Below, in pieces: positions 1 through 34,530 of a stretch of 34,530 nucleotides of DNA. The stretch is from a virus. The notes below the pieces were generated by a model. It was not told where the DNA came from. It ran no database searches and was given only the letters and a program-made list of their open reading frames with translations. The translations under genes were made by a program, and so were the position numbers. How positions within the stretch are numbered: the first letter of the stretch is position 1; each line of letters starts with the position of its first letter. The stretch is taken from positions 1 through 34,530 of IMG/VR virus record IMGVR_UViG_3300031977_002915; one strand, given 5' to 3'.

Positions 1-10
1 GGGGGAAAGG

Positions 11-38
11 TAGGGCCCCAGCCGAAGCCAGGGCCCTA
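11..38 (-). terminator. Stem-loop downstream of the capsid gene
   Basis: A perfect 8-bp inverted repeat (TAGGGCCC / GGGCCCTA) with a 12-nt loop starts about 20 bases past the capsid stop codon in the leftward direction. There is no U-tract, so it may be an mRNA-stabilising hairpin or a weak terminator. A second short palindrome, CTAGA-CGT-TCTAG, lies at 36-48. Confidence 0.35.
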
Positions 39-59
39 GACGTTCTAGCCGGGTGGGCC

Positions 60-1019
60 TTAGGCGGGCGCCGGAGCGAACTCGTCGAAGTAGCGCACCG
101 CGCCCGGGAGGCGGATTTCGACGCCGCCGGTGCGCATGATGCCGGCGACCTCCCAGGCCATGGACGACTTCTGCCAGGGCGGCAGGAACCGGAACGGCAT
201 CGGCATATGGAACCGGACCGCCTCGGGGTTGCGCCAGTAGGCCACGCCGCGGGCCACGCCGCCCGCGCCGGCGGTCGCCAGGGAGCGAGAGCCGCGGATC
301 ATCAGCTCCTGGCCCGTGGTGGCCGTGTAGGCGTTGTTGGCCCGGATGAAGGCCAGCAGGGTGGTGTCGGAGCCGGCGCTCATCTGCGTCGAGGCCAGAT
401 AGAGCATCTGTTGCGTCGGCAGGATCAGCGTGTCGGCCATCTCCACCTCATTGGTGTCGACGTGGATGCCGACCAGCACCTCGTTGATGTCCCGGACGAT
501 CTGGGCCGGGGTCTTGGCGGTCCAATACTTCGACGAGGACGCTCCGTCGGCCGCGACGTCAGCGGCGGTCACCGCGGCGTCGTTGAGCAGCCCGGTCCAA
601 CCCTTGGTCGTGTCGCCGGTCATGGCGAGGTTGTAGAGGAAGCTCTCAGCGATGCGGCGGGCGCCGGCCGCCTTATCCGCCGGCAGGTTCTGGCCGAGCA
701 TCCGCGCGAGGTTGATCTCCTCGAGGTTCCACTCGTAGCCGATCCCCCGCATCGCGAACGAATGCTCGTGCTTGTCGCGGGTGATGTCGGCCAGCGGGAT
801 GTCGTTCCCGGCGCCGTTGATCCATTCGGTCTTCCCGACGGAGTCGGACGAATAGAAGGTGGTGGTGCGCGCCCACTCGTTGCCCTCAGTGACGACAGGC
901 ACCAGGGATGCGTAGTCGTAGCTGGGGTAGCGGCGGGCATAAACGCCGGCCTCGATGTTCGAGGTCTGCGAGACGACGAAGCCCTGGGCTTGCTGGGCAT
1001 CGCGGAAGATCTCAGGCAT
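60..1019 (-). CDS. Major capsid protein, DUF2184 family
   Basis: This 319-residue protein resembles the DUF2184 'major capsid family' (HK97-like fold) that builds the icosahedral shell. Supporting features are a long region of mixed alpha/beta type, the central segment around TRDKHEHSFAMRGIGYEWNLEE, and a C-terminal stretch with AWEVAGIMRTGGVEIRLP and AVRYFDEF, typical of the family ending. A strong AGAAGGAG ribosome site precedes the ATG. It is the last gene of the leftward head module in view, after the protease/scaffold and cement genes, which is the usual order. No N-terminal cleavage site is obvious. The family call is confident; the shell role is inferred from family and context. Confidence 0.88.
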   Translation of the reverse strand: MPEIFRDAQQAQGFVVSQTSNIEAGVYARRYPSYDYASLVPVVTEGNEWARTTTFYSSDSVGKTEWINGAGNDIPLADITRDKHEHSFAMRGIGYEWNLEEINLARMLGQNLPADKAAGARRIAESFLYNLAMTGDTTKGWTGLLNDAAVTAADVAADGASSSKYWTAKTPAQIVRDINEVLVGIHVDTNEVEMADTLILPTQQMLYLASTQMSAGSDTTLLAFIRANNAYTATTGQELMIRGSRSLATAGAGGVARGVAYWRNPEAVRFHMPMPFRFLPPWQKSSMAWEVAGIMRTGGVEIRLPGAVRYFDEFAPAPA

Positions 1020-1042
1020 GGCCTGGGGCTCCTTCTAAGGGA

Positions 1043-1060
1043 ATGGGGCGTCTCTCGACG
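1043..1060. repeat. 18-bp direct repeat, copy 1 (leader of capsid gene)
   Basis: ATGGGGCGTCTCTCGACG (plus-strand reading) lies in the gap upstream of the capsid gene. An identical copy is at 1850-1867 upstream of the cement gene. In the mRNA sense it contains CGTC-GAGA-GACG, a short hairpin with a GNRA-type tetraloop, placed just before the ribosome site. Confidence 0.7.
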
Positions 1061-1088
1061 GCCGTTGTCGTGGTGGTGGGTTCAGGCC

Positions 1089-1823
1089 TTAACGAAGGGC
1101 CAGGCGGACCAGATCGCCGTTGCCGCCGCTGGTGTCGAAGGCGGCCCCGGGCACGGGGAAGTGCGTGGTGGTCTTGGTGTAGCGGCTCGTCGCCGGGTTC
1201 CAGTAAACCGGATCGGCGGGGGTGACGCTGGCGCCGGCGGTGACCCAGATCACGCCCTGGGTCATCACAGCGACGGTGTCGCCTTCCTCGTAGACGTCCT
1301 GCTCGGCGCCCAGGGTGGTGTCGCGGACGCTGATGCCCAGGAATTCGCCGACGGCGGTTTCCGAGGTGGGGGTGACGACGATGTTGAAGCCGTCGCCGGC
1401 CGAGAAGTCGGTGGAACCGTCGGCGAGGGTGAAGGCCAGGCCCCCAGCCGAGAACGCCGCCGCGACATCGCCCTGACCGATGGTGATGCCATCGGGGTCT
1501 TCGACAATGAAGTTGCCGACGTTCGAGGCGGGCTCGGTGATGGTCAGCTTGTAGGTGCCGACCTTAGCGCCGGCGGACACGGTGATGGCCCCCATGGCGC
1601 CGTTGCCGGTGTTGCCCGCGTAGGCCGTGGCGGCGGCCTCAAGGGTCTCCTGGCTGGCCAGGGCGCAGAGCGCGTCGGCCGAACCGCGGATCACCGGCAC
1701 ACCAAAGGCAAGATCGGCGCCTTCGAGGACCCGGCTGATCTTATTGACCAGTTCGGTGTTGGCCACCATGCCCGGCGTACCGACCGCGCTGGCGTCCGAA
1801 TAGGAAGTCTGAACAGCAGCCAT
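1089..1823 (-). CDS. Head decoration/cement protein (Gp24-like) with inserted Ig-like domain
   Basis: This 244-residue protein resembles the phage 'structural cement protein Gp24' family, which stabilises capsids. The N-terminus (about 1-60) and the C-terminus (about 158-244, rich in G, V, T and D, with SVRDTTLGAEQDVYEEGDTV and FDTSGGNGDLVRLALR) look like the family core. Residues about 66-155 form a beta-rich insert (SAGAKVGTYKLTITEP, VEDPDG, FSAGGLAFTLADG) of the kind found in phage surface and decoration proteins. It sits between the scaffold/protease and capsid genes, as expected for a head accessory. The ribosome site AGAAGGAG is clear. The function is inferred from family and position. 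Confidence 0.75.
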   Translation of the reverse strand: MAAVQTSYSDASAVGTPGMVANTELVNKISRVLEGADLAFGVPVIRGSADALCALASQETLEAAATAYAGNTGNGAMGAITVSAGAKVGTYKLTITEPASNVGNFIVEDPDGITIGQGDVAAAFSAGGLAFTLADGSTDFSAGDGFNIVVTPTSETAVGEFLGISVRDTTLGAEQDVYEEGDTVAVMTQGVIWVTAGASVTPADPVYWNPATSRYTKTTTHFPVPGAAFDTSGGNGDLVRLALR

Positions 1824-1849
1824 TGCGGCGGCTCCTTCTGTCTATGAGG

Positions 1850-1867
1850 ATGGGGCGTCTCTCGACG
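1850..1867. repeat. 18-bp direct repeat, copy 2 (leader of cement gene)
   Basis: This is identical to 1043-1060 and lies in the equivalent place upstream of the next head gene. In the mRNA sense the stem extends to GCGTC-GAGA-GACGC. The third head-gene leader (3018-3046) has a related GCGTCTCG core inside a stronger hairpin. Confidence 0.7.
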
Positions 1868-1889
1868 CTCCGGGGGGTGTTGAGGCGGC

Positions 1890-2444
1890 TTAGGCCGCGG
1901 CCGGGGTCTGCCAGGCCTTGGACAGGTCGTCGCGGTAGGCGTCGTAGGCCTTCTGCGAGGTCGCCTGATCAGACTTGCCGGACAGGCCATCCCGGATCAC
2001 GTCGCGAACCGGGTCGCCATGAGCATCCGAGGTCGGGACCAGGGCCTTGAAGGCGCCGGCGATGGCGTCGTCGCTCATGTCCTTGGCCGCATCGCCCAGC
2101 TTATGGGTGACAGCGGCGCGGCGGATTTCGGCCTCGGTCTTGCCGGCGCCGTCGAAGGTCTCGCCGACGATCTTCTGGGCGACGCCCAGGACCACGGCGC
2201 GCTGATCGGCGAGCTGCTGCAGCTTGGCCGGGGTGACCTCGGCGTCCTTCAGCTTGGCGTTCAGGCCCGCGATCTCGCCGTCCTTGGTGGCGAGTTGGGC
2301 GGTGAGTTCGCCGATCTTCGCCTGGTCCTTGGTCTGGGAGTCGGTCAGGCCGGTAATCTGGCCCAGCAGCTTGGTGATGGCGGCCTCAGCCGCGTCGGTG
2401 ACTTCGACCATGAGGCCGTCCACCAGGATCGTCTTCGTCGCCAC
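1890..2444 (-). CDS. Nested in-frame scaffold protein (internal GTG start)
   Basis: Inside the DUF2213 gene, codon 187 is GTG, preceded at 8-nt spacing by AAAGGAGAT, a better ribosome site than most in the window. Translation from here would give a 184-residue protein consisting only of the coiled-coil and tail portion. This copies the arrangement in phage lambda, where the scaffold Nu3 is read from an in-frame start inside the protease gene C. The start and ribosome site are seen directly. Expression as a separate protein is inference. Confidence 0.55.
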   Translation of the reverse strand: MATKTILVDGLMVEVTDAAEAAITKLLGQITGLTDSQTKDQAKIGELTAQLATKDGEIAGLNAKLKDAEVTPAKLQQLADQRAVVLGVAQKIVGETFDGAGKTEAEIRRAAVTHKLGDAAKDMSDDAIAGAFKALVPTSDAHGDPVRDVIRDGLSGKSDQATSQKAYDAYRDDLSKAWQTPAAA

Positions 2445-3002
2445 GGTCTTATCTCCTTTGGCGTTGCGGTTGTCTCCGAAGCGGAGCTCGGGGCCGCCCC
2501 GCGCCTTGGCGCAAAGGGCGATGTGGTTGGCGCGGATGTTGCGCTGGACGGCGTCGTAGGCCTGGCCGTCGGGGGTCTCGCCCGCGTCGAAGACCAGATC
2601 GCAGGTGTATCCGACTGACAGCTCGCGGCGGCCGGCCTCGAAGTCTGCGATAGCGCCCGCATCCATCAGGGTCAGGGGGACGCGGACGAACTCGCCGTCA
2701 CGGGCGACGTCGCCACCAGCCAGCCCAACGGCGTGCTTCTTCCAGTTATCGGCCGTCACCATCTCCGTCGGGTGGTCAACGGTCATGGGGCGGAAGGCCA
2801 GCGAGGCCAGGGCGTCGGCGGCGAAGACCTCGGCCTCAGAGCGATAGACCCGGATCACGTCGCGGGGGTCTCGGTCGGTCAGACCAATCTCGCCGGCCCG
2901 ATAGGTCTGGATGCCGGTTCGCGAGACTTTGGCGTCGGCGACGAGATAGCCGTCACGGGTGCGGCGCGATCCGTCCAGCACCACGGCGTCGGTGAATTGC
3001 AT
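1890..3002 (-). CDS. DUF2213 protein: probable prohead protease fused to scaffold
   Basis: This is a 370-residue protein. Residues about 1-165 match the DUF2213 family, seen next to capsid genes and regarded as protease-like (YLVADAKVSRTGIQ, VYRSEAEVF, MTVDHPTEMV, GRRELSVGYTCDL). From about residue 187 it changes character to a helical, charged coiled coil (about 205-260, heptad-like SQTKDQAKIGELTAQLATKDGE) and then a flexible tail, as in phage scaffolds. The natural reading is a protease-scaffold fusion with a second internal start (see 1890-2444). It has a good GAAGGAGG ribosome site behind a 9-bp hairpin. Its place directly before the cement and capsid genes supports an assembly role. No catalytic residues can be assigned by eye. 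Confidence 0.8.
   Translation of the reverse strand: MQFTDAVVLDGSRRTRDGYLVADAKVSRTGIQTYRAGEIGLTDRDPRDVIRVYRSEAEVFAADALASLAFRPMTVDHPTEMVTADNWKKHAVGLAGGDVARDGEFVRVPLTLMDAGAIADFEAGRRELSVGYTCDLVFDAGETPDGQAYDAVQRNIRANHIALCAKARGGPELRFGDNRNAKGDKTVATKTILVDGLMVEVTDAAEAAITKLLGQITGLTDSQTKDQAKIGELTAQLATKDGEIAGLNAKLKDAEVTPAKLQQLADQRAVVLGVAQKIVGETFDGAGKTEAEIRRAAVTHKLGDAAKDMSDDAIAGAFKALVPTSDAHGDPVRDVIRDGLSGKSDQATSQKAYDAYRDDLSKAWQTPAAA
2451..2459 (-). promoter_or_regulatory. Internal ribosome binding site for the nested scaffold
   Basis: Read on the minus strand this is AAAGGAGAT, near-perfect complementarity to the 16S 3' end, 6-8 nt before an in-frame GTG at 2444 that coincides with the domain boundary of the host protein. 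Confidence 0.6.
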
Positions 3003-3017
3003 GGCGCGGCCTCCTTC

Positions 3018-3046
3018 GGTCTGGGGAATGCGTCTCGCCCCAGACC
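3018..3046 (-). promoter_or_regulatory. 9-bp hairpin immediately upstream of the DUF2213 ribosome site
   Basis: GGTCTGGGG and CCCCAGACC pair perfectly around an 11-nt loop. The hairpin lies between the transglutaminase-like gene stop (3061) and the GAAGGAGG ribosome site. It could end part of the cassette transcript, protect the 5' end of the head mRNA, or gate translation. It lacks a U-run, so an intrinsic terminator is not the best reading. Confidence 0.5.
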
Positions 3047-3060
3047 TCAGAGGCCGGGCG

Positions 3061-3501
3061 CTACTGGCGCTGGATGTAGGCGGGGCGCCAGTTGGTGTGG
3101 GCTGTCTGTTCGCGGGTCAAAACCCAGGGGTCGAGGCTATCGAGGACGACAGAGCGGCCACTCGGGAGCGTGACCTCAAGCACCGCGTGGGGCTCTCCCC
3201 AGGACGTGACGACCTGATAGCTGCGGACCTTGTGAGGGTATCCCGCGTCGATCAGGCGACCGAGCTTCAGGCCCGCAACCTCTTCGCAGTTCCAGATGCC
3301 GTCCCGTCCGTCGTTCCAGGGCGTTCCTTGGGGGATTTCGACGTTGGCGGCTCGGTTGATGCTGTTGAGCATCCGAAGGGCTTGGCGGTCGTTCAGGGGC
3401 TCGGCAAGGGCCGCGCACGATGCGCCGATGCCGATGTACACAGCCGCCATGATGGCGATGGCGAGGAAGATTTCTTTGAAGGTGAGGTGGCGGTTGTCCA
3501 T
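3061..3501 (-). CDS. Exported transglutaminase-like cysteine peptidase (BTLCP family)
   Basis: This 146-residue protein begins with a hydrophobic segment (about 8-32, IFLAIAIMAAVYIGIGASCAAL followed by AEP), a signal peptide or membrane anchor, so the protein should act in or face the periplasm. The mature part carries the triad order of bacterial transglutaminase-like cysteine proteinases: Cys in WNCEEVAGLKLGRLIDAGYP, His in PHAVLEV, Asp in VVLDSLDPWV. The ATG at 3501 is chosen because CAGGAG lies 7 nt upstream. It is transcribed divergently from the RHH gene at 3615 and forms with it a cassette splitting the head genes. Candidate roles are lysogenic conversion or superinfection control; neither is shown. 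Substrate unknown. Confidence 0.72.
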   Translation of the reverse strand: MDNRHLTFKEIFLAIAIMAAVYIGIGASCAALAEPLNDRQALRMLNSINRAANVEIPQGTPWNDGRDGIWNCEEVAGLKLGRLIDAGYPHKVRSYQVVTSWGEPHAVLEVTLPSGRSVVLDSLDPWVLTREQTAHTNWRPAYIQRQ

Positions 3502-3539
3502 TCGAGGCTCCTGCTGGGCGCAGGGCTTCGAGGGCATCC

Positions 3540-3590
3540 TTGCGCGAGTTGTGTAACTCGCTTATACCTAAGTTGTGTAACTCACACAAA
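3540..3590. promoter_or_regulatory. Divergent promoters with paired palindromic operators
   Basis: Two near-identical 14-bp elements, GAGTTGTGTAACTC (3546-3559) and AAGTTGTGTAACTC (3570-3583), are spaced 24 bp apart; each pairs as GAGTT/AACTC. Rightward promoter: TTGCGC (3540-3545), 17 bp, TATACC (3563-3568). Leftward promoter: TTGTGT, 17 bp, TATAAG on the minus strand over the same DNA. Both operators overlap both promoters, so one repressor could shut the whole cassette. The adjacent RHH protein (3615-3797) is the obvious candidate. Confidence 0.6.
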
Positions 3591-3614
3591 TTGCATTTCA
3601 TGCCACGCTGATGC

Positions 3615-3797
3615 ATGGCAACGGACATGGAGAAGAAGGACGTGCGGATTCAGCTGGTGATCAGCCCCTCGGAGGTCGAGGCGCTGGACGAATGGCGTGC
3701 GAAGCAACGGATCTGGTCGCGGTCAGAGGCTATCCGGCGGCTGATTGCCGATGGGGTTGCCCGGGAAAAGGAAGCGGGCGGCAGCGAGGAGGCCTGA
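3615..3797 (+). CDS. Small ribbon-helix-helix DNA-binding protein
   Basis: This 60-residue protein has the ribbon-helix-helix pattern: a beta strand DVRIQLVIS, helix PSEVEALDEWRAKQ, then a turn and second helix SRSEAIRRLIADGVAREKE. Such proteins bind DNA as dimers, usually as repressors. The paired 14-bp operators 32-69 bp upstream make autoregulation likely. The GIY-YIG/RHH gene follows with a 1-base gap, so the two are probably co-transcribed. An alternative start is the ATG at 3627; neither has a strong ribosome site. Confidence 0.72.
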   Translation: MATDMEKKDVRIQLVISPSEVEALDEWRAKQRIWSRSEAIRRLIADGVAREKEAGGSEEA

Positions 3798-3798
3798 C

Positions 3799-4326
3799 AT
3801 GCGTCACGTCTATGTCGCCGCCGACGCGAATGGACGGCACAAGATCGGGGTCACGACAAACCCCCGGAAACGATGCGGCGAGCTGTCCCGCGATATCGGC
3901 GGGGTCCGCGTCGAGATCATCCACGTCGAGCCGCACGGCCAAGCGTCGTTTGAGGTCGAAAAGCGCGCCCACAACACTCTGGCTTCCCACCACGACGGCG
4001 GGGAATGGTTCAACGTCAGCCGAGAAACAGCCCTAGCTGCGGTTGAGTTGGCAAAGCTCGCCCTGCGCAACCCTCCCCCGCCAAGCCTTCCGCCTCCGCA
4101 GACTCATCGGCCGCCGACGCATCCGAAGCCCTCGAAGGCGACGGCACGGCCAGTGGGACGCCCGCCGATGCTCACTGATGGAAAGCTGGTCGCGTTGAAG
4201 GCCGACGGCGCCTTATGGGACAAGGTGGACGCCTGGGCCGCCCGGCAATCCCCAACGATCACCAGCCGATCAGCCGCCATCCGCGCCATGATCGAGCGGG
4301 TGCTGAAAGAGGATGAGGGCCGCTAG
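3799..4326 (+). CDS. GIY-YIG-like (T5orf172-type) protein fused to an RHH domain
   Basis: This 175-residue protein has two modules. Residues about 1-95 resemble T5orf172/GIY-YIG nuclease-family proteins (MRHVYVAADANGRHKIGVTT, NPRKR, EKRAHNTLASHHDGGEWFNV), with VYVA and HKIG standing where GIY and YIG occur. A proline-rich linker with an AT-hook-like GRPP follows. Residues about 125-175 look like a second ribbon-helix-helix (LVALKADGALWDKVDAWAAR, SRSAAIRAMIERVLKE), recalling the preceding RHH protein. The start at 3799 is chosen over upstream in-frame codons because GAGGAGG lies 7 nt before it and it directly follows the upstream stop. It may nick or bind DNA; nuclease activity is not certain. 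Confidence 0.68.
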   Translation: MRHVYVAADANGRHKIGVTTNPRKRCGELSRDIGGVRVEIIHVEPHGQASFEVEKRAHNTLASHHDGGEWFNVSRETALAAVELAKLALRNPPPPSLPPPQTHRPPTHPKPSKATARPVGRPPMLTDGKLVALKADGALWDKVDAWAARQSPTITSRSAAIRAMIERVLKEDEGR

Positions 4327-4541
4327 GCATCTTCGGGCGAGGGCCAAGCCGCGTCCGGGTCGATCTCGGCCTGGGGAAGACCCGCCAGCAGGTCGCGATG
4401 CTCAGCGTGATCCGGGTCTTCAATCACCCGCGTTGGCAGAACGAACGCCCCGATGTGTGGGCCAGCGTCGACGCGACGGGGTTGCAGGGCCGGGCCACGA
4501 GCCATGGCGGCCTGCGCTTCTGTCAACAGGATCATCCGCAT
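4323..4541 (-). CDS. Small hypothetical protein in the head operon
   Basis: This 72-residue protein begins 2 bases after the stop of the 260-residue structural-type gene and ends overlapping, by 4 bases, the 3' end of the convergent GIY-YIG/RHH gene. It has no recognisable domain (N-terminus MRMILLTEAQAAMARGPALQ). Operon spacing is the main support. It may be a minor structural or chaperone protein, or a remnant trimmed by the cassette insertion. Confidence 0.5.
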   Translation of the reverse strand: MRMILLTEAQAAMARGPALQPRRVDAGPHIGAFVLPTRVIEDPDHAEHRDLLAGLPQAEIDPDAAWPSPEDA

Positions 4542-4543
4542 GA

Positions 4544-5326
4544 TCAGGCTCCACCAATCGCCGTGAGGAAGGTGTTGATGGCGTTGTGGGCCGCCAACAT
4601 CTGGGCGTCGCTTAGGCCAGCGCCGAAATGAGCCGAGGCGATCCGGCGCGACGAATAGAGACCGGGCGTTCCAAGGGAGATTGTGGCGAGCAGGCCGAAG
4701 TGGTCGCTCTCCAGGCCCGTTGAGGCGCGGGCCGGCGTCGCCAGCTTTACGCCATTCTTAAACTGGCCATATTCCGAACCCGTCAGGCGGCTATAACCCG
4801 AATTGCCCAGCGCATTGGTGATGGCCACCGTGTCTGACGCGCCCACGGCAGATCGCGTGTTGAGTTGTGCGGTTGCCTGCTGCGGAATGATCCGCTCGTT
4901 CAGGTTGCCGAACACCACCCGCGTCGCATCCCCAACGCCCTGGTTTACCCACACGGCGGCGTGGTTGCTGTTTTGGGCATAGTTGCCAGCCGCGGCGACG
5001 GGGTTGAAATTGGTGTTGAGGTAGCTTGTGGACCCGTCGCCCGTGAAACCGCGGTCGGTCGTGAAGGTCGGGCTGTTGACCGGAGTGAGATTGAAAGCCC
5101 CCGGCGCTTTCCAGTTGATCAGGGCCGCCGCAGAGGCGTGCGCGGCAAGCATGTAGAAAGCGTCCAGGCGCGACCAGACATCGGCGGCGATCAGGGCTGA
5201 GACGACCGAGTTGTAGAGCGAGCGGCGCTCCCATGCCGGGGCGCCAGCCTGTTCCATAGCCTCGAGGATCGCCTGGGTTTCGCGCAGATATCCGCCCGAC
5301 AGCACCGGGACAAGCTGCGGGATCAT
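4544..5326 (-). CDS. Phage structural-type protein, LamG/concanavalin-like
   Basis: This 260-residue protein has an N-terminal helical part (about 1-70), then beta-rich sequence resembling lectin/LamG-like jelly-roll proteins of phages (WKAPGAFNLTPVNSPTF, DRGFTGDGSTSYLNTNFNP, HFGLLATISLGTPGLYSSRR, ending AHNAINTFLTAIGG). Such proteins decorate virions or bind carbohydrate. The ATG at 5326 overlaps the upstream stop as TGATG; a GTG one codon earlier is possible. It is the partner of the 193-residue gene just upstream. The fold call is tentative. Confidence 0.65.
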   Translation of the reverse strand: MIPQLVPVLSGGYLRETQAILEAMEQAGAPAWERRSLYNSVVSALIAADVWSRLDAFYMLAAHASAAALINWKAPGAFNLTPVNSPTFTTDRGFTGDGSTSYLNTNFNPVAAAGNYAQNSNHAAVWVNQGVGDATRVVFGNLNERIIPQQATAQLNTRSAVGASDTVAITNALGNSGYSRLTGSEYGQFKNGVKLATPARASTGLESDHFGLLATISLGTPGLYSSRRIASAHFGAGLSDAQMLAAHNAINTFLTAIGGA

Positions 5327-5907
5327 CACCCGCGGACGCCTTCGATGACCGGCCAGAACTTCTCAGCCGAGGCGGGCGTGTAGGCGGCCAGGGCCTGGAT
5401 CACAAGGAAGATGGAGGTTCCCGTCACAGGGCGCAGGGTCAGGCCCGTGCCGACCACGGGAACCGCCACGCCGACCGCACCGTCAGCCGCATCGTTCCCG
5501 GCGCGATTGATCGTCACGTCCACATAGCCGGCGTAGTAGCGCATGGAATCGACGGTGAGCGCGGTCAGAGCGCCCAGGGCGCCGTTATCGCCTACGCCCA
5601 AGGTCGGGCGGCTTTCGAAGAAGTGGAGCCGAAACTGCGCGCTGGTCGTGGTGTTCGTGGACTTGGCCAGGCGGACCCGCTCGACGCGCAGGGACTGGCC
5701 AGCAGCCGCGACCGCATTCGCGATCTCGATGACGTTGGCGTCGTTGACCGACGTGTTCGCCCCGACGAGGTCGTTGGACGCATAGACTGCAGTATCGGTC
5801 GGCCGGGTCAGCTCGCCGCGCAGGACGGCGATGGAGTCGAGGCTGATCGTCGCCCCGGCCTCCCTCGGCTTTCCATCAGACCCGGTGACGATGGGAAGAT
5901 CAGACAT
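5326..5907 (-). CDS. Hypothetical phage structural protein
   Basis: This 193-residue beta-rich protein is low in charge and cysteine (LRVERVRLAKSTNTTTSAQF, RLHFFESRPTLGVGDNGALG, RPVTGTSIFLVIQALAAYTP). I do not recognise a named domain. It resembles small head or decoration-type proteins placed between portal/minor-head and capsid genes. The ATG at 5907 has GGAGG 8 nt upstream and is preferred over an upstream in-frame codon. It is followed without gap by the LamG-like gene. Confidence 0.65.
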   Translation of the reverse strand: MSDLPIVTGSDGKPREAGATISLDSIAVLRGELTRPTDTAVYASNDLVGANTSVNDANVIEIANAVAAAGQSLRVERVRLAKSTNTTTSAQFRLHFFESRPTLGVGDNGALGALTALTVDSMRYYAGYVDVTINRAGNDAADGAVGVAVPVVGTGLTLRPVTGTSIFLVIQALAAYTPASAEKFWPVIEGVRG

Positions 5908-5985
5908 GGGCGAGCCTCCAGGCATGGCGAAGGGCGCGGCGGCGGCCGGCGCGTGTGTCGGGGATGGTCGGGGCGCCGGTGTCGG

Positions 5986-6243
5986 CTAGGGCGTGACGAT
6001 GACGAACTCGCCGCGCGCCATGCAGGTGGCGCAGATCAGCGCCTTCTGACCGCCGCGGGGCTTGCCGTTCATGCTCTCCAGGCCGGTCTTGGCCTCGATC
6101 ATGGTGTTGCCGGTGCAGCGATGGCACCGGATTAGGAAGGGCGTCTTGGCCGCTGAGGCGCGCATCCTCACCCGGCGCCGCTCCAGGGCGGTGTCAGGGG
6201 CTGGCGTGCCGTCTATGACCTTGAACGGGGGCCGCTTCTCCAC
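5986..6243 (-). CDS. Small zinc-ribbon protein in head module
   Basis: This 85-residue basic protein has paired cysteines CHRC (about 40-43) and CATC (about 71-74), a plausible zinc ribbon. It sits 4 bases after the minor head gene. The start used is a GTG at 6243; a shorter product from the internal methionine near residue 27 would keep both cysteine pairs. Function unknown. Small zinc-binding proteins of this sort occur beside portal genes in related alphaproteobacterial phages. Confidence 0.6.
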   Translation of the reverse strand: MEKRPPFKVIDGTPAPDTALERRRVRMRASAAKTPFLIRCHRCTGNTMIEAKTGLESMNGKPRGGQKALICATCMARGEFVIVTP

Positions 6244-6247
6244 GGCC

Positions 6248-7264
6248 TCACTGTAGGCCCGCCCGGCTGAAGGCGGAAGCGTCTCTCTCGCGAAGCTCCG
6301 GCAGGGTCAGGGTCACGCCCTTGCGGTCAACGAAGCGGTCGAGCTCGATCTCGCCGGAGCGGAACAGTTTGGCCCGGGTGGCGCCCAGGATGTCGTCTTG
6401 CACGTCCTTGGGCTGCTTGCGAAGCCATTCGGGATAGGTCTGGCGGTTGAACTCGGCCACGCCCTCAATCTTGGCGAGGACGGGGGCCGTGACGCTCCGG
6501 CATCCGACATGCGCCGGGGGCCGGGGGCCCTTGTCCACCGGGTATCGCTTTCCATCGCGGCTGGCGCAGATCAGGGTGGTCCGGCTGTCCAGGGTCGAGA
6601 CCCATTCGACCTCTTTGACGATCCCGCCAGCCTGGCGATAGGTCTCCTCGTGCGCGACGGCCGAGGTGTGTGTGATCGCCGTCCTGACCATAGCCTCGGC
6701 GCCGCGCCGGCTGATCTCCATGGCGCCGTCTCGATATCGCAGGGCTCGGGTTCCTCGGATGGCCCGGACGATCTGCGACGTGGTCTGGCCTTCGATGACG
6801 CCGGTCCTGATCGTCTCCCTGACCCGGCGCGCCGTCCCCTCCTCCGCGCCGCTCAGCCATTCCCGGAGATATCGCCCCTGGAACGGCCGGGCCTGGACCG
6901 CGGCCCAGACCATGGTCGGTTGCGGGACCGGGGAGAAGACGCCCCGGCCACCGGCGGCGCCCAGGCGGACCAAGCGGGTGGCGAACAGGGCCTCCTCGTC
7001 GGAGAGTTCGGCGAGGTCGCCCTCGAAGCGCCGGCCGATGGTCTGCCAGCCCGTGGCGATCAGGTCGCGGATCCCTTCGAGCAGGACCTCCAGGCGGCTC
7101 AGCCCAAGGGTGTCAGGCTCTGACGCCGCGATCCTGGCGACGACATCGCGCTCGACGCGATTGAGCTGCGAGATGACCCGCCTGACCACGAAGTTGCTGT
7201 AGCGGCCCAACCCGATGCGATGGCCAACAGCCAGGTCGATGATGGTCTGGCGCGGATCGCTCAC
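6248..7264 (-). CDS. Minor head protein, SPP1 gp7 / Mu gpF type head morphogenesis
   Basis: This 338-residue protein carries the C-terminal signature of the SPP1-gp7/Mu-F head morphogenesis family: AEAMVRTAITHTSAVAHEE, EVEWVSTLDSRTTLICASRDGKRYPV, then PPAHVGCRSVTAPVL (about 190-265). These proteins enter the prohead with the portal and help assembly or DNA ejection. The GTG start overlaps the portal stop as GTGA, indicating translational coupling. The gene order portal then gp7-like is canonical. Confidence 0.87.
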   Translation of the reverse strand: MSDPRQTIIDLAVGHRIGLGRYSNFVVRRVISQLNRVERDVVARIAASEPDTLGLSRLEVLLEGIRDLIATGWQTIGRRFEGDLAELSDEEALFATRLVRLGAAGGRGVFSPVPQPTMVWAAVQARPFQGRYLREWLSGAEEGTARRVRETIRTGVIEGQTTSQIVRAIRGTRALRYRDGAMEISRRGAEAMVRTAITHTSAVAHEETYRQAGGIVKEVEWVSTLDSRTTLICASRDGKRYPVDKGPRPPAHVGCRSVTAPVLAKIEGVAEFNRQTYPEWLRKQPKDVQDDILGATRAKLFRSGEIELDRFVDRKGVTLTLPELRERDASAFSRAGLQ

Positions 7265-9285
7265 TGTTCGGCGAGGCCTTCAGACCAGGCCTCGTTCAGC
7301 TCCTCGAACATCTCCGGCCCAAGCTCGATCACGCCGCGATAGGGTTCGACGGTCGCGAGGTCCAGGTCCGCGCCGGAATAGGTGATGGTCACATGAGGCT
7401 GGTACTCGGGATAGTCCCAGGTCGCGCCGGCCTTGCGGATGGTCATGTGGCGCCAGGCGAGCGCACTCGAGGCGAACATCAGGACCACGGCGCCCTTGTC
7501 GCCCAGGGCTTCGACCATGCGAGGCCCGCCGGCGCTGACCGTGAGGTTGCCCTCCTTCGTCGCGCTCCAGTCCTCCTCGACCTTCATCCAGTCCACCGGC
7601 GCCCGGCTATAGGCGACCGTGACGTGCAACTCATCGGCCGGGACCGTGGTGGTGAAGCCCTGCGACTTGGCCCAGGCGATGATCTCTGAGGCGTTCAGGA
7701 CCTCGCGGCTCACATAGAGCGTGCGTGGTTCGGCATCAGCGATCGCGGCCGCGGCCTGCGGGCCGGCTTCCTCGCCCGGCACCTCGGGGGCATCCTCGCC
7801 TTCCGGCTCATTCATCCCGCCCATGCCGCCGCCCTCTTCCTCGATGGCGGTGCGGAAGGCGTCGAAGCTCATGCCCTTGGGCAGAAGTCCGGCCTCGCTC
7901 AACCGGGTGAACAGGGCCTCTTGCGGCGCGGCCCCGGCCTGCCAGGCGGCAAGCAGCGCCTTGAACATCTCGATGGGCAGGCCGACCTTGGCGGCGGTGT
8001 CTTCCAGGGCCTTTTCGAGGCCGGGATAAACCGCGCCTTCGATCAGGGTGTTTTGCACCGCCTTGGCCAGGGCCGGCAGCGGGACCAGGCCGGAGTCGGC
8101 ATAGAGTTTGGCCGTCTCGGCGTGCTTGTGCTGGATATCGGCCTCTTCCTTCGGATCAGGCGTCTCCAGGGCGGCGAAGCGGTAATGGACCGAGGCTGGC
8201 GTCGATCCCAGTGCCGACGGGACCAGGAAGGCGTCGAGGCGGTCCAGGGCGGGCTTCAGGTCGGTTTCCTGCCGGGCCGCGATCATCTCGTCGTAGTTGT
8301 CGTTGTCGCCCTCGCCGGTCGCGTTCAGACCCTTGGCCGACGTGCCCAGCAGGCGGGTCACCGGGATGTCAGCCGCGGCGGCGACGATCTGCAGGAACTT
8401 GTCGATCAGGTCCGGCAGGCCGGTGAACGACAGCTCGCGGGTGTCCCACTCTTCAGCCGCGTCGAGGATGCGGGTGTTGAGGATCGACTTGGCGAGGTTG
8501 GCCGTGTTGAGCCGGCTGATCAGGCGAGTCTCGTACTCTGCCGAGGACAGGTTCGACGAGAGATTGGGGATCTTGAGGGTGTCGACCTTAGCCTCGTGGA
8601 TAAGGCTCGCCGTGGCGTTCTGCGCCAGGTCGGCATTGGTCACGGCGTCGCGGACGATCTGATATAGCGGATCACCCCAGAAGGTCTCTTGCGTCTGGAC
8701 CCCGACCACGCCTTCCGGCAGGGCCTGGCCGATGAAGGGGATGACGCGCGAGGGGTGGACGTTGGCCTGGCGGGTCGATCCGGTCAGCTGATAGCTCACA
8801 GGCTGGCCGAACAGAGGCGACAGCGGGTCGCGCTCGATGTCCTCGATCTGGACCTGGTGACGGGTCAGGACATGGATGTAGGACAGCCCGCCCTTGCCGA
8901 CCTGCCCAGCCGGCTCCGCGGCCTTGCCCGGCAGGCCCAGGACCAGGGCCGCGCCGCCATACAGTCGCGCCCAGAGCAGGGCCTTGCGGACCTTGGCCGA
9001 CAGGGCGAGGCGCCGCTCCTCGGCTTCGATGGCCTCGATCTGATCGCCTTCAGCCTGCCAGTTTCGCCAGGCCCGGGTCATGTCCCAGGGCGGCAGGTCA
9101 TGGATCTTTCGGACTAGCCAGGACGACCGATACGCGCTTTCGACCTCGGCGATGTTCACCGGGTTCAGCGTGTAGGTGTCGAAGCTGCGCTTATCCCGAG
9201 CCCCGCCGACGCCAGATATGACGTTCGACAGGCCGTCCATAGTCAGACCGCCAGGGCGGCCGGTGCGGCGGAAAGATGGCTGCAT
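7261..9285 (-). CDS. Portal protein (DUF1073) with C-terminal Acb1-like 2H phosphoesterase
   Basis: This is a 674-residue protein. Residues about 20-480 match the DUF1073 portal family (AYRSSWLVRKIHDLPPWDMT, ARLYGGAALVLGL, VTRLLGTSAKGLNATGEGD, YDEMIAARQE), which forms the dodecameric DNA channel. A Gly/Glu-rich linker (about 484-519) leads to a domain at about 520-674 with two HxT motifs, ELHVTVAYS (His554, Thr556) and PHVTITYSG (His631, Thr633). These are the hallmark of 2H phosphoesterases and of the anti-CBASS nuclease Acb1, which degrades cyclic-nucleotide alarm signals. DUF1073 and Acb1-like domains are known together in sequence families. GGAGG precedes the ATG. The portal role is confident; anti-CBASS activity is inferred. 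Confidence 0.88.
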   Translation of the reverse strand: MQPSFRRTGRPGGLTMDGLSNVISGVGGARDKRSFDTYTLNPVNIAEVESAYRSSWLVRKIHDLPPWDMTRAWRNWQAEGDQIEAIEAEERRLALSAKVRKALLWARLYGGAALVLGLPGKAAEPAGQVGKGGLSYIHVLTRHQVQIEDIERDPLSPLFGQPVSYQLTGSTRQANVHPSRVIPFIGQALPEGVVGVQTQETFWGDPLYQIVRDAVTNADLAQNATASLIHEAKVDTLKIPNLSSNLSSAEYETRLISRLNTANLAKSILNTRILDAAEEWDTRELSFTGLPDLIDKFLQIVAAAADIPVTRLLGTSAKGLNATGEGDNDNYDEMIAARQETDLKPALDRLDAFLVPSALGSTPASVHYRFAALETPDPKEEADIQHKHAETAKLYADSGLVPLPALAKAVQNTLIEGAVYPGLEKALEDTAAKVGLPIEMFKALLAAWQAGAAPQEALFTRLSEAGLLPKGMSFDAFRTAIEEEGGGMGGMNEPEGEDAPEVPGEEAGPQAAAAIADAEPRTLYVSREVLNASEIIAWAKSQGFTTTVPADELHVTVAYSRAPVDWMKVEEDWSATKEGNLTVSAGGPRMVEALGDKGAVVLMFASSALAWRHMTIRKAGATWDYPEYQPHVTITYSGADLDLATVEPYRGVIELGPEMFEELNEAWSEGLAEQ

Positions 9286-9295
9286 CTGCCCTCCG

Positions 9296-10519
9296 TCAGG
9301 CCATGGCGTTGATGTGGTAGATCGTGCCGCTGAGCTTCAGGTCGGTGATGGCCCAGACCAGGGCGTCGAGGCGGTTGGGCGAGTCGTCGCCCTGGTAGCC
9401 GCCTGGGGTGGTCATCAGCAGCTCGGCCTCCATGAGCGGGAACTGCTCGCGGTGGCGGATCAGGTCCTGGTCGTACAGGGCGGCCACCGGCTCGGCCCGG
9501 ACGTGCTTGCCGCGGCTGGCGGTCACCATCACGACGCGGGTCTTGACCCCGGCGCTGCGGAGCGTGCTTTCGACCATGTCACCGCCGAAGTTCTTTTCGG
9601 CCACCACGCAATCGGCTTTCCATCGGTCAGCCGCCTTGGCGACTGCGGTGGCCCAGGCCAGAGGGCTTGAGGCGGGACAGGTGGCGTCCTCCAGGACAAT
9701 CGCCCCGTCGCCATATTCAGCCGCGACCACGATCCCGACGTCGTCACCCCCGCCAGAGGGGTCAACGCCGACCACGACGCGGCCCCATCCGTCCTCGGCC
9801 AGCCGGCCCATGTGCCAGGCCCGGTCCAGGCCATCGCGGTTCCAGATCGCCCCCTGGACCGACGGCATGTAGCCGCCAAGCCAGATCCAGATCGCCCGCA
9901 GTTTGTCCTTGGCGAAGTCCAGGGCCATCAGCTCGGCCAGGGCCTCGGGGAAAAACGGGTTCTGATCGTGGTTGATCTTGCGGACGATGGCCCGCTTGGG
10001 CTTCACCGGGCCGCGGAAGAAAATGTCGATGGGGTCTGTCGCCAGCCTGGGGTTCCAGATCGCCCACAGCTCTGAAATCGGGGTCCGCAGGATGGTCGGG
10101 AGCAGGACGTCCATCGAGGCTTGGCGCACCTCTTGCGCCTCCTCCAGGATGGTCAGGCCCGCGCCCTCCAGGGACTTGATGCCCTCCGGCTTGTTCCCCT
10201 TCCAGAGGCCGATGAACATGATCTTCTGGCCGCCGCGACCGATGAAGGCGCCATCGACCTCGCGGAAATAGGTGTTGAGCAGGCCGTAGTGCTCAAGCCG
10301 GTTCCTCACCAGCTCCAGCGACGACTCCTTCAGGTTCGCCATGATCTCCCGCAGGAAGACCACGCGGAGCTTTGGCGTCGTCACGGCATGGAAGATCGCC
10401 GCGTTGACGAACTCCCAGGACTTGGCCGAGCCCCGCCCCCCGAACGCAGCCCGGTAGCGGTATGAGCCCAGCGGCGTCTCGGTCAGGAACCGAAAGGCCG
10501 GGATCGGCTCATAGATCAT
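9296..10519 (-). CDS. terL: Terminase large subunit
   Basis: This 407-residue protein is the DNA-packaging motor and headful or cos nuclease. The N-terminal ATPase has a Walker A-like GGRGSAKS (27-34) and a Walker B LTILEE (122-127). The C-terminal RNase-H-like nuclease begins with VVVGVDPSGGGDD and contains further acidic residues (VVAEKNFGGDM, PNRLDALVWA). Length and motifs fit PBSX/SPP1-type large terminases. The ATG overlaps the small-subunit stop as ATGA; the portal starts 10 bases downstream. Confidence 0.93.
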   Translation of the reverse strand: MIYEPIPAFRFLTETPLGSYRYRAAFGGRGSAKSWEFVNAAIFHAVTTPKLRVVFLREIMANLKESSLELVRNRLEHYGLLNTYFREVDGAFIGRGGQKIMFIGLWKGNKPEGIKSLEGAGLTILEEAQEVRQASMDVLLPTILRTPISELWAIWNPRLATDPIDIFFRGPVKPKRAIVRKINHDQNPFFPEALAELMALDFAKDKLRAIWIWLGGYMPSVQGAIWNRDGLDRAWHMGRLAEDGWGRVVVGVDPSGGGDDVGIVVAAEYGDGAIVLEDATCPASSPLAWATAVAKAADRWKADCVVAEKNFGGDMVESTLRSAGVKTRVVMVTASRGKHVRAEPVAALYDQDLIRHREQFPLMEAELLMTTPGGYQGDDSPNRLDALVWAITDLKLSGTIYHINAMA

Positions 10520-10944
10520 GCCGGGGTCTCGTAATCCTCGTCGCTGGTCTTCGGCGGCGGGCCGGCTTTGGCGGTGACGTACTGGACCGTGACGGTCGAC
10601 GTGTCGGTGTTCTCGCCCTTATCGACGACCAGCCCGTTGAGCTTGGCGGCGTCCATGAGACTGGCGCGAGCGACCGACAGGAGCGGCGCGGACTTGGAGC
10701 CCTCGCCTTTCTCCGCGATCTTGAGCAGGCGCTCGGTGATGCTGGCGACGGTGATTTCGGCGCGGGTCGCGGCTCGCCCGAGGATTTCCTCAACCCGATC
10801 TCGCACGCTTTGATTTGCTTTGAGGGTGGCCGCGTTGCCGCGATTGGCCTTGAAGCCAGCCGCGACGTAAGCCGCATCGGCCGTCTCACCCTTCGCCAGC
10901 TCCTGGGCGAACCGTTCATGCCTGGCGTTCTTGAGGGCGGGCAT
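10516..10944 (-). CDS. terS: Terminase small subunit
   Basis: This 142-residue protein recognises the packaging site and loads the large subunit. It matches the small-terminase pattern: RHERFAQELAKGETADAAYV then AAGFKANRGNAATLKANQSV, an HTH-like N-terminal domain, followed by a helical oligomerisation segment (VEEILGRAATRAEITVASIT) and a tail. GGAGGG lies about 6 nt before the ATG. It is the first gene of the leftward head operon, and the palindrome at 10964-10976 lies just upstream. Confidence 0.87.
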   Translation of the reverse strand: MPALKNARHERFAQELAKGETADAAYVAAGFKANRGNAATLKANQSVRDRVEEILGRAATRAEITVASITERLLKIAEKGEGSKSAPLLSVARASLMDAAKLNGLVVDKGENTDTSTVTVQYVTAKAGPPPKTSDEDYETPA

Positions 10945-10963
10945 GTGTCCCTCCGGTCATAGG

Positions 10964-10976
10964 ATCGCGCCGCGAT
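10964..10976. promoter_or_regulatory. 13-bp palindrome upstream of the terminase operon
   Basis: ATCGCG-C-CGCGAT is a perfect inverted repeat 20 bp before the small-terminase start. It may be an operator, or a packaging or antitermination signal for the head operon. The rest of 10945-11188 is GC-rich with no convincing gene or promoter. Confidence 0.4.
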
Positions 10977-11188
10977 GTTTGGGCTATGAATGGGGTCCAA
11001 CCGGTCCCGCAGACCTATGGCGAATGCGGTGACCGGCCGGGGCCTCCGGGCCCTCGCTCTCGGGGCTTAGGAGGCGGACCGCAGCGACGCGGCAGCGGGC
11101 CGATTTGGGGGCTATCCCCATGCGAGCGCGTAGGGCGCCCGGGTCTCTATTGGTTGCCAGCGGCTGAGCTTGAGCACATGATCCGGGC

Positions 11189-11509
11189 ATGGATTGGAAA
11201 CACTGCACCGCCCCTTATGGCGATAGCGCGTTCATGGATGCGGCGATGGTCGCGGTCTCCGCTGCGCTCGAACTCGACGCTCGGGCGAGCGGGCGGGTGA
11301 GCGATCGTATCGGCCTGTTCTGTCGGGACGATGACCGCAGCGAGCGCACCCATTACCTGCTGACGCCCGACGCCGCGAAATACGTCGCCTTGATGCCTGG
11401 TGAATGGGTCGATGGGCCGGGGCCTGAGGAATATGGATGGACGGGCCTGGTCTCTGATGTGCGGACCGCCGCCCACTTCAGGATCAGGGCGCCTCGGCCC
11501 GGCGAATAG
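11189..11509 (+). CDS. Hypothetical protein between the two leftward operons
   Basis: This 106-residue acidic protein (MDWKHCTAPYGDSAFMDAAM, RSERTHYLLTPDAAKYVALM) is read against both flanking operons. Its composition looks like a real protein, while the opposite frame does not. No domain is recognised and the ribosome site is weak. It would be a stand-alone accessory gene placed between the antiterminator-like gene and the head operon. Confidence 0.5.
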   Translation: MDWKHCTAPYGDSAFMDAAMVAVSAALELDARASGRVSDRIGLFCRDDDRSERTHYLLTPDAAKYVALMPGEWVDGPGPEEYGWTGLVSDVRTAAHFRIRAPRPGE

Positions 11510-11540
11510 CGAGCGATAGCGGGCGCATTTCCAGAGACGT

Positions 11541-11555
11541 GGCGCTTTTCGCGCC
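11541..11555. terminator. Short hairpin in convergent gap
   Basis: GGCGC-TTTTC-GCGCC is a perfect 5-bp stem in the gap between the convergent 3' ends at 11509 (+) and 11672 (-). Confidence 0.35.
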
Positions 11556-11618
11556 GGGATCGGCCTGCCCCGCTGGGGCCATGTTCTGAGGGCGCATTGC
11601 CCGCAGCCGGTCGTCCCT

Positions 11619-11634
11619 CCACCCCGAAGGGTGG
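11619..11634 (-). terminator. Hairpin with UUCG tetraloop downstream of the NusG-like gene
   Basis: On the minus strand the transcript reads CCACCC-UUCG-GGGUGG, a perfect 6-bp stem closed by the very stable UUCG loop, 38 bases past the NusG-like stop. There is no long U-run, so it would be a pause, Rho-dependent or processing element rather than a classic terminator. It lies between the early operon and the head operon. Confidence 0.4.
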
Positions 11635-11671
11635 CATTGACCTTGCGTCTGACACACTGGCGCTCCGCATG

Positions 11672-12256
11672 TCAAGCCTTAGCGGTCTCGCGCTCCCTCG
11701 GCTCAACATCTTGTGTGATCGGCTCGAGCTCGTCCTGATCCAGTCGAACCGGGGCTGGACGACCGAACAGGGTCCAGATCAGCGCGACCCGCCCCTCGGG
11801 CGTCATCTCCTGGACCGTGGCGATAAACCCGGCGCCGACGCCCGACAGCATCTTGACCCGGTCGCCGGGCTGGTAGCGGTCGTGTTTCTTGTGGGTGACG
11901 TCGAACCGGCCTGCGATCTCGGCCTCATGCAGGTCGCGGACCACGTCGCCGCTCATGGCCAGAGGTTCGGCGGCGCCCAAGAAGGCGATCACCCCCTCGA
12001 TCTTCCGAACGACACTGAACTGAGGCTTGGGGCCCGGCAGATAGGCAAACATGTAGCCCGGCAGCAGCGGTTGGCGCCGGCGCATCCGCCTGCCCTTCGG
12101 CGGGGTGTGCCAGACCACCTCGTGCGGGATGAAGGTGTCGACGTTCTTGTCGTTCAACCGCTCCTGGATCCTGGTCTCCAGGCCGGTGATGACGTTGACG
12201 ACGTACCACGCCAGGTCCTGGCCAGGGCGAACGGTCTCGGCCTTGAACTCGGTCAT
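11672..12256 (-). CDS. NusG/RfaH-like transcription elongation factor
   Basis: This 194-residue protein has the two-domain NusG plan. An NGN domain (WYVVNVITGLETRIQERLND, then PLLPGYMFAYL, FSVVRKIEGVIAFLG) is followed by a KOW domain (YQPGDRVKMLSGVGAGFIAT, ending in RVALIWTLFGRPAPVRL). NusG paralogues bind RNA polymerase and act as elongation or antitermination factors, often operon-specific (RfaH, LoaP). The ATG at 12256 overlaps the upstream stop as ATGA, so longer upstream readings are rejected. It is the last gene of the replication operon and precedes hairpins and then the head operon, the position of lambda Q. An antiterminator role for late genes is inference. Confidence 0.85.
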   Translation of the reverse strand: MTEFKAETVRPGQDLAWYVVNVITGLETRIQERLNDKNVDTFIPHEVVWHTPPKGRRMRRRQPLLPGYMFAYLPGPKPQFSVVRKIEGVIAFLGAAEPLAMSGDVVRDLHEAEIAGRFDVTHKKHDRYQPGDRVKMLSGVGAGFIATVQEMTPEGRVALIWTLFGRPAPVRLDQDELEPITQDVEPRERETAKA

Positions 12257-12465
12257 CGCTGCTGCGCCTCCTCGCGGATCGTGTCGGGCCGAACGGCCGG
12301 CTGTCGGTAGGTGTCTCGGGCGTGAAGGGCGGCCCGCATCGCGGCTCTGAACTGCGCCTTGATCCGCCCCGGCGCCCGGGCCCATCCGACCCTGTTGCAG
12401 GCCGGCACGGTGTCGATCTCCAGGCGGTCGAAGAAGGCCGCGGCCATGTGTTCGTCGAGGCTCAT
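12253..12465 (-). CDS. Small hypothetical protein, replication operon
   Basis: This 70-residue protein (MSLDEHMAAAFFDRLEIDTV, then ARAPGRIKAQFRAAMRAALH) has ATGA overlaps at both ends, with the DUF1376 gene upstream and the NusG-like gene downstream. That is strong evidence that it is translated. It is mostly helical and basic in the second half. No family is recognised. Confidence 0.7.
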   Translation of the reverse strand: MSLDEHMAAAFFDRLEIDTVPACNRVGWARAPGRIKAQFRAAMRAALHARDTYRQPAVRPDTIREEAQQR

Positions 12466-13628
12466 GCGGCCTGTTCCGACGGCTGGTCTGCGAACTCGGC
12501 CAGGACTTCGGCTGGGCACCGGCACCCCTCGCGGCCGGGCTTTGGGCCGTCGTCGTAGGTGTTCCAGTAGCCGTTGCGGCGGAATTCCCGCATCCGGCTG
12601 CGCCAGTGGTCGTTCGGGTCCGGCGGCGAGGTGGGGCCTTCGGCGATCAGCTCTGCGGTCGGCTTCGCATCGGCGCCGTAGCCGCCCTCGATCAGCCGAG
12701 CGAAGGATTTGGCCTGGCAGACGAAGCTCAGGTCGGCGCGGAAGGTCCGCCCATCGCTCCCGGGGCGCTGGCCTCGCAGGAAGGCGCTGGCCTGAACCGC
12801 CGTCATGGCCTCCCGCCATCCATCCAGACCGGCGGCCTTCAGCCTGGCCTTGATCGCCCGTCGCCTGGGTTCGTCGAGGATCTTGGCCCGGGGTAGCCCA
12901 GAACGCTTGGCGGTGTCGTTCCAGAGGTCGAAGGCGATCTGGACCTCGTCAGGCTTGGCGAGGGGTTCGCCGGTCAGGTCGAGTTGCTGGTCGGCCCCCT
13001 CGGGGGGCTGGGGGGAATCTATTATCCCTGTCCCTGTCCCTGTCTCTTGGACGACATTTCCCTCGGGACATGGCGGGGCTGTCCCTGGGGACATTTCTGC
13101 TTGTCCCTCGGGACATTCCGCGTCGTCTCCCGGGACAATCGAAGGGCGCGAGCCCGCCGGCAGGGCCGCCAGGAACGCCTCGAAGGTCGGCATAGGCTCA
13201 TTCGTTTCGTTTCGTTGGTTGGCCTTTTTGATGCGGGCGCACTCAGTCCGCCAACGCTGCTGGAGCTTGCTCTGCCAAGCGGTCAGGGCCTGCTCTGCGA
13301 CGATGGGGTGATAGAGCCGGCCGTCGTCGCAGAGGACGAACCCGCGCATGGCGCCGGCCTTGTGCTTGCGGAAGGTCTTCACGTCGCGACCGAGGCCGAT
13401 CAGCTTGGTCAGCACCGCGTCGTTGTCGGGCAACGACCCCGCCGGGATCTGATGCCAGGACGCGGCCCAGAGCAGGACTGCATACCAGCAGGCCTCCGGC
13501 GCCTCTTCGGCGGCCAGGTCGCTGTCGCGGAGCCGGGCCACATGGAGCGGCATAAACGGGAAGTCCTGCAGATCGCAGTCGGGCGGGGTCAGGGGCTTGA
13601 GATCGGTCACAGGGCTACTCGCGATCAT
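12462..13628 (-). CDS. DUF1376 replication-initiator-like protein
   Basis: This is a 388-residue protein. Residues about 20-140 match DUF1376 (DFPFMPLHVARLRDSDLAAE, CWYAVLLWAASWHQIPAGSL, LTKLIGLGRDVKTFRK, WRTECARIKKANQR), a winged-helix-like domain found in phage proteins encoded beside DnaB-type helicases. A disordered Pro/Gly/Thr-rich linker (about 145-215) separates it from a C-terminal domain (FDLWNDTAKRSGLP, RRRAIKARLKAAGLDGWREA). The layout parallels lambda O: DNA-binding N-terminus, linker, helicase-loading C-terminus. The linker codons also spell out a four-unit iteron array (see 13025-13236). It overlaps the DnaB gene end by 14 bases. Initiator function is inferred. Confidence 0.8.
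   Translation of the reverse strand: MIASSPVTDLKPLTPPDCDLQDFPFMPLHVARLRDSDLAAEEAPEACWYAVLLWAASWHQIPAGSLPDNDAVLTKLIGLGRDVKTFRKHKAGAMRGFVLCDDGRLYHPIVAEQALTAWQSKLQQRWRTECARIKKANQRNETNEPMPTFEAFLAALPAGSRPSIVPGDDAECPEGQAEMSPGTAPPCPEGNVVQETGTGTGIIDSPQPPEGADQQLDLTGEPLAKPDEVQIAFDLWNDTAKRSGLPRAKILDEPRRRAIKARLKAAGLDGWREAMTAVQASAFLRGQRPGSDGRTFRADLSFVCQAKSFARLIEGGYGADAKPTAELIAEGPTSPPDPNDHWRSRMREFRRNGYWNTYDDGPKPGREGCRCPAEVLAEFADQPSEQAA
13025..13236. other. Candidate phage replication origin: iterons plus T-rich tract
   Basis: Four dyad elements of the form TGTCCC-TN-GGGACA begin at 13057 (one mismatch), 13080 (perfect), 13102 (perfect) and 13124 (degenerate), at steps of 23, 22 and 22 bp, about two helical turns each. 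To the left are three tandem TCCCTG units (13025-13042). To the right, after about 60 bp, lies a T-rich stretch with three TTCGT units and TTTTT (13199-13230) that could unwind. All of this sits inside the DUF1376 gene in its linker region, the same design as lambda ori inside gene O. Repeats are seen directly; origin function is inferred. Confidence 0.6.
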
Positions 13629-15015
13629 CTTGAATGAGGTCGAACTCGGGGAGGTATCGCTGGCGGTCGGCGCCGACGGGGCCCTGGCGCTGCTTGGCGC
13701 AGATCACCTCCATGACGTTGCGCGTGTCGGCGCAGCGCATCTCCCATTCCGCCTTCTTGGAATGGTCCGCGGGCTCGTTTCGGCTGAGGTAGTAGAACTC
13801 GCGGTAGGGGAAGAGGACGGCGTCGGCGTCCTGCTCGATGGAGCCCGACTCCCGGAGGTCAGAGAGTTGGGGCCGCTTGTCGTCGCGGTACTCGACCCCG
13901 CGGGAGAGCTGCGAGAGGAGCACGACGCAGGTCTCGGCCTGGCGGGCGATCTGCTTAAGCTCCCGAGTCATCTCGCCCAGGACCGACGCCTCGTTCCGGC
14001 CATTGGCGGCGGGCCGGCGCATCAACTGCAGATAGTCGATCACGATGGCGCCGATGGGCCCACGACGACGAAGCGCCCACGCCTTCCGCCTCACGTCATC
14101 GACGCTGAGGCCATGGCAGTCGTCGAGGATCAGGTTCGAGGGCACCTGGGCTTGCGCGCTCTCGATAAGCTGCAGGTCCATCGGGGTGACTGAGCCCGCC
14201 CCCATCGCTCTGTACTCGACCCCGTCGCCGGCTTCCGCGGTCAGTGCGGAAAGCTCCCGCTCCATCATCTCCTGAGGGCCCATCTCGATACCAAGGAAGG
14301 GGAACAGGTATTCCGGGTTGCGCCGCGCCCCACCGTCCGCAATGGCCCTGGCCAGACTGGTCTTCCCCATTCCGGGGCGCCCGCCGATGACGATCATGGC
14401 GCCGGGTCGAAGGCCGCCCAGGCGCCGGTCGATGCAGCGAAGGCCGGTCATCCGACCGCGCACCTTCCCGCTGATGGCCAGCTCGCGCATGTGGATGATG
14501 GCCTGGCGCGCCACGTCAGGGGCCGCCACCATGCCCGCGTCTTCCGGGGCCGCGGCGTTCTCCAGGTCGTCGAGCCGCTTGCGGATATCGGAGGCGACGT
14601 CGAAGGCCGGGCGGGTCCGATCCCTGGTGGCGGCCTGGGCGCCTTCCTGGCAGAGGACGGCTAGATCGCGGCGGATCCAGAGGTCGAAGATCACCCGGGC
14701 ATAGTCGGCGGCGTATGTCGGAGGCGGAGCGCGGTCAACCAGATCGGCCAGGAACGCGAGCCCCCCGATCTGCTGATAGGCTTCCTGTTCCTGGGATAGC
14801 TCATGCAGGCTGATCGCGTCAGCGCGCTGGCCCTTGGCGATGAGGGCCCGGGCCTGGTCAAATAGCCAGCCGACGATCGGTTCGTGGAAATGGATGCCGC
14901 GCATATAGCCGACCGCATCCATGGCGGCGGGCTCGTACATCACCATCCCCAGTAGGGCGAACTCGGCCTCGATATTGGCCGGCGGGGCGCGTTCGGCTTG
15001 GAGGGTCGCGCTCAT
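13615..15015 (-). CDS. dnaB: Replicative DNA helicase, DnaB family
   Basis: This 466-residue hexameric helicase drives the phage replication fork. The N-terminal domain (about 1-150; PPANIEAEFALLGMVMYEP, HEPIVGWLFDQA) is followed by a RecA-like motor with Walker A GGRPGMGKTS (211-220), Walker B AIVIDYLQLM, CVVLLSQLSR, and the family motif RPQLSDLRESGSIEQDADAV. Length fits DnaB. The ATG overlaps the MT-A70 stop (ATGA). The neighbouring DUF1376 protein probably loads it at the origin. Confidence 0.93.
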   Translation of the reverse strand: MSATLQAERAPPANIEAEFALLGMVMYEPAAMDAVGYMRGIHFHEPIVGWLFDQARALIAKGQRADAISLHELSQEQEAYQQIGGLAFLADLVDRAPPPTYAADYARVIFDLWIRRDLAVLCQEGAQAATRDRTRPAFDVASDIRKRLDDLENAAAPEDAGMVAAPDVARQAIIHMRELAISGKVRGRMTGLRCIDRRLGGLRPGAMIVIGGRPGMGKTSLARAIADGGARRNPEYLFPFLGIEMGPQEMMERELSALTAEAGDGVEYRAMGAGSVTPMDLQLIESAQAQVPSNLILDDCHGLSVDDVRRKAWALRRRGPIGAIVIDYLQLMRRPAANGRNEASVLGEMTRELKQIARQAETCVVLLSQLSRGVEYRDDKRPQLSDLRESGSIEQDADAVLFPYREFYYLSRNEPADHSKKAEWEMRCADTRNVMEVICAKQRQGPVGADRQRYLPEFDLIQDDRE

Positions 15016-15716
15016 GCCGCCTCGCCCTCCCGCTTAGCAGCCAGCGCCTTGGCGCGTTCGATGGCCTCCTCAGCAACCTTGGCGACGATGGGGCCGATGT
15101 GCCGGGGTCCATCGGCGACAACAGGCTGATCAAACTTGCCCGCCTCCAGGCCCCACGCATCCCATCCTGGCGCGCTCTCGCGGGCGAACATCTCCAGGTA
15201 TGGCCCGTCGGAATAGGCCTCGATCCTGGACCGGGCCTGGTCGGGCTTGCGCGAGTGCTCCCGGCGCGCGGCGACGATCAGTTCGCGCACCGACTTGCTT
15301 AGGCGTCCTGGATTTCCGCGGCGGCCCAGAAGGCAGAGCTCTGTGTTTTTTCTGGTCGTGTACCCCATGCCAACGTGAAAATCGGCGTCGGTCAGGAACA
15401 TGGCGCCGGCCGCGCCGGGGTTCAGCTTGGCCCAGAGGAAGCCGATGCTCGAGTATTTGAAGCCCCACGACTCCATGACCCGGAACGCCTGCTGAAGGTG
15501 CGGGCCCGTGGTCCAAAGGAACAGGTGGCAGTCTTTCGCCGCGACCTCGCGCACCGGCAGGGCGCAGATGTCGGCCAGCGGCATGGTGGGATAGTGCTGC
15601 GAAGGCGCCCGGCGCGTGACGCCCTTTGGTGAGCGCGTGACGTGCCTCCAGGCCGGGTCGGCATAGATCACCCGATAGCGGCCGGCGTTGGGCGTGGCGC
15701 GGAGATCCAATGTCAT
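15012..15716 (-). CDS. MT-A70-family adenine-N6 DNA methyltransferase
   Basis: This 234-residue methyltransferase transfers a methyl group from AdoMet to adenine N6. The catalytic DPPW-type motif appears as DPAW (20-23). The MT-A70 pattern continues with HYPTMPLADICALPV, CHLFLWTTGPHLQQAFRVME, GFLWAKLNP, GYTTRKNTELCLLGRRG and REHSRKPDQARSRIEAY. The ATG at 15716 overlaps the upstream stop as ATGA; a GTG three codons upstream is possible. No cognate nuclease is adjacent, so it is a solitary modification enzyme that may protect phage DNA or alter gene expression. Confidence 0.9.
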   Translation of the reverse strand: MTLDLRATPNAGRYRVIYADPAWRHVTRSPKGVTRRAPSQHYPTMPLADICALPVREVAAKDCHLFLWTTGPHLQQAFRVMESWGFKYSSIGFLWAKLNPGAAGAMFLTDADFHVGMGYTTRKNTELCLLGRRGNPGRLSKSVRELIVAARREHSRKPDQARSRIEAYSDGPYLEMFARESAPGWDAWGLEAGKFDQPVVADGPRHIGPIVAKVAEEAIERAKALAAKREGEAA

Positions 15717-15910
15717 CGGCTCCACCCCTCACCCAAGCCTCGCTGGCGGGCTCTCTCGACAATGAAGCCCTTCAGAAGCTCGATCTCAGCCAGGGCCATG
15801 TTCAGGCCTCGCTGGTCGAGGATGGCCTGCATCGCGGCCCGGGCCTTGACGACTTCAAGGTGGAAGACTGTGGCCTCGCGTTCGGCTTGTTCTTGGGGGG
15901 CGGGGTTCAT
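15713..15910 (-). CDS. Small helical hypothetical protein
   Basis: This 65-residue charged helical protein (EQAEREATVFHLEVVKARAA, ALAEIELLKGFIVERARQRG) sits between the two methyltransferase genes, with ATGA overlaps on both sides. It may be a coiled-coil accessory. No family is recognised. Confidence 0.65.
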   Translation of the reverse strand: MNPAPQEQAEREATVFHLEVVKARAAMQAILDQRGLNMALAEIELLKGFIVERARQRGLGEGWSR

Positions 15911-17925
15911 GCGGCGGCCCTCCGCTCCGGAAGCGTCATCCAGGTCAGGTTCGCCCGCAGCGTCGCCTCGGCCGGCGGCGGGCTGACGCTGTTGCCGGCC
16001 ATGCTGGTCTGGGCGGTCTTGGTGACGGCCTCGCCCGCCGCTGTGCGGTCGATGATGTAGTCCGGCGGGAAGCCCTGGGCGTTGAACAGCTCCCGCGGGA
16101 CCAGCATCCGCATGCCGATGTCAGCGATCTGCCAGACGGTCCCGGCCAGGATCACCAGGCCGAACCGCAGCCGGCCCATGGGTGTGGCGACGGGATCAGC
16201 CCACTCGCTCTCGCTCGGCTCGCCGAAGTGGTGGAACAGGAACTCCAGCACCTGCCGTCGGCGGCGGCCCGCATGGGCCTCAACCGCCTCGAGGTGGACG
16301 TCCACCAGCCGCTGAGTGCAGCCCTTCCCCACGATCGTCGAGACAGGCGCAACGGGGGAATGGCCGACCATGCCGGTGTTGGCCTGCTCCAGGAAGGCGG
16401 CGTTCAGGCCGAAACGGGCCTTGGCCGTCGCCGTGTCCAGGGGCTCGGCTGGGTCGCTGGGGACGCCCGTGGCGTAATACTTGTCGATGCAGCCGGCCAC
16501 GACGCCCTGATGGCCGCGTCCAGTGACCGTGCGCGCAGGATCGGCGGCGGCGGCGCCGACGTCGCGGGTGTTGGCCTGTTCCAGATAGACGGCCGCAAGT
16601 CCCGTCTTGCCCCCATCGCCGTCCGTCATCACCGTCGGGGCGGGATCGTCCAGGCTGCGGCCGCTCACCGTCGAGCCGAACTGCCGGGTGAGATATGCCG
16701 CCACCTCATAGTGCCGCGGGGCGCCGGCCATGACGGTGACCAGCGGATCGTCAGGCGAGGCGCCGACGCCGTTCTGGTTCATCTTCTGCAGGCAGACGGC
16801 GGCCAGGTCCCCGCCATTGCCGGTCGGCACCACCGTCGGATAGGGCTCGGCGGCGTGCAGGGCCCGCGGCTCTTGGCCTTCGCGTTCGCCGTACCGGGGG
16901 ACCAGGGTCGGGGCGATCACCGAAAACTCGCCGCGATTGGCCGTCGTCACCGTTTTCAACGGCTCGCGCGGATCGTGGACGCGAGCAGGACTGGTCCCAT
17001 GGGTGATCGTGGTCAGGTGCGGGCTGGCAAGCGCCAGCTCCCCCCGGTTCGCCCCCGTGACGGTCCGCAGCGGATCATCCAGGTCATGGATGGGCCGCTC
17101 GCCGCCGTGGGTGACCGGGACGATGAACGGCGCGGGGCTCTCGATCACGAAACGGCGGATGCCCTTGGCGATGCGGGCCAGGGTCTTGTCGGCCAGGGCC
17201 TTCTTGCGGTCGAAGATCGACGGCGTCGGTATCGACCAGTCCAGGATCTCGGCGGCCGCGCGCCAGGGCTTCAGGTCCCGGCCGAACAGGTCGCCCCTGG
17301 CCAGGGTCGCCCGGCTGGCGTGGCTGGGCGCCGGCCAGATGATCCGCTCGCCATCATTGCGGGCGATCAGGAACAGGCGCTTGCGCGTTGTCGGCGCCCC
17401 ATAGTCGGCCGCCGTCAACTCCCGCCACTCGACGCGATAGCCCAGGGCCTCCAGGCGAGACACCCAGCGGCGGAAATCCAGGCCCTTGCGGTCGGGGCAC
17501 GGCTTGCCGTCCTCCAGCACCGGTCCCCAGTCCTGGAACTCCTCGACATTCTCCAGGTGGATCAGACGCGGGCGGACCTTCTCGGCCCAGATCAGGCCCA
17601 CATCAGCCAGGCTGCGGATGCCCTTCTCGACCGGCTTGCCGCCGCGGGCCTTGGAGAAATGCGTGCAGTCCGGGCTCATCCACAGCAGGCCGACCCGACG
17701 CAGGACCCCGCCGAAGGTGCAGGCCTCCACCGGGTCCACCTCGCGCACGTCGCAGGTGTAGTGCCGCGTCGTCGGGTGATTGGCCTCATGCACCCCGATG
17801 GCCGTAGGGTTGTGGTTCACCGCCACGTCCGGATGACGCCCGGTGGCGTTCAGGATGGCGGTTGAGGCGCCTCCGCCGCCCGCGAAAAGGTCGACGATCA
17901 GCTCGTCGTGGTGGAGCGCGCTCAT
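15907..17925 (-). CDS. C5-cytosine DNA methyltransferase with a long internal repeat array
   Basis: This 672-residue enzyme has the C5-methyltransferase motifs in order: I VDLFAGGGGAS (11-21), IV with catalytic Cys87 in SPDCTHFS, VI LENVEEF (124-130), VIII RKRLFLIA (181-188), IX VPRELFNAQGFPPDYI (609-624) and X GNSVSPP (644-650). Motif IV has PDC instead of the common PC. Between motifs VIII and IX, residues about 275-550 are made of eight degenerate units of 32-39 residues, each starting near (D/E)P-x-x-T-V (283, 320, 359, 392, 426, 461, 493, 525). This is the target-recognition position. A ninth related motif is near 576. The start overlaps the upstream stop (ATGA). It has no adjacent restriction nuclease. 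Confidence 0.9.
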   Translation of the reverse strand: MSALHHDELIVDLFAGGGGASTAILNATGRHPDVAVNHNPTAIGVHEANHPTTRHYTCDVREVDPVEACTFGGVLRRVGLLWMSPDCTHFSKARGGKPVEKGIRSLADVGLIWAEKVRPRLIHLENVEEFQDWGPVLEDGKPCPDRKGLDFRRWVSRLEALGYRVEWRELTAADYGAPTTRKRLFLIARNDGERIIWPAPSHASRATLARGDLFGRDLKPWRAAAEILDWSIPTPSIFDRKKALADKTLARIAKGIRRFVIESPAPFIVPVTHGGERPIHDLDDPLRTVTGANRGELALASPHLTTITHGTSPARVHDPREPLKTVTTANRGEFSVIAPTLVPRYGEREGQEPRALHAAEPYPTVVPTGNGGDLAAVCLQKMNQNGVGASPDDPLVTVMAGAPRHYEVAAYLTRQFGSTVSGRSLDDPAPTVMTDGDGGKTGLAAVYLEQANTRDVGAAAADPARTVTGRGHQGVVAGCIDKYYATGVPSDPAEPLDTATAKARFGLNAAFLEQANTGMVGHSPVAPVSTIVGKGCTQRLVDVHLEAVEAHAGRRRRQVLEFLFHHFGEPSESEWADPVATPMGRLRFGLVILAGTVWQIADIGMRMLVPRELFNAQGFPPDYIIDRTAAGEAVTKTAQTSMAGNSVSPPPAEATLRANLTWMTLPERRAAA

Positions 17926-18554
17926 GCGGCAATCTCTCTGTTCAGGGCTTCGTTCAGCCGCTCCAGATCCACGTCGAACAGCTCGGCGAAATCTTCGGCG
18001 CTCAGGCCCTTGGCGATCTGCTGGCGGGCGCGGGCGAGCAGTTCCGGGGTGATGGGCTTGAGGCGGATGATCTGGACGCCGTTGCCGACGTTCTGCAGCG
18101 TGGCGCCCCGGGGGATGGCGCGACCCTTAGGCCTGGCTTCCTGGCGCCTGCGGACCTCTGCGATAGTCTTCGGGGGCGCGACAGGCGCGATGGGGGCGGC
18201 TTGGCGCTCTGGGATAGCCTGAGGGCGCGCGCCGGGCGCTGGCGGGGGCTCATGGCGCTCGGCAAGCGCCTTGGTCCTCAGCGCATAGCGGATCGCCGCC
18301 TCCGCCTCGGCTTGCGCCCTGGCGAAGGCGACAGGATTGGCGTTACGGGCCGCAGACACGACGGTCGAACGCAGGCCAACCGACTTGCACGCGGACTTCT
18401 GCATGACGCCGCATGTCGAAACGATGGCGGCGACGGCCGGCGCCAGTGATCGCCGCGCGGAACCCCAGCCGTTGGAGATGGCCACGACGGGGCAATCGCC
18501 GAACGAAGCCGCCGACGCGATGATGGCCCGGGCGTAGAGATCAGCCGAGGGCAT
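17922..18554 (-). CDS. Unknown protein with HTH-like segment, between GcrA and methyltransferase
   Basis: This 210-residue protein has an Ala-rich N-terminal region containing an HTH-like stretch (AAIVSTCGVMQKSACKSVGL then RSTVVSAARN, about 42-72), a proline/arginine-rich middle (about 100-150) and a helical C-terminal segment (ELLARARQQIAKGLSAEDFA, about 171-190) that also looks helix-turn-helix-like. The start overlaps the GcrA stop as TGATG and the end overlaps the methyltransferase start as ATGA. It may be a DNA-binding partner of GcrA. No named family is recognised. Confidence 0.65.
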   Translation of the reverse strand: MPSADLYARAIIASAASFGDCPVVAISNGWGSARRSLAPAVAAIVSTCGVMQKSACKSVGLRSTVVSAARNANPVAFARAQAEAEAAIRYALRTKALAERHEPPPAPGARPQAIPERQAAPIAPVAPPKTIAEVRRRQEARPKGRAIPRGATLQNVGNGVQIIRLKPITPELLARARQQIAKGLSAEDFAELFDVDLERLNEALNREIAA

Positions 18555-19090
18555 CAGGCGACCCTCCGAAGAGAGCGTTCCAGATCCGCCGCGCTGCGCT
18601 TTGGCTTGCCGGAATAGAACCGGGCCGCGTGTGCCTGGCAGTAGGGCGTCTCGTCCTTGACCGGGTGACAGCAGTAGAGGGTGTCGGCGCCGTCTCCGCT
18701 CACGGGCGCACAGCACTCGCCTAACTGGCGGCTGAACAGCGGCTTGGCGAGGGTGACGTCCTCGACATGGCTTGGCGGCTTGAAGCCCGGGACCGACTTG
18801 GCCTCGGCGATGTGGAGCGCGTTGCGGCCGGCGCCCTCGCGCTTCACGGCGGGGGCCTTCAGGCCAATAGCGCCGAAGCTCGGCTTGCGCGGAGGGGCGA
18901 CCTTCTTTGGGGCCTTGGCCGGGGGCGCGGCCTTCGCGCCTCCGATGGACCCTAAGCCCATGCGATGGACCTTGCCGATCACGGCGTTCCGGCTGTGGCG
19001 GCCGGTAAGCTTTTTCGCGATCTGGGAAGCCGAAAGGCCGTCCTTGTGGAGCACCTTCAGGCGCTCGGTGTCTTCGTCGCTCCAGGCCAT
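18554..19090 (-). CDS. gcrA: GcrA-family cell-cycle regulator (phage copy)
   Basis: This 178-residue protein has the GcrA N-terminal DNA-binding helix-turn-helix almost intact (MAWSDEDTERLKVLHKDGLS, then ASQIAKKL, SRNAVIGKVHRMGL, residues 1-45), an Ala/Pro/Lys linker, and a C-terminal Cys-rich part (ECCAPV, LYCCHPV, PYCQAHAARFYSGKP) matching the C-terminus that contacts sigma-70 in host GcrA. GcrA activates promoters carrying CcrM-methylated GANTC sites in Caulobacter relatives. The ATG at 19090 overlaps the VRR-NUC stop (TAATG), so upstream extensions are rejected. Encoding it beside two methyltransferases suggests reprogramming of host transcription; that is inference. Confidence 0.88.
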   Translation of the reverse strand: MAWSDEDTERLKVLHKDGLSASQIAKKLTGRHSRNAVIGKVHRMGLGSIGGAKAAPPAKAPKKVAPPRKPSFGAIGLKAPAVKREGAGRNALHIAEAKSVPGFKPPSHVEDVTLAKPLFSRQLGECCAPVSGDGADTLYCCHPVKDETPYCQAHAARFYSGKPKRSAADLERSLRRVA

Positions 19091-19485
19091 TAAGCCGCAA
19101 GCCTCCCTTTGAGGGTCAATCCGAATTTGGATAGCCAGCGCGTCAGGACCGCTTCGACCTCGTCGAGGGAGCGGCACACGGCATGGCCATGCCCGAGGGC
19201 GATGGCGCGCTGGCGAAAATCAATCTGTTCGGGGGAGAGCTGGCCGGCGCCGACCTTGAGCTCGATCCAACCCATCTGGCCCTTCGGAAGAAGGACGCCG
19301 AAGTCGGGGACGCCCGGCAGGACGCCCATGGCCTTCAGCTTGCCGGCGGTGCGCGGGTCGCGCTGCTCGCCGTTAGCCGCGTGGAATGCGACGATCTCCG
19401 CCGGGAGCGTGGCGCGCATGAAGGACCAGGCCGCCATGTGAAGGGCGGTCTCGGTCGGACGCTTAGGCTCCCGGCGGACAACCAT
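19090..19485 (-). CDS. VRR-NUC domain nuclease
   Basis: This 131-residue protein is a stand-alone VRR-NUC domain, a PD-(D/E)XK-type nuclease fold found in phage structure-specific nucleases. The active-site pattern is GVPDFGVLLP (Asp), then GWIELKVGAGQLSPEQIDF (Glu-x-Lys). The N-terminus EKRPTE-like segment and AWSFMRATLPAE fit. It may resolve branched DNA during replication or recombination. It overlaps its neighbours by TGATG and TAATG. Confidence 0.85.
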   Translation of the reverse strand: MVVRREPKRPTETALHMAAWSFMRATLPAEIVAFHAANGEQRDPRTAGKLKAMGVLPGVPDFGVLLPKGQMGWIELKVGAGQLSPEQIDFRQRAIALGHGHAVCRSLDEVEAVLTRWLSKFGLTLKGRLAA

Positions 19486-19766
19486 CAGGCCGCCTTCCCG
19501 GTCGTCAGGGCCTGCAACTCGAGCAGATAGGCCCTGCCCTGTTCAGGCGTGATCGGCGGGTGGCCATAGATGGCCTCGTACAGCTCAGTTTTGTCCTTGA
19601 AGTTGGCGAAGACGGCGCCGGTCGAGTAGCCGGCCGCAGAGGCGATCTCGCGGATCGTGGCGGCCTCATAGCCAGCACGCTCGAACAGGCCCTTGGCGGT
19701 GGCGAGGATGGTCCGGCGGGTGCGCGCCTTGGCCTGGGCGCGGAGGGTGACGGGAGGGTTGGCCAT
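19485..19766 (-). CDS. TetR-type HTH protein lacking the ligand domain
   Basis: This 93-residue protein consists of a complete TetR-family DNA-binding domain (KARTRRTILATAKGLFERAG, YEAATIREIASAAGYSTGAV, FANFKDKTELYEAIYG) plus a tail of about 25 residues. Usual TetR regulators are about 190-220 residues with a C-terminal dimerisation/ligand domain, absent here. TGATG overlaps on both sides show that it is an integral operon member rather than a broken gene. It could bind DNA constitutively or interfere with a host regulator. Confidence 0.8.
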   Translation of the reverse strand: MANPPVTLRAQAKARTRRTILATAKGLFERAGYEAATIREIASAAGYSTGAVFANFKDKTELYEAIYGHPPITPEQGRAYLLELQALTTGKAA

Positions 19767-20476
19767 CAAGCCGCCTCCTCAGCCGGTTCACGGGCGCCCA
19801 GGGCGTCGAGCCCTTCCTTGGCCTTGCGGATCGCCTCGCGTTCCTTGCGGGCGGCTTCAGGCGAGCCGGGCTCGGGCTCCTCCTCGTTCAGGTTCTCAGG
19901 CTGGGTGTCGGCCTGGGGTTCGCCGCGGCGCTTGATGATCTCCTGGGCGGCGAGAAAGTCGTCTTGCGTGGCCTTTTGGCCCGCCGCGAAGCCGCGCATG
20001 ACGGCCTGATGGAAGCGAGGCGGGGTTCCGTCGGGGATCTCCTCCATCGCGCCGTTGCGGCCGCGCATGTAGCCCTCGGCTTCCCAGAAGACCTCGTCGC
20101 GGGCCTCTTCCGGGGTGTCGGCGCCGGCCGCGCCGAAGAGGTCGGCCTGAACGCCGAACACCGGCAGGCCCAGGGCTTCCCGATCGCGGGCCCGGCGTTC
20201 TTCCTCGGCCATCAGGTCGCGGAGGCGGCTCGTGGCGTCCTCCAGCAGGCCCATCAGATACTTGCGGGAATAGCCCTTGCCGAGGTCGGCCTTGGCCTGG
20301 TTGACCCGGGCAGTGAACTCCTCCTGGAGAACCTTGAGCTCGCCCTTCACCTCTTCGATCTGGGGAAGCATCTCCCGCAGCTTCGACATGTGGTGGGTCA
20401 GAAGCTGGCGATGCTCCTCGGGACTTTTCGGCGCCTTGTTGTGACCGGCGCCAGCCGCGTCAGTGGTTTCGGCCAT
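19766..20476 (-). CDS. Coiled-coil protein, GapR-like with Rmf-like C-terminal part
   Basis: This is a 236-residue protein. Residues about 20-90 are a long charged coiled coil (LLTHHMSKLREMLPQIEEVK, LKVLQEEFTARVNQAKADLG, KYLMGLLEDATSRLRDLMAE) reminiscent of GapR/DUF2312 nucleoid proteins. LGLPVFGVQADLFG follows, then EAEGYMRGRNGAMEEIPDGT with AVMRGFAAGQ, recalling ribosome-modulation-factor-like segments seen in alphaproteobacterial phage proteins, and an acidic tail. Family links are weak pattern matches. GGAGG precedes the ATG. It starts the tightly overlapped block running to the NusG-like gene. Confidence 0.65.
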   Translation of the reverse strand: MAETTDAAGAGHNKAPKSPEEHRQLLTHHMSKLREMLPQIEEVKGELKVLQEEFTARVNQAKADLGKGYSRKYLMGLLEDATSRLRDLMAEEERRARDREALGLPVFGVQADLFGAAGADTPEEARDEVFWEAEGYMRGRNGAMEEIPDGTPPRFHQAVMRGFAAGQKATQDDFLAAQEIIKRRGEPQADTQPENLNEEEPEPGSPEAARKEREAIRKAKEGLDALGAREPAEEAA

Positions 20477-20530
20477 CCTGGCCTCCGTCGTCAGTCAGGC
20501 GCTCCACCCGGCGCCTGGTCGGGTAAGCGG

Positions 20531-20998
20531 CTACTGATCGGGGGAGCGGCTGCGCTCACGGCGCGCCAGGCGGGAGAGGAGTTGTTCGGATTGCCGGCGA
20601 TAGGCGGGCGTGTTCGTCTTCGTCGCGCGGATCTCTTCGACGGCCCGGCACTCGTGGCACATGACCGCTTTGCCGGACTGGAGGGCCTTCATGCGGCGGC
20701 CCTCATAGGCGCCACAGACGCAGCGACAGACCCAGGTCGCAGGCGCGCTGGAGTGTTCCTTGTCCAGCAGCCCGATCACCGTCAGGCGGCCAAAGCGCGT
20801 GCCCTGCATGTCGGCCAGGGCCTGACGACCTTGAAGCGACAGCGACTGAGGCGGGCGAAGCGCCGGCAGGTCTCGCCAATGCAGGACCGTCGCGGGGATG
20901 GTCGGGGTCCACTGATCACCGGACCCGTCGCGAACCGTCGAGGCTTCGCGGTTCAGCGGCGCCGCGGTGGCGATGGCGTCGAAGTCAGTGGTTCTCAT
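20531..20998 (-). CDS. Zinc-finger-like phage protein
   Basis: This 155-residue protein has an unstructured N-terminus. A C-terminal module begins GTRFGRLTVIGLL, then WVCRCVCGAYEGRRMKALQS, and ends CHEC, a four-cysteine zinc-binding pattern often seen in phage proteins related to HNH-associated DNA-binding modules. It may recognise DNA. GGGAG lies 8 nt before the ATG at 20998, preferred over an upstream in-frame start. Confidence 0.65.
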   Translation of the reverse strand: MRTTDFDAIATAAPLNREASTVRDGSGDQWTPTIPATVLHWRDLPALRPPQSLSLQGRQALADMQGTRFGRLTVIGLLDKEHSSAPATWVCRCVCGAYEGRRMKALQSGKAVMCHECRAVEEIRATKTNTPAYRRQSEQLLSRLARRERSRSPDQ

Positions 20999-21057
20999 GC
21001 GAGGCTCCCCGCTTCGGAAGCCGCCGCTCGCCCCACATGCGGAGCCGGAAGCCGTGC

Positions 21058-21495
21058 TCATGCGCCGAACTCCCGGACTTCTGGAGGCACCAGCCGGAGG
21101 CGACCGCCATCCACGCTCCCGCGTGCAAGGCGAGCCGCGCGATGGGCCGCAATCTCGCGGTCCAGCGACGCCATGTGGGCGCGCTGCTGCTCATATTCAT
21201 GCTCCAGGGCTGCGAGGCGCGAGGCGCCGATGACGGGTTCAATCGTCCGGTCGGCCCAATCCCACCCGAAGGCGCCGACAAGGGCCTCGTAGGTGTCGAG
21301 CGACATGCTTCCGAGCATGGCGTTCTGGATGGTCCGGTAGTCCAGACGGTAGGGGGTTTTGTCGCGGATCAGGCGGGACAGCTCTTTCGCCGTCAGACCG
21401 CGCTCATCCATCTCCTGCCGAAGATGCGTCGCCGCGCGAGCGCGAAGCGACACAACTTGGGTTCTGCGTTCCATGCGATGCACAACCAACTCCAT
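21058..21495 (-). CDS. XRE-like HTH protein with coiled coil
   Basis: This 145-residue protein has an N-terminal Cro/C1-type helix-turn-helix (RAATHLRQEMDERGLTAKEL, SRLIRDKTPYRLDYRTIQNA, DTYEALVGAFGW) and then a coiled coil (ALEHEYEQQRAHMASLDREI). The ATG at 21495 is preceded by AGAGGT at 8 nt. It is the first gene of the leftward block below the hairpins at 21774-21847. A possible sigma-70-like promoter upstream is not convincing. It probably regulates early transcription. Confidence 0.7.
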   Translation of the reverse strand: MELVVHRMERRTQVVSLRARAATHLRQEMDERGLTAKELSRLIRDKTPYRLDYRTIQNAMLGSMSLDTYEALVGAFGWDWADRTIEPVIGASRLAALEHEYEQQRAHMASLDREIAAHRAARLARGSVDGGRLRLVPPEVREFGA

Positions 21496-21542
21496 CAGAT
21501 TGACCTCTGACGGATGGCGGCCAGCACGGAGACGCGGCGCGG

Positions 21543-21755
21543 ATGGGAGACCGAACCGAGATCGACACTGATGGGATAGCGATAGCTCTGGGCGCGTGGG
21601 AGCACGGCCAGAGAGCGGCGGACGAAGCGCGGACGAAGGCTTGGGAGGCCAACGCCGCAAGACGGTTCATGGAAGCGATCGGGATCGAGGGGGCGCAGCA
21701 ACGACCGCGCCCCCTGCCCCACCATCGGCCGGGCCGGGGGAAAACCGACCGATGA
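21543..21755 (+). CDS. Possible small rightward protein
   Basis: This 70-residue frame (MGDRTEIDTDGIAIALGAWE, then helical and Ala-rich) is followed by a strong hairpin at 21774-21811, as expected for a real gene end. Its third codon positions are less GC-rich than those of its neighbours and the ribosome site is weak. Treat as possible. Confidence 0.38.
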   Translation: MGDRTEIDTDGIAIALGAWEHGQRAADEARTKAWEANAARRFMEAIGIEGAQQRPRPLPHHRPGRGKTDR

Positions 21756-21773
21756 CAGCTCATGCGAAATTCC

Positions 21774-21811
21774 GCCGGGCGCAGGGGACTGGAAACCCCG
21801 CGCCCGGCTTT
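21774..21811. terminator. Strong hairpin with short T-run
   Basis: GCCGGGCGC-A-GGGG pairs with CCCC-GCGCCCGGC (13 bp, one bulged A) around an 8-nt loop and is followed by TTT. It can terminate rightward transcription and, less well, leftward transcription from the HNH gene. Confidence 0.6.
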
Positions 21812-21847
21812 CGTGCGTCCACGCAGACTGGCTATTGTGGACGCACG
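21812..21847. repeat. Perfect 11-bp inverted repeat
   Basis: CGTGCGTCCAC (21812-21822) and GTGGACGCACG (21837-21847) are separated by 14 nt, directly next to the previous hairpin and 3 bases from the HNH stop. It is either a second terminator hairpin for the leftward transcript or a dyad binding site. Confidence 0.6.
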
Positions 21848-21850
21848 AGG

Positions 21851-22213
21851 TCATGCTGGCGCGCTTTCGGCGTCGGCAAACAGGTCGAATTGCGGGGACT
21901 TCCGGCGCCGGGTCGAGGCCGCGTTGGCGGCGTGGTGCTTGGCGTCATAGGTCAGGTGACACCGCTGGCACATGGCCCGCAGGTTCGGGCGGTCGCCCGG
22001 CTCACCGCAGTTTTCCGGCACATGATCCAGGTGCGCGACGGTCAGAACCACGCGCGATCCGGTCACGGGATGCGGCTTGCCATTCTCAGCCCGGCAGTCC
22101 TCGTAGAAACCGGGCGAGCCCTCGCATACCCATCCGGCGGCCTCGCGGACCTCAAGGCTGATCGCCTTCCAGTCCTTCGGATAGCGCGCGCGGTTTTCCG
22201 GGCGGATCGGCAT
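21851..22213 (-). CDS. HNH endonuclease family protein
   Basis: This 120-residue phage HNH protein has the core VLTVAHLDHVPENCGEP (AHLDH holds the His-His), PNLRAMCQRCHLTYDAKHHA (the Asn and final His), and zinc cysteines at CEG, CRA and CQRC. Such proteins act as nicking or packaging nucleases or are mobile-element derived. It lies 2 bases after the Cro-like gene and is probably transcribed from the same leftward promoter. Confidence 0.82.
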   Translation of the reverse strand: MPIRPENRARYPKDWKAISLEVREAAGWVCEGSPGFYEDCRAENGKPHPVTGSRVVLTVAHLDHVPENCGEPGDRPNLRAMCQRCHLTYDAKHHAANAASTRRRKSPQFDLFADAESAPA

Positions 22214-22215
22214 GG

Positions 22216-22431
22216 TCAGGCCGCCTCTTGGTCGGAGGCTTCGCGCTTGAGGGCGGCGGCGGCGGCCAACTCCTCAAGGGTGGCGATGCTCGCCTTCGCC
22301 ATCGCGGCCCAATACTCAGCCGGAATGCTCCCGCGTTGAGCCCAGGACCGCACGGTGTGCACGCTGACGCCAAGGTGATCCGCGAGGGTGTCGATCCCGG
22401 CCGCCCTGATGATTTCTTTGTGGGTTCGCAT
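22216..22431 (-). CDS. Cro-like HTH repressor
   Basis: This 71-residue protein has a single helix-turn-helix (IIRAAGIDTLADHLGVSVHT, VRSWAQRGSIPAEYWAAM) and a helical tail. It diverges from the CI-like gene across an operator cluster, the classic cro position. A promoter TTGCAT-17-CATCAT on the minus strand would start transcription within a few bases of the ATG, implying a leaderless or near-leaderless mRNA. Confidence 0.75.
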   Translation of the reverse strand: MRTHKEIIRAAGIDTLADHLGVSVHTVRSWAQRGSIPAEYWAAMAKASIATLEELAAAAALKREASDQEAA

Positions 22432-22439
22432 GCCCGCAT

Positions 22440-22479
22440 GATGCGCAATGCATCACGGTGATGCAAGTGCCATTTGCAT
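22440..22479. promoter_or_regulatory. Operator cluster between cro-like and cI-like genes
   Basis: Overlapping dyads: GATGC-GCAAT-GCATC (22440-22454), TGCATCAC-G-GTGATGCA (22449-22465, a perfect 17-bp site) and ATGCAA-gtgccat-TTGCAT (22461-22479). The shared half-site is TGATGC/GCATCA. The leftward promoter elements TTGCAT and CATCAT are embedded in these repeats, so repressor binding would block it. Confidence 0.65.
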
Positions 22480-22505
22480 TACGGGCGTCGATACCCTCCC
22501 CGGCC

Positions 22506-23129
22506 ATGAGTGCAGAGGCTGACAGGTTGCGCCAAGCGCGCGAGGCGAAGGGCTATTCAACCGCGAAGGCGGCTGCGGAGGCCATGGGCGTAGCCGTCCC
22601 AACCTACATCCAGCATGAAAACGGGACGCGCGGGCTCCCGGCGAAGCGGGCCGATCGCTACGCTCGGTTCTTCGGCGTCCGGCCGGAATGGCTGCTGTAC
22701 GGCAAGGCGAACGGCGAGCCCGCCGCGCCAAAGCCTCAAGCGGCCAGGACGGTCCCGCTCATCTCATGGGTTGCCGCCGGCGCCCTCGGCGATCCCTCAA
22801 CGCAGATCCCCGAGGGGACTGAGACAATCGAGATCAGCGGCCTGCCGGCGGGGGATTATTTCGCCACCCGGGTGCTTGGCGACTCGATGGACCGGTTTTC
22901 GCCGCCCGGCTCGCTGATCCTGGTCAATCGTGCCGAGACGGAGCTTAGGCGGGGCCGTCGCTACATCTTCAGCTTGCGCGGCGACACAACTTACAAGCGT
23001 TGGGAAACGGACCCCGACCGCCTTGTGCCGGAAAGCACAAACCCGTCACACGAGCCGATATTTCCGAAGTCAGACCGAGACTGGTCGGTAATCGGTCGGG
23101 TGCGGATCACGCTCTTTGATGAGCTGTAA
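22506..23129 (+). CDS. CI-type phage repressor, HTH plus S24 peptidase
   Basis: This 207-residue protein maintains lysogeny. The N-terminal XRE helix-turn-helix is ADRLRQAREAKGYSTAKAAA then VAVPTYIQHENGTRGLP. The C-terminal LexA/CI-like S24 domain has the Ala91-Gly92 self-cleavage site (WVAAGALG), Ser127 in GDSMD and Lys164 in TYKRW. RecA-stimulated self-cleavage would induce the phage after DNA damage. The ATG at 22506 is preferred to longer in-frame starts that would run through the operators. It faces the Cro-like gene. Confidence 0.88.
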   Translation: MSAEADRLRQAREAKGYSTAKAAAEAMGVAVPTYIQHENGTRGLPAKRADRYARFFGVRPEWLLYGKANGEPAAPKPQAARTVPLISWVAAGALGDPSTQIPEGTETIEISGLPAGDYFATRVLGDSMDRFSPPGSLILVNRAETELRRGRRYIFSLRGDTTYKRWETDPDRLVPESTNPSHEPIFPKSDRDWSVIGRVRITLFDEL

Positions 23130-23150
23130 GGCCTGGGGAGGGCTGAGAAA

Positions 23151-23624
23151 ATGAAGCTGACGCCGTGGTTTCTCAACTTTGATTTCGGCGGGCGAGCGCG
23201 CAGGTCGCACTATTGGGCCAACCTTGGCGCGTGGCTGCTGGTGGCCGCGGTCTTCCTGGCCGTCGCCGCAGCGGTAGCGCCCGACGCGCCCGCAACCCTC
23301 GCCCCCGCCGCTGACGCCGTAGCCCCCGCGCCCTCGCCGGCGCCGGCCGCTGAGGAGCCTGCGGCGGATGGAGGGGGCGGCGGGCTAATCGGCTTCGCTC
23401 TCTTTATCGCCCTGCTGCTGGCCGCTGTAGACGGCTTTGCGATGGTGTTCCGTCGTGCACACGACACCGGAAAAAGCGGCTGGGTGATGCTGCTGCTGTT
23501 TATCCCGCTCGTGAATTTGCTGCCGCTCTACTGGTTGATGATCGAGGATTCGCAAGAGGGCCCGAACAAATACGGCGCGGCGGTAAAGGCGTTTTATCAG
23601 CCGCCGGCACCGGCCGTGCCATGA
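23151..23624 (+). CDS. DUF805 family membrane protein
   Basis: This 157-residue integral membrane protein has an N-terminal motif RARRSHYWANLGAW, three hydrophobic segments (about 26-45, 80-100, 108-132) separated by an Ala/Pro-rich loop, and the DUF805 ending RRAHDTGKSGWVMLL, VNLLPLYW, with the terminal NKYG. It starts 21 bases after the repressor and is probably co-expressed in the lysogen, so it is a candidate lysogenic-conversion or superinfection-exclusion gene. Confidence 0.82.
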   Translation: MKLTPWFLNFDFGGRARRSHYWANLGAWLLVAAVFLAVAAAVAPDAPATLAPAADAVAPAPSPAPAAEEPAADGGGGGLIGFALFIALLLAAVDGFAMVFRRAHDTGKSGWVMLLLFIPLVNLLPLYWLMIEDSQEGPNKYGAAVKAFYQPPAPAVP

Positions 23625-23863
23625 CTGACGGTGGCGGCGACCGCCTGGCCGTCATCGAGGGCAATATCCACGCCCAATGGGCCGTGATCCTGCAACTCCT
23701 CCGCGCCTTGGAGGGCCGCGCCGCCCTTACCCACGTCGAGACCGACGCCATGATTGAGGGTGTCCTGATGACCCTAGAGAACCGAGGGCCTGACGACGAG
23801 GTCAGTCGCGCGGCTCGCCGGGCCGTTGAGCGCCTGGCGAAGCAGTTGCGAGATCGGCCCTGA
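23621..23863 (+). CDS. Small helical hypothetical protein
   Basis: This 80-residue protein (IEGNIHAQWAVILQLLRALE, DAMIEGVLMTLENRGPDDEV) starts with an ATGA overlap on the DUF805 gene. Its 3' end overlaps an oppositely read gene (23802-23990) by 62 bases. No family is recognised. It may be produced from the lysogen. Confidence 0.6.
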   Translation: MTDGGGDRLAVIEGNIHAQWAVILQLLRALEGRAALTHVETDAMIEGVLMTLENRGPDDEVSRAARRAVERLAKQLRDRP

Positions 23864-23990
23864 AGTCCGGTAGGGCCGCAAGGAAGGCGTTCGCCCGCTC
23901 ATCGAACGTCGCCTCCCGCGCGCCGTAGGCTCCCGGCTGATATCGGCGCGGGCTCCCGCCCCCTCGCCCCCTGCGCTTGAACCGTGACAT
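23802..23990 (-). CDS. Small basic leftward protein
   Basis: This 62-residue protein has a very basic N-terminus (MSRFKRRGRGGGSPRRYQPG) and a helical C-terminus (FDERANAFLAALPDFRADLA). AGGAGGT 5 nt before the ATG is one of the strongest ribosome sites in the window. It is read away from the second operator cluster and antisense to the end of the 23621 gene. It may be a small RNA- or DNA-binding early regulator, loosely N-like in position; the function is not shown. Confidence 0.55.
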   Translation of the reverse strand: MSRFKRRGRGGGSPRRYQPGAYGAREATFDERANAFLAALPDFRADLATASPGAQRPGEPRD

Positions 23991-24024
23991 CTGGACCTCC
24001 TGCGGATTGGTGTCAGACGGTTTA

Positions 24025-24076
24025 GCATCGCATGATGCATTTTGCACTTGCCATCATATGATGCGATCTGCATTAT
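24025..24076. promoter_or_regulatory. Second operator cluster and rightward early promoter
   Basis: GCATC-GCAT-GATGC (24025-24038) and the perfect palindrome CATCATATGATG (24052-24063) share the TGATGC/GCATCA half-site with the cluster at 22440-22479. A promoter TTGCCA (24048-24053), 17 bp, CATTAT (24071-24076) reads right toward the gene at 24103, with the palindrome inside its spacer. The same repressor probably controls both sites. Confidence 0.6.
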
Positions 24077-24102
24077 CTCTCCATCGACCTGGAGAGACAG
24101 CC

Positions 24103-24531
24103 ATGCAAACCCTCGACGACCACATTGCCCACGTCCGGCGCTTCGAAGACGCCCAACGTGCGAACCGCAAGCCGACCGGCGTGTGCTGGTCTGGGATGCA
24201 GGGCCCGGCGCCTGCTCGGTCGGATGCTGAGATCGTGCGGGTCGGGACTGCGGCTTACGAGCGGTCCCAGAAGCTGGCCACCGAGCCGCGGTTCGTCCTG
24301 ATCGGCCATCTGGCTGCGATCCAGGGCCTGGGCAACGCGGGCTGGTCGGCGGCTGCTGAACGGGTCCGCGAGGCCAACAGCCGGGGATTCCTGGCGGCGG
24401 ACGGCTCTCCGAACGTCGACGCCATCGCCCGGGCCTTGAAGCTTCTCAACCCCATCCCTGGCATGGCCGCCGTCGCCGCGCGCGAAGTCCTGGCCGACAT
24501 GCTGATCGTTCAGATGGACGAGGCGGCGTGA
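24103..24531 (+). CDS. Hypothetical protein, first gene of rightward early operon
   Basis: This is a 142-residue helical protein (VGTAAYERSQKLATEPRFVL, AERVREANSRGFLAADG, MAAVAAREVLADMLIVQMDE). The ATG at 24103 has GGAGAG upstream and lies about 20 bases after the predicted start of transcription. No family is recognised. First-expressed phage genes of this kind are often host-takeover or anti-defence proteins; no direct support is seen. Confidence 0.65.
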   Translation: MQTLDDHIAHVRRFEDAQRANRKPTGVCWSGMQGPAPARSDAEIVRVGTAAYERSQKLATEPRFVLIGHLAAIQGLGNAGWSAAAERVREANSRGFLAADGSPNVDAIARALKLLNPIPGMAAVAAREVLADMLIVQMDEAA

Positions 24532-24725
24532 TGGCGGGCGCGCTCATTTGCGAGTTTGGCTGCATCGACGAGTGCATCGGCGCTTGCAGCGATCCCGACG
24601 ACCTCGATGACGCCGACCGCGACGAGTACGCGGATTGCGGCCTCATGGCGGACGGCCAATGCACCAAGGTCGGCTCGGAAGAGTGCGACTGGGAATGCGG
24701 CGCTCTGCGTGCGGAGGCTTCGTGA
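24531..24725 (+). CDS. Cys-rich small acidic protein
   Basis: This 64-residue protein has nine cysteines, likely metal-binding. Its C-terminal motif C-GLMADGQ-C-TKVGSEE-CDWEC is closely matched in the protein at 30001-30348 (GVQCRLAGTEDCDWEC). TGATG overlaps occur on both sides. Function unknown. Confidence 0.65.
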   Translation: MAGALICEFGCIDECIGACSDPDDLDDADRDEYADCGLMADGQCTKVGSEECDWECGALRAEAS

Positions 24726-24961
24726 TGGGCTCCACCGCCGACTATCTCGCCCTCGCCGCCGCCCTTGAAGACCACGACCGGAAGGAGCGGATCGCCAACC
24801 TGATCCGCGCGGCGTGGGCGTTCAAGCTGGCTGACCGAGCGATGATCGATCTGACCTCGCTGGCCCTGCGGTGCGGGATGCCTGCGTCCGAGCCCTCGAT
24901 CCTGGCCTGGGTTCGCCAGCGGGTCGCCACCTACCGGCAGATGACGCGGGGGGCGGCATGA
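24725..24961 (+). CDS. Small helical hypothetical protein
   Basis: This 78-residue protein (DYLALAAALEDHDRKERIAN, LIRAAWAFKLADRAMIDLTS) is probably all-helical. It overlaps the neighbours by TGATG and ATGA. No family is recognised. Confidence 0.6.
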   Translation: MGSTADYLALAAALEDHDRKERIANLIRAAWAFKLADRAMIDLTSLALRCGMPASEPSILAWVRQRVATYRQMTRGAA

Positions 24962-25218
24962 CCGAAGACGAAGCGAAGACCAAGGTCTGCCATCGCACCT
25001 TGGCGGCCCTCGCGGTCCCCGAAGTCGGCTCGTTTCATCAGTTCGCCAACTGCATCGGCTCGGCCTGCATGGCTTGGCGGGAAACACGAGCTACCGAACT
25101 TTACCACAAGATCGACGGGACGCGGATTGGCGCCCGCGAAATCTACATGCGGGGGAACGAGGAAAAGCGCGAGCGCGTCGCGGGTGGCTACTGCGGCCTC
25201 GCGGGTCCGGTCCAATGA
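24958..25218 (+). CDS. Small hypothetical protein
   Basis: This 86-residue protein (EDEAKTKVCHRTLAALAVPE, NCIGSACMAWRETRATELYH, ending RVAGGYCGLAGPVQ) has conserved-looking cysteines at VCH, NCIGSAC and YCGLAG. ATGA overlaps occur at both ends. Similar short proteins occur in other phage early regions; the role is unknown. Confidence 0.6.
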   Translation: MTEDEAKTKVCHRTLAALAVPEVGSFHQFANCIGSACMAWRETRATELYHKIDGTRIGAREIYMRGNEEKRERVAGGYCGLAGPVQ

Positions 25219-25343
25219 CCCTGGCCCGCATCGCCCTCCTCCTCACCATCGCCGCCGCCCATCCCGGCTGGTGGTCGATCCCCCTCATCGTGGTCGCGGC
25301 GGTCCTGCTGCTGTCGGCCTTCATTCCGAAGCTGGAGGCCTGA
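25215..25343 (+). CDS. 42-residue membrane peptide
   Basis: Nearly all of it is hydrophobic (RIALLLTIAAAHP, SIPLIVVAAVLLLSAFIP), forming one or two short membrane segments. The ATGA overlap with the upstream gene supports translation. It is a candidate inner-membrane microprotein. Confidence 0.55.
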   Translation: MTLARIALLLTIAAAHPGWWSIPLIVVAAVLLLSAFIPKLEA

Positions 25344-25345
25344 CT

Positions 25346-25576
25346 ATGAGCCGACACCCGACACCCGCCCGCGAAGGCCACTGGTGGGCCAAGCTGCGAC
25401 TGCACGACAACGCCGACCTCAACTCGGTCAACTGGGAAGTCGTGCAGGTCTTCGACAACAACGGCGAGGGCGAGTTCGCCTTCATGGCGTCCGTGCCTGG
25501 GATCGAGGGCGCTCAACCCATCGACGCCTTTGTCTGGGGGCCGCACGTCCCGATGCCTGAGGATCTGCGGTCATGA
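25346..25576 (+). CDS. Small hypothetical protein
   Basis: This 76-residue protein (EGHWWAKLRLHDNADLNSVN, WEVVQVFDNNGEGEFAFMAS, PIDAFVWGPHVPMPEDL) looks like a compact beta-rich fold of the kind found in phage accessory proteins. GGAGG lies 8 nt before the ATG. No function is assigned. Confidence 0.6.
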   Translation: MSRHPTPAREGHWWAKLRLHDNADLNSVNWEVVQVFDNNGEGEFAFMASVPGIEGAQPIDAFVWGPHVPMPEDLRS

Positions 25577-25935
25577 GCCGCCGCTACACCCACACCCTCA
25601 GCCTGAGCATCGGCGGCGACACGCCGACCTGGGAAGGCGAGGCCACCGTCTCGTTCGAGGTGAACCCCGAGGAGCCGGAAGTCGGCCCGACCTACGCGCA
25701 CGGCGGCCTTCCCCGCGTTCCAGCCGAGGTTGTCGATGTGACCGTCACCCACATTGACGGCGAGCCGGTGATGCAGCGCGACCACGGCCTGCTTGAGGCC
25801 CAGACGCTCGAAACGCACGTCGAATGCTCAGACGCGCTGATGGCCGAGCTGTTGGAGGCCGCGAGCGAGATCGAGGCCTGGCGCGCCGACGAAGCCGCCG
25901 ACTACCGCCGCGAAGCCACGCGGGAGGCGTTCTGA
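25573..25935 (+). CDS. Hypothetical protein
   Basis: This 120-residue acidic protein is beta-rich over about 5-68 (YTHTLSLSIGGDTPTWEGEA, VVDVTVTHIDGEPV) and ends in a helical tail (DALMAELLEAASEIEAWRAD). ATGA overlaps the gene upstream and TGATG the gene downstream. No family is recognised. Confidence 0.6.
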   Translation: MSRRYTHTLSLSIGGDTPTWEGEATVSFEVNPEEPEVGPTYAHGGLPRVPAEVVDVTVTHIDGEPVMQRDHGLLEAQTLETHVECSDALMAELLEAASEIEAWRADEAADYRREATREAF

Positions 25936-26093
25936 TGGACCCCGAAGACGACGAGGATTTCGACATGCTCTGCGGCGACTGCGGCGAAGGCCTCTACGCC
26001 GAGGAATCCCACAACGTCGAGTGCTTTGAACGGTTCGCCACAATCCTGTGCGCGGGCTGCTTTGAGGACCGCTGTGAAGAAGAGGAGGCCTGA
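25935..26093 (+). CDS. 52-residue zinc-ribbon protein
   Basis: Two pairs, CGDC (13-16) and CAGC (38-41), with additional Cys residues suggest a zinc ribbon. The protein is very acidic. TGATG overlap with the upstream stop. Function unknown. Confidence 0.58.
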   Translation: MDPEDDEDFDMLCGDCGEGLYAEESHNVECFERFATILCAGCFEDRCEEEEA

Positions 26094-26096
26094 CCC

Positions 26097-26369
26097 ATGG
26101 CCAATCTGACAGTCGTTCGCCCAGCCCATGGGCCTGCCGCCGAAACCATCGCCGACAAGATCAAGGCCCTGCAGTCGCAGATGGCCAGCCTGACCGCTCA
26201 GCAGTCGGGCGAGCTTCGCGGCGCCATGCTGGAGGCCCAGCGCATCGCCGCCGACGTGGCCAACTGCCCAGCCCACCCGCCTGGGGTCCGCGACCTCGCC
26301 CGGCGCCTGAGCGACGACCTCGCGAACACGGCGCAGACCATCGACGCCATCATGGCGAGGGCCGGCTGA
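26097..26369 (+). CDS. Small helical hypothetical protein
   Basis: This 90-residue protein has a coiled-coil-like middle (ADKIKALQSQMASLTAQQSG) and helical ends (VRDLARRLSDDLANTAQTID). It begins 3 bases after the zinc-ribbon gene. No family is recognised. Confidence 0.6.
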   Translation: MANLTVVRPAHGPAAETIADKIKALQSQMASLTAQQSGELRGAMLEAQRIAADVANCPAHPPGVRDLARRLSDDLANTAQTIDAIMARAG

Positions 26370-26476
26370 TGCGCCTCGCCATCGGCTTTGCCGCTTACGC
26401 CCTGTTCTTCCTGATCGTCGGCCTGGCTGTCGGCTTCATGTTCGACGTCGGGGCCTGGATCGGCCGGGCGCTCTGA
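26369..26476 (+). CDS. 35-residue single-span membrane peptide
   Basis: MRLAIGFAAYALFFLIVGLA begins a frame with one clear transmembrane helix (about 4-25). Its ATG overlaps the previous stop as TGATG. Together with the peptide at 25215-25343 it is one of two tiny membrane proteins in this operon. Confidence 0.5.
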   Translation: MRLAIGFAAYALFFLIVGLAVGFMFDVGAWIGRAL

Positions 26477-26502
26477 ACCCCAACCCCAGAAGGAACACCA
26501 CC

Positions 26503-26685
26503 ATGAACACCCCCAAGCCCCGCGGTTTCGCCGCCATGTCCGTCGAGAAGCGCACCGAGATCGCCCGCAAAGGCGGTGCCTCCGTCCCGGCCGACAAGCG
26601 GTCGTTCGCCCGCAGCTCGAGCCTCGCCATCGAGGCCGGCCGCAAGGGCGGTCTGGTCGGCAAGCGCCCGGCGGCTGCGGTCTGA
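26503..26685 (+). CDS. KGG-repeat small protein
   Basis: This 60-residue basic protein has two stress-type KGG motifs (EIARKGG, EAGRKGG) and the flanking pattern RGFAAMS and RSFARSS, as in YciG/Con-10-like stress-induced proteins. The role in phage is unknown. It may be a nucleic-acid-associated protein. Confidence 0.68.
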   Translation: MNTPKPRGFAAMSVEKRTEIARKGGASVPADKRSFARSSSLAIEAGRKGGLVGKRPAAAV

Positions 26686-26690
26686 GCGTC

Positions 26691-26945
26691 ATGGCCCTCC
26701 AAATGTCGCCAAAAGCCCAGGGCATAGAGCCGGACCCGCTTCTTCCGAAGGCCGTCGCCGACGAATGGAGCGACCTGCTCGCCGACGTCATCTGGTGGTT
26801 CAACGGCTACGCCGCGAACGCCTCCCGCCGCCAGCGCGAGGCCATGCCCGACCTGGGCCGGATCCGCGAGCTACGCACCGACATCGGCCGGATTGCCGAG
26901 GGCCAGGAGCCCCTAGCCGTCCATCGCAAAGGAGCGATGTTCTGA
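26691..26945 (+). CDS. Small hypothetical protein upstream of the RecE-like gene
   Basis: This 84-residue protein (DEWSDLLADVIWWFNGYAAN, RRQREAMPDLGRIRELRTDI) is helical. Its stop overlaps the nuclease ATG (TGATG). It may be an accessory of the recombination pair. No family is recognised. Confidence 0.6.
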   Translation: MALQMSPKAQGIEPDPLLPKAVADEWSDLLADVIWWFNGYAANASRRQREAMPDLGRIRELRTDIGRIAEGQEPLAVHRKGAMF

Positions 26946-27895
26946 TGAGCCTCGCCAATCCCATCCCCGATCCCGGCGGCAAGATCAGCGCGCCCGGCGT
27001 CTATGACCTGACCATGGCCCGCTATCATGGCGACTGCGCCGCTGGCCCGTCGATCAGCTCAAGCGGCCTGCGGACGATCTGGTCGCAATCGCCGGCCCAC
27101 TACTTCCTGACCTCGCCCTACAACCCAGAGCCGCCCGAGCCCGAGGAGCGTCCGCACTTCAGCCTGGGCCGCGCGGCTCACCATCTGCTGTTCCTAGGCC
27201 GCAAGGGCTTCGACGATGAGTTCGTCACCCGGCCTGAGATATGGTCGGACTGGCGCACCAAGGACGCGAAGGCCTGGCGCGAGGCGGCCCTTGCCGACGG
27301 GAAGACCGTCATCACCGCGGGCGAGCTCGAGCAGATCGTCGGCATGGCGAAGACCCTCGGCGCCCATCCGATGGTCAAGGCTGGCATCCTGGACGGGTAC
27401 GTCGAACGGTCCCTGATCTGGCGCGACCGGGAAACCGGCGTCTGGCTGAAAAGCCGGCCCGACAACGTGGCTGGCGACGGGCTCGATATGTCCGACCTGA
27501 AGACTACGACCGACGTCAGCACCGAGGCCATCGCCAGGACCATCGCCAGCTTCAGCTACCACGCCCAAGGCGCCCTGGTCGGGATGGCCTGCCGAGAGCT
27601 TCTGCAGCGCGAGATGCAGACCTTCACCCTGGTCTTCGTCGAGACCAAGCCGCCCCATTGCGTGCGCGTCATCACCCTGAAGCCGGACGACATCGTCCGG
27701 GGCGAGCGCCAGGTCCGCGCCGCCATCGCGCAATTCGCCCACGCGACCGCGACCGGCAACTGGCCCGGCCCGGGCGGCGACCAGCAGGACGCCGAATATC
27801 TCGACCTCCCCGAGTGGAGCCGCCGGCAGATCGACAGCCGCCTTGAGCTGATCGAGGCGACCGCGCCCCAACCCTTCCCCCATGCAGCGGAATAG
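26945..27895 (+). CDS. RecE-like exonuclease (DUF3799, PD-(D/E)XK)
   Basis: This 316-residue protein matches the exodeoxyribonuclease VIII/DUF3799 group. It has the N-terminal pattern YDLTMARYHGDCAAGPSISS with LRTIWSQSPAHYF, a helical region FSLGRAAHHLLFLG, and the nuclease core LKSRPDN, DMSDLKTTTD (Asp-x-Lys) and FTLVFVETKPP. It should resect 5' ends to make 3' single strands for the RecT-like annealase that follows. The ATG at 26945 overlaps the upstream stop. Confidence 0.86.
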   Translation: MSLANPIPDPGGKISAPGVYDLTMARYHGDCAAGPSISSSGLRTIWSQSPAHYFLTSPYNPEPPEPEERPHFSLGRAAHHLLFLGRKGFDDEFVTRPEIWSDWRTKDAKAWREAALADGKTVITAGELEQIVGMAKTLGAHPMVKAGILDGYVERSLIWRDRETGVWLKSRPDNVAGDGLDMSDLKTTTDVSTEAIARTIASFSYHAQGALVGMACRELLQREMQTFTLVFVETKPPHCVRVITLKPDDIVRGERQVRAAIAQFAHATATGNWPGPGGDQQDAEYLDLPEWSRRQIDSRLELIEATAPQPFPHAAE

Positions 27896-27899
27896 ACCG

Positions 27900-28880
27900 A
27901 TGACGCAGAACCTCCCGGCCCCCAAGCCGCAAATCATGGCCGGCGGTCAAGTCGCCGCGCTGATCCCTCAGAGCCTGGACGAGGCCTTCCGGGTCTCGCA
28001 AGCCATCGCCGCCTCCGGCCTGGCGCCGAAGGGGATCGACAAGGCCGAACAGATCATGGTCGCGATCATGGCCGGCGCCGAACTCGGCCTCGCCCCGTTC
28101 CAGAGCCTGCAGTCCTTCGCCGTGGTCAACGGGCGCCCGACCCTATGGGGGGACGGCCTGATCGCCGTGGTCCGCGCCCGCGGCGTCCGCGTCAAGGAAT
28201 GGCTTGAGGGCGAGGGCGACGGCATGGTCGCCAACTGCCTCGCCATCCGGCCCGACACCGGCGAGGAGGTCGAGCGCACGTTCAGCGTCGCCGATGCGAA
28301 GAAGGCGGGCCTCTGGGGCAAGACCGGCCCCTGGCAGCAGTACCCCAAGCGGATGCTCCAGATGCGCGCCCGCGCCCTGGCCCTGCGGGACGGCTGCGCC
28401 GACATGCTCCGCGGCATCCAGGTCCGCGAGGAGGTCGAGGACTATCAGCCGGTCCGCGACGTGACCCCGCGCCCGACCGGCCTCCGCGAACGGCTAGAGG
28501 CTCGCCAGGAAGCCGCGCCCGAGGGCTTCACGGCATCCCAGGCCGAGGATCGTTCCCAGGCCCTGGATGAAGCCCTCGACGGCGATCAGATCCCCGCCCA
28601 CGACGCTGAGACGGGCGAAGTGATCGACGCAGAGGTTGACGACTTCCCGGGCGACCGGCCGGCCGCTCAATCCAGCAGCTTCGACGTCATGTTTTGGGCT
28701 GACAACCTGGAGCGCAACCTTCCCGACTACGGCGGCGTCGATGTCCTTCGCGAGGACTGGAACGCCTTTAAGGCCGAGCTACAGGCGGCAAGCCCCGAGC
28801 GGTTCAAGGCCCTCAACTACAAGGTCGCGGAGCGGGCCAAGGCCATTGCCGAGGCGGCGGCGTCGGAGGCGCAAGCCTGA
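27900..28880 (+). CDS. recT: RecT-family single-strand annealing recombinase
   Basis: This 326-residue protein has a RecT-like core (IMVAIMAGAELGLAPFQSLQ, VVNGRPTLWGDGLIAVVRAR, RTFSVADAKKAGLWGKTGPW, YPKRMLQMRARALALRDGCA) and a variable acidic C-terminal half (about 200-326). It anneals single strands with the upstream RecE-like nuclease for phage recombination. Starts at 27900 (MTQNLPAPK) or 27882 are both possible; neither has a clear ribosome site. Confidence 0.85.
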   Translation: MTQNLPAPKPQIMAGGQVAALIPQSLDEAFRVSQAIAASGLAPKGIDKAEQIMVAIMAGAELGLAPFQSLQSFAVVNGRPTLWGDGLIAVVRARGVRVKEWLEGEGDGMVANCLAIRPDTGEEVERTFSVADAKKAGLWGKTGPWQQYPKRMLQMRARALALRDGCADMLRGIQVREEVEDYQPVRDVTPRPTGLRERLEARQEAAPEGFTASQAEDRSQALDEALDGDQIPAHDAETGEVIDAEVDDFPGDRPAAQSSSFDVMFWADNLERNLPDYGGVDVLREDWNAFKAELQAASPERFKALNYKVAERAKAIAEAAASEAQA

Positions 28881-29206
28881 TGGCCACCTTCACCCCCAAC
28901 GGCCGGGCGCATCAGATCCTGAACCTTCTGACCGCCGGCCCGGTCTCCCGACATGAGGTCATGATGACCATGGCCGGCACGCTCCGCGAGTCCCGCAAGG
29001 TCAGCTACGTCCTCGCCTCGCTCCAGACCGCCGACCTGATCAAGCCGATCCCCCCGATCAAGGGCTACGCCATCACCAAGGAAGGCGAACAGGCCCTGGC
29101 GACCCTGGAGATGGGCCGGCCGGTCTATGCCGTCGACGCCCCGCCATGGTCAGGGCCTGCGGTTCCGAACGTGCGGGTGTTTGTGCGGGAGGCTGGTCAT
29201 GCGTGA
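28880..29206 (+). CDS. Winged-helix-like phage protein
   Basis: This 108-residue protein has the look of a winged helix (AHQILNLLTAGPVSRHEVMM, RKVSYVLASLQTADLIKP, YAITKEGEQAL). It could bind DNA. TGATG overlaps the RecT stop. No specific family is assigned. Confidence 0.65.
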   Translation: MATFTPNGRAHQILNLLTAGPVSRHEVMMTMAGTLRESRKVSYVLASLQTADLIKPIPPIKGYAITKEGEQALATLEMGRPVYAVDAPPWSGPAVPNVRVFVREAGHA

Positions 29207-29813
29207 GCGGCCCATCCTTTTCAGCGCCCCGATGGTCAATGCCATCCTGGCCGGGCGGAAGACGCAGACGCGGCGCGTGGTGAAGGGCGAAAAGCCCGGC
29301 CAGCCGCTGGATTGGCTGAGCGCCGGATTCACGCCGGAGTTCGTCGCCGAGCCCGAAAATGGTCTCTGCCCCTACGGCGTCCCTGGGGACCGGCTCTGGG
29401 TGCGGGAGGCATGCTGGCTTTACGGCCGATGGATCGAGCGCGGCGTGACGACGACCGGCCGCCCCAAGCGCTCGCTCGAGCTAATCGGCCGGCAGGCTAG
29501 GCACGATAACCCCGGCTATCATCACACGGCGCACTATGGCGGCAATGATGGTTGGTCGTGGCGCCCAGGCATCCACATGCCCCGCTGGGCCTCCCGCATC
29601 ACGCTGGAGGTCACCGGCGTGCGGGTGGAGCGGCTGAACGACATCGGCGCCGCCGACGCCCTCGCTGAGGGCATGACCTTCCCGGAAGCGATCGAGTGGG
29701 GCTGCGACCCCAAGGATGCCTTCTTTGGTCTCTGGGAACACATCAACGGCCCCGGCTCCTGGGGCGCCAATCCGTTCGTTTGGGTCGTCGAGTTCAAGCG
29801 GGTGCCGCAATGA
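29199..29813 (+). CDS. Conserved phage protein, ASCH/PUA-like
   Basis: This 204-residue protein opens with the motif RPILFSAPMVNAILAGRKTQ then TRRVVK and contains CPYGVPGDRLWVREACW and WASRITLEVTGVRVERLNDI, a widespread phage protein type thought to have an ASCH/PUA-like nucleic-acid-binding fold. It overlaps the previous gene by 8 bases. The family is recognised; the function is not established. Confidence 0.75.
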   Translation: MRERPILFSAPMVNAILAGRKTQTRRVVKGEKPGQPLDWLSAGFTPEFVAEPENGLCPYGVPGDRLWVREACWLYGRWIERGVTTTGRPKRSLELIGRQARHDNPGYHHTAHYGGNDGWSWRPGIHMPRWASRITLEVTGVRVERLNDIGAADALAEGMTFPEAIEWGCDPKDAFFGLWEHINGPGSWGANPFVWVVEFKRVPQ

Positions 29814-30004
29814 CCACCCACTATGACCGCCGCGGAGGCGAGTTCCAGTTCGAGTGCGACGGCTGCGATACGCCGCCCTTCGACTACTCCAGCGAGGACT
29901 TCAACGAAGCCTGGGGCGCCGCGAAGCGTGAAGGCTGGCGCGCTGAGAAGGTGGGCGACGACTGGCTTCACCTCTGCCCCGATTGCGGGAGGAAGCGCCG
30001 GTGA
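29810..30004 (+). CDS. 64-residue zinc-ribbon protein
   Basis: Two cysteine pairs, ECDGC and LCPDC, bracket a helical segment (EDFNEAWGAAKREGWRAEKV), a typical small phage zinc-ribbon protein. ATGA overlap upstream and GTGA overlap downstream. Confidence 0.65.
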   Translation: MTTHYDRRGGEFQFECDGCDTPPFDYSSEDFNEAWGAAKREGWRAEKVGDDWLHLCPDCGRKRR

Positions 30005-30348
30005 GCGATCCCCACGAATACGACCCCGAGATCGACGAGCGTTGCGACGAAGACGGCGAGTTTGGCTTCACCGAAGAGGACTGCGGGCGCTGGCACAATG
30101 GCCGCTTGGGCGTTCAGTGCCGCCTCGCCGGAACCGAGGACTGCGATTGGGAGTGTCCGATTGGGCTTCCGTCGCGAGGCGGGAAGGCCTCCGCAATGAC
30201 CTGCATCCGCTGCAACGGCGCCCGGACCATCAGCCACCCCAACCCCACCTGGACCCCAGAGACCCCCCGCCAGGCCACAGAGACAACCGGCCCCCATGGT
30301 CGGCCCCTGACGCCTTGCAAGGACTGTGACGGGAGCGGAGAGCGATGA
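30001..30348 (+). CDS. Cys-rich protein with DnaJ-like CxxCxG motifs
   Basis: This is a 115-residue protein. The N-terminal half carries the motif GVQCRLAGTEDCDWEC, shared with the protein at 24531-24725. The C-terminal half has CIRCNG and CKDCDGSG, DnaJ-type zinc-binding repeats. The GTG start overlaps the previous stop (GTGA). It looks like a fusion of a phage-specific Cys motif with a DnaJ-like zinc hairpin. Confidence 0.62.
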   Translation: MSDPHEYDPEIDERCDEDGEFGFTEEDCGRWHNGRLGVQCRLAGTEDCDWECPIGLPSRGGKASAMTCIRCNGARTISHPNPTWTPETPRQATETTGPHGRPLTPCKDCDGSGER

Positions 30349-30731
30349 CTGTCAATCCGCTGATGACCCGCGAGCGCGTGGTGATCCCGCCCCGCAAGCC
30401 GCCAACGAAGGCCGAGAAGATCAAGGCCTGGAACGACGCCAACGGGCTCTGCGAACTCTGCGGCAAGCCGGTCCCGCCAGCTGGCGACGGCGTCGAGTAC
30501 GACCATCGCGAGATGCGCGGGATCACGGGCGACGACAGTGTCGAGAACCTGCGGCCCACGCACACGGCCTGCCATGCCGAGAAGACCGCCAAGCACGACG
30601 CGCCCCGGATGGCCAAGACCAAGCGCCAGGAGAAGCTGACGCAGGCCAAGGACAAGTCGAAGCGCAGTCGCCTGAGCCCGCCCGCTGGCGCCCGCTACGA
30701 CTGGTCGCGAGGCCGATATGTCCGCGACTAG
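30345..30731 (+). CDS. HNH endonuclease
   Basis: This 128-residue protein has an HNH core with a zinc pair: ANGLCELCGKPV, VEYDHREMRGI (Asp-His), ENLRPTHTACHAEKTAKHD (Asn, His, Cys-His). The C-terminal tail is basic. It ends the first part of the rightward operon and is followed at once by a hairpin. It may be a nicking nuclease or a resident homing-type gene. Confidence 0.82.
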   Translation: MTVNPLMTRERVVIPPRKPPTKAEKIKAWNDANGLCELCGKPVPPAGDGVEYDHREMRGITGDDSVENLRPTHTACHAEKTAKHDAPRMAKTKRQEKLTQAKDKSKRSRLSPPAGARYDWSRGRYVRD

Positions 30732-30732
30732 C

Positions 30733-30749
30733 CCCCTGCAATCCAGGGG
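30733..30749. terminator. Hairpin between convergent genes
   Basis: CCCCTG-caatc-CAGGGG, followed by CTT, sits between the HNH stop and the stop of the leftward RHH-like gene at 30780. It probably works for both directions. Confidence 0.5.
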
Positions 30750-30779
30750 CTTCCCGAGAAAGGAACGGGTGTGATGGGG

Positions 30780-30938
30780 CTACTTGGCCCGCTGCCGGCG
30801 CCTGATCTCGCGTTCGATGGCTTCCCGGATGAAGGCGCGAACGTCCTCCTCCGCGCCCCTTACGGCGTCGATGCGGGCCTTGGTTCCTTCCGCGAAGCTG
30901 ATCAGCAACTTCTCAGGAAACAACATCTTTCGGCCCAT
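30780..30938 (-). CDS. Small RHH-like repressor candidate
   Basis: This 52-residue protein (MGRKMLFPEKLLISFAEGTK, then VRAFIREAIEREIRRRQRAK) has the strand-helix-helix look of a ribbon-helix-helix protein. It is read leftward against the operon. Two 14-bp repeats immediately upstream overlap the opposite promoter, so it probably controls that promoter and its own. Confidence 0.62.
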   Translation of the reverse strand: MGRKMLFPEKLLISFAEGTKARIDAVRGAEEDVRAFIREAIEREIRRRQRAK

Positions 30939-30940
30939 AT

Positions 30941-30989
30941 CGGATATCCGTTTGTTGACTGTGAGCGTAAGATAGCGGATATTCGTTTG
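30941..30989. promoter_or_regulatory. Rightward promoter with two direct-repeat operators
   Basis: CGGATATCCGTTTG (30941-30954) and CGGATATTCGTTTG (30976-30989) match in 13 of 14 positions, 35 bp apart; the first contains the palindrome CGGATATCCG. Between and into them lies TTGACT (30955-30960), 17 bp, GATATT (30978-30983), reading toward the gene at 31012. One operator abuts the -35 and the other covers the -10. Confidence 0.62.
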
Positions 30990-31011
30990 CAGCGCAATTC
31001 GGAGAAATGAG

Positions 31012-31200
31012 ATGAGCGAAGCAGCTGAGAAGAACGGCCAGCCCTGCGCGCGCTGCGGCATGAAGTCCGGCGCCCACTACTGGCCGACCCTGCATCCGAA
31101 GGCGTGCCGCGAGTGGATGACCCAGTACGCCCTTGAGCGCGAGCTTGAGGAGGACATGGGCGGCTGGATGTTCGATCCCGACATGGGCGCGCAGGGATGA
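31012..31200 (+). CDS. Small Cys-containing hypothetical protein
   Basis: This 62-residue protein has CARCG (12-16), nearby histidines and Cys32, a possible zinc site, then an acidic helical tail (QYALERELEEDMGGWMFDPD). GGAGA precedes the ATG. It is the first gene behind the RHH-controlled promoter. A short CCCGG-cctct-CCGGG hairpin lies downstream at 31214-31228. Confidence 0.62.
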   Translation: MSEAAEKNGQPCARCGMKSGAHYWPTLHPKACREWMTQYALERELEEDMGGWMFDPDMGAQG

Positions 31201-31254
31201 CCCATCCAGCTAGCCCGGCCTCTCCGGGACGAACCCCCTTCCAAGGACAACCAT

Positions 31255-31563
31255 ATGACTAAGACAGACAAGACAGTAGAGGCGGTGGAGCGGTTGAAGG
31301 AGCGGATCGACTACGCTCGGATGCTGCACCGCGAACACGACCTGTTCTCCATCGCCGACCTTGAAACCCTCCTCTCCGAACTCACCCGCCTACAGGAAGA
31401 GGTGAAGGGGCACAGGAGCGTCACGCGCGAGTTGCGGACCCGGCTACTGGGCTTTGTGGGCGCGATGGCGGAGTACACCGACTGCGGCCCCGACGTGGAG
31501 GTGATCAAGCGCGCTGACGCTTTGCTGGACCAAGCCGCCACTCTCCAAGGCCAGCAGTCATGA
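31255..31563 (+). CDS. Coiled-coil hypothetical protein
   Basis: This 102-residue protein is helical and charged (VEAVERLKERIDYARMLHRE, LETLLSELTRLQEEVKGHRS). AAGGAC precedes the ATG. Its stop overlaps the next ATG as ATGA. No family is recognised. Confidence 0.62.
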   Translation: MTKTDKTVEAVERLKERIDYARMLHREHDLFSIADLETLLSELTRLQEEVKGHRSVTRELRTRLLGFVGAMAEYTDCGPDVEVIKRADALLDQAATLQGQQS

Positions 31564-31955
31564 GCCTGTCAGAGAAGGACCGGGCCCTGGTCGAGGCTCT
31601 GTCGCGCGACCTCCAAGCCTATGCCGACGGCTGCGTTGAGGCGCGCTATTGGGGTGGCCCGACGATGTACCCGGCGCATCCCATCAACGAGGACCGCGCG
31701 CGGCATGACGCCAAGGCCTTGACCGCCCTCCTCGCCGCCGCCCGCGAAGAACCCCGCCCCCCACAGGAAGGGGCGGAGCCGGTGGCGCTTGAGGCGCTGC
31801 TGAAAGACCCCAACGCCGTTCACCTCAACATGCTGCGCGGCGGCATCGCAAAGCTGACGCCTGCCCAGATCGGGCACCTGTACCGGGGCGACGAGGCCGA
31901 GGAGGTCATCCGCGAGGTCCGGCGACAAAACCCTCCATCCCAAGGAAGGGTCTGA
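31560..31955 (+). CDS. Hypothetical protein
   Basis: This 131-residue protein has a helical N-terminus (KDRALVEALSRDLQAYADGC), an aromatic patch (EARYWGGPTMYPAHPINEDR), a proline-rich linker, and a C-terminal segment LKDPNAVHLNMLRGGIAKLT resembling short phage segments of unknown role. ATGA overlap upstream. Confidence 0.6.
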   Translation: MSLSEKDRALVEALSRDLQAYADGCVEARYWGGPTMYPAHPINEDRARHDAKALTALLAAAREEPRPPQEGAEPVALEALLKDPNAVHLNMLRGGIAKLTPAQIGHLYRGDEAEEVIREVRRQNPPSQGRV

Positions 31956-31957
31956 GC

Positions 31958-32125
31958 ATGGCGGGTGAGAAGCTGACAGAGGCGGAAGACGAGTGGGGCG
32001 ACTGCGATGCGTGCGGCGCTGATCACCCGGTGGGCGTGCTGGAGGGCGGACTTTGCCCTGAATGCTGCGACACCGTGATGGATTTTGCTCGACGCCAAGC
32101 CCTCAAGGACACGCCCCATGACTGA
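31958..32125 (+). CDS. 55-residue zinc-ribbon protein
   Basis: The pairs CDAC (16-19) and CPECC (33-37) form a plausible zinc ribbon. The rest is acidic, then helical. It starts 2 bases after the previous stop and overlaps the next gene by 8 bases. Confidence 0.58.
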   Translation: MAGEKLTEAEDEWGDCDACGADHPVGVLEGGLCPECCDTVMDFARRQALKDTPHD

Positions 32126-32345
32126 CATAGCAGGACTGATTGAACGGCTACCGGACGGGATGACTCAGCACGAGTACGAGGTGCTTCGGATCCTGAACGG
32201 CGAGGACGTGCCGGGATGGGTTGCAGGCGCAGGGATGTGGGCATGCTGCTCGTGGCTGAAAGGTCGGGGCTACGCGCAAGGCCACTACGAGATCAGCGAC
32301 AAGGGTCGCGCCCTCCTCCGCACCCTGGAGACCACAAATGGATGA
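32118..32345 (+). CDS. Small winged-helix-like protein
   Basis: This 75-residue protein (DIAGLIERLPDGMTQHEYEV, ending HYEISDKGRALLRTLETTNG) resembles compact winged-helix proteins common in phage early operons. Function unknown. It overlaps both neighbours by 8 bases. Confidence 0.6.
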   Translation: MTDIAGLIERLPDGMTQHEYEVLRILNGEDVPGWVAGAGMWACCSWLKGRGYAQGHYEISDKGRALLRTLETTNG

Positions 32346-32802
32346 CCTGAGAGAGAAGGTGGCGCGAGTCGTCACCAAAGCGGTGTCGGCCGTTTTGGCC
32401 GGCGAGTATGCGCCAGCATTTGCGGGGTCGGTTGGCGGCCTTGAAGCCCGTCGCGCCAACAAGGCCGCCGCCATTGAGCAAGCCACAACCGATCTCCTCG
32501 ACCTCTTCGGCAGCCCTATCGAAGACGACGGGGCCTTGACCTGGGAAACCGCGCCGGCTGGCGTGGATCTCTGGGGCGTATATGGCCCAGACTGCTTTCC
32601 GACCGTGTTCGCCTGCCAGATGCACAACTATGAGGCCGGTCGCCGCGCTGTCTGGGGCTATAGCGTTTACAAAGGCGAGCCAGGTTTTCGCACCCTTGGC
32701 GTCGGTGCGTCCTGGGCGACCCAACATGACTTGCGCCTGTTCAGGACGCGGGATGAGGCGTTCGACTATATCGCTGCTCTGTTCCCCCCGGCTTCATCAT
32801 GA
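32338..32802 (+). CDS. Hypothetical protein
   Basis: This 154-residue protein has a helical N-terminus (REKVARVVTKAVSAVLAGEY) and a mixed C-terminal part (WGYSVYKGEPGFRTLGVGAS, LRLFRTRDEAFDYIAALFPP). No named family is recognised. Its stop overlaps the next ATG as ATGA. Confidence 0.6.
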   Translation: MDDLREKVARVVTKAVSAVLAGEYAPAFAGSVGGLEARRANKAAAIEQATTDLLDLFGSPIEDDGALTWETAPAGVDLWGVYGPDCFPTVFACQMHNYEAGRRAVWGYSVYKGEPGFRTLGVGASWATQHDLRLFRTRDEAFDYIAALFPPASS

Positions 32803-32939
32803 CAAGGGCTGAATACCGACACCGCCGCGCGATCTGGTCCGCGGCCAATGATGATCGGGCCGGGGACGAGGTGCGGCCGCCTGGCCCGTTCCGCCTCTGG
32901 CTTGCCGGGTGGAGCGCATACCTGGGGAGGCGCCTGTGA
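32799..32939 (+). CDS. 46-residue basic peptide
   Basis: This small Arg/Trp-rich protein (MTRAEYRHRRAIWSAANDDR, then FRLWLAGWSAYLGRRL) fits exactly between its neighbours, with ATGA and GTGA overlaps, which supports translation. Function unknown. Confidence 0.52.
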   Translation: MTRAEYRHRRAIWSAANDDRAGDEVRPPGPFRLWLAGWSAYLGRRL

Positions 32940-33163
32940 CCAGGGCGGCTTTGATGGGGCAGGCGGACGAACTGCCAACGGTCGCGGGCAAGCTGGCCTA
33001 TACAGTGGCCGAGACCTGCCGGATCATGAGCATCGGGCGGACGCACCTTTACGACCTGATCAGAAGCGGGGACTTGCCCGTCGTGAAGTTGGGCGGCCGA
33101 ACCCTAATCGCTCGCGACGACCTGGAGGCCCTGATCAGCCGCCGCCGGCAGCGGGCGGCTTAG
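32936..33163 (+). CDS. xis: Excisionase-like MerR/HTH protein
   Basis: This 75-residue protein is a helix-turn-helix of the excisionase/MerR-like 'helix_turn_helix_17' type: YTVAETCRIMSIGRTHLYDL, IRSGDLPVVKLGGRTLIARD, DLEALISRRR. It should bend DNA at the attachment site and steer the integrase to excision. The GTG at 32936 overlaps the previous stop; an ATG at 32954 is also possible. Its 3' end overlaps the integrase 3' end by 29 bases on the opposite strand. Confidence 0.8.
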   Translation: MTRAALMGQADELPTVAGKLAYTVAETCRIMSIGRTHLYDLIRSGDLPVVKLGGRTLIARDDLEALISRRRQRAA

Positions 33164-34364
33164 CCAGATACTTCGCCCAGGCATCCATGAGCTTGCGGCG
33201 CTTGGCGAGCGCGTCACCCCGCCGATAGGCGCGCTCTGTGTCGTCTCCGACCACGTGAGCAAGCGCGGCCTCGATCACCTCACGCTGGAAGTTTGTCGTC
33301 TCGCCGGCCCAATCGCGGAAGGTCGATCGGAAGCCGTGAACCGTGGCCACCCCCTGCAGCCCCATATCGTTGAGGACGCCCTGTAGAGCGTTCTCCGACA
33401 TCATCCCGGTCTTGCTGACGCTATGGCTCGGGAACAGCAGCGCGTCGGCCTTCGGAAGGCCAGACGGGTAGATCCGACGAAGGACGCCCAAGGCCTCAGC
33501 CGATAGCGGCACACGATGCTCCCGGCGCTTGCCGCCCTCCCCCTTCATCCGCTCCGCCGGAATCGTCCAGACGGCCTTGGCCTCATCGATCTCGCCGGCC
33601 CTTGCCCCGCGCGCCTCGCCATTGCGGACCGCGGTCAGGATTGTGAACTCAAGCGCCGGGGCGGCTGGTCGGTTCTGGGCCCGCAGCCTCGCCATGAAGG
33701 CCGGCGCCTGGTCGAACGGCAGGGCGGCGAAGTGCTTGACCTGGCGAGCGGGCTTGGTGAGCAGGTTCTCGAGATGGCCGCGCCACCTCGCCGGGTTCTG
33801 CCACGGGTCCGCGATCAGCCCCTTGGCCTTGGCCGCATCCAGCACCCGCTCGATCCGCTGGCGCATCCGGTTTCCCGACTCCGGCCGGCTGACCCAATAG
33901 GGCTTGAGCGCGTCCAGCACATCGTCCGTCGCGATATCGGCCGGCGCCAGGGTCGCGAGGGGCCCGACCTTGTCCGTCATCATGGCGACCCATGCCTTTT
34001 GGGCCTTCGCGGCGCGGGGGCCAATGGAGGGGCCAATCTCCGCGGCCCACTCGCCAAACGTCTGAGGTCTCGACGCAGCCATCGCGGCCTCGCGCTGGCG
34101 TCTCCGCTCCTCGCCTGGGTGGACGCCAGCCGCAACCTGCTTCCGGGCCGCAGCGCGCTTTTCTCGCGCCTCAGCCAGGGTCACGTCAGCCAAGGCGCCC
34201 AGGCCCATCTCCGCGCGCTTCTGTCGCCACTGGAAAACGAAAACCCATCGCCTTGACCCCGCTGCGTCAACTCGGAGATAAAGGCCGCCGCCGTCGCCAT
34301 ACCAGCCGGGGTCTTTGGCGGTCCGCACGGCTCGGTCTGTGAGCTTGTTGATCCCCCTGGCCAC
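33135..34364 (-). CDS. int: Tyrosine integrase, P4/DUF4102 type
   Basis: This 409-residue site-specific recombinase catalyses integration and excision. The N-terminal DUF4102 arm-binding domain is KLTDRAVRTAKDPGWYGDGG with LYLRV. The core-binding domain spans about 100-200. The catalytic set is Arg247 (TAVRNGEARG), Lys about 274-280, His343 and Arg346 (VHGFRSTFRDWA), His370 (EAALAH) and the nucleophile Tyr380 (ERAYRRGD). All expected residues are present. The start is a GTG at 34364. It faces the right-hand attachment site. Confidence 0.93.
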   Translation of the reverse strand: MARGINKLTDRAVRTAKDPGWYGDGGGLYLRVDAAGSRRWVFVFQWRQKRAEMGLGALADVTLAEAREKRAAARKQVAAGVHPGEERRRQREAAMAASRPQTFGEWAAEIGPSIGPRAAKAQKAWVAMMTDKVGPLATLAPADIATDDVLDALKPYWVSRPESGNRMRQRIERVLDAAKAKGLIADPWQNPARWRGHLENLLTKPARQVKHFAALPFDQAPAFMARLRAQNRPAAPALEFTILTAVRNGEARGARAGEIDEAKAVWTIPAERMKGEGGKRREHRVPLSAEALGVLRRIYPSGLPKADALLFPSHSVSKTGMMSENALQGVLNDMGLQGVATVHGFRSTFRDWAGETTNFQREVIEAALAHVVGDDTERAYRRGDALAKRRKLMDAWAKYLAKPPAAGGG

Positions 34365-34374
34365 CTGCGCCCCA

Positions 34375-34394
34375 TCCTAAAGCCCGTCCTAAAA
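34375..34394. repeat. Tandem TTTAGGA motif upstream of the integrase
   Basis: On the minus strand TTTAGGA occurs twice, 12 bp apart (plus-strand TCCTAAA at 34375-34381 and 34387-34393), 10-30 bases before the integrase GTG. It may be an arm-type binding site or autoregulatory site. A direct repeat GCGGACAA also occurs twice around 34421-34438. Confidence 0.45.
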
Positions 34395-34510
34395 GCGGCC
34401 CCGGCTTCGGGCGAACTGTCGCGGACAACGGCGGACAATGAGGCGGCAGAATGGCCCGAGGTCAAGGGCTTGCCGAACATCAGCGACCACAGGCGACCGG
34501 ATAGGCGGAC

Positions 34511-34526
34511 CCTGCTCGGGGAGCCA
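34511..34526 (+). other. Putative attachment core: tRNA-Asn-like 3' end
   Basis: CCTGCTCGGGGAGCCA equals the 3' half of a T-arm stem, a 7-base acceptor strand (TCGGGGA), then GCCA, as in alphaproteobacterial tRNA-Asn. The 5' remainder of a tRNA is absent (no TTCGA loop just before), as expected for the phage-borne core left at one end after integration into a tRNA 3' end. It is near the integrase start and at the window edge. Identity of the tRNA is inference. Confidence 0.5.
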
Positions 34527-34530
34527 CCGT

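Follow-up and report, generated by a model that had tools for sequence, protein, structure and literature searches.

The gene at positions 3002 to 1890 of the window, by which we mean the whole 34,530-nucleotide stretch analysed (positions 1 to 34,530 of the IMG/VR virus record IMGVR_UViG_3300031977_002915), raises the question of whether it specifies one head protein or two. A preliminary description had proposed that a scaffold gene with its own ribosome site is nested in this DUF2213 protease gene. The strand was missing from that description; the coordinates of the gene and of the site are all on the minus strand. The features of the gene are as follows.

1890..3002, minus strand: full-length gene, DUF2213 head-maturation protease with putative scaffold tail, 370 aa, 39.3 kDa
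3011..3016, minus strand: Shine-Dalgarno sequence (SD) of the full-length product, AAGGAG, 8 nt before ATG 3002-3000, dG -11.7
2463..3002, minus strand: protease domain, residues 1-180, from fold comparison and the AlphaFold model
2442..2471, minus strand: unstructured junction, residues 178-187, pLDDT <50 in the AlphaFold model, also encoding the putative internal ribosome site and start
2451..2459, minus strand: putative internal SD, AAAGGAGAT, best of 11 in-frame NTG sites, dG -8.7
2442..2444, minus strand: putative internal start GTG, codon 187 of 370, at the position of a conserved internal ATG/GTG in relatives
1890..2444, minus strand: putative nested, in-frame, 3'-coterminal scaffold ORF, 184 aa, 19.17 kDa, pI 5.0
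2400..2435, minus strand: beta-hairpin, residues 190-201, which includes the VDGL motif and opens the structured part of the nested protein
2241..2396, minus strand: long helix or coiled coil, residues 203-254, in the AlphaFold model

The assignment of the full-length protein was examined first by profile searches. The DUF2213 HMM (PF09979) matched residues 14-177 with an E-value of 2.7e-53 and 180.8 bits against a curated cut-off of 22, and the head maturation protease family phrog_530 matched residues 2-367 (E 4.5e-95). In an AlphaFold model built with 31 sequences (mean pLDDT 84.7), a confident beta-rich domain precedes the unstructured stretch, and a structured tail begins at approximately residue 190. 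The proposed site had been placed exactly where the protein changes from the DUF2213 domain to the coiled-coil part, and this placement agrees with both the end of the HMM match and the position of the junction in the model.

The internal ribosome site itself was also found as described. AAAGGAGAT (2459-2451) is followed by the six nucleotides AAGACC and then by the in-frame GTG of codon 187. Among the 11 in-frame ATG, GTG and TTG codons of the gene, anti-SD pairing was strongest at this codon, and the next best value was -5.5. On the other side, the internal start of the window is GTG rather than ATG and the local RNA structure is only moderately weak, both of which count against the site.

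Subsequently, both strands of the window were scanned for the pattern AAGGAG-N4-9-RTG, which occurred in four places: at the starts of the DUF2213, cement and major capsid genes, and at the internal site. The head genes concerned and their surroundings are listed below.

1089..1823, minus strand: capsid cement protein, the next gene downstream, PF22758 E 1.3e-26, Pam3 gp6 / E217 gp24 family
1837-1832, minus strand: AAGGAG of the cement gene, from the pattern scan
60..1019, minus strand: major capsid protein, PF09950 E 1e-81, Pam3 capsid 8hdt E 7.5e-76
1034-1029, minus strand: AAGGAG of the major capsid gene, from the pattern scan
7261-9285, minus strand: portal, PF06381
6248-7264: Mu F-like gene

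In a GC-rich gene, chance alone might place an SD-like string ahead of an in-frame GTG, and the number of matches is in keeping with this, as shuffled sequences gave a mean of 2.0 and 19 of 100 shuffles reached four. It is the placement of the sites, rather than their number, that is telling: apart from the internal site, all of them mark the starts of the DUF2213 gene and of neighbouring head genes. Furthermore, most relatives have the feature at the corresponding position, as shown below. Provided that the homologue alignments are correct, this conservation refutes a chance origin, to which we assign next to no probability.

Two further observations were made in this region. At its C-terminus, the portal protein carries a fused anti-CBASS phosphodiesterase domain of the Acb1 type (PF23474, E 9.9e-45, residues 521-669), in which two HxT motifs are visible. 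Upstream of the DUF2213 gene lies a small gene (3061-3537, minus strand) whose product is similar to transglutaminase-like cysteine proteinases of bacteria (PF06035, E 5e-7), which is unexpected within a head module.

For the analysis of conservation, viral contigs and phage records supplied 123 DUF2213 genes, which were reduced to 58 representatives at 70% identity. The internal start was picked without regard to the SD, as the nearest ATG, or else GTG or TTG, upstream of the tail motif; in four loci (L010, L020, L031 and L076) the nearest ATG/GTG was a second one inside the tail, and the later measures used the first. The start was present in 56 of the 58 representatives and was ATG in 53 of these 56. 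An in-frame ATG stood 3-11 codons before the VDGL (DG) motif of the tail in 52/58, where the Met frequency predicts 14%. In 32 of 56 genes, against 3.4 expected, the internal start had a stronger SD than any other in-frame NTG codon, and the first-rank count never exceeded 14 in 100,000 simulations; the p-values for conservation of the start and SD ignore the relatedness of the genes. When the protease domains were grouped by single linkage at 50% identity, nine clusters resulted, with the start found in eight and an SD within the top 10% in five. Thus, the suggestion that the internal site and start would be conserved in DUF2213 homologues having the same tail was borne out.

The site also resembled translation starts in other respects. 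Mean anti-SD pairing over the 180-nt surroundings peaked at the start codon (-7.4 kcal/mol) and was about -1 to -4 elsewhere. The median SD was stronger at the internal starts (-7.3) than at the genes' own starts (-5.1), the latter being partly chosen by us where annotation was absent. RNA folding was weaker at the internal site (-5.5 versus -9.3 kcal/mol), and a small residue occupied position 2 after 41 of 55 internal starts, compared with 49% after other in-frame ATG/GTG codons; weak structure and small second residues are both features of translation starts.

The start was absent from the Chaseviridae phages L119 and L120 and from the group of L051, L061 and L069. These lineages also lack VDGL, which suggests that the motif was lost or gained along with the start; the three members of the latter group have a coiled-coil tail with neither the internal start nor the motif. 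In another three loci (L026, L114 and L116) the SD was weak or absent.

The position of the start was then compared with the two parts of the protein. The start stood 3-15 codons before the tail motif, whereas its separation from the protease varied from 8 to 116. Even in L023, L065 and L076, where 85-116 residues separate the protease from the start, the ATG with its SD stands just before the tail. The stretch of tail similarity in phage records starts within residues 1-5 of the nested protein. When further loci were retrieved solely on the basis of the tail, most of them outside the set that had defined the pattern, they showed the same ATG and SD. These sequence comparisons indicate that the internal start travels with the tail, not with the protease. 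The same tail search gave no stand-alone tail ORF, and every complete locus inspected had the tail fused to DUF2213.

Several individual loci deserve mention here. L152, L155 and L129 combine closely similar tails with linkers or protease domains that differ clearly, which suggests exchange of protease and scaffold modules by recombination close to the internal start. In L081, the DUF2213 ORF is frameshifted right at the junction (195 aa, RIGDGVSRGALPRS...), owing either to a sequencing error or to decay of a prophage. In L017, an in-frame stop interrupts the protease part (YTGA*VGKPEM) and leaves the tail and internal start intact, which may be an error or a true loss of the protease.

The conserved feature could in principle be a peptide rather than a DNA signal. 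If only the long product were made and cleaved itself in the linker to free the scaffold, the SD-like sequence would be simply a charged, flexible linker suited to cleavage. Fused scaffolds are indeed cut by head proteases, the linker is unstructured in the model, SD-like codons follow from K, E and G residues, and some lineages have no internal start. A cleavage site would, however, be expected to keep its amino acids, whereas almost no two linkers at the SD are alike (AKGDKT, HRELPN, PNEGGH, TNEDKQ and NMEKKP are examples) and the SD core lies in codon phases 0, 1 and 2 in 25, 22 and 6 genes, respectively. Since the SD is kept in all three phases, it is the DNA signal, not the amino acids, that is conserved. 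The spacing of start and motif, which stays short where the protease lies far away, likewise argues for selection on the DNA. Moreover, neither a Met or Val at constant spacing from the tail motif nor the small residue after it has an evident role in cleavage, and the SD peak is restricted to the start codon. Self-cleavage of a single product is accordingly judged improbable. Shuffling of synonymous codons added weak support for an SD (Fisher p 0.04, with starts chosen by best SD), because the linker residues (KE, KG, EGG) themselves yield an SD and the two cannot be separated in this way; in its place we relied on the rank among in-frame starts, the sliding profile, the codon phase and the behaviour of the linker length.

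From the conserved start and SD, we predict with high confidence that one gene gives both a protease-scaffold fusion and a separately initiated scaffold. Initiation at ATG 3002 would yield a minor 39-kDa fusion, and initiation at AAAGGAGAT...GTG (2444) on the same mRNA would yield a separate and presumably more abundant 19-kDa scaffold without the protease; both proteins would end at the same stop codon. The shared helical tail would co-assemble the two in the procapsid, placing few protease copies among many scaffold copies, and after assembly of the shell the protease would trim the head and remove the scaffold.

The predicted 19.2-kDa nested product is very probably a scaffold by analogy, because a DUF2213 homologue, Pa193 gp24 of a Pbunavirus (PDB 9b40; E 3.3e-10 to the window protein), has been seen inside the capsid. 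In the cryo-EM report, residues 286-326 of gp24 form a pentameric helix-turn-helix bound inside the five-fold vertices, and the authors take the protein to be a scaffold, possibly one subject to cleavage (PMC11042391). The corresponding protein of Pseudomonas phage BL6 (L113, PQ149444.1) matches the 9b40 chain over all 478 residues and has the internal ATG at codon 195; residues 286-326 would consequently belong to the nested product too. In the deposited BL6 annotation, two hypothetical CDSs on the opposite strand cover the unannotated DUF2213 gene (L113, 2468-5474). Pa193 gp24 differs from the window protein in its length of 478 aa, its longer and diverged tail and its weaker SD (-6.1), and an internal start is unmentioned for it in the available part of that text (PMC11042391).

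The same structure could be read differently, namely that the internal start is real and the short protein is an accessory head protein, a protease regulator or a vertex plug retained in the virion, not the main scaffold. The Pa193 tail fragment stays in the mature virion at the five-fold vertices, unlike a scaffold that is fully removed; yet its authors favour a scaffold (PMC11042391). In the window, no other scaffold candidate was seen from the portal to the major capsid gene. The DUF2213 gene has the portal and Mu F-like genes on one side and those for the cement and major capsid proteins on the other, as in nested protease/scaffold pairs, and this position, the long helix and the parallels with Mu, lambda and herpesviruses fit a scaffold. 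We therefore regard an accessory role as very improbable and take the short protein as the predicted scaffold in what follows.

As the preliminary description had anticipated, standard annotation was confined to the long product, a nested CDS being present in none of 23 DUF2213 phage records. Each gene is entered as a single protein, whose name may be 'major head subunit precursor', 'capsid protein' or 'hypothetical protein', and the nested start is apparently unannotated throughout the family. Matches to DUF2213 proteins were obtained in 1,799 of the 50,697 phage records searched, including many Klebsiella phages, E. coli T1-like phages and Pseudomonas Pbunavirus phages; the internal start was examined in a subset. 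In the T1-like phage SH2, the internal ATG is codon 209. In the surveyed literature that names DUF2213 we found no treatment of an internal start, and the papers surveyed on nested scaffold starts yielded only Mu-like phages, the closest published remark being a putative Val177 internal start in the Mu-like Pseudomonas phage PaMx73 (PMC4378225). The nested protease/scaffold arrangement is thus already known, and for DUF2213 no earlier report was found. A nested start would correct mass-spectrometry and annotation databases. It would also affect the cloning of DUF2213 head genes, where an internal start left intact alters the proteins expressed.

Among known systems, a full-length relative is found in Pseudanabaena phage Pam3, whose gp5 'head scaffold protein' shares 41% identity and has the same internal SD with ATG at codon 191. 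The Pam3 head is structurally close, sharing the cement family PF22758; gp5 is, however, annotated as one long scaffold protein.

Phage Mu genes I and Z offer the same arrangement, with an in-frame internal start after a protease domain, directly upstream of the head genes, and with the annotated Z beginning inside I. Used as a positive control, Z scored like the DUF2213 internal starts (rank 1/16, dG -7.4). The protease differs: Mu I matches Mu-like_Pro (PF10123) at 2.3e-98, whereas the window protein has no match to it at E<=1 and by this profile is not a member of the Mu gpI family.

The likeness to lambda C/Nu3 drawn in the preliminary description extends to the mechanism, in which a scaffold gene is nested in frame within a protease gene and shares its 3' end. 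It does not extend to the protease family, and closer parallels than lambda exist. Lambda gpC is an S49 peptidase, matching PF01343 at 1.5e-44; the window protein has no such match, and a gpC-type protease was rejected. The annotated Nu3 start (position 5132) failed as a positive control, having a weak SD (dG -2.7, rank 12/35). In lambda gene C (L131, NC_001416, 119-1438), the strongest SD before an in-frame ATG was at codon 309, record position 5342 (dG -10.8). Later work on lambda reportedly put the nu3 start further downstream.

With respect to fold, the predicted protease domain was compared with known structures by VIA-align. The best match was T4 gp21 (5jbl; Z 10.9, rmsd 2.5, 130 residues), followed by herpesvirus proteases (Z 6-8.4), of which pseudorabies pUL26N scored 8.4; the spans of the predicted model aligned with gp21 and pUL26N were 116-130 residues. 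Foldseek with the whole model gave weak matches, with the EBV protease at the top (E 0.0095, probability 0.99). By these model comparisons, the protease domain has the T4 gp21 / herpesvirus assemblin fold. H77, S129 and H160 are invariant in 31 aligned relatives, and by analogy with the His-Ser-His order of herpesvirus proteases they are candidate catalytic residues.

In T4, the protease (gp21) and the major scaffold (gp22) are encoded by separate genes. In herpesviruses (UL26/UL26.5; UL80/UL80.5 in HCMV), a protease of this fold class is fused to a scaffold that is also made alone from a nested 3'-coterminal gene, an arrangement thought to set the protease:scaffold stoichiometry (PMC9732275). 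One might imagine that a nested 3'-coterminal scaffold gene is ancestral to proteases of the assemblin/T4 gp21 fold and did not originate separately in each group, although we consider such common descent doubtful. The short product would then be made by internal ribosome entry in DUF2213 phages, T1-like phages and Pbunavirus included, and from a nested transcript in herpesviruses. The two systems differ in this respect, since the herpesvirus scaffold has a separate transcript whereas an internal ribosome site on one mRNA is proposed for the DUF2213 gene.

Follow-up and report, generated by a model that had tools for sequence, protein, structure and literature searches.

The portal protein encoded by the window (the whole 34,530-base virus contig analysed here) is fused at its C-terminus to a domain of the Acb1 type, a family of 2H phosphoesterases with which other phages break down the alarm molecules of bacteria. 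The fusion, the predicted fold of the domain, its intact catalytic tetrad, the purifying selection acting on it, its dispensability and its repeated transfer among proteins of the head interior are all apparent from the data presented below. Activity, substrate, and the time and place of action we infer from these observations, and the explanation that probably accounts for them best is a counter-defence Acb1 enzyme tethered to the portal and acting late in infection.

The fusion gene (674 codons; positions 7261-9285, ATG at 9285, stop at 7261) lies, like every other window feature given with coordinates here, on the minus strand, and a GGAGGG sequence 3 nt ahead of the ATG (9289-9294) is its likely ribosome-binding site. 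Residues 47-392 (8110-9147) constitute a Phage_portal_3 core (PF06381/DUF1073; Pfam E 6.7e-104) whose nearest solved fold is 8hds_A. Together with the position of the gene between those of the terminase large subunit and a MuF-type protein, this identifies the product as a PF06381 portal. The terminase gene is situated just upstream (9296-10519), while the MuF-type head morphogenesis gene (6248-7264) overlaps the portal stop by 4 bases; both were assigned by Pfam and PHROGs. The same head module contains a DUF2213 head maturation protease (1890-3002), a candidate for an enzyme cleaving the linker, and the major head protein (60-1019), as well as two ORFs of 261 and 199 aa (4544-5925) with no Pfam match of note. 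The PHROGs portal call agrees with Pfam, and the tail of the fusion is labelled 'RNA ligase' (phrog_755, 2.3e-22), a common label of 2H proteins that is also found on T4-like 57B genes. Genes for an integrase and a repressor of the S24 type in the window mark the phage as temperate; PADLOC returned no match. Outside the head module, the window also carries a 672-aa C5 cytosine DNA methyltransferase (15907-17925). Between its catalytic halves (around residues 8-194 and 478-671) lies a long insert in which the motif 'DPLRTVT..RGE' recurs and which is probably a target-recognition region that has grown in size. Beside the methyltransferase gene there is a 392-aa ORF (17922-19100) with no Pfam match of note.

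A preliminary description of this DNA had proposed a portal joined by a Gly/Glu linker to an Acb1-type 2H domain, and this architecture is borne out. Both Pfam domains are present, and the nearest solved sequence, the portal of cyanophage Pam3 (8hds), matches both halves of the protein (E 1e-122). The linker (residues 485-516, 7738-7833) is rich in Gly, Glu, Pro and Ala and is predicted to be disordered, with a pLDDT below 50 in the full-length model. The Acb1 domain (PF23474) extends over residues 521-669 (7279-7725) and scores 152.2 bits against a cut-off of 27 (E 9.9e-45). An AlphaFold2 model of residues 515-674 built from 75 sequences has the 2H fold with a mean pLDDT of 91.7; in a Foldseek search its top match among all solved structures is the Acb1 of Erwinia phage FBB1 (7t26/7t27; probability 1.00, E 3.3e-9, TM scores on the target of 0.76/0.71), 7t26 being the best, and viral Acb1 predicted models are matched likewise. 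The preliminary description had named a prediction devoid of the 2H pocket as grounds for refutation, and the model instead shows the fold. Next behind FBB1 Acb1 comes a phosphodiesterase of Burkholderia phage BCSR5 (9q2y, 9q2g), which shares the 2H fold but is a stand-alone protein with about 20% identity to the window domain. A chance occurrence of HxT motifs was considered and is ruled out by these decisive Pfam and structure matches.

Residue equivalences were established by alignment with the Acb1 of T4-like phages (57B) and of FBB1, using T4 numbering (the T2 copy is one residue shorter than that of T4). The two motifs had been numbered correctly in the preliminary description: H554-V-T556 (7618-7626) aligns with H44/T46 and H631-V-T633 (7387-7395) with H113/T115 of T4 Acb1. 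The ligand contacts described for Acb1 by Hobbs et al. (2022), who tested nine homologues, comprise stacking by Y12, F107, W147 and W74 and an adenine contact by E141 (PMC9117128). Their equivalents in the window copy are Y524 for Y12 (7714-7716) and Y625 for F107 (7411-7413), both base-stacking positions, E661 for E141 (7303-7305) and W667 for W147 in the C-terminal lid (7285-7287). The W74 contact (F in FBB1), in contrast, is missing: E592 is aligned at this position, within a different loop, and none of the fused copies aligned has an aromatic residue in this column. The T4 and FBB1 enzymes also differ from the window copy in being stand-alone proteins of about 152 aa that belong to a separate clade, with about 28% identity to the window domain. 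Sequence and modelled fold thus give good support for assigning the domain to the Acb1-type 2H phosphoesterases, all four tetrad residues being in place and most of the ligand contacts kept.

The substrate is a different matter. Since the fused copies form a clade of their own and W74 is replaced by a different loop, the substrate may differ from that of T4-like Acb1. An active 2H enzyme could instead process cyclic ADP-ribose phosphates, RNA ends bearing a 2',3'-cyclic phosphate, or a cyclic nucleotide unrelated to CBASS, such as the cAAA of type III CRISPR systems. Members of the 2H superfamily do process such ends (PMC9503650), the clade is separate from that of the tested T4-like enzymes, and besides the loss of the W74 contact the E141 position is variable. 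We nevertheless regard this possibility as rather unlikely, because the general 2H profiles remain below their cut-offs on the window portal (2_5_RNA_ligase2, 23.3 bits against 27; LigT, 14.9 against 23.3) where the Acb1 profile reaches 152 bits against 27, and because the Acb1-specific contacts Y12, F107, E141 and W147 are present in the window copy.

Leaving aside the stand-alone class, we scored conservation in 188 non-identical domains. The H44 position is His in 187 of them, T46 is Thr and H113 is His in all 188, and T115 is Thr in 159 and Ser in 28. Y12 is kept as Tyr in 184, F107 is aromatic or His in every copy, and E141 is Glu in 140, being altered in about a quarter. A single copy, on a Mu-type portal of Sphingomonas sp. 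UBA1000 (L300, 2714-4702), has the first catalytic His replaced (YxT) and is possibly inactive, as far as its sequence tells. The median dN/dS was 0.12 for the Acb1 domain and 0.08 for the portal (437 pairs, which are not independent of each other), with the linker evolving fastest, and by this sequence-based measure the fused domain is under purifying selection. Some phages have portals that are 82-93% identical while their Acb1 domains are only 52-66% identical, identity dropping near the linker; portals of 93% identity can carry domains of 52%. Since nearly identical portals carry divergent domains with the break close to the linker, the domain is apparently exchanged as a cassette. Seven sister phages have portals ending at about 436-490 aa, and no Acb1 match, stand-alone copies included, was found anywhere in their genomes, which argues that the domain is an accessory enzyme and not a structural part.

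These observations bear directly on the idea that a former enzyme now serves as a plug, a symmetry element or a scaffold-binding part of the portal. Fusion to an essential head protein across many phages would be compatible with such an assembly role. However, related portals function without the domain, the tetrad is nearly invariant, the domain is swapped as a module and occurs on other head proteins, and it is unmodelled in the Pam3 portal structure, so that a purely structural role appears very unlikely. Taken together, the conservation, the low dN/dS, the cassette exchange and the absence from sister phages argue for a portal domain that is enzymatically active and dispensable.

Scanning IMG/VR for the domain first yielded 80 loci; when the window's own is included, the domain is on the same portal type at 70 of 81. 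A further scan, built on an alignment, recovered 492 stretches, and 80 were retained. Such partner proportions are biased, as portal-fused copies and those of T4 served as search seeds. Among annotated phages, the fusion is present in Pam3 and in phages of Synechococcus, Pseudomonas, Rhizobium, Sinorhizobium and Aminobacter, among others, and it is also found in bacterial genomes of Brevundimonas, Pseudomonas, Xanthomonas, Stenotrophomonas, Mesorhizobium, Rhizobium, Sphingomonas and others. Three portal families carry the domain (PF06381, PF04860 and PF06074), among them HK97-type portals (L048, L061, L288, L292) and Mu-type portals (L051, L054, L069, L166, L300). It is furthermore attached to head proteases, of the XkdF type in L049 and L178 as well as in L018, which was assigned by PHROG similarity and place, and of the DUF2213 type in L067. 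The L067 record contains a single Acb1 domain, and the portal encoded next to the L018 fusion at that locus lacks one. A MuF-Acb1 fusion was not found among the loci collected here, although MuF-2H fusions have been reported by Iyer et al.

In a tree of 95 rows, in which the bootstrap was unsettled and some branches are long, the fused copies stand apart from the stand-alone T4-like enzymes (support 95/94). The partner labels require about 10 changes, with the copies on HK97 portals forming one nested clade and well-supported branches forcing at least 2 changes for the Mu-portal label. One reading of this pattern is that of a mobile Acb1 module repeatedly attached to proteins lining the inside of the head, carried in the virion, set free in the next cell and destroying the alarm pre-emptively, before phage genes are expressed. 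That the partners are confined to proteins of the head interior is a hint of packaging and not of late expression only, but as a whole we consider this reading possible at best.

Some individual records deserve mention. In Synechococcus phage Yong-M3-232 (OM868076.1; L085, 1467-1720) the portal gene appears split in two, but this is no natural split: an exact 127-bp tandem duplication shifts the portal frame. A duplication of this size fits the difference in length from the related Ssp-JY40 record, which is shorter by 127 bases and in which the portal is a single intact ORF; it looks like a 127-mer assembly artefact. In Rubellimicrobium sp. CFH 75288 (L306, 3827-4888) Acb1 is joined to a Gp49/toxin-like domain between the genes of MuF and the major head protein, with a GRFA-type peptide between the two domains; a similar 'NPNQRRDARGRW' peptide follows Acb1 in L060. 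A portal of 906 aa (L059, 1342-4059) contains about 240 further residues beyond the Acb1 domain that are unnamed by Pfam.

The Pam3 portal is of the same type as that of the window and has the same C-terminal 2H domain behind a similarly placed linker; it differs by an overall identity of about 39% and by an HxS in place of the second HxT motif. Residues 473-616 of its sequence match the Acb1 domain, yet only 442 of its 621 residues are modelled in 8hds and the 2H domain is absent from the model. In agreement with this, 8hds was missing among the 50 structure matches listed for the Acb1 domain alone. Residue counts, rather than coordinates, thus suggest that in the Pam3 virion the domain is either mobile or cleaved off. 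The 8hds structure has 12 chains and, by analogy, the window portal would form a dodecamer at one capsid vertex; from known portal biology, fusion to the portal would then place about 12 copies of Acb1 in each virion if they are not cleaved.

The preliminary description had suggested that a fused enzyme could meet the signal upon virus entry. This part finds no support and is mechanistically demanding, since portals remain in the head after ejection and the enzyme would first have to be released at the linker; in Mu, contraction leaves the connector complex unaltered (PMC11915804). An enzyme packaged with the portal could come free at the linker, through the head protease or upon ejection, enter with the DNA and remove the alarm early; Iyer et al. 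(2022) put forward such a delivery by the virion (PMC9503650). It would fit the partners seen, since portals and head proteases are all prohead components, the disordered linker together with a head protease gene in the same cluster, and the incomplete model of the Pam3 portal. The retention of portals in the capsid following ejection (PMC11915804) nonetheless speaks against it, and an unmodelled domain may be mobile and not cleaved. A DAxPR sequence conserved ahead of the Acb1 domain came into question as a protease site, but its candidacy is undercut: PRxLYV is kept with other partners too, so that this part, at least, belongs to the domain itself. Delivery with the virion therefore seems to us a doubtful explanation.

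In the reading that we prefer, the portal holds an enzymatically competent 2H phosphoesterase of the Acb1 family on a flexible C-terminal tether, as an accessory counter-defence module with no function in assembly. Most likely, it would hydrolyse adenosine-containing cyclic di- and trinucleotides of CBASS-type systems by a metal-free mechanism relying on the two histidines. It would also most likely act late in the infected cell, from new portal subunits and procapsids, once the host alarm has been raised. The activity of T4 Acb1 emerges about 15 min into infection, along with the late CBASS response (PMC9117128), and expression of the portal late in infection would fit this timing. The link to an essential late structural gene would both retain the module in the genome and time its synthesis. 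Delivery to the next cell could occur but would require cleavage of the linker, whereas late action in the producing cell would require no added step.

Neither the architecture nor the packaging idea is new. Iyer et al. (2022) reported portal-2H and MuF-2H fusions with the same architecture and the same proposed role as in the window, packaging against immune signalling, both being mentioned in passing (PMC9503650). What is added here is the residue conservation, the structure, the domain swapping and the head-protease partners. As the proteins are mostly annotated as portal or hypothetical, a possible counter-defence role would be hidden from gene-level surveys. If the domain is active, numerous phages infecting alpha- and gammaproteobacteria or cyanobacteria, temperate as well as lytic, would embed counter-defence within an essential structural protein and so make it hard to shed by gene loss, and the possible presence of anti-CBASS activity from the very start of infection would become testable.
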